Translations under genes and position numbers: made by a program | Origin: a virus | Length of the DNA: 28,526 nucleotides | Direction: 5' to 3' (one strand) | IMG/VR virus record: IMGVR_UViG_3300042465_002074 | Coordinates: 1-28,526 of that record | Part shown: in pieces, positions 1-28,526 of the stretch | Numbering within the stretch: position 1 is the stretch's first letter | Layout: each line of letters begins with the position of its first letter | The notes under the pieces: model-generated | What the model was told of the DNA's origin: nothing | Seen by the model: only the letters and a program-made list of their open reading frames with translations | The model's database searches: none

Positions 1-2
1 TC

Positions 3-458
3 CACGAAGTACCCGGCGACACCGGGGGTATGACCTACGCTGGTATTGCTAGGAACAAAAACCCGCAGTGGCCCGGCTGGGCGCTAGTGGACAAGAAAGA
101 AATGGGTGGCTCCTTAACACCTATGGTACGTGAGTTCTACCGTACAGAGTTCTGGGACAAGATGCGCGGTAACGAAATCAGTAACCAAGACGTAGCCAAC
201 ACCATCTTTAACTTTGGGGTAAATGCTGGCATGGGCATGGCTGTAAAGCTCGCCCAGCTTGTAGTTGGAGCTACACCAGACGGCGGTATTGGTGCAAAGA
301 CTATTGAGCGACTCAACCAGATCCCTGATGGCCAGCGGTTCAAGGAGCAGTATGCTTTGGCAAAGATTGCCCGCTACGTTGAGATATGCAACAAGAACCC
401 TGTGCAGGTTAAGTTCCTCAAGGGCTGGCTGAATCGCACACTGAAAGGTTTGAAATGA
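3..458 (+). CDS. Endolysin, GH108-type muramidase (5'-truncated)
   Basis: Probable lysis enzyme that cleaves the glycan strands of host peptidoglycan. The reading frame is open to the left edge, and the residues before the first ATG at 30 (HEVPGDTGG) continue into MTYAGIA. Together they form the conserved loop that follows the catalytic Glu in glycoside hydrolase family 108, so the true start and probably the catalytic Glu lie outside the window. The C-terminal part has the PG_binding_3 signature: FNFGVNAGM, then a DGGIGAKTI segment. The gene overlaps the holin by 4 nt (ATGA), a normal lysis-cassette arrangement. No signal peptide can be judged because the N-terminus is missing. The family call is from recognised motifs; activity is inferred. 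Confidence 0.85.
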   Translation, partial: HEVPGDTGGMTYAGIARNKNPQWPGWALVDKKEMGGSLTPMVREFYRTEFWDKMRGNEISNQDVANTIFNFGVNAGMGMAVKLAQLVVGATPDGGIGAKTIERLNQIPDGQRFKEQYALAKIARYVEICNKNPVQVKFLKGWLNRTLKGLK

Positions 459-892
459 GCTTGCTTGCCGTTGGATCAATTATTGAAGCCGTGGGTAAGG
501 TTGCTGGCGACCTAATTACCACCGATAAAGAAAAGATGGAGATGGAGATTGAGCAGCGTAAGCTTGATCTTGAAGAGAAGCGTATTGACCAAGCTACAGA
601 CCTAGCTCAGATTGAGGTCAACAAGATTGAAGCGGCATCATCCAGTGTGTTCGTCAGTGGCTGGCGACCCGCCATCGGTTGGATCGGTGTGGCGGCTATG
701 GGGTATCAGTTTCTGCTGTATCCGCTGTTCCAGTGGGCATGGAAATACTTGCAGGCTATGGGCTGGGTTCCTATTGGTATGGATCCTCCGCCAGTACTAG
801 ACGCAGACCAACTTTGGGTGATATTATCAGGCATCTTGGGCATTGCCGGTATGCGTTCTTTTGAGAAGACCAAAGGCGTTGCCAGTAAATAA
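455..892 (+). CDS. Phage holin, three-helix (Holin_3TMs) family
   Basis: 145-residue membrane protein expected to permeabilise the inner membrane and release or activate the endolysin. It has an N-terminal amphipathic helix (about 3-20), a charged helical stretch (about 22-60, rich in Glu/Lys), then the family hallmark EAASSSVFVSGWRPAIGW. Two hydrophobic segments follow at about 74-97 and 120-133, and it ends in GILGIAGMRSFEKTKG, the usual C-terminal LG-x-AG-x-R-x-EK pattern. The start ATG overlaps the endolysin stop, so translation is probably coupled. Length fits the family. Holin identity is from family resemblance; lysis timing is not testable here. Confidence 0.85.
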   Translation: MSLLAVGSIIEAVGKVAGDLITTDKEKMEMEIEQRKLDLEEKRIDQATDLAQIEVNKIEAASSSVFVSGWRPAIGWIGVAAMGYQFLLYPLFQWAWKYLQAMGWVPIGMDPPPVLDADQLWVILSGILGIAGMRSFEKTKGVASK

Positions 893-901
893 AGGTAGCC
901 C

Positions 902-3037
902 ATGCCATTACAAAAAATCCTGTTCAAGCCGGGCGTGAATAAAGAAAACACGCGATACACCACCGAAGGTGGTTGGTATGAGGCCGACAAGGTGCGCTTT
1001 CGTCAGGGTAATCCCGAAGTTATTGGTGGCTGGGAGCCACTGTCTGCTGGTTATTTCCAAGGCGTATGCCGTTCATTGTGGAATTGGGTGACGCTTGGTG
1101 GCGATAATTTGATTGGCGTTGGCACAAACCTTAAGTTCTACATTAACCAAGGCGGTGTTTACTATGACATCACGCCTATTCGTGCAACATCCACAATCAA
1201 TAACAACCCGTTTGCTTTAACCGCGTCAACAACAGTTACAGTAACAGACACAGATCATGGTTGCGTTACTGGGGATTTTGTAACCTTTAGCGGTGCGGTA
1301 ACTATTGGCGGTGGTGGCACAAACGTTACGGCGGCAGTACTCAATCAACAGTTTCAAGTCACAGTTTTAACAGCCAATACATACACAATTGTAATTTCTG
1401 TGACGCCAAATGCCACGGCTATTGCGGGTTCTCCCGGTGGCGGCTCTTCCGTTGTTGCAACATACCAGATTAACGTTGGCCCAGCTATTCCTGTTCCGCT
1501 TGTGGGTTGGGGTGCTGGTACTTGGGGTAGTCCTCCCCCCGCTGGCGGCACTATTGGCACATGGGGCTACGGCACAACTTCTACATCTGCTTTGCGCTTG
1601 TGGAACCAGATTAACTACGGCGAAGATTTGGTCTACGGCCCACGTTCTGGTGGCCTGTACTACTGGAATGCAACTAACGGCGTAAATACCCGTGGTGTTT
1701 TGCTCAACTCTTTGGGCGGCACAGTTACATTCACAAACGCTTCACCAACAGTGGTTACTTCTACAGTGCTGTACACAGAAGGCGCAGCGCTTCAGTTCTT
1801 GGGTGGCTCTCTCCCATCAGGCGTGTCTGCGGCAACTACGTACTATGTGTTCAATGTCAACGGCCTGACGTTTAACTTGCTTGATACAGCAGGCAACGAA
1901 ATCAGCACATCTTCCTCTGGCTCCGGCTCGGTGTCTTTGATTGTTGATGTGCCCACAGTACAGAACAACTTGGTGGTGTCTGACACCTCACGTTTTATTA
2001 TCACGCTTGGCTGTAACGACTACGGTTCTAGTGTGCTTGACCCTATGCTAATCCGCTGGTCAGCGCAAGATGACCCATACAACTGGACACCCGATCCTAC
2101 AAACCAAGCGGGGTTTATACGTATATCTCACGGCTCAAAGATTGTGGCTACTGTTCAGACTCGTCAAGAGGTTTTGATTCTTACCGACTCGGCTGCTTAC
2201 TCGCTTCAATATCTTGGCCCACCCTACGTTTGGGTGCCGCAGTTGCTTGGTGACAACATCTCCATCATGAGCCCCAACGCGGCAATTATTGCCTCCGGTA
2301 TTGTGTACTGGATGGGCGTGGACAAATTCTACTCCTACGATGGCCGTGTGCAAACGCTGAACTGTGACCTGCGCCGCTATGTGTTTGGTGACTTAAACCA
2401 AGAGCAAAGCTTACAGGTTTTCTGCGGCACAAACGAGGGCTTCAATGAAGTCTGGTGGTTCTATTGCTCGGCCAACTCCACAACGGTTGACAAGTACGTC
2501 ATCTACAACTACCTCGAGAAAATCTGGTACTACGGCACTATGGAGCGCACGGCTTGGCTTGACTCTGGTTTGCAGTCATATCCTATTGCGGCCAAGTACA
2601 CCAGCGCTACAACTTCAGGCAACCTACTTAACCACGAGACAGGCTTGAACGATGATACAACTGGAACACCTGCGGCAATCGACGCTTACATTTCATCCTC
2701 AGAGTTTGACATTGGCGACGGACACAATTTTGGTTTTGTGTGGCGTGTCCTTCCTGATCTGACCTTTGAAAATGCCGAGGCTGCGCCCAATGGCGACCCT
2801 GCCACGGTGACGATGACGTTGTATGGTTTGGCTAATTCAGGCTCCGGTGTGACAAGTTCAGCCGCCCAGCCCGTGGCTAAGAGCAATACGTACGTGATTA
2901 CCGAGCAGTTCACTGGCATGATCTTCACGCGCATGCGCGGTCGCCAGATGATCTTTAAGATTGGCTCTAACCAGCTAAATACGGCTTGGCAACTGGGCGC
3001 ACCACGTATTGATATTCGTCCTGACGGCAGGCGCTGA
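902..3037 (+). CDS. Putative tail hub / head-tail protein, beta-propeller-like (P22 gp10-like)
   Basis: 711-residue virion protein, all-beta in character. The N-terminus (KPGVNKENTRYTTEGGWYEAD, then KVRFRQGNPEVIGGWEP) is a pattern I recognise from tail or stabilisation proteins of podovirus-like phages. The middle carries propeller-like strands such as VLILTDSAAYSLQYLG and GIVYWMGVDKFYSYDG, with an FDIGDGHNFGFVWRVLPD region near the C-terminus. Two Thr/Val/Gly-rich beta modules appear inserted at about residues 100-193 and 272-353. The gene lies 9 nt after the holin and overlaps the next gene by 1 nt (TGATG). Assignment to the P22 gp10 DNA-stabilisation group is by resemblance; a generic tail tubular or baseplate role is the alternative. 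Confidence 0.6.
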   Translation: MPLQKILFKPGVNKENTRYTTEGGWYEADKVRFRQGNPEVIGGWEPLSAGYFQGVCRSLWNWVTLGGDNLIGVGTNLKFYINQGGVYYDITPIRATSTINNNPFALTASTTVTVTDTDHGCVTGDFVTFSGAVTIGGGGTNVTAAVLNQQFQVTVLTANTYTIVISVTPNATAIAGSPGGGSSVVATYQINVGPAIPVPLVGWGAGTWGSPPPAGGTIGTWGYGTTSTSALRLWNQINYGEDLVYGPRSGGLYYWNATNGVNTRGVLLNSLGGTVTFTNASPTVVTSTVLYTEGAALQFLGGSLPSGVSAATTYYVFNVNGLTFNLLDTAGNEISTSSSGSGSVSLIVDVPTVQNNLVVSDTSRFIITLGCNDYGSSVLDPMLIRWSAQDDPYNWTPDPTNQAGFIRISHGSKIVATVQTRQEVLILTDSAAYSLQYLGPPYVWVPQLLGDNISIMSPNAAIIASGIVYWMGVDKFYSYDGRVQTLNCDLRRYVFGDLNQEQSLQVFCGTNEGFNEVWWFYCSANSTTVDKYVIYNYLEKIWYYGTMERTAWLDSGLQSYPIAAKYTSATTSGNLLNHETGLNDDTTGTPAAIDAYISSSEFDIGDGHNFGFVWRVLPDLTFENAEAAPNGDPATVTMTLYGLANSGSGVTSSAAQPVAKSNTYVITEQFTGMIFTRMRGRQMIFKIGSNQLNTAWQLGAPRIDIRPDGRR

Positions 3038-3720
3038 TGTCCAAGAACAGGATTATTACCCCTGCACCACCCAACTTACCATTGGGCACGGATACGTACG
3101 AGCGCCGGTATCAGGATCAGTTTACGAACGTTTTGCGTCTTTACTTTAACCAATTACAAAACGCGTTTGGTGAGTTGTTTGGCCCAGATGGTGGCAAGTA
3201 CGTTGCGTTCCCTCACATTGCTGCATCGGATAACGCGGTTCAATATGCAACAGCGGCTAATACGCCAACCATAGTCCAGTGGAGTTCGTTAGATGCAGGC
3301 AGTGGGTTTAAGCTAAATTCAGACAACACCGCTACGGCGCAGGTTCCGGGCATCTACAAAATAACTTACAGCCTTCAGTTTGCCAATGATGACAACGCTA
3401 TTCATGATGCTATTGTCTGGCTGCGTATAGACGGCTCCACGTCCGCTGCCGACGTGCCAAATTCAACAACTATTTTTACCCTACAAGCCCGCAAAAGTGC
3501 GTTGCTTCCAAACTATGTTTGTGGCTATTCCGAAGTCGTGTTTACTTTGAACGCAGGAAATACTGTAGGTTTATGGTGGGGCACGGATCAAGCGGCCACA
3601 TCTGGCGGTGCAGACGGTATATACATTGACTACCGAGCAGCCCAAACAAGCCCTATGGCGTACCCCGCAGTTCCATCAGCAATCGGGTCAATAACATTTG
3701 TCTCTGCGCTACCAACATGA
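3037..3720 (+). CDS. Structural protein with C1q/TNF-like jelly-roll domain
   Basis: 227 residues. The N-terminal 50 (a YERRYQDQFTNVLRLYFNQL segment and GELFGP) look like an anchoring helix found in phage tail proteins. Residues about 55-185 read as a C1q/TNF-type jelly roll: GFKLNSDNTATAQVPGIYKI followed by TYSLQFAN, WLRIDG, a GYSEVVFTLNAGNTVGLWW strand pair and GIYIDYRAA. Such trimeric beta domains on phage tails usually bind receptors or decorate the tail, so a role in host adsorption is plausible. The start overlaps the preceding stop by 1 nt, and a GGCAGG stretch serves as the ribosome binding site. The C1q-like fold is judged by eye from the alternating beta pattern, not from a search. 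Confidence 0.6.
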   Translation: MSKNRIITPAPPNLPLGTDTYERRYQDQFTNVLRLYFNQLQNAFGELFGPDGGKYVAFPHIAASDNAVQYATAANTPTIVQWSSLDAGSGFKLNSDNTATAQVPGIYKITYSLQFANDDNAIHDAIVWLRIDGSTSAADVPNSTTIFTLQARKSALLPNYVCGYSEVVFTLNAGNTVGLWWGTDQAATSGGADGIYIDYRAAQTSPMAYPAVPSAIGSITFVSALPT

Positions 3721-3754
3721 TATTATCAAACAACCCCCATTTTGAGAGGCAACT

Positions 3755-6601
3755 ATGAGCCTTGCTGTACTAGCCGACCACATGGCATCAAAGGGTCGCG
3801 GCCCTGACTCGATGCTTATCCACATGTCCCCACGTGAAGTGCAGGGGCTACAAGCTTTGGCCGAGAACCACGGCGGCTCCCTTACCATTAACCCAGAAAC
3901 TGGTCTCCCTGAAGCTGGCTTCTTAGATAAGTTATTGCCAACTATTATTGGCGCTGGCCTTTCTTTTATTCCCGGCGTCGGCCCCCTGATGGCTGCTGGT
4001 ATTGTGGGTGGTATTCAAACAGTCCGCACTGGTGATATTGGCAAGGGTCTGGCCGCAGGTCTTGGTGCTTATGGCGGTGCTGGTTTAGCTCAGGGGTTAG
4101 CAACCGCTGGGGCGGCGAATATCGGTGGGGAAGCTGCGGGTCAAAGTTACTTATCCTCGGCACCCGGCGTATTAGAAGGTGCAGGTGCTGGCCTTTCTGC
4201 GGATATGGCGTTTAATTTGGCCGACTCCGGTGTTAGTTCAGTTGGCGCGGATGCAGCTCGTCAGGCTGCGGCTGAAAGAATAGCTGCGGCATCACCATTT
4301 GAGAAAATGTCTGCTGGGTTTAACTCTGCTACGTCTAGCCCTCAAGCTGCTGGTGCTTTCCTTAAAGACAACGCCAAAAACCTAATGTATGCCGCTGGCC
4401 CCATCCTTGCAGACCAAGCAGTTACGGCTAAAGGCCCACAGACTGTGACCAAACCCGGCATGATCCGCCCCTATTCTTTTGACCCCTACGGCGGTACATA
4501 TACCGCCGGAACTCCGTACGAAGCCGCGCCGACTAAGGTTGCAGATGGTGGTCTGATGGGTCTAGCCGCTGGTGGTATGGCAGGCTATGGTGATGGTGAC
4601 GATGTCCCTAGAAGAACTATTGACGGCATGGCGCAAGGTGGCATGTACGATTTTGCTCAGCGCAGTGAACCCGTTGTGCGTATGGCTAGCGGCGGTATTG
4701 CTGGGTATGCCGTAGGCGGTGCGCCCGCTATGTTGAGTGATGAACAGTTATATCAGCAGACAGGTAGTTGGGAAGCCGCAGCAGAAGCACGAGATCAACA
4801 AAACCGTGCTGCAAACATTTATGCCGATGCACAGAAACTTATGCCCCCTGCAGCTACAATAGCAGCGCCAGCCGCAGTAGCAGCCCCTGTATCAACGCCA
4901 GCTTACTTTACACAAAACCCTGATGTGGCTGCTGCGTTTACACAAAATTCTTACGGCATGACACCCGAGGCTTTTGCACAAACACACTTTGACAAATATG
5001 GTCAAGCCGAAGGTCGAACATTACCATCAGCCGCTGCTAACTACGCAGCAGCAAACAATATTAACTTGACAGGTAACATCAACCAGTGGGTTGCCGACAA
5101 CCCGTTTGCAACAGCGGCGCAAGTTACAGCCGAGGCAAATAAGTACGGTATTGCTGATACCGACATCCAAAGGGCGTTGGCCGCTAACACAAATATTTCT
5201 GATGCTGCAAGATATGCACTGACCCATAACATGGGTTTGGCTGGGCTACAACAAGGTGTTTTAGCCGCACTAAAAGCTAACCCCAACGCTACACAAGCTC
5301 AAATTGATGCTGCACAAGCACAGTATGGCTTAAGTAACGCTGATATTCAAAGCCCACTTATCCACGGCTATCAAGTAGATCCAAAACAAGATGCCGCCGC
5401 TTTAAAATACCTTTCTGATAACCCTGATGTAGCTCGATGGGTAAGTTCTGCCGAAGGGCAAGATTACGTTAAAACACACCCAGAATTTGACGCAAAAGAT
5501 ATTGCATTTACCCATTACAAACGTTATGGCGAAGCAGAAGGCCGTAAGTGGGGCGTAGATAAAGTAGTGCCGCCAATTACACCAATTACACCAATTACCA
5601 TAATCCCCGGCGTTAATGACTACGGCCTTGGTGGTACAGGTACGTCTGGGCGTCTTGAAGGTGTTTACGGCCCAGCATTACCACCCGGCGTAAGTGGTGC
5701 AGGTATAACCACTGTTAACCCTAACGGCACAATCACAACTCGGCCTAACATCCCCGGTATTCCCGAGGGTGGTTTCACGGGCATGACTAGTTTGCGTGAT
5801 GCGTACGAAAAAGGTGGTGGCAGCTTGGGAGTTAACAAAAACCTTTTTGTCCCTAAAACGCAAGATGAACTTTTTGCAAGGTACAAAAACACCGGTGGTT
5901 CTAAAGCCGCCCTTGACTATTTGATGGGTAAAACCCCTTACTCACCTACTCCATATACACCTACTGGCGAAATCCAAAAACCATATTGGGAATCTGTTGG
6001 CCGGTTCCCAGAAAACCGTAGCACTAAAAAGTACGTATTTGTAGACGGAAAGTATCAACTTAATCCTGACTATGTAAAACCCCCTTACGTGCTTGCTGGT
6101 GAGAAAGCTGCGGCGGATAAAGCGGCAGCGGCGGACAAAAAGACTACAGGAACCACCGATTTAACAAATCAAGATGAAAAACCCACATCTGATCCCGGAT
6201 CCGGTAATGAGTGGTTATGGGATTACGCTAGCAAGAAATGGTACGCTTCACCAATTCAAGTAGCTGCTGCTGGTGGTTTGATGGCTATGGCTCGTGGTGG
6301 TATGGCTCAGCAGTTCAACCTTGGTGACTACTCTGATGGTGGCCGTTTGCTTCGTGGCCCCGGTGATGGCGTGTCTGACTCCATCCCTGCAACGATTGGT
6401 AACAAGCGCCCTGCACGTTTAGCCGACGGTGAATTCGTAGTCCCCGCACGTATCGTGTCTGAGTTGGGTAATGGCTCAACCGAAGCTGGTGCTCGTAAGT
6501 TATACGCAATGATGGATCGTGTACAGAAAGCCCGCCGAGGCACAGTCGGCAAAGGTAAAGTGGCGAAGAATAGCCGCTCCGACAAACATCTTCCCGCATA
6601 A
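3755..6601 (+). CDS. Large Gly/Ala-rich virion protein with NPDV..EGR repeats
   Basis: 948 residues, function unknown. Residues about 50-120 are Gly/Ala-rich and hydrophobic (LLPTIIGAGLSFIPGVG), possibly membrane-active. GG-hydrophobic motifs recur at about 262-327 and 834-850. Two copies of a repeat of the form Y-x3-NPDVA...YG-x-AEGR occur at 384-421 and 552-597, and two copies of another (NP-x-AT-x-AQ...YG...DIQ) at 441-475 and 497-532. The C-terminus (about 868-935) has a conserved module with SDSIPATI, RLADGEFVVPA and GNGSTEAGARKLYAMMDRV, which I recognise from many uncultured phage virion proteins. A GAGAGG ribosome binding site precedes the ATG. Position between tail genes and the giant protein suggests an internal or ejected virion protein; this is inferred. 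Confidence 0.6.
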   Translation: MSLAVLADHMASKGRGPDSMLIHMSPREVQGLQALAENHGGSLTINPETGLPEAGFLDKLLPTIIGAGLSFIPGVGPLMAAGIVGGIQTVRTGDIGKGLAAGLGAYGGAGLAQGLATAGAANIGGEAAGQSYLSSAPGVLEGAGAGLSADMAFNLADSGVSSVGADAARQAAAERIAAASPFEKMSAGFNSATSSPQAAGAFLKDNAKNLMYAAGPILADQAVTAKGPQTVTKPGMIRPYSFDPYGGTYTAGTPYEAAPTKVADGGLMGLAAGGMAGYGDGDDVPRRTIDGMAQGGMYDFAQRSEPVVRMASGGIAGYAVGGAPAMLSDEQLYQQTGSWEAAAEARDQQNRAANIYADAQKLMPPAATIAAPAAVAAPVSTPAYFTQNPDVAAAFTQNSYGMTPEAFAQTHFDKYGQAEGRTLPSAAANYAAANNINLTGNINQWVADNPFATAAQVTAEANKYGIADTDIQRALAANTNISDAARYALTHNMGLAGLQQGVLAALKANPNATQAQIDAAQAQYGLSNADIQSPLIHGYQVDPKQDAAALKYLSDNPDVARWVSSAEGQDYVKTHPEFDAKDIAFTHYKRYGEAEGRKWGVDKVVPPITPITPITIIPGVNDYGLGGTGTSGRLEGVYGPALPPGVSGAGITTVNPNGTITTRPNIPGIPEGGFTGMTSLRDAYEKGGGSLGVNKNLFVPKTQDELFARYKNTGGSKAALDYLMGKTPYSPTPYTPTGEIQKPYWESVGRFPENRSTKKYVFVDGKYQLNPDYVKPPYVLAGEKAAADKAAAADKKTTGTTDLTNQDEKPTSDPGSGNEWLWDYASKKWYASPIQVAAAGGLMAMARGGMAQQFNLGDYSDGGRLLRGPGDGVSDSIPATIGNKRPARLADGEFVVPARIVSELGNGSTEAGARKLYAMMDRVQKARRGTVGKGKVAKNSRSDKHLPA
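4904..5017 (+). repeat. NPDV..EGR repeat, copy 1
   Basis: Encodes residues 384-421 of the 948-residue protein. It begins YFTQNPDVAAAF and ends KYGQAEGR. The same pattern recurs at 5408-5545. It resembles the NPDVA...HY..YG..EGR repeat seen in several large bacterial secreted or surface proteins. Confidence 0.7.
5075..5179 (+). repeat. DIQ repeat, copy A
   Basis: Encodes residues 441-475. Together with 5243-5350 it shares the pattern NP-x-AT-x-AQ, then A-x3-YG and a terminal DIQ. It sits between the two NPDV..EGR repeats, so the central third of the protein is built from two interleaved repeat families. Confidence 0.6.
5243..5350 (+). repeat. DIQ repeat, copy B
   Basis: Encodes residues 497-532 (ANPNATQAQIDAAQAQYGL, ending NADIQ). 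It matches copy A at 5075-5179 over about 30 residues. Confidence 0.6.
5408..5545 (+). repeat. NPDV..EGR repeat, copy 2
   Basis: Encodes residues 552-597, beginning YLSDNPDVARWV and ending RYGEAEGR. It is 8 residues longer than copy 1; the extra residues fall in the middle (EGQDYVKTHPEFDAKD). Confidence 0.7.
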
Positions 6602-6612
6602 GGAGCTTAAAC

Positions 6613-7695
6613 ATGGCTGATAGTTCAGTACCAACACAAATACAACAAACAAACTACGGCTTTGCGCCGGAAGTTGCGCCCTACGCACAAGACTTGCTGG
6701 GTCAAGCACAGGCATTAACTGACATTAACTACAACCCGTACATGCAGTATCAGGGTGAGCGTGTTGCTCAGTTCTCTCCATTGCAGCAGATGTCGTATGA
6801 AAATGCAGGTTTAATGCAGCCCCAAGGCCAACTGCAAGATGCAACTGCTATGGCAGGCTCTGCAGGTCTGGGTGCACTTAATACTAGCTTCACATACAAC
6901 CCACTAAATCCACAGTCTTTTACTGGCGGTACACAAGGGTCTTACAACCAAACTACTGGCGCATATACACCCGGCACTGGCACTTCTAGTCAATACATGT
7001 CCCCCTATATGGGTGAAGTTGTTGCAAGACAACAAGCCGACGCTCAACGCCAAGCTCAAATTGCTCAGCAGGCCCAAGGCGCTCAAGCTGCTCGTTCAGG
7101 TGCGTTTGGTGGCAGTGGTGACTATCTTATGCGTGCGCAAGCTGCTGGTAATTTAGCCCGTCAAAAAGGCGACATTGCTGCAACTGGACTTCAAAACGCT
7201 TATACGCAGGCTATGGGTCAGTTTAACCAAGAGCAGGCGCAGAAACAATCCGCCGCTCAACTAAACGCTCAGCAAGGTCAGTTTGGCGCGGGTCTTGGTT
7301 TGCAAGGTTTACAGACAGCGTTGACTGGCGCAAATACTTTAGGTCAGTTAGGCCAACAGCAGTATCAGCAGGGCATGGGCATTAACGCACTGCAAAACCA
7401 ATATGGCTTGCAGCAACAAGCGCAGATGCAAAAAGAAATTGACACCAAGTACGGTGACTATATGGCTGCGCAAAACTACCCATACAAAAACCTGTCCTTT
7501 ATGTCAGACATCATCCGTGGTGTACCACTGACTCAGACTGGCTCATCTATTTATCAAGCACCTCCTTCAACTGCGCAAAATATTACTGCGCTGGGTCTTG
7601 GTGCGGCGGGTATTAGCAAGCTGCTTGCCGGGGGTGGTGTGGCTATGTCTAACGGTGGCGGTCTCGGCGCACTTGCTTTGAACAACTTGGTCTAA
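6613..7695 (+). CDS. Gln/Ala-rich virion protein, unknown function
   Basis: 360 residues, strongly Gln/Ala-rich. The N-terminus has aromatic low-complexity sequence (INYNPYMQYQGERVAQFSPL). The centre, about 135-270, is a long predicted helix full of Q and A (VARQQADAQRQAQIAQQAQG), which could form a coiled coil or helical bundle. The C-terminus is Gly-rich (LLAGGGVAMSNGGGLGALAL) and carries the GG-hydrophobic motif shared with its two neighbours. A strong AAGGAG ribosome binding site precedes the ATG, 11 nt after the previous stop. This composition resembles internal virion proteins ejected through podovirus tails, but I do not recognise a specific family and the role is inferred from position. 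Confidence 0.55.
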   Translation: MADSSVPTQIQQTNYGFAPEVAPYAQDLLGQAQALTDINYNPYMQYQGERVAQFSPLQQMSYENAGLMQPQGQLQDATAMAGSAGLGALNTSFTYNPLNPQSFTGGTQGSYNQTTGAYTPGTGTSSQYMSPYMGEVVARQQADAQRQAQIAQQAQGAQAARSGAFGGSGDYLMRAQAAGNLARQKGDIAATGLQNAYTQAMGQFNQEQAQKQSAAQLNAQQGQFGAGLGLQGLQTALTGANTLGQLGQQQYQQGMGINALQNQYGLQQQAQMQKEIDTKYGDYMAAQNYPYKNLSFMSDIIRGVPLTQTGSSIYQAPPSTAQNITALGLGAAGISKLLAGGGVAMSNGGGLGALALNNLV

Positions 7696-7704
7696 GGAAA
7701 TATC

Positions 7705-9264
7705 ATGGCAATTGATATGGCATCTGTCTATGCCGCAAAGTACAGAAAAACCCCTGATGTGCTACGTGCCGCAGTAATGGGCCAAAGTCCTGACAGAAGT
7801 TTAGATTCTTATACAGCGCTTAATGCACTGAAGTTAGTCAAAGAAGCCGACATGATGGACATGGCGGGTCAGGCACAACAGCCAACTTCATCTCCTTCTT
7901 TGGTTGCCCAGAACATGGCCCCTAATCCTATGCAGCAAGGTCTAGGCGCAATGGTGCCCGGCGCAATGGGTGGTCAAGGTATGCCTCCGCAACAACGTGC
8001 CCCAATGCCACAACAACCTATGCAAGCAGCCTCTGGTGGTTTAGCTGGTATGTACACACCCGAAGAAGACTACGCCGAGGGCGGTATTGTTGCGTTCCAA
8101 GACAGAGGTTATGTTGATCCCGCTTATACGGCTAATTCCGCAGGGGCTGTTGCTTATCCAAGTAGTTCTGGCAACGCTGCAACTGATGATCCTTTGTCTA
8201 GGTTATTAGCCGAAGCCGGAGTTACTGAACCCGCTGTTATAGATGATGGATCCCAAGGTAACCCGGCTATGCGGGACGAGGCTTTTCGAAATTATTTAGA
8301 GTCTCGTGGAGTTATTAAAGGCATTAAAGATGACGACTTTACGCCTGACGAAGCTAAAAGAATGCGTCAAGAAACCTTTGATTTCTATGAAAAAAATGCT
8401 GGGCCAAACATTTATGACCCCGCTAATAGACGACTTACAGAGCGAGAAGGTGCGCGTAGTAAAAGCAAGAGCCAAGGAGAAGGTTTGGCTTTACTAGCTG
8501 CTGCTGGCGCTATTCTTGAGGGCAATACTCTAGCTCGTGGCGCGTCAAAAGCATTCCCTGTATTTGCCAAAGAGATGGGTGAAGTACAACGTGCTGATAT
8601 AAATGAGCAACGTTCTATTGAGCAAATGCAGTTTGCTTTGGCCGACGCACAACGCAAAGAACGTATGGGTAACATCCGTGGCGCACAGGCTGCTATGGAG
8701 ACTGCGCGTAAAGAAAGAGCCGACGCTAATAGGTTTAAATTAAACAAAGCTGTTGCTTTGAGTACTTTGGATGCTAAAGCACTACAGTCTTTACGCCCTG
8801 CTGGTAAAGCCGCTGGTTCGGGTACGGATAAAGAACAACCTCTTGATCGCGTAACGGCTGCTATGAGCGACAAACTCATTGAAATGAGGGCTAAGAACCC
8901 TAACGACCCACAAATTCCAATTTTAGAAGATAAGATTGCGGAACGTAAGACTATCCTTGGTATGGGTAAAGAAGGCCCAACTGCGGCCCCTAGAGCAGCG
9001 GCAGCACTTACAGCAAAACAGAATGAATCCGTAGCAAAAAGTATGGCTGTGTGGGAAGGTGGCGGCGAAGCTAGGAAAGCTAAAATGGACGGCACCATAG
9101 ACGCAGTTAGAGCGGCCAAAAAAGAAGCGTTGCGAAAAGATGCTTTACGTGGTGTATTTGATACCGACGGCGAAGAAACCCCTAGTGCAGCACCCGTAGC
9201 CGCCCCTACCACTAAGCCCGGAACTAGATTAAAATTTAATGCGGCAGGCGAGCAAATTAAATAA
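7705..9264 (+). CDS. Virion-associated protein, helical, unknown function
   Basis: 519 residues. The N-terminus (about 1-50, MAIDMASVYAAKYRKTPDVL) is helical, followed by a Met/Pro/Gln-rich linker and a GG motif pair at about 108-132 (AASGGLAGMYTPEEDYAEGG, then IVAF). Residues about 250-345 include a small hydrophobic patch (LALLAAAGAILEGNTLARGA) and long charged helices rich in Ala, Arg and Glu, consistent with a helical bundle. The C-terminus is disordered (Ala/Pro/Thr) and ends LKFNAAGEQIK. It has an AAGGAA ribosome binding site, starts 9 nt after the previous gene and is followed 9 nt later by the giant gene. Probably an internal or ejected virion protein by context; no enzyme motif seen. 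Confidence 0.55.
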   Translation: MAIDMASVYAAKYRKTPDVLRAAVMGQSPDRSLDSYTALNALKLVKEADMMDMAGQAQQPTSSPSLVAQNMAPNPMQQGLGAMVPGAMGGQGMPPQQRAPMPQQPMQAASGGLAGMYTPEEDYAEGGIVAFQDRGYVDPAYTANSAGAVAYPSSSGNAATDDPLSRLLAEAGVTEPAVIDDGSQGNPAMRDEAFRNYLESRGVIKGIKDDDFTPDEAKRMRQETFDFYEKNAGPNIYDPANRRLTEREGARSKSKSQGEGLALLAAAGAILEGNTLARGASKAFPVFAKEMGEVQRADINEQRSIEQMQFALADAQRKERMGNIRGAQAAMETARKERADANRFKLNKAVALSTLDAKALQSLRPAGKAAGSGTDKEQPLDRVTAAMSDKLIEMRAKNPNDPQIPILEDKIAERKTILGMGKEGPTAAPRAAAALTAKQNESVAKSMAVWEGGGEARKAKMDGTIDAVRAAKKEALRKDALRGVFDTDGEETPSAAPVAAPTTKPGTRLKFNAAGEQIK

Positions 9265-9273
9265 AGGGTTCCT

Positions 9274-12200
9274 ATGGCAATCGAGGCACAACTCGCGGAT
9301 GGGCGTATTCTTGAGTTCCCCGATGGTACAGACCCAGCGGTAATTCAGTCCACCGTTAAACGCTTGGTTACAGGGGGCAAAGCTACGCCCAAACCTACGC
9401 AAGCTGCGGAGCCTGTTGGATACGACTTCGGTGCTGCGATGGCGGCGGATATTGCCCCTGCTGAAACACCAGAAAAGAAAGTTTACACGGGTAGTGTGTT
9501 TGATACGCAACCGTTTGACCCTAAGATTACTCCCGCAGAAGCCGACCGCTTATCACGCCGTGCGTATGCAGAAGCTACTACAAAACTACCCAGCCGTACA
9601 CAATATGCACGAGCTACACCGCAAGAACAACTTGGAAGAACTACGGGGCAAGCTGCGCTAGACACAACAATTGGTTTGTTGCAAGGTGCTGTAGGCATAC
9701 CTAAAAGTATTGCTTCAAACATTAACGCTGGCGATAACCCCGTTGCTAGATTTTATGAGTCTGCTAGTCAGGCTGGTCAACGAGCTAAATCTCCCTATCT
9801 ACAGAGCCAAGCCGCCGAGCGCGAAGCGTTTATTAGAAACGTAACCGCTAATCAAGGTGAGTTAGCCGGGGCGCGAGCTACATTTAATAGTATGTTTAGC
9901 CCTGCGGGTGCGGACATCGTTGCTCAGGGTGCTGGCTCCATGATCCCAACTGTGGGCTTGAGCTTATTAAGTCTTGGGCAAAAGTCCATGATGGCAATGA
10001 ATGCTCTAGCTGTTGCTGGTGAAGCCGCCCAAAGCACCGCGCAAAAACTCAGTCAGATGAGCCCAGAAAACTGGAGCAACAGTAGCGCGTATCAAGAGTT
10101 GCGTAGTTCTGGTATGTCTCATCGAGACGCAGTTAACATGCTGGCCCCGTTGTTTGCAATACCTAACCAGCTACTTGGCGGCGTTATTGGTAGAGTATCA
10201 GGCTCAACAGGTCTTGAAAAAACTCTTGCTGGTAAATCTATTACAGGTGGGGCAAGGGAGAGGTTTGGTCGTGCTGGCGCTGAGCTAGTCGGCGAAGAAG
10301 CGGAAACCCTAATCCCGTCTTTTGTAGCTAACGTTACACAACGTATTTTTGACGACAAGCAATCTCTTGTTGAAGGGCTCGGCAAAGAGGCCGTTGAAAC
10401 TGCGGCAGGTACTGTCCCCGGTGCGGCTCTAGCTGCTTCTGGTCGTGCGGGTAAACCAAGCCCAATAGATACGCAAGCTGCGGTAAGTACATTAGTTCTT
10501 CAACAGGAAGTTGCAACACCCGAGCCAGAACGAGTTGAACCTACGTTTGATGCGGCTGAGTTTGATAGAACTGCGCCTCCACCACCTACAACACCTACTG
10601 CTTCTGCCCCAGTAGCGGAAGCAGTTGCGCCTACTGAACAAATTAAAGCTATTGCCGAGCGTCTACAGAAACGCGGCATCTCACGTAAAGCCGCCTTAGC
10701 TATGGCAGAAAGGGAAGTTAGCGCAAATGAGCCTACGTCGGACGAAACAGGAGGAGCAGCAAATGTTGTTGAACCTATCAGTACTCCAAGTGGAGAAAGC
10801 GTTAGCGTGGCTGGACAGCCCAGTGCAGAACCCCCCGCCGCAGGAGTTGGAGTCGCTGAGCCAAGTGGAGTGGTTCCTACTGGACAGGATGTTGCAGGAG
10901 TTACTGCTGGAGAAGGAACACAGCCGACTGCACTAGAAGAAAAAAGTATTTCGTTTGAAATACGCTCGGCAGACAAACAAGAACAGAGTATTACAAGCGG
11001 CGCAGTTGCAACACTGCCCCTACCCGGTGGCGCTAAAGCTATCTTTACCCAAAATGGGGATGGTGACATTGAGCTAATAGCACCAAATGGAAAAGCTGAG
11101 AAAGTAGTCCGTGCGCATGACCCCCGTGAAGGTGCCGTGCGTAGCTTAGAAGATTTTCCAGACTATGTACCGGAGCCGTTGCGTCAACTAATGCTGTATT
11201 ACCAGCGAGCTGCGCGTGAAAACTACTACGCAGAAGGCAATGAAAAAGAAGCAACACAACAACGTCTTAACGAAGTACAAGACGAGATTATTAACACCGC
11301 TAAAAGTTTACAAACTGAAGGAGCCGACCTTGGCATTGAAACCCCTGAAGCCGTCGAAGCAACGCAAGAAGAACAAGCGCCACCAGCAGCCGGAGCAGTA
11401 GCCGGTAAACGTGGGCCAAAACCTAAACCTCTTGAAGTTAAAGAGCAAATAAAAGTAAGCCGTAACGAGCAGAATCGTATTAACAACGACGCCGAGTACA
11501 ACCGGAAAAAGTTTGTTGCCCAACTTCAGCAGACGTTAACCCCTGAGCAGATTGAAGAACTTAGTTTTGAAGAAGCTGAGCAAGCTGAGATTGACGCACG
11601 ACAGTCTCGGCGCAGTGCGCTCCGTGGCCTAGTAGAACTGCAAGATAACCCTAACATTGCTCGTGGCAGCGCAGTAGGCAAACGCATTAGCGCAGCTCTT
11701 AAAGACTCTAAGGCTACGGAAGCAGAACTAGCTGACATTCGCCGGGGTATCAAAGCAGCCAAAGATGTACTTACTGGCCCCAAAGAAGATGTACTAGGCG
11801 CAGTTGCAGCCCCGGGTGTATCTGGGAAAACAGAATCTAAAGCCAGCAAGTCAGCGGACGTTAAAGTAGACAAGCCCGATGCAGGGTTTAGCAAACTGAC
11901 TACCGGCTCACAGGCAATTACGCACGTTGTTAAGAACGGTAATTTGTTCCAGCGGCTTGTAGCTGAGCGCATCCGTAACTTTATGGTCGGCGTTAAGTTT
12001 GTGGTTGTTGAAGAGGGTGACGCAACCCCAGCCAATATCCTTGCCGAGATGGAAGGCGCTCGTGGACTGTTTGTTTATACACCGGGCCAGAAAGACCGTA
12101 CCATATACGTGCGTGGTAGTAGCTTTGGAGACCTACAAGGCATCAATAACGTAACAGTACTACACGAATTGCTACACGCGGCAACGGCTAGTCGTATTAC

Positions 12201-15200
12201 AGCAGGGCTAGTAAAAGGATTTAAGAACGCTAGCTTGCAGAAGTTTATGCGCGAAATGAGCGGCGTAATGAAGAGCGCAGAAGATGCGTACCGTTCGGGC
12301 ATACGTAGTGGTGCTGTATCTAGCGATCTTCAAGATTTAGTTGAGGCCGACGCAGAGAATGTAGAGTTTGACGATAGAGGCCGCCCTAAGTTCCAAATAT
12401 TTAACGACCACAACGAGTTCTTAGCTTACGGCATGTCTAGCCCTGAGTTCCAAAAGTTTTTAATGGGTGTGAAGGGCGTACGTAAAGAGACAAGCATATT
12501 TGCTAAGTTCACTAATAGCATCCGTGATTTGTTTGGTATTAAGCAGGGTGATGCTACTGCGTTCTCTGATTTGATTGATATCACTGACAAGATGCTTGAT
12601 ACAAGGCTCACAGCAATAAAAATGGGAAGAACTTCTCTCCAGCAAAAAGGCCCGCTTACTGAAGAGCAAAAGGCGCAAAGAGAAAAAGAGAAGGCCGTCA
12701 CACGTGCGCTTAAGTCCGTTGACCGAAGCTTTGAAGCTGAGAAAATTTCAGAAGAGACTGAAGTTTTGCAACGCTTACGTAGCCTCGATGTAGTGCCAGT
12801 GTTAAAAGAAGCTGTAAAAGGAATGAGTTCTTTACAAAAGAAAGCTATCTCAAAAGCGCTTTCAACTCCACTAGTCGCCGAAATTGGTGGCATAAATGTA
12901 GAAGAGCTTATAAATACTAACCGCCTACTAGAAGATATGGAAGCCTCAAAAATGGAGATGCTTCGGGCTGGCGCTAAGTTAGTTGATGACATAAAACGCT
13001 TACTACCTACACAAGAAAGTCAAGAAAAAGTTTCTCGTGCTGCGCTTGTATTTACTGCGTCTAGGGTTGACCCACGAGTAGACAAGTCTGTAGTTAGACT
13101 TAACAAAATTTACGAAGACCTTACTGCTGACGAGAAAAAAGCACTTGATGAAATTGCTGGTTACTACGGCGACATAATGGACAACTATGACTATCTCTTA
13201 GGTGAGAACGTCAAAGCACTAAGACCCGGAGAAGCCGCTAAATTAACTGCCGCACTGCGTGAAGCGCTTGGTAAAGATAACCGCATTCCGTTCTATGTGC
13301 CATTGGCTCGTGACCAGAATGGTGAGTTCTACTTGCGCGTCGGTACTACTGAATTTCACATACGTAAAACTGAAGCAGAACGTGATCGTTTGGCTGAATC
13401 AATTGCTGAAGAACGTAACACTACTGTAGAACAACTGCTCCAAGATAAAGAAATTGAAGTTGGTAACGACATAGAAGTGCTGCGTAAAAAAGTGCTTGAC
13501 TCAAGCGATGCACTGCGTAGGCTATTCATAATGATTGAAGACGCTGACTTTACAGCCGAAGAGCAGGGCGCGTCTTTACAGAAAGCCAAAGACGGCATGA
13601 AGGACTCTGTGTTTCAGCTATGGTTGCACATGCAGCCAGAGAGTAGTTCACGGAAACAATTTATCCACCGTAATAAATATCCACCCGCTGGTTTCCGTAC
13701 AGACGTAATTCAAAACTTAGCAGAGTCAGTACTTAAGTTCTCCAATAATATGGCAAGACTAGAGTACGCTCCACAACTGCGCCGATCTATTTCACAGGCA
13801 CAAGCTTCTATTGAGAACCGACCTGCGTATGCGCCGTACGTAGCTGAGATGGCTCTACGGGTAAACGATACTTTAGCTCCTGATAATCAAAGTATAGCAA
13901 TGGGCGTTGCACGGTTTGGCAACTCGTTTACTTTTGGCTATTACATGAGCGAGTCCACTGCACTGTTGCAGTTGCTCAGCGTTTATCAAGTTGGCACAGC
14001 TCAGTTAGCTAAGCAATACCCAATGGCTGCGGTTGCTAAAGAAGTAGCAAAGATGAGTCAGGTGTGGAAAACCGTAGGAGTAAAGAACGAATACGGTGAG
14101 TGGGTCATGCCTACGATCGAGCAAGCTCTCAACCTTGAGTCCCGCCCAAATGACTCGGCTAAAGTACGTCTTGATAAAGAACAAGACCGTGCGTTTATCG
14201 ACGCAATGCACGAGCGCAATGTTTCTGAGTCTACTGGCGCTAGAGATTTGCAGGGCTACAAAGACTTACCAACTGAAAAATACGGCAGTAAGTACGAACG
14301 AGCTAAACGCGCTGGTCGGTTTGTGGTGGGTGGTTTAATCCACGCAACTGAACGTCTGTCTCGTGAGTTCATGTTTATGTCGAGCGCCCACTTAGTTCGC
14401 GACAAGGCTGTTGCTGAGTTCCGCAAGACCGCAGAGTATAAAAATGCTCCAGATAAGATAGCAGCAGAGCGCGAGTTTGGTATAGCTAACCTAGACACAT
14501 GGGCGGACAAAGCTGCCAAAGATACAAACGCGGCTTTGTTTAACTACAGCGAGTCGGCTAAGCCACGCTACATGCGCGGTGCAGTAGGTAGGGTTGCTCT
14601 GCAGTTCTTCACGTACCAGCTAAACGTAGGTTCGTTCATCGCCCGTAATTTTATCGGCATGATTAAACCTCTGCCCGGTGAAACACGTGTTGAGTGCATG
14701 CGAGCCTTCTCTACACTTATGGCTACTACCTTTTCCCTAGGCGGTACACAAGCGTTATTTGGCGGGCCTATTGTGCTTGGTTTTATATCGCTTATCATGA
14801 AGATGTTTAAAGGGGAAGACGAGCCCGATGAACTAAAAGATATTGATTTGTACGAGCGTTTTAAAATCTTTTTGCACGAGCAGCTAGGCGATGTAACTGT
14901 AGGTGGTAAGTCCCTTGCAAAGATCGTTGACCAAGGCCCACTCAATGCGTTTACTGGTTTGGATGTATCGTCTCGTATAAGCGTGAGTAACATTTTGACG
15001 CCACCAGAAGTTAGGGCGGCTAGGACTTCACGCGAAGGTGTATTAAATTACGCGCAGCTATATGGCGGTGCAAACTTACAAGCAGTCTTGTCACTCGCCG
15101 ACGGGGTAGATTTACTTATTAAAGGTGAGCACTACCGTGGGTTTGAAAAGCTTATGCCTTGGGCGGCCTTGCGCAACAAAATGGTTGCTGTTCGTCAATA

Positions 15201-15705
15201 CACAGAGGGCGAGAAGAGCCTTAAACTTGGCGACGATGTTGTAGAGGCTGAGTTGTTTTATATGGGTGAGTTAGTTGGGCAGGCGGTCGGCTTACGCCCC
15301 GTGCTTCTAAGCGATGTTGCGGCGGCAAACCGCAAAGCGTATGAAATCGTAAATAAGGTTGTTACCCAACGTCAAGCCATTCTTGATCGACTTGACCGAG
15401 CCGACCGTAAGGGTGACGACAAAGCATATCTTGCGGCGCTAGAAGATCAGGAAAAGTTTAACGCAAAAATTTCTCTTGAGTTTCCAAGGTTGCAAATTAG
15501 CGAAGAAGATAGATATAATTTCATTCAGGGTCGTAACGAAGCCCGTAGAACCTCGTTTGGTGGATTCCAGTACACGCCGCAGAACGAAGTTATGGCTGAG
15601 CAAATTACTAACCGCTCACGTGAGGCGTTGGTCAAGCGAGAGAAAGAAGTGGCTGAGCGGCGCTATATTGAACTTAGAGGTCTGGCCGAAAAAAATCCCC
15701 AGTGA
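9274..15705 (+). CDS. Giant polyvalent-type virion protein with HELLH metallopeptidase and LPD38-like domain
   Basis: 2143 residues. The N-terminus (IEAQLADGRILEFPDGTDPA) is a short module common on phage internal proteins. Residues about 115-410 are Ala/Gly-rich helices with hydrophobic stretches, and 410-560 is a Pro/Ala/Glu disordered linker. Further helical regions lead to a metallopeptidase-like region (about 880-1010) with VTVLHELLHAAT, the HExxH being H964-E965-H968. Residues about 1750-2030 (AALFNYSESAKPRYMRGAVG, then RVALQFFTYQL and membrane-like LGGTQALFGGPIVLGFI) resemble large polyvalent protein domain 38. Polyvalent proteins are multi-domain effectors thought to be delivered with phage or conjugative DNA. 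Last gene of the rightward arm. T7 gp16-like delivery is inferred, and the third zinc ligand was not identified. Start supported by AAAGGG upstream. Confidence 0.7.
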   Translation: MAIEAQLADGRILEFPDGTDPAVIQSTVKRLVTGGKATPKPTQAAEPVGYDFGAAMAADIAPAETPEKKVYTGSVFDTQPFDPKITPAEADRLSRRAYAEATTKLPSRTQYARATPQEQLGRTTGQAALDTTIGLLQGAVGIPKSIASNINAGDNPVARFYESASQAGQRAKSPYLQSQAAEREAFIRNVTANQGELAGARATFNSMFSPAGADIVAQGAGSMIPTVGLSLLSLGQKSMMAMNALAVAGEAAQSTAQKLSQMSPENWSNSSAYQELRSSGMSHRDAVNMLAPLFAIPNQLLGGVIGRVSGSTGLEKTLAGKSITGGARERFGRAGAELVGEEAETLIPSFVANVTQRIFDDKQSLVEGLGKEAVETAAGTVPGAALAASGRAGKPSPIDTQAAVSTLVLQQEVATPEPERVEPTFDAAEFDRTAPPPPTTPTASAPVAEAVAPTEQIKAIAERLQKRGISRKAALAMAEREVSANEPTSDETGGAANVVEPISTPSGESVSVAGQPSAEPPAAGVGVAEPSGVVPTGQDVAGVTAGEGTQPTALEEKSISFEIRSADKQEQSITSGAVATLPLPGGAKAIFTQNGDGDIELIAPNGKAEKVVRAHDPREGAVRSLEDFPDYVPEPLRQLMLYYQRAARENYYAEGNEKEATQQRLNEVQDEIINTAKSLQTEGADLGIETPEAVEATQEEQAPPAAGAVAGKRGPKPKPLEVKEQIKVSRNEQNRINNDAEYNRKKFVAQLQQTLTPEQIEELSFEEAEQAEIDARQSRRSALRGLVELQDNPNIARGSAVGKRISAALKDSKATEAELADIRRGIKAAKDVLTGPKEDVLGAVAAPGVSGKTESKASKSADVKVDKPDAGFSKLTTGSQAITHVVKNGNLFQRLVAERIRNFMVGVKFVVVEEGDATPANILAEMEGARGLFVYTPGQKDRTIYVRGSSFGDLQGINNVTVLHELLHAATASRITAGLVKGFKNASLQKFMREMSGVMKSAEDAYRSGIRSGAVSSDLQDLVEADAENVEFDDRGRPKFQIFNDHNEFLAYGMSSPEFQKFLMGVKGVRKETSIFAKFTNSIRDLFGIKQGDATAFSDLIDITDKMLDTRLTAIKMGRTSLQQKGPLTEEQKAQREKEKAVTRALKSVDRSFEAEKISEETEVLQRLRSLDVVPVLKEAVKGMSSLQKKAISKALSTPLVAEIGGINVEELINTNRLLEDMEASKMEMLRAGAKLVDDIKRLLPTQESQEKVSRAALVFTASRVDPRVDKSVVRLNKIYEDLTADEKKALDEIAGYYGDIMDNYDYLLGENVKALRPGEAAKLTAALREALGKDNRIPFYVPLARDQNGEFYLRVGTTEFHIRKTEAERDRLAESIAEERNTTVEQLLQDKEIEVGNDIEVLRKKVLDSSDALRRLFIMIEDADFTAEEQGASLQKAKDGMKDSVFQLWLHMQPESSSRKQFIHRNKYPPAGFRTDVIQNLAESVLKFSNNMARLEYAPQLRRSISQAQASIENRPAYAPYVAEMALRVNDTLAPDNQSIAMGVARFGNSFTFGYYMSESTALLQLLSVYQVGTAQLAKQYPMAAVAKEVAKMSQVWKTVGVKNEYGEWVMPTIEQALNLESRPNDSAKVRLDKEQDRAFIDAMHERNVSESTGARDLQGYKDLPTEKYGSKYERAKRAGRFVVGGLIHATERLSREFMFMSSAHLVRDKAVAEFRKTAEYKNAPDKIAAEREFGIANLDTWADKAAKDTNAALFNYSESAKPRYMRGAVGRVALQFFTYQLNVGSFIARNFIGMIKPLPGETRVECMRAFSTLMATTFSLGGTQALFGGPIVLGFISLIMKMFKGEDEPDELKDIDLYERFKIFLHEQLGDVTVGGKSLAKIVDQGPLNAFTGLDVSSRISVSNILTPPEVRAARTSREGVLNYAQLYGGANLQAVLSLADGVDLLIKGEHYRGFEKLMPWAALRNKMVAVRQYTEGEKSLKLGDDVVEAELFYMGELVGQAVGLRPVLLSDVAAANRKAYEIVNKVVTQRQAILDRLDRADRKGDDKAYLAALEDQEKFNAKISLEFPRLQISEEDRYNFIQGRNEARRTSFGGFQYTPQNEVMAEQITNRSREALVKREKEVAERRYIELRGLAEKNPQ

Positions 15706-15717
15706 TTAGCTGGGGAT
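15689..15717 (-). terminator. Rho-independent terminator of the leftward operon
   Basis: Perfect 8-bp stem: ATCCCCAG at 15695-15702 pairs with CTGGGGAT at 15710-15717, with a 7-nt loop. Read on the minus strand, the stem is followed by a run of seven T (A7 at 15689-15695, the last base shared with the stem). The plus strand has no T-run after the stem, so it acts on leftward transcripts. It overlaps the 3' end of the giant gene, whose TGA stop (15703-15705) lies in the loop. Confidence 0.85.
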
Positions 15718-15744
15718 AAGAGGAGAGGAAACTCAAGGAAACAA

Positions 15745-15786
15745 ATGTCAGCAACTGCGGTAGCTAACGAAATCAGTGTAGCCTAA
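15745..15786 (+). CDS. Possible 13-codon ORF at the convergent junction
   Basis: An ATG at 15745 with a good upstream purine tract (AAGGAAACAA) opens a 13-codon frame, MSATAVANEISVA, ending at TAA 15784-15786. It lies after the giant gene and overlaps the end of the opposite-strand gene by 4 nt. No family is recognisable at this length. It could be a leader-like peptide, the remnant of a lost gene, or chance. The only support is the ribosome binding site. Confidence 0.2.
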   Translation: MSATAVANEISVA

Positions 15787-15977
15787 ACCCGCCACACGCG
15801 CAAACCTTTGATGCCTTCTTCTATAACTACTTTCGTAACAGTAGCCATCTTTAACCGTTTACTTATTGCCGCAATTGTTTCCCGGGCGGCTTTCTCGTCA
15901 ATGCAGGGTACAAAGAAAGAATAGCCGCGTCGGAATTTAGACCAGTCAATCTGATACGACACCGTCTCGATTTTCAT
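15783..15977 (-). CDS. Small hypothetical protein, last gene of leftward operon
   Basis: 64 residues, basic, with an aromatic N-terminal half (YQIDWSKFRRGYSFFVPC) and a helix followed by a beta strand (ETIAAISKRLKMATVTKVVI). The fold looks like a compact alpha/beta domain, and the sequence is not one I can name. It overlaps the end of the primase-helicase gene by 32 nt in another frame, so it is translationally linked to it, and it is followed by the operon terminator. Co-transcription with primase suggests a small replication accessory or DNA-binding protein, but nothing in the sequence proves this. Confidence 0.55.
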   Translation of the reverse strand: MKIETVSYQIDWSKFRRGYSFFVPCIDEKAARETIAAISKRLKMATVTKVVIEEGIKGLRVWRV

Positions 15978-18798
15978 CTTTAGCTACAAAGGCATCCATC
16001 TGTAAGAACTCGGCGGCTGATGCGTCAAACTTCAGCACCCGAACTGCGGGGGATACAACCTTCATGCCTTTGGACATTCGCTTGTTCACACCCTCTAAGT
16101 AAATCTTGGCATTACCCAACTCTTTCAAGGTGGTCTTGTAATTGATTTGTTGTTTGACGCAGAAGTCTTTGAATTGTTTGGCCGCGATAAAGAGTTCTTT
16201 GGTATCTGGCTCGTAGCGTATGAGCAGCTCTCCACGGGGCTCAAGCATGGGCATAGACTGCAAGTTACTACGAGCATCAACTTCACCATTTACAACTAAA
16301 GCATTAATAATGTGGGCGTTAACAAACTCACCAAGAATTGTTACGGGTGTTGAGTTTGGCGCTTGAATCTCAAACCGCATCTCACCGAGCATGCCTTTAA
16401 GCCACTCATACACAGCCTTCATGTCGTAGTTGTGCAGTTCCAACTGAGAAGCAATCAAACCACCAGCTATGTTGCAAGCCGACACGCCTGACCAGAATCG
16501 TTCCTTTTGATTAAACTGTACTTCCCTATCAAGCCGAGCCTGAATCTTGCGCACCAAAGCTATTGCTTCTTCCAAGTTATTGACAACCCACTGAATGTAG
16601 ATTTCACCGGCATGACCAAAGTTTTCGCGCAGTTGGTGGTCAAACATCTGTTTACCCTCTTGCACCTCAATGATGCCGTTGGGTTCAATCTTGTATTCAA
16701 GCAGACGCATGGACTCGCCATCCGGCGTATTCTTTGCCACACCTAACTTCTCGTAGAAGCTGGCGTTTGCCGAACACAAAGTCATACCCTGCCAGCTAGT
16801 GTTGTTAATACGCAACGTATTGGTTTGCCCGTTCATTTTGTTTTTGCCTCGGCCTTGGCTGATGCTATACGCCAAGTCAGAGAACTCCATGCCACTCAGG
16901 TTGGTGATCTCGTCAATAGTATTAGGCAGATTGTTCATCACGCCGAGCTGGTGCATCTTTGCGTTGAACGTATCCTTGTACATAGAGGTCAACCCCTTGG
17001 GTTCACCATACACACTGTTGCACATAAACAACGCTGTCGACTTACCTGAACCAGACTCAGGGTGAATCACGTTAATGATTGCACCTTCAAGACCTGTAAA
17101 TTTCAACAATGGTGAGCCAAATGCCGTAAGTGCGGCAAACGCATGGGGTTCAAGCCCCGGCCTAGCGTACATGTTGAACGCTTCTTTCCACTTCTCCATC
17201 GTGCCTTTAGTGGTTAACTTTCCGGCAATATCTTTCGTAACGCTTGACGGCGGGCTATAAAACACTCCGTCTTTTGTAATCTCTCTATCGCCAAGGATGA
17301 ACTTGCTGTTCCCCTCTACCCAACCAAACTGAGTTCTCATGGTCTCTGCCTTTTTAATGTATTGCAAATTTTTAATAAAGAAAACAACATACCTTGCAAG
17401 CAATTCGTACTGTGCTTTGTGGGCTACAACTCCGTTGTGTGCCAACTGTTTACGCAACTCATCGGGTGACGAGATGCCCATCGTAGGGATACTGAACTCT
17501 CGGACACCGTCATGCGGTAGGTGCAAACGAAACAAAGCTATCTCTCCAAGTTCAGGGTCACGCATGCGTTTGACCACGTACAAGTCATGCTCGTACACAA
17601 GTTTGGGCTCGGCTTCGTCATCTTCGCTCTCAGGGCGAATGTAGACACCACCCTTCTTTCCACGAAAGAATGGAAACGGGTACTCTGGTATATGCTGTAT
17701 CTCAACCTCACCGTCTTTATCTTCGACGGCATATTCGTTATCTTCTGCTTCGGCTTGTTCAATCTCAACACCGAGCATGATGGGCGATTTAATTTTGCCT
17801 CTATGGATGCAACCCTCGCAACCTTGCGGATTGAGTTTTGCAAATGTCGCGCAGTGATGTGGGCCACCTTTGCTACGCAGGTTGTTAACTTTATTGTCAA
17901 CTTCTACGGCATCGTAGCCCTCATGCTTATTCGACAGTTTATGTGCGGCCTTGTCTCCGTCTACGCAGAAAGCTGCAATAGAAAGAGCGGAGCGCCACAG
18001 TGGTTCTTCGATATCGTTTTGGTTTTCAAAGCAGTGATTAAGTTGGGCGCACCCACCTTCACCCTTCATCATGATCGTCTTAAACCGTTTGATCTTGTTA
18101 CCCATGAGTGCTTCCATCATCGGGCTCATTGAGCGCGGAATGAAATCGGGTACATCGTCCTTTGGTTCAGGCGCACCAAGCAAGTCTTTAACTTCTTGGT
18201 ATGTCATGCGAGGCGTCAGTTCGTTTAGTACTGTTACCTCTTTGGGCTCTTCCTGCTTGAAATTGAATGTGCCGGGGATGCGCAGGATACGTGAAGCCTC
18301 AAATACTGAGGAGTCCACAATTAACCCTTGCTCAACGCACAACTCACGAAGCCGATTGGCTAGTGGCTCCCACTCTCGGCGAGACACTGTTTCTTCTAGT
18401 AGCCAGTACGCATGTATGCCGTAACCAGAACTTACTAGTATTGGCCTTGGTAAGCCGACCGCAATGCAGAACTTCTTGAACTCATCGAGTCCGGTTTGCT
18501 GATCGAGATAGCCTTTGATAATGCCTTTTTTGTCGGGTACACCTTTGGTTGGGCCACAGTCAATGTCCATCCACAGAGCACGGAAGTATTTAGCATTTTC
18601 ATGGGTGCGGTTGTTTAACGATCCGTACTTGGCGCATCCAAAGAATACGTCAATCTTGCGTTTAACAAACTGCTGCGCTAGCTCTTCAACCTCTTCCTTA
18701 GTATCTACAAAATTCTGGTCAGGATACTTACCAATCCCCATCACACAGTAGCGCCCTTCCGGTGGCAGTACCGTATCGAGTAGATCGAAAGATGACAT
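15946..18798 (-). CDS. AEP-type primase fused to helicase-like ATPase
   Basis: 950 residues. N-terminal archaeo-eukaryotic primase domain: catalytic hDhD at ALWMDIDCG (D78, D80), the SxH-type motif SSGYGIHAYW (H129) and the third-acid region VDSSVFEASRILRIPGTFNF (D162 candidate). A Cys-rich linker follows (HHCATFAKLNPQGCEGCIHR), as in related phage primases. The C-terminal half has a DUF927-like ATPase: Walker A HPESGSGKST near residue 580 and Walker B NTIDEIT near 625. The protein would lay primers and unwind the fork for the family A polymerase of this phage. The last ten residues, DENRDGVVSD, resemble the start of an EF-hand loop. Preceded by the HTH gene with a 3-nt gap. Domain calls are from motifs; helicase polarity is unknown. 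Confidence 0.8.
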   Translation of the reverse strand: MSSFDLLDTVLPPEGRYCVMGIGKYPDQNFVDTKEEVEELAQQFVKRKIDVFFGCAKYGSLNNRTHENAKYFRALWMDIDCGPTKGVPDKKGIIKGYLDQQTGLDEFKKFCIAVGLPRPILVSSGYGIHAYWLLEETVSRREWEPLANRLRELCVEQGLIVDSSVFEASRILRIPGTFNFKQEEPKEVTVLNELTPRMTYQEVKDLLGAPEPKDDVPDFIPRSMSPMMEALMGNKIKRFKTIMMKGEGGCAQLNHCFENQNDIEEPLWRSALSIAAFCVDGDKAAHKLSNKHEGYDAVEVDNKVNNLRSKGGPHHCATFAKLNPQGCEGCIHRGKIKSPIMLGVEIEQAEAEDNEYAVEDKDGEVEIQHIPEYPFPFFRGKKGGVYIRPESEDDEAEPKLVYEHDLYVVKRMRDPELGEIALFRLHLPHDGVREFSIPTMGISSPDELRKQLAHNGVVAHKAQYELLARYVVFFIKNLQYIKKAETMRTQFGWVEGNSKFILGDREITKDGVFYSPPSSVTKDIAGKLTTKGTMEKWKEAFNMYARPGLEPHAFAALTAFGSPLLKFTGLEGAIINVIHPESGSGKSTALFMCNSVYGEPKGLTSMYKDTFNAKMHQLGVMNNLPNTIDEITNLSGMEFSDLAYSISQGRGKNKMNGQTNTLRINNTSWQGMTLCSANASFYEKLGVAKNTPDGESMRLLEYKIEPNGIIEVQEGKQMFDHQLRENFGHAGEIYIQWVVNNLEEAIALVRKIQARLDREVQFNQKERFWSGVSACNIAGGLIASQLELHNYDMKAVYEWLKGMLGEMRFEIQAPNSTPVTILGEFVNAHIINALVVNGEVDARSNLQSMPMLEPRGELLIRYEPDTKELFIAAKQFKDFCVKQQINYKTTLKELGNAKIYLEGVNKRMSKGMKVVSPAVRVLKFDASAAEFLQMDAFVAKDENRDGVVSD

Positions 18799-18801
18799 GT
18801 T

Positions 18802-19050
18802 TTACTTTATTTGGATGGTGGCTTGGGTATGGTTTATGTAATCGCTAATGGCTTCATCGTAGCTATGGTAGGGGACAGAATCCCCCTTGAACCAATTGTA
18901 GATAGTCATCCGAGTTACCCCGAAGGCTCCTGCAACTTCGCTAACGCTGATGTTTGCGCGGATACAAACACGACCCAAGGCCACACCCAAAGACTTGATG
19001 CTTGCTTTTCTATTTGCGTACACCAAGCTTTGGCTGTAACCATAGGGCAT
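18802..19050 (-). CDS. Small HTH DNA-binding protein
   Basis: 82 residues from the ATG at 19050. The longer GTG start at 19065 would overlap the upstream gene, whereas GAGG lies seven bases before this ATG and the upstream stop is one base away. A helix-turn-helix is clear at about residues 30-58: ANISVSEVAGAFGVTRMTIYNWFKG, split here as ANISVSEVAGAF and GVTRMTIYNWFKG. This is the Cro/CI or Fis-like type. The rest is short and basic with no effector domain. It sits between the SSB-like protein and the primase, where it may bind the origin or act as a repressor of the operon. The HTH is seen; its target is not known. Confidence 0.7.
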   Translation of the reverse strand: MPYGYSQSLVYANRKASIKSLGVALGRVCIRANISVSEVAGAFGVTRMTIYNWFKGDSVPYHSYDEAISDYINHTQATIQIK

Positions 19051-19051
19051 A

Positions 19052-19936
19052 TTAATCCTCGTCACTCCAAGCCTTCACCACAGAGTCAAGGTCTTTCTTA
19101 ACTGTGGGCTTAGGGTCAGCTTTCTTTTCACGCTTAGTGGGTTCCTCAATAGGAGACTCAACTTTAGGCGCGGCGGCTTTCGGCGCTTCTAACTTGGCTT
19201 GCTTACCCGCCATGTCAGCTTGGTATGGTGTCATAACGACCATCTTCAGCACGTCAGGCTTCTTAGCTACTTCGCTAGTCACAGCGTACTGCGCTTTGTT
19301 AATGTAGCCAGTCGGCGTGAACAACACAGATTGGTTGTCGTTCTCTTCGTTGAAGCTGATCTGCGTAACAACGTAGTCCAAGCTCTTGCCGTTGTTGGAC
19401 AAGTACTTAGAGTAGTTTTCAAAGGTGTGGGTGTTGTCACCAGCACCGTCACCAAACAATGACTTGGATGCCAAGTTCATTTGATACACTTCGCCTTCAA
19501 GTGAAGTACCGAAGTCTTCTTCTAACACGAGCGCAATGCGACGTGAGTAACGGCAAGCTTTTGAGTTGCCCATACCTGAACCCTTGGTGTTTTGGGTGCA
19601 GTTATCGCAACGCTCAGCTTGTTTGTTTGCTGAACCATCATCAGGCGTACGACCATCATTAGAGAAGCAGTCGGGCGCAGTCGGCTCAGCATCGGGACTC
19701 CATGCTTTTGCATAGAAGATACGACCCACGGCAGGGGACGCATTAACGATGATGGCGTTCAGGTTGCCCTTGATCTTGCCCATCTCTTCACCGCCGACCG
19801 TCTTACGGAAGATTCCGTTTTTAGGCACGATGCGCTTAACGCCAGACTTACCGGCGAGTTGTTTTGTAAGCTCGCTAACACCTGCACTTTGCAGGAAGTC
19901 GGGGAGGTCTTGGTTGAGAATAGTAAGATTACTCAT
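19052..19936 (-). CDS. Putative zinc-containing single-stranded DNA-binding protein
   Basis: 294 residues from the ATG at 19936, chosen because an AAGGA sits just upstream and the previous stop ends at 19938; the frame can be extended by 20 codons upstream but would overlap that gene. The N-terminal half is beta-rich (GVKRIVPKNGIFRKTVGGEE). Four cysteines, C90, C110, C113 and C128 (ERCDNCTQNT, SKACRYSRRIALVLE), form a likely zinc site. The C-terminus is Lys/Pro/Ala-rich and ends in the acidic tail LDSVVKAWSDED, a feature of phage and bacterial SSBs that bind partner proteins. T4 gp32 also has a zinc site and an acidic tail. I recognise this family from uncultured phages; SSB function is inferred, not shown. 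Confidence 0.55.
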   Translation of the reverse strand: MSNLTILNQDLPDFLQSAGVSELTKQLAGKSGVKRIVPKNGIFRKTVGGEEMGKIKGNLNAIIVNASPAVGRIFYAKAWSPDAEPTAPDCFSNDGRTPDDGSANKQAERCDNCTQNTKGSGMGNSKACRYSRRIALVLEEDFGTSLEGEVYQMNLASKSLFGDGAGDNTHTFENYSKYLSNNGKSLDYVVTQISFNEENDNQSVLFTPTGYINKAQYAVTSEVAKKPDVLKMVVMTPYQADMAGKQAKLEAPKAAAPKVESPIEEPTKREKKADPKPTVKKDLDSVVKAWSDED

Positions 19937-19937
19937 T

Positions 19938-20363
19938 TCATTTTTCCTTAGAACGTCTAACAACCACGGTATAAGCATTTTCCACATTGAGGCCAAGTGG
20001 AAGAACTGTGGGATTCTCAGATAAAAACTCCTTCATGTTTGTTTGATGAAGTCTCTTCTCTAACAGGCCAAATGCACCGTGCTCCTCTATGAAGTCGTAC
20101 ATTGAATCCCAATCGTTCGTCCAGTACCGTGACTTTACCGAGCGAATGATTGTGCCGTGTGGGGTGCGAATGCTATCAGCATTCATCTCTTTACATATAT
20201 CAAGCATTTGTGCCTCTAACACTTCCGCTTGCTCTTTGAGATCGTTGTCTTCAGCTTCAAACATGCGCTTGTTGTCGGCACGCTTGTCTCTGATCTTGAT
20301 ATAGATTGTGGTCAACTTGTCCAAATCCATGGGGGTGACTCTATCCTTGACTTCTTCGTCCAT
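19938..20363 (-). CDS. Coiled-coil replication-region protein, unknown function
   Basis: 141 residues. The N-terminal half is a charged helical coiled-coil (LTTIYIKIRDKRADNKRMFE and KEQAEVLEAQMLDICKEMN). It is followed by a small beta region (TPHGTIIRSVKSRYW) and a conserved tail with EKRLHQTNMKEFL and VLPLGLNVENAYTVVVRR. The layout recalls phage Gam-like or host-nuclease-inhibitor proteins, but I cannot claim that family. This is the first gene behind the 20486-20513 promoter and its structured leader, with AGGAG seven bases before the ATG. The gene ends one base before the SSB-like start, so the two are probably translated together. Confidence 0.65.
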   Translation of the reverse strand: MDEEVKDRVTPMDLDKLTTIYIKIRDKRADNKRMFEAEDNDLKEQAEVLEAQMLDICKEMNADSIRTPHGTIIRSVKSRYWTNDWDSMYDFIEEHGAFGLLEKRLHQTNMKEFLSENPTVLPLGLNVENAYTVVVRRSKEK

Positions 20364-20383
20364 CTGATTCTCCTAATGGTTGG

Positions 20384-20478
20384 GTGTGCGGCAGTAGCAG
20401 TTCACATGAAGCAGTGTGTTTCAAAACATAGAAAGCAATTCAGTAACGGCGCTAACCCGTTACCCACTACTGCCACAC
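20384..20478 (-). ncRNA. Structured 5' leader RNA of the SSB-primase operon
   Basis: Part of a 130-nt gap between the helicase gene and the coiled-coil gene. On the minus strand the RNA would start about 20478 with GTGTGGCAGTAG (20478-20467). That pairs with CTACTGC-CG-CACAC (20397-20384), giving 12 bp with a 2-nt bulge. Inside, GTAACGG and CCGTTAC (20443-20463) form a 7-bp hairpin. A further CACAC near 20414-20418 could compete for the 5' GTGTG. The outer stem ends about 20 nt before the ATG, so folding could affect access to the AGGAG. It could be a cis-regulator, a stability element or an antitermination signal. No known riboswitch class was recognised. Confidence 0.45.
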
Positions 20479-20485
20479 AAATCTA

Positions 20486-20513
20486 ATTCTACTCTAACTT
20501 TTTACATTGTCAA
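20486..20513 (-). promoter_or_regulatory. Sigma70-type promoter for the SSB-primase operon
   Basis: On the minus strand: -35 TTGACA (20513-20508), a 16-bp spacer, and -10 TAGAAT (20491-20486). The -35 box lies inside the last codons of the SNF2-helicase gene. Predicted start is at about 20478-20479, exactly at the 5' arm of the leader stem. It shares the block TTGACAA[TA]GTAAAAAGTTA with the promoter at 27068-27095. Confidence 0.75.
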
Positions 20514-21897
20514 GAGTTTCCGAAGAAATTTCTTGCTTGTATAGATCAATTACTTTTTGGTGATTGTTGATGTTGCCCTGAAGCATCGTGTACATCTTGG
20601 CTTCAATGGGGCTACCCGTAATGTGTACGACTGTCATGTTATTAACTTGCCCGGGGCGGTCGATACGTGCGTTGGCTTGCAAGTACGTTTCAACACTTGT
20701 GCATGGAGCATACCAAATAATTGTGTTAGCGGCAGTTAGAGTTAACCCGTGTGAGGCCGCTTTCGGTTGGATGATTAATACTTTTGGTTCCGGTTGCTCT
20801 TGAAACTGCTTGACAATATCCGAGCGTTTGTTTACAGGAACCGAGCCGTTAATTACTTCGCACGTGATGTTGTGTTTCTGCAAGTGTTTCTCGAGCAACT
20901 GTATGGTGTGCGTGAACGGAACAAACACAAGCACCTTGTGGCTTGACTCTTCAATTACCTCTTGCACTACGTTGAGCCTATTGCTTACGTCAAACTCAAT
21001 GACTTCGTTCGTATCCGTATACACCGCACCTCCAGCTATTTGCAGAAGTTTGTTAATTTGAACGGCGGCGTTAACGGCAGATACTTCTTCTCCAGCAGCC
21101 TCAATCAGCATCTGCTTCTTTAGTATGTTGTAGAACTTTAACTGCTGCGGTGTCAATGGTGCATCTCGTTCAACGAATGTAACGGGCGGCAAATCAAGGC
21201 AGTCGGCTTTCTCAAACCGAATGGCGGGTTGTAATGCTTTATGCACGATGAGTTGCGACGTCGGTTTGGGTATCCACTTGTACATAGTGAGCTTCATCAT
21301 CACTGTGTCTCTAAACTGACCAAAGAAGGGCGACACACCCTTGGGGTTCACAAGCTTTGCTAATCCGTAAGCATCCACAGGCGACTGTGCGGCAGGCGTA
21401 CCCGTCAACATCCACAAGCCCTTGATAACTTTTGTTAGATCACGCAAGTCTTTCCAACGCTCAGTCTGTGCGTTCTTATAGGCTGACGCCTCATCTACTA
21501 CGATGAGGTCAAACCCACCCGCCATGATTTCTTTCTTGACGATACCCACACCATCGAAGTTAATAACAACGAACTCGGCACCAAGATTCACAATCTCTTT
21601 GCGCTTACGTGCGGCTCCATAAGCGACTGATACGGTGCGGTGAATGGCAAACTTAAACAAATCATTCTGCCAAGCCGACTTCATAATCGACAAGGGGCAG
21701 ATTACTAATACACGCTTCACTAATCCAATGGTCATGAGGTAGTCGATTGCCCAAATTACTGATGCGGTCTTACCTGTACCTTGCTCGTTAAAGCAAAATG
21801 CCTTGCGGTTTGTTGTAAGGAATTCTGCTGTTGTCTTCTGATGTTCGAACGGCGTGAACCCCGGGGGACGAGGCCACGTATACTCTGATAGGTTCAT
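20494..21897 (-). CDS. SNF2-type superfamily 2 helicase/translocase
   Basis: 467 residues with the full set of SNF2 motifs. These are a Q-type motif (HQKTTAEF, Q20), Walker A NEQGTGKT (37-44), Walker B VVDEAS (133-138), motif III MLTGTPA (163-169), and motif VI QANARIDRPGQ (407-417). An ATP-driven DNA translocase is expected, likely acting in replication, recombination or fork remodelling. Its length is near the minimum for the family and there is no extra domain. The ATG overlaps the HNH-gene stop by 4 nt. The last codons carry the -35 box of the next promoter, so this gene closes one transcription block and the next begins within it. Confidence 0.9.
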   Translation of the reverse strand: MNLSEYTWPRPPGFTPFEHQKTTAEFLTTNRKAFCFNEQGTGKTASVIWAIDYLMTIGLVKRVLVICPLSIMKSAWQNDLFKFAIHRTVSVAYGAARKRKEIVNLGAEFVVINFDGVGIVKKEIMAGGFDLIVVDEASAYKNAQTERWKDLRDLTKVIKGLWMLTGTPAAQSPVDAYGLAKLVNPKGVSPFFGQFRDTVMMKLTMYKWIPKPTSQLIVHKALQPAIRFEKADCLDLPPVTFVERDAPLTPQQLKFYNILKKQMLIEAAGEEVSAVNAAVQINKLLQIAGGAVYTDTNEVIEFDVSNRLNVVQEVIEESSHKVLVFVPFTHTIQLLEKHLQKHNITCEVINGSVPVNKRSDIVKQFQEQPEPKVLIIQPKAASHGLTLTAANTIIWYAPCTSVETYLQANARIDRPGQVNNMTVVHITGSPIEAKMYTMLQGNINNHQKVIDLYKQEISSETLDNVKS

Positions 21898-22208
21898 TTT
21901 TTCTTACGTTCCTTGGTGCTTACTTCTGATACGACTTTGTGGTTTGAGCCACGTTTGAACGAGCGATTGGCTGATGGAGTTTGAAGTTTGACTCCGTTCC
22001 CGTTTGTGCCACCTTTAGATAGTGCCTTGATGTGAGCAACATCTTTGCCTTCGCGGACGTCAGCACGTCCATCTTTGTTTTTGTCTGCATTCTTTTTATC
22101 TATACCTTCTCTAGCACGCTGACGCTCTAAACGATCTGGGCTTTCACCACGGGCAATCTGCTGCTGATATTCTTTTTTATATGGTCGGGGTTTGTTCACG
22201 TACGGCAT
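21894..22208 (-). CDS. HNH-like endonuclease with EF-hand-like loop
   Basis: 104 residues, very basic. The C-terminal part, GKDVAHIKALSKGGTNGNG and TPSANRSFKRGSNHK, matches the small phage HNH family that normally reads DVDHxxPLSKGG...NRSFKR. Here the metal-site residue before the general base H59 is Ala58 instead of Asp or His. Residues 42-53 (DKNKDGRADVRE) match a 12-residue EF-hand calcium loop (D42, N44, D46, G47, D50, E53), which is not usual for the family. It overlaps the upstream gene by 32 nt and the helicase by 4 nt. HNH enzymes of this type often nick DNA during packaging or recombination. Activity is uncertain because of A58. Confidence 0.7.
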   Translation of the reverse strand: MPYVNKPRPYKKEYQQQIARGESPDRLERQRAREGIDKKNADKNKDGRADVREGKDVAHIKALSKGGTNGNGVKLQTPSANRSFKRGSNHKVVSEVSTKERKKK

Positions 22209-22485
22209 GATCTATATCCTTTTTACTTTCGTTTAGGAAATTAAAGTCTTCGGGGGTAGCTTCCCAAAGCGGTTTACGACCCTCATTTTCGATGACTCGG
22301 AGGGTTTTGCCAACTGCTATACATACTTCCATAAGCATGTCGGCTTTTTTCTCCATGAAAAGCGCTTCCATCTGCGCTCTAACCTCGTCCCGCACCACGG
22401 TTCTGGCTACTTCCTTAACCCTGCGTTTAAGTTCATTTTCAAGAATCAGGGCGGTGTCTACTTCGTCATTGGGCATTTGTGTCAT
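22177..22485 (-). CDS. Small coiled-coil protein, unknown function
   Basis: 102 residues from the ATG at 22485. AGGA lies six bases upstream, in the last codons of the nuclease gene, and the upstream alternative start at 22506 would overlap that gene. The first two thirds are a charged helix (ENELKRRVKEVARTVVRDEV, then RAQMEALFMEKKADML) likely to form a coiled coil. The rest contains an acidic patch (ATPEDFNFLNESKKDIDH). No enzyme motif or recognised family. It lies between the RecB-like nuclease and the HNH protein, overlapping the latter by 32 nt, so translation is linked. A nuclease cofactor or structural adaptor is possible but not supported by motifs. Confidence 0.6.
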   Translation of the reverse strand: MTQMPNDEVDTALILENELKRRVKEVARTVVRDEVRAQMEALFMEKKADMLMEVCIAVGKTLRVIENEGRKPLWEATPEDFNFLNESKKDIDHAVREQTPTI

Positions 22486-22486
22486 A

Positions 22487-23149
22487 TTAGTTCCTGTTGT
22501 ACTCACATTCCCGCACTGAGCAAAACTTGCACAGTGGGCCTTGGATGGGGTTCCATACCCCGTTTTCTAACGCCGCCTCAATTCTTGCTACGTCTCGGGC
22601 GGCGGGTTCTATGTACTTTGGCATCATCTCCGAGTGGTGAATAGCCCTCACGAATTCCTTGCTGACTACAAACAAGAGAGCCGACTTCACCCTCTTGACC
22701 TCCGGAAACTTGGCGAATAATCCACAAGCGACAAGATCGAGTTGCTTCACATCCGCATATCTCGCACTCTTGCTCGTCTTGTAGTCTATGGAGTGTGCCG
22801 TTCCCGTAGTCCGATTGATAATCACCAAATCCGCTACCCCATGCCACCATACATTCGGAGCATCGAAGTCGCACGACTCTAAGTTCTTCGTCAACCCAAG
22901 TTTTACTTCGCATAACTTTTCTCCGGGGATGTCTTTTAGGACGTCTAGGGTAGCTTGCATATACGCAAACTGTTCAGGGATCGGGGTTCCGTCACGAATG
23001 TATTCCTCGGCTACAGTATGCGCTGTCTTTCCATACAGTGTTGCCTGTGTGTCCGGCTCAACAATGTCCTTGGCTATCTTAGTGTGGTAGTACTTCTTAG
23101 GGCACTGTTGAAATGTTTTCAGGCTACTGAATGACCAAACGATACTCAT
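22487..23149 (-). CDS. RecB/Cas4-like PD-(D/E)XK nuclease with Fe-S cysteines
   Basis: 220 residues. Motifs of the PDDEXK_1 (RecB/AddB/Cas4) group: WSFSSLKTFQQCPKKYYH at the N-terminus with C16, GKTAHTVAEEY (H44), HGVADLV (D107), SIDYKTSK (D122, K124) and the helix with KQLDLVACGL (Q136). The C-terminus has C207, C210 and C215 (LCKFCSVRECEY). With C16 these form the four-Cys Fe-S cluster pattern of Cas4 and AddB. The role is probably exonucleolytic processing of DNA ends in replication or recombination. The gap to the next gene upstream is 12 nt. The ribosome binding site is weak (AGAAAGACAGT). Family is clear; substrate polarity is not visible. Confidence 0.85.
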   Translation of the reverse strand: MSIVWSFSSLKTFQQCPKKYYHTKIAKDIVEPDTQATLYGKTAHTVAEEYIRDGTPIPEQFAYMQATLDVLKDIPGEKLCEVKLGLTKNLESCDFDAPNVWWHGVADLVIINRTTGTAHSIDYKTSKSARYADVKQLDLVACGLFAKFPEVKRVKSALLFVVSKEFVRAIHHSEMMPKYIEPAARDVARIEAALENGVWNPIQGPLCKFCSVRECEYNRN

Positions 23150-23161
23150 ACTGTCTTTCTG

Positions 23162-23854
23162 TTAAAGATACGGCCCGGGCACATATCTTGGTTGTACTGC
23201 AATAGGCTTTGCTTGTGGTTGGCCTTCACCATGCTCAAATCTAGCACCACGTGCGGCGGCGTAAGCATTTACTACATGCGCGTAATGTCTGTCTGATGGT
23301 GCGTACTTGGTATCAATACCCCAATCAGTCCCTGATGAGTCTAAGTTATAAACAGGACTAACATCCAACAAATCTGATAACGGCGACCTTTGCACAACAG
23401 ACAACCCATCACCACCAAAAAACGCATAGCTCTTAACTAAACCTTTGTTATGCTGAAGCACCGGATGAAAGTAAATTTTATGTTGTGAAGCCTCGGGTAC
23501 TTCGGAAAGCAAAAGCAACCCTGCGTTACTCTTGCCTATTGAGTCGTGGAAGTCAGGCAGTATATTGTCATAGTCGTGCATCAATGCGTTGTCATTCCAA
23601 TTTTTCTTCAGGGCATCTTTATCGCCTTTAACTTCTACAAACATACCACCGCCCCAGCGAGAGGGTAGAAAGAAGTCGGGTAAGTACCGCATGGTTCTGA
23701 CCCCATCAACAGTATCAACTTCTTTTTGGTAACCTTCGTTCTCGTACTTCCAACGTATGCCCAAGGTATCAAAGAACACAGCCCATCGTGCTTCCAGCCT
23801 TGAGCGAAAGCGATAGCCCTTGTACGTAGTTTCGATTGCTTTAATTTGACTCAT
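23162..23854 (-). CDS. PD-(D/E)XK endonuclease-like protein
   Basis: 230 residues. The N-terminal half reads YKGYRFRSRLEARWAVFFDT (E21), a YLPDFFLP strand (D60) and MFVEVKGD (E74, K76), the usual order of a PD-(D/E)XK nuclease core. This arrangement (RSRLEARWAVFFD...PDFFL...VEVKG) is common in small phage endonucleases. Residues about 95-230 have no recognised domain and end in a Pro/Gln-rich tail. The gene starts with an ATG that overlaps the preceding stop by 4 nt. It is one of four nuclease-type genes in this block. Likely target is single-stranded, branched or host DNA; this is inferred from the family only. Confidence 0.75.
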   Translation of the reverse strand: MSQIKAIETTYKGYRFRSRLEARWAVFFDTLGIRWKYENEGYQKEVDTVDGVRTMRYLPDFFLPSRWGGGMFVEVKGDKDALKKNWNDNALMHDYDNILPDFHDSIGKSNAGLLLLSEVPEASQHKIYFHPVLQHNKGLVKSYAFFGGDGLSVVQRSPLSDLLDVSPVYNLDSSGTDWGIDTKYAPSDRHYAHVVNAYAAARGARFEHGEGQPQAKPIAVQPRYVPGPYL

Positions 23855-24087
23855 TCTTCATCCCATATATCGTTAGGCCAAACTAGCACAGGTGTTTGTT
23901 CACCCAAGTAGCCGCCTTCAATGTTGAACTCAATGAACTCCCGCGCTTCCTCGGAATCCATGCCGTCTCGCATTAGGATTTCCCGTATTTTCTCCGCGTC
24001 GTAAACTAGTACGGATACCATAGTACTGTCACGCCAAATGCTTGCTGGGCCTATGATTGCTTCGTCATACCCGTTATATTTAATCAT
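23851..24087 (-). CDS. Conserved small phage protein, unknown function
   Basis: 78 residues, acidic. The sequence NGYDEAIIGPASIWRDS, then VLVYDAEKIREILMRDGMDS and EEAREFIEFNIEGGYLGE-TP, is a pattern I have seen as a small hypothetical protein in many tailed phages. The shape is a short alpha/beta domain. The start overlaps the stop of the 50-residue gene upstream by 3 nt (ATGA type), and the end overlaps the nuclease start by 4 nt. No catalytic motif can be named. It lies inside the chain of small overlapping genes between the DNA polymerase and the nucleases. Confidence 0.65.
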   Translation of the reverse strand: MIKYNGYDEAIIGPASIWRDSTMVSVLVYDAEKIREILMRDGMDSEEAREFIEFNIEGGYLGEQTPVLVWPNDIWDEE

Positions 24088-24236
24088 CGCTTCATCCCCC
24101 GCACAAAAGCGGCAAAGCTTGCGGCAGTATCACCAAAAGACTTCATAGCATCAAACTCTTTGGCTACTTCTTCCAATACATCATTCCGCTGCTTGTTTGG
24201 GCTTACGTATTCTTGAATATCATCATCGTCGTTCAT
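24084..24236 (-). CDS. Small acidic protein, 50 residues
   Basis: 50-residue ORF, starting ATG at 24236 and ending TGA at 24084-24086, in the frame overlapping the next start. The sequence begins MNDDDDIQEYVSPNKQRND and continues with a helix (VLEEVAKEFDAMKSFGDTAA) to FAAFVRGMKR. Start and stop overlap both neighbours by 3-4 nt, the same pattern as the real genes around it, which supports it. It is not in any family I know. An acidic head followed by a hydrophobic-plus-basic tail could suit a protein inhibitor or adaptor, but that is a guess. Confidence 0.6.
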   Translation of the reverse strand: MNDDDDIQEYVSPNKQRNDVLEEVAKEFDAMKSFGDTAASFAAFVRGMKR

Positions 24237-24355
24237 ACTGGCGCATCCTCATGGTTATCAGGGTTGAATTTAGGTACTCGGTTGCCCGTGTCCTTGGGGT
24301 TGGGGAATGGCGGGAAAGGCCACATCTTATTAACAGTCTCCATAGCTTGCTCCAT
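24233..24355 (-). CDS. Small Pro-rich protein, 40 residues
   Basis: 40-residue ORF beginning MEQAMETVNKMWPFPPFPNP at 24355 (or M5 at 24343, which has a better GGAG spacing) and ending HEDAPV at 24233-24235. Its stop overlaps the start of the 50-residue gene (ATGA). Its 5' end overlaps the DNA polymerase C-terminus by 26 nt in another frame. The central WPFPPFPNPK stretch is Pro-rich. No family recognised. The tight start-stop coupling to neighbours on both sides argues for a real gene. Confidence 0.5.
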   Translation of the reverse strand: MEQAMETVNKMWPFPPFPNPKDTGNRVPKFNPDNHEDAPV

Positions 24356-26147
24356 ATCCTGCTTCGCAGTTCAGAGGTAACTCCATACCCCAATCCGGGC
24401 GGGTGCGCATGCACATCTCAACGTACTCCAAAGCAGTCTCTACTTCTGCCTCGGGCGCAATACAAGCGATGGCGTCATGCACAGTCATCACGACTCGGTA
24501 CTTCTTCGCAACCAAGAGCATCTGCTCACCAATCACGATACGGGCTAACGCTTGGCACACGTTCTCAATTACCTTGCCGCCATAAATGCGTGTTGGAATA
24601 ATTGCTTTGCCCTTCTTGGTGTCGTACACCAGCTCAGACTTACCTTCGTCATTCTGAAGTATGCGTAGGTTGGGATAGCGTAGGTACAAACCATTGGGAA
24701 GTAAAACACCGCTATTGCCATCTATCTTTAAAATATCGCCTCGGCCCAACGTTGTTTGCTGATTCTGTAATATACCTTTGAGTGCTGTCGCCGCAGACTT
24801 CCACAGCTCAGTAATCTTCGGATACGTTGTGCGGTACGTGTCGATAATGCGTTTCGCTTCTTCCAAGTCAATCGCCACATTAAAGTTCTTGAGTTGCGCT
24901 TGGAACTTAACTGCACCCATTCCGTACCCGCACCCAAGGATAGTAGTCTTGCCAACGAACCTCTCGTCCTTTGTAATTTCCTCGACGTCTTTGCCATAGA
25001 TAGCAGATGCCATGATTTTGTATACGTCCTCGCCACGATCAAATGCCTCCACTAAGTCGTCTTGTTCCGCAAGCCATGCTAGCGTACGGGCTTCAATTTG
25101 TGATGAGTCTGAATCGATCATCATGTAGCCGTCCGGGGCAATGATTGTCTTCTTCAGAGGTGAGTTGCGTTGTAGGTTCTGCAAGTTAAGCTTGTCATCC
25201 CCACCCCACCGCCCTGTGTGGGCGGCATAGTAGCGTAGGGGTACAGGCAACGAACCCCGTTCTGCGATACCAATGAACCTAGCTGTTCTTGTTTCTTCTA
25301 TCGTAGACTTAGTGCCTAGCCGTGCGCCGACTAACGCTTGTACTCGTGGGTTCTCATGCTCGAGTAAATCTTTAAACGCTTCGTCTGTCTTAGAGAACGC
25401 ATAGGTCTGCTTGCCTGTTGTGGGGCTGACCTTCATCGGGGGCGTAACACCAAATGCGGTCAATATCTCCGCAAACTTATTGTTGCTCATCAAATCATCT
25501 TTGGCAAAATTTTCGAGCAGCTCATCCTTGCGTTGCTTCTCGGTGAGTAGGTGGTCGATCAACAAATCTTTATTCAACTGCAACACAGGGTCGGTGAACA
25601 TGCGCACAGTCAAATCGATCAGGCGTAACTCAACTGCGGGAAAGCCAGCAGACATTGCGTTAAACAATTCCCACGTAAGGGTTACGTCATTCTCACAGTA
25701 CTTACCATAGCTTGCTAACTGCGAGGGGCTGAAATCGGCACGACGCATACCTAATGCGTTTTCTACCTCTGTGCCTTTCTCGCCAAGCCCATAGAAGTTT
25801 GACAGCACCTTCAAGCTACCGCCTACTTGCGTACCATGCAGGGCTCTGCCCATGGACAAAGTGTCAAGCCAACCTTTGGGGCTAAGTCCGTAGACCCACT
25901 TCAAAATTGCACCATCGAACGGGGCGTTGTGCGCTAACGCCAAACTGTTAGCCCAATCGTATCGGGTCAGGAACTGGTGCATGGATTCACTATCCCCGCT
26001 AAACCATTCGGGCTCGCCATCGTTGACCTGTACGGCTACGCCAATAGTTTCGAACTGTGGGCTACGAACGTATTCCTCCGTGGTAACTTTTGTTAGCGAG
26101 AACTCCCGAGAATAATATGTCTCGAAGTCGATTGTTAATATGTTCAT
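24330..26147 (-). CDS. Family A DNA polymerase with 3'-5' exonuclease
   Basis: 605 residues, compact family A replicase. The exonuclease domain has ILTIDFETYY (D7, E9), LAHNAPFDGAIL (D78) and YCENDVTL (Y150, D154), all expected catalytic residues. The polymerase domain has HTGRWGGDDKLNLQNLQR, motif A MMIDSDSSQIEAR (catalytic D347), motif B with K400 and Y408 in KTTILGCGYG, and motif C TVHDAIAC (H557, D558). The residue equivalent to E. coli Pol I Phe762 is Leu404. There is no 5' nuclease domain. It works with the primase-helicase and SSB-like protein encoded further along. The start overlaps the preceding stop by 4 nt. The 3' end overlaps the 40-residue ORF. Confidence 0.95.
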   Translation of the reverse strand: MNILTIDFETYYSREFSLTKVTTEEYVRSPQFETIGVAVQVNDGEPEWFSGDSESMHQFLTRYDWANSLALAHNAPFDGAILKWVYGLSPKGWLDTLSMGRALHGTQVGGSLKVLSNFYGLGEKGTEVENALGMRRADFSPSQLASYGKYCENDVTLTWELFNAMSAGFPAVELRLIDLTVRMFTDPVLQLNKDLLIDHLLTEKQRKDELLENFAKDDLMSNNKFAEILTAFGVTPPMKVSPTTGKQTYAFSKTDEAFKDLLEHENPRVQALVGARLGTKSTIEETRTARFIGIAERGSLPVPLRYYAAHTGRWGGDDKLNLQNLQRNSPLKKTIIAPDGYMMIDSDSSQIEARTLAWLAEQDDLVEAFDRGEDVYKIMASAIYGKDVEEITKDERFVGKTTILGCGYGMGAVKFQAQLKNFNVAIDLEEAKRIIDTYRTTYPKITELWKSAATALKGILQNQQTTLGRGDILKIDGNSGVLLPNGLYLRYPNLRILQNDEGKSELVYDTKKGKAIIPTRIYGGKVIENVCQALARIVIGEQMLLVAKKYRVVMTVHDAIACIAPEAEVETALEYVEMCMRTRPDWGMELPLNCEAGYGASYGDC

Positions 26148-26386
26148 GCGGGGTCTTTCAATAGTTTCATCATTCCGGTTGCTGTCTCTTTGTCCAAGCC
26201 TTTGGCTAGGGTCGTGCTTGTTCGCTTAAAGTCAAGGTAGTCCCATCTGTATATGGTGTACTTGCCGTAGCGGGAGCGCATTGTGTAATGCGTGCCTACC
26301 CATGCAGTTTTTTTGTATTCTTTATCAAACATATCCTGCATTACAGGCAGTAGCTGATGTAGTATTTCGGCACGGCTAACTATCAT
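26144..26386 (-). CDS. Small basic protein, unknown function
   Basis: 80 residues, basic, with helices at both ends (AEILHQLLPVMQDMFDKEY and KETATGMMKLLKDP) and a beta-like centre (HYTMRSRYGKYTIYRWDYLD). I do not recognise the family. Stop and start overlap the polymerase (4 nt) and the VRR-NUC gene (4 nt), so it is translated in series with them. Directly upstream of the polymerase it may be a small accessory factor, but there is no motif to support a role. Confidence 0.6.
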   Translation of the reverse strand: MIVSRAEILHQLLPVMQDMFDKEYKKTAWVGTHYTMRSRYGKYTIYRWDYLDFKRTSTTLAKGLDKETATGMMKLLKDPA

Positions 26387-26715
26387 TCTTCACCCCAAGG
26401 CAGATCACTTACGGGTAGTTGACCCTTACACAGTTTTATTTTTGCGTCTAATTTTCCTAAGTTGGTCTCGTTGATGACCAACGCCACGCCCCCTGCTTCC
26501 CTAACATTTGTTAGGTTTTTTTCTTGTAGTGCAGTGGTTGTACCCTTACCCGCCTTGGCTTCGATCGCTAGGAACTTGCCGTTGACGCAACACAGGAAGT
26601 CAGGCACACCGCTATTGCCGTAGCCAGTGCCGATAGGCATAGCGTAGTAGATGTTGTGGGCTTTTAAGATAGCCTTGATCTTTGCCTTGACCTTGGCTTC
26701 AGGAGTCGTTGCCAT
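26383..26715 (-). CDS. VRR-NUC domain nuclease
   Basis: 110 residues forming one VRR-NUC (PD-(D/E)XK superfamily) domain: an N-terminal helix TPEAKVKAKIKAIL (E6), GVPDFLCCVNGKFLAIEAK (D39, E52, K54) and a helix with TTALQEKNL (Q64) followed by a strand GGVALVI. This is a standalone phage form; homologues process branched DNA or Holliday-type junctions. The ORF carries the palindromic repeat of 26499-26516 in its codons for NLTNVR. It overlaps the next upstream gene by 17 nt. Confidence 0.85.
   Translation of the reverse strand: MATTPEAKVKAKIKAILKAHNIYYAMPIGTGYGNSGVPDFLCCVNGKFLAIEAKAGKGTTTALQEKNLTNVREAGGVALVINETNLGKLDAKIKLCKGQLPVSDLPWGEE
26499..26516. repeat. 18-nt palindromic repeat, copy 1
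   Basis: CCCTAACATTTGTTAGGT, identical to 27139-27156. The core CCTAAC...GTTAGG is an inverted repeat. This copy lies inside the VRR-NUC gene. On the plus strand it is followed by a run of seven T, so antisense transcription would meet a terminator-like hairpin. Confidence 0.8.
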
Positions 26716-27037
26716 AGATCATGCTCTTCCATACTGAGACCGAGGGCATGTGGTTGTGTGACTTGGTCGGTGTCGTGTAACCATTGTGGGCAATCCATCC
26801 GAGCGTACTCAGAGTGCGTACGCCTGATACCCATACGTTAGGGTGCAGTTCTTTGGGTCGGAATAAAAGTTTCTTGCCGCAGTACTCTCGGAACTCATCG
26901 CCGAGAACAACGGGCTTTGACACTAACAACTCTTCTGCTAACTCTAAGTAGCGTTCGACAAACTCGGGGTTTGCTTTGCTTGCCTTTGACCAACACTTGT
27001 CGGCAAGAGCAAGTGCGTTGTCCATACGTTCATTCAT
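26699..27037 (-). CDS. Probable winged-helix phage protein
   Basis: 112 residues from the ATG at 27037; GGAG is placed eight bases upstream, and the longer frame to 27061 would need a TTG start at the predicted transcription start. The sequence has an N-terminal helix region (MNERMDNALALADKCWSKAS) and a C-terminal pattern: VVLGDEFREYCGKKLLFRPK, then HPNVWVSGVRTLSTLGWIAH and PTKSHNHMPSVSVW. I know this pattern, GDEFR...HPN.W...R.L...GWI, from small phage proteins likely to fold as winged helices. It is the first gene behind the promoter at 27068-27095. DNA binding is inferred from fold resemblance only. Confidence 0.6.
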   Translation of the reverse strand: MNERMDNALALADKCWSKASKANPEFVERYLELAEELLVSKPVVLGDEFREYCGKKLLFRPKELHPNVWVSGVRTLSTLGWIAHNGYTTPTKSHNHMPSVSVWKSMIYGNDS

Positions 27038-27067
27038 CTGATACTCCAAGAAGTTTTTCAAGTCTTG

Positions 27068-27095
27068 ATAGTAACATAACTTTTTACTTTGTCAA
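27068..27095 (-). promoter_or_regulatory. Sigma70-type promoter for the polymerase-nuclease operon
   Basis: On the minus strand: -35 TTGACA (27095-27090), 16-bp spacer, -10 TACTAT (27073-27068). The -35 box and spacer start are the same block, TTGACAA[TA]GTAAAAAGTTA, as in the promoter at 20486-20513. The predicted start lies at about 27061, giving a roughly 25-nt leader before the ATG at 27037. Confidence 0.75.
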
Positions 27096-27107
27096 TAGTA
27101 CAGACGT

Positions 27108-27130
27108 AAAAAAGCCACCCGAAGGTGGCT
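27108..27130 (-). terminator. Rho-independent terminator with UUCG tetraloop
   Basis: Minus strand: AGCCACC, loop TTCG, GGTGGCT, then a T-run (A6 on the plus strand at 27108-27113). Seven-base-pair stem closed by a C(UUCG)G tetraloop, the very stable class. It ends the small-gene block of 27158-28526 and sits just before the promoter at 27068-27095. Confidence 0.9.
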
Positions 27131-27138
27131 AGTGGTTA

Positions 27139-27156
27139 CCCTAACATTTGTTAGGT
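27139..27156. repeat. 18-nt palindromic repeat, copy 2
   Basis: CCCTAACATTTGTTAGGT between the DUF3310 gene stop (27158-27160) and the UUCG terminator. Identical to copy 1 at 26499-26516. It could be a binding site for one of the phage HTH proteins or a 6-7 bp RNA hairpin. Confidence 0.8.
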
Positions 27157-27157
27157 G

Positions 27158-27688
27158 TTACTTGAGTGAATTGATCTCACGTGTCAGATACCATTGCGCT
27201 TTACGCAAGTCTTCCATCTTGTTGTCTTTGTGGTCGGCACGTGTAATGTACTTCACCACATTGCCAAGGTTGTACCCGAGCTTCTTAGCTTCGATGAAGT
27301 CGATGGTCTCGATTCCACCTACTGTGTAATGAGCAGGGTTGTTGACCGGGTCGGGTTTTGGCTCAAACATTTCGATCTGGCGATCGCCTTCCATACGTAT
27401 CTTCGCTCTTGCTACACCCGCTTCATACGCAAGTTGCCCTAGGGATTTATCTGAGCTAAACAAACCCAACTGCTCCCACTTAGGCTTGGGTAACGTGAGC
27501 GTAGCTTTCTTCGCCTTCTTCGCTACTTTGGCTTTCTTCTTTGCGTTCCACAATACTGTGGATACATACGCAGGGGTTACGCCTATCACCTTGGCTACGT
27601 CTGCTGACTTAGCCTTTGGGTTAGACGCAACATAGTTACGGATTTGTGCTGACTTGGTTGCTTTTGGTATTGTTGCTAATTCGATCAT
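27158..27688 (-). CDS. HTH-DUF3310 (SaV-like) fusion protein
   Basis: 176 residues. N-terminal helix-turn-helix at about 12-48 (QIRNYVASNPKAKSADVAKV, then IGVTPAYVSTVLWNAKKK), followed by a Lys/Ala-rich basic linker (KKAKVAKKAKKA). The C-terminal DUF3310 domain spans about 113-174 (DPVNNPAHYTVGGIETIDFI, VVKYITRADHKDNKMEDLRK, AQWYL). DUF3310 is widespread in phages and its biochemical role is not established. The combination suggests a DNA- or RNA-bound DUF3310. The gene overlaps the next upstream gene by 4 nt and is followed by the palindrome and the terminator. Confidence 0.8.
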   Translation of the reverse strand: MIELATIPKATKSAQIRNYVASNPKAKSADVAKVIGVTPAYVSTVLWNAKKKAKVAKKAKKATLTLPKPKWEQLGLFSSDKSLGQLAYEAGVARAKIRMEGDRQIEMFEPKPDPVNNPAHYTVGGIETIDFIEAKKLGYNLGNVVKYITRADHKDNKMEDLRKAQWYLTREINSLK

Positions 27689-27891
27689 GATTTATTTCCT
27701 GTTTGGTTGTTAACGTACTCGGTAAGAACTTCTCTCATCTTGGCTTGCTTTGTATACGCATAGTTTGTGTTGAAGTAATCCATCACATCCTTTGGTAGAC
27801 GCAAGCTCGTACAGAATAGTGCGGGTTTCTTACCAAGCCCCCGCCCTTTCTTTTGTTGTTCCGGTTTTAGATATTCAATCCCTGTTGTCAT
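27685..27891 (-). CDS. Ribbon-helix-helix-like small protein
   Basis: 68 residues with a basic N-terminus (KPEQQKKGRGLGKKPALFC) and a C-terminal part TSLRLPKDVMDYFNTNYAYT, then KMREVLTEYVNNQ. The pattern TSLRLPKDVMDYF...REVL.EYV is that of BrnA-like or Arc-type ribbon-helix-helix proteins (a strand, then two helices). They dimerise and bind DNA operators or neutralise toxins. No toxin partner is seen next to it. Stop and start overlap both neighbours. The fold call is by eye; a repressor role is likely but unproven. Confidence 0.6.
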   Translation of the reverse strand: MTTGIEYLKPEQQKKGRGLGKKPALFCTSLRLPKDVMDYFNTNYAYTKQAKMREVLTEYVNNQTGNKS

Positions 27892-28051
27892 TTAGTATTC
27901 CCTCGTAATATTTCTTAGGCATCGGTGCTTTCTTATCCAATAGCTCACGTAGCCATTGCGCACCGCCTAGCTGTTGCAGTATTAACCAATGTCTGTCTGA
28001 CATTCGTACCTGTCTACCTATTAGTTTCTCAGGCGGTTTAGGTCTTGGCAT
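27875..28051 (-). CDS. Small hypothetical protein, 58 residues
   Basis: 58 residues, ATG at 28051 with a strong AAGGAG nine bases upstream; the 3' end overlaps the RHH-like gene start by 17 nt in another frame. The sequence reads MPRPKPPEKLIGRQVRMSDR followed by HWLILQQLGGAQWLRELLDK and a Lys/Tyr-rich tail. The RVRMSDRHW..L..LGGA.WLR pattern is one I have seen in small phage regulators that may hold an HTH or RHH module, but I cannot name it. Good ribosome binding site and tight packing support a real gene. Confidence 0.6.
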   Translation of the reverse strand: MPRPKPPEKLIGRQVRMSDRHWLILQQLGGAQWLRELLDKKAPMPKKYYEGILNDNRD

Positions 28052-28229
28052 TTAATAAACTCCTTGTGATTACTCTGTTAGCCCAACATCTAGCACACGA
28101 CCATCTTTGCGGTGACAATTCAATCCCCCCCTCGGGGGGCTTCATCTCTTCGCATTTGTTGCATAGCTTGTACTTGTGCGTGGGTTGTTTACTTCCAAGT
28201 TGAAGTTGTCGGTTTACAAACCCATTCAT
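28038..28229 (-). CDS. Zn-ribbon-like small protein
   Basis: 63 residues. Two CxxC knuckles, C23-x2-C26 and C45-x2-C48 (KLCNKCEEMK, WSCARCWANR), 18 residues apart, indicate a zinc ribbon that may bind nucleic acid or protein. Between them lies KPPEGGIELSP, encoded by an unusually strong C6-GA-G6 inverted repeat. The start overlaps the preceding stop by 4 nt, and the 3' end overlaps the 58-residue gene by 14 nt. No specific family recognised. Confidence 0.65.
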   Translation of the reverse strand: MNGFVNRQLQLGSKQPTHKYKLCNKCEEMKPPEGGIELSPQRWSCARCWANRVITRSLLNAKT

Positions 28230-28408
28230 TCTTCTAGCACTCCATCTAATACTTCACAAATCCTGTCCAACATTTCTTCCATTTGTACAGTAGTCCAGTT
28301 CGTAGTCCGTTTAATATCAACCAACGCTAGGTAATACTCTTCACCTCTTAGCGCATGCTTGAGCTTGCCTTCGTCTTGTGGATACGTGAACTCAAGTACG
28401 GCTTTCAT
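28226..28408 (-). CDS. Small conserved phage protein, 60 residues (start re-assigned)
   Basis: 60 residues from the ATG at 28408 (MKAVLEFTYPQDEGKLKHAL), preceded by AAGGGG. A longer reading from a GTG at 28483 is open but would overlap the gene at 28392-28526 by over 90 nt. The form MKAVLEF.YP.D...L..AL.G..Y..AL.DI is familiar from small phage proteins, often next to replication genes. Its role is unknown. It ends in a helix (EMLDRICEVLDGVLEE). The overlap with the upstream partial gene is then 17 nt. Confidence 0.6.
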   Translation of the reverse strand: MKAVLEFTYPQDEGKLKHALRGEEYYLALVDIKRTTNWTTVQMEEMLDRICEVLDGVLEE

Positions 28409-28526
28409 ACGCTGCCCCTTTGGTAATGCGTATAAGCAAGCGAGCCTTACGCCATGTTCTGCGTACATCGGTATTGGCGGCACTTATCCATTTAAACTTG
28501 GGGTCGTTATGCCCCCGTAGGGGGAT
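28392..28526 (-). CDS. Partial small protein at the window end
   Basis: The minus-strand frame from the window edge is open for 44 residues to a TGA at 28392-28394 and has no start in the window. The peptide RGHNDPKFKWISAANTDVRR, then TWRKARLLI, looks like the C-terminal part of a small phage protein with a NDP-x-F-x-W...TDV-x-x-TW pattern that I have seen before, without a known function. It explains the sequence upstream of the 28408 start. Confidence 0.55.
   Translation of the reverse strand: MPLRGHNDPKFKWISAANTDVRRTWRKARLLIRITKGAAYESRT

Follow-up and report, generated by a model that had tools for sequence, protein, structure and literature searches.

The window, by which we mean the whole stretch of 28,526 nucleotides analysed here, carries a replication operon on its minus strand. 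Upstream, on the same strand, lies a gene annotated as an SNF2-type helicase (20494 to 21897), and the operon itself is made up of a first gene for a 141-aa protein (phrog_13900; 19938 to 20363), a gene for a probable gp32-like SSB (294 aa, phrog_27714; 19052 to 19936), a small helix-turn-helix protein gene (18802 to 19065) and a primase/helicase gene with DUF927 (15946 to 18798), the first gene and the last two being assigned by annotation. The family of the first gene is labelled 'minor head protein' (phrog_13900; Xp15 gp41, L365:4036-4482), a label that is odd between a helicase and an SSB and may be wrong.

The promoter that the sequence-only reading had described upstream of these genes is present in all its elements. 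On the minus strand, a TTGACA box (20513 to 20508, within the 3' end of the helicase gene) and a TAGAAT box (20491 to 20486) are separated by a 16-base spacer and score 11/12, and the start predicted from this sequence falls about 7 bases on, at 20479-20478. No second promoter-like site was found between 19800 and 21000, while shuffled sequences average 1.8 sites under a looser 9/12 rule. Moreover, the promoter is kept as TTGACA-16-TAnnnT almost throughout the leaders of 141 relatives (the gaps between the helicase and the next gene), with TTGACA itself in nearly all of them; the script gave a weaker promoter score to the identical leaders of L149 and L150, and their gaps too begin with TGACA. 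A second promoter-like copy (TTGACAAAGTAAAAAG...), 91% identical to the leader promoter over 23 bases, is seen elsewhere in the window (27077 to 27099), followed by a short leader with no evident stem.

The promoter leads straight into a folded leader RNA, as had been proposed. The element is about 95 nt long and has four parts: the base stem P1, the hairpin P2 (loop GUUAGCG), a linker that varies between copies and the hairpin P3 (loop UGCUUNAU). P1 is a 16-bp stem whose 5' strand (TGTGTGGCAGTAGTGG; 20464 to 20479, minus strand) begins at the predicted +1 and whose 3' strand (CTGCTACTGCCGCACA; 20385 to 20400, minus strand) ends 10 nt before the Shine-Dalgarno sequence AGGAG of the next gene (20370 to 20374, minus strand), which lies outside the stem; its outer 13-nt part is 92% complementary. 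Enclosed by P1, all on the minus strand, are P2 (GTAACGG at 20457 to 20463 and CCGTTAC at 20443 to 20449), with the conserved loop L2 and its closing pairs (GGGTTAGCGCC; 20448 to 20458), then the linker (20417 to 20442), which forms a weak TTTC/GAAA hairpin in the window copy, and the conserved hairpin P3-L3 (CACTGCTTCATGTG; 20403 to 20416). The leader folds at -40.8 kcal/mol, whereas dinucleotide shuffles give -29.2 +/- 3.5 kcal/mol (z -3.3), and none of 200 shuffles reached so low a value. P1 and P2 correspond to the pairing of the 5' arm with CTACTGC-CG-CACAC around a GTAACGG/CCGTTAC hairpin that had been drawn before. The alternative pairing of the 5' GTGTG with CACAC (20418 to 20414) can also be drawn in the window, and it is possible in just 16 of 50 distinct relatives' leaders; we therefore rejected it as a conserved pairing.

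The leader hairpin is a real, evolutionarily conserved RNA structure of this strand. P1 and P2 covary strongly in 33 diverse copies, and in 72 distinct copies that were found later and left out when the structure was drawn, double changes occur in 15 of 15 scored P1 pairs and in 5 of 7 P2 pairs. Across these 72 copies, 89.6% of the cells are paired (60.9% when shuffled and at most 46% when the alignment is slid), with 527 double-change cells against 167; because the alignment was fitted to the model it is biased in the model's favour, yet the effect sizes and the control by sliding leave little doubt. Compensatory changes in relatives thus favour the fold. Furthermore, the six pairs of P1 columns 12-17 contain 40 G-U cells and zero other mismatches in the 72 copies, indicating an RNA of this strand rather than a DNA palindrome. 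An inverted repeat working at the DNA level, as a recombination or protein-binding site, or an ordinary terminator hairpin would be in line with the exchange of the interior between loci and with a terminator-like pattern called at P2. Against this, besides the G-U tolerance of the P1 core, the strand is fixed relative to the promoter, and P2 has no real U-tract and sits inside an mRNA leader, so that we regard this explanation as scarcely credible.

While the stems vary, the two loops GG-GUUAGCG-CC (L2) and CAC-UGCUUNAU-GUG (L3) are nearly invariant, L2 reading GGGUUAGC(G/U)CC and L3 CACUGCUUNAUGUG in the family, a conservation that is partly selection because the scans gathered copies by those words. 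Model searches without a loop requirement nevertheless returned only small variants (GGGTTAGCTCC, CTTGATG, GTGCCC or GTGAGC), and a scan of viral contigs found no other base in place of the loop G of AGCG in L2. A kissing contact between L2 and L3 (AGCG with UGCU) can be drawn; its bases never covary, and a scan for copies with a changed L2 and free L3 partners gave none. In the linker, a conserved hairpin is unsupported as a general helix (mean z 0.43 over 100 linkers). The anti-Shine-Dalgarno words CTCC or TCCT occur in 31 of 50 linkers of the window clade (5.6 in shuffles) and in 48 of 107 copies elsewhere, where they frequently form the 5' side of a short hairpin within the linker, these counts being non-independent as linker alleles are shared between copies. 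Linkers of copies with different base stems are 83-96% alike, above a shuffled maximum of 71%, and this likeness despite different P1 sequences suggests that the interior of the element may have been exchanged between phages.

We gathered at least 150 IMG/VR loci with the SSB and helicase by scans, and among the 141 leaders compared, 84 carry the structure of the window. Six others (L029, L045, L107, L131, L146 and L074) have small 5'-terminal hairpins of unrelated sequence, three (L124, L141 and L147) have other large folds, and the remaining leaders are unstructured and about 8-23 nt long. A helicase tree with 94 rows requires at least 5 changes of the structured state and 7 of the plain-hairpin state, 5 of these 7 being forced by branches with good support. 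In the cultured Xanthomonas phage Xp15, whose helicase is 38% identical, the gene order matches that of the window, and directly after TACAAT, at about +1, this phage carries a long stem (GGTTGAGTGCAGCCC/GGGCTGCGCTCAACC) that is unrelated in sequence to the element and is not recognised by the covariance model. These varied stems behind a kept promoter, that of Xp15 included, point to repeated origin: judged by sequence comparison, the +1 stem of this operon arose several times. The window clade is a natural experiment in which one promoter and operon can be compared in four states (element, plain hairpin, other fold or no leader structure), so that the stem and the loops can be tested for their roles independently. 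In Xp15 the gap before the SSB-like gene (L365:4483-4674) also contains a long hairpin of very high stability (GGATGCCGTCGCCGC...GCGGCGGCATCC) together with a terminator-like stem.

As far as sequence and covariance searches can tell, the element is a member of an undescribed RNA family, widespread in many unrelated uncultured phages. At least 119 stretches of viral contigs contain the word GGGTTAGCGCC and the word CACTGCTTYATGTGAAC, the spacer between them being left free, and at least 78 further matches appear on allowing other bases after GTG; among 84,980 species genomes there is a single match to the two words, in a MAG contig. Altogether at least 171 distinct copies were collected, many of them unrelated to the window operon and with wholly different stems; these counts come from scans of uncultured and mostly fragmentary contigs and are lower bounds. 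Searched against Rfam 15, the window has no match at the gathering threshold, and 5 + 16 loci with copies gave nothing but one sRNA-Xcc1 and one tRNA, both elsewhere in the loci. A partial match of RAGATH-35 (RF03056) over P2 and the linker reaches 15.3 bits (E 4.3), far below the gathering score of 38.9, and was treated as chance. None of the records of cultured phages has both core parts, the model does not match four cultured relatives, and no described phage RNA of such a kind was recognised in the openly accessible literature. The family shares with GOLLD and the other ornate lake and phage RNAs that it is a structured phage noncoding RNA known largely from metagenomes. GOLLD is far larger than the element, and the element has no match in Rfam. 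A strongly supported, previously undescribed RNA family is thereby added to phages common in metagenomes. The sequence-only reading, which had no view of the wider family, was right in seeing a structured leader; a private switch for the SSB of this phage does not fit a family spread across so many phages.

Copies of the element are found in leaders, between genes and in apparently stand-alone noncoding RNAs, beside helicase, SSB, primase, primosomal, terminase, capsid, methylase and HNH genes. In records of 30-68 kb the element is present at one locus, sometimes as a tandem pair, and its position changes between genomes; two extra matches in those records (E about 0.001-0.004) are doubtful. 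Among 80 non-redundant copies flanked by a gene on either side, a script that assigned context classes placed 39 between two co-directional genes and 15 ahead of a gene with a divergent upstream neighbour, while the other 26 have no co-directional next gene. Some copies are followed by U-tracts resembling the ends of stand-alone RNAs. A -10-like box ends 6-8 nt before P1 more often than other offsets would predict: in 23 of 84 non-redundant copies where 2.9 are expected and, outside the clade of the window operon, in 16 of 74 where 2.3 are expected. These counts follow a simple rule, and chance probably accounts for a few of the 16 (for instance those inside a neighbouring hairpin arm).

These contexts bear on a possible, if doubtful, explanation, the main rival of the reading preferred below, namely that the element is a self-contained trans-acting RNA (a small RNA, a decoy or a scaffold domain) that rides in untranslated regions and is here released from, or simply carried on, the replication mRNA. 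Such an RNA would account for the usual single locus per genome with changing positions, the diverse neighbours (terminase, capsid, methylase, HNH and replication genes), the 26 of 80 copies lacking a co-directional next gene, the U-tract ends of some copies, the conserved loops on variable stems and the sharing of linker variants, up to 96% alike, by loci whose P1 differs. It explains less well that the window clade has the element exactly at the predicted +1 of an mRNA whose ribosome-binding site follows after 10 nt, and that plain hairpins replace the element there, which suggests a cis role of the stem. A fuller form of this idea, which we consider rather improbable, is that an exchanged phage RNA acts in trans through its invariant loops on a conserved component of the host or of rival phages, with linker alleles giving specificity, one locus being kept per genome in any available untranslated region, here the +1 of the replication mRNA.

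The same independence of context, together with intergenic and sometimes tandem copies and a fixed core on variable stems, would also suit a self-cleaving ribozyme or an RNase processing site, either of which would divide transcripts between genes. However, searches of Rfam as permissive as E 5 show no ribozyme resembling the element, and its conserved bases are in hairpin loops rather than in the junction strands, which vary; we consider such an activity quite unlikely.

The product of 19052 to 19936 is likely a gp32-type SSB, so that its SSB-like label in the sequence-only reading was probably right. Its AlphaFold2 model (24 rows; pLDDT 68.9, pTM 0.64) is matched best in VIA-align, over 162 residues, by the cores of RB69 gp32 (Z 7.8) and T4 gp32 (Z 7.5), with other OB-fold proteins at 5.8 or less; Z values of 7-8 are moderate and could reflect a common arrangement, yet both top rows are gp32. 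Cysteines 90, 110, 113 and 128 are invariant in the SSB family, as a zinc site would need. A PDB sequence search with the protein gave zero matches, and Foldseek alone none at E 0.001.

Autogenous translational control by this protein, as in T4 gene 32, had been suggested for the leader. The two systems are alike in that a leader precedes an operon with a gp32-like SSB (fold match Z 7.8, moderate), here encoded by the second gene downstream. In the T4 gp32 operator, a 5' pseudoknot precedes UUAAA/UAAA repeats that are less structured and cover the ribosome-binding site (PMC535899), whereas the element is a junction, and neither the sequence nor the fold of the leader contains a pseudoknot with UUAAA/UAAA over the ribosome-binding site. 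Nor do the element and the SSB gene travel together, each occurring without the other: an SSB profile found its target in 5 of 5 records expected to have the SSB and no homolog in 25 of 25 element-bearing records outside the window operon, and relatives of the operon retain the SSB without the element. As the contigs are mostly fragments, absence from one record is weak evidence, and it is the 25 of 25 that counts. The SSB is also not the first gene of the operon, and the element often has no co-directional next gene. We therefore rejected SSB autogenous control as the function of the family, and such control of the operon has very little probability.

Another possibility, antitermination, has its model in HK022 put, an RNA of about 70 nt with two stem-loops from a lambdoid phage, whose putL site lies just downstream of its promoter (PMC9378689). 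A nascent element that bound host RNA polymerase and so prevented termination along the operon would likewise be a phage RNA of conserved sequence folded right after a promoter; the element is at a promoter +1 in several unrelated phages, and its invariant loops would fit a conserved host target. In contrast to the two stem-loops of put, the element forms one closed 3- to 4-way junction on a long base stem, and it is not an RNA of about 70 nt with two stem-loops after an early promoter. Moreover, 22 copies have a convergent next gene, several stand after a terminator, copies in 3' and stand-alone settings fit badly, and no terminator was identified inside the window operon. Antitermination is accordingly an unlikely role.

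The reading we prefer, tentatively and at somewhat less than an even chance, is that this new phage RNA family supplies here a 5'-terminal protective stem of the replication mRNA. In such a mechanism, a sigma70-type promoter would start the transcript at the first base of P1, and P1 at the predicted +1 would shield the 5' end while leaving the ribosome-binding site free. Stems at the 5' terminus are known to stabilise mRNA, and a +1 stem with a free ribosome-binding site is an established design (reviewed in PMC3997798). With its start as predicted, the element has the stem near +1 that is typical of mRNA-stabilising stems, and like the leader stabilisers of ompA and papA it begins at +1 with hardly any unpaired 5' nucleotides and lies upstream of the ribosome-binding site. 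The repeated invention of a stem at a kept promoter fits 5'-terminal stabilisers as well, and of the roles suggested for the leader by the sequence-only reading, a stabilising 5' stem is the one that the evidence favours. Protection would not be essential, because many relatives have short and unstructured leaders. The 26 of 80 copies elsewhere without a co-directional next gene also show that a 5'-leader role is not the whole function of the family. Furthermore, the ompA and papA leaders are plain stem-loops, whereas the stem of the element closes a junction with two invariant loops and recurs in many phages. Two invariant loops exceed the needs of a mere protective stem; we infer that they must also contact one another or bind a partner shared by the hosts of many phages. 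The conservation of the core across otherwise unrelated phages likewise implies that a specific molecular partner should exist.

Several other RNA features were observed near copies of the element. A second recurrent hairpin, CCAAnACGCATGGRGATTG ... CAGTCYCCAGCCGTGTTGG with a symmetric internal loop CA/GC, is often chained to the element or encloses it (L166, L175, L184, L201, L222, L290, L346 and about 25 other loci); 33 distinct copies fit a simple pattern, and Rfam has no match for it. A possible third module, starting with about GAAAGCGG and ending with AGCGAGTA or GTTAGTACC, is located downstream of the element in L166, L175 and L258, and in L141 and L147 it replaces the element after the same promoter. 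Noncoding stretches of several hundred bases in L161, L222, L159, L233 and L250 hold tandem promoters, terminators and further structured RNAs, one of which starts with GTTGCTGTCGGAGGCAATGA. An sRNA-Xcc1 (RF02221) lies above its gathering score in a phage contig (L203:6468-6552), and in L175 (13500-13699) a tRNA-like T-arm (GTGGGTTCGAATCCCAC) is found within an RNA chain, directly before a tRNA gene.
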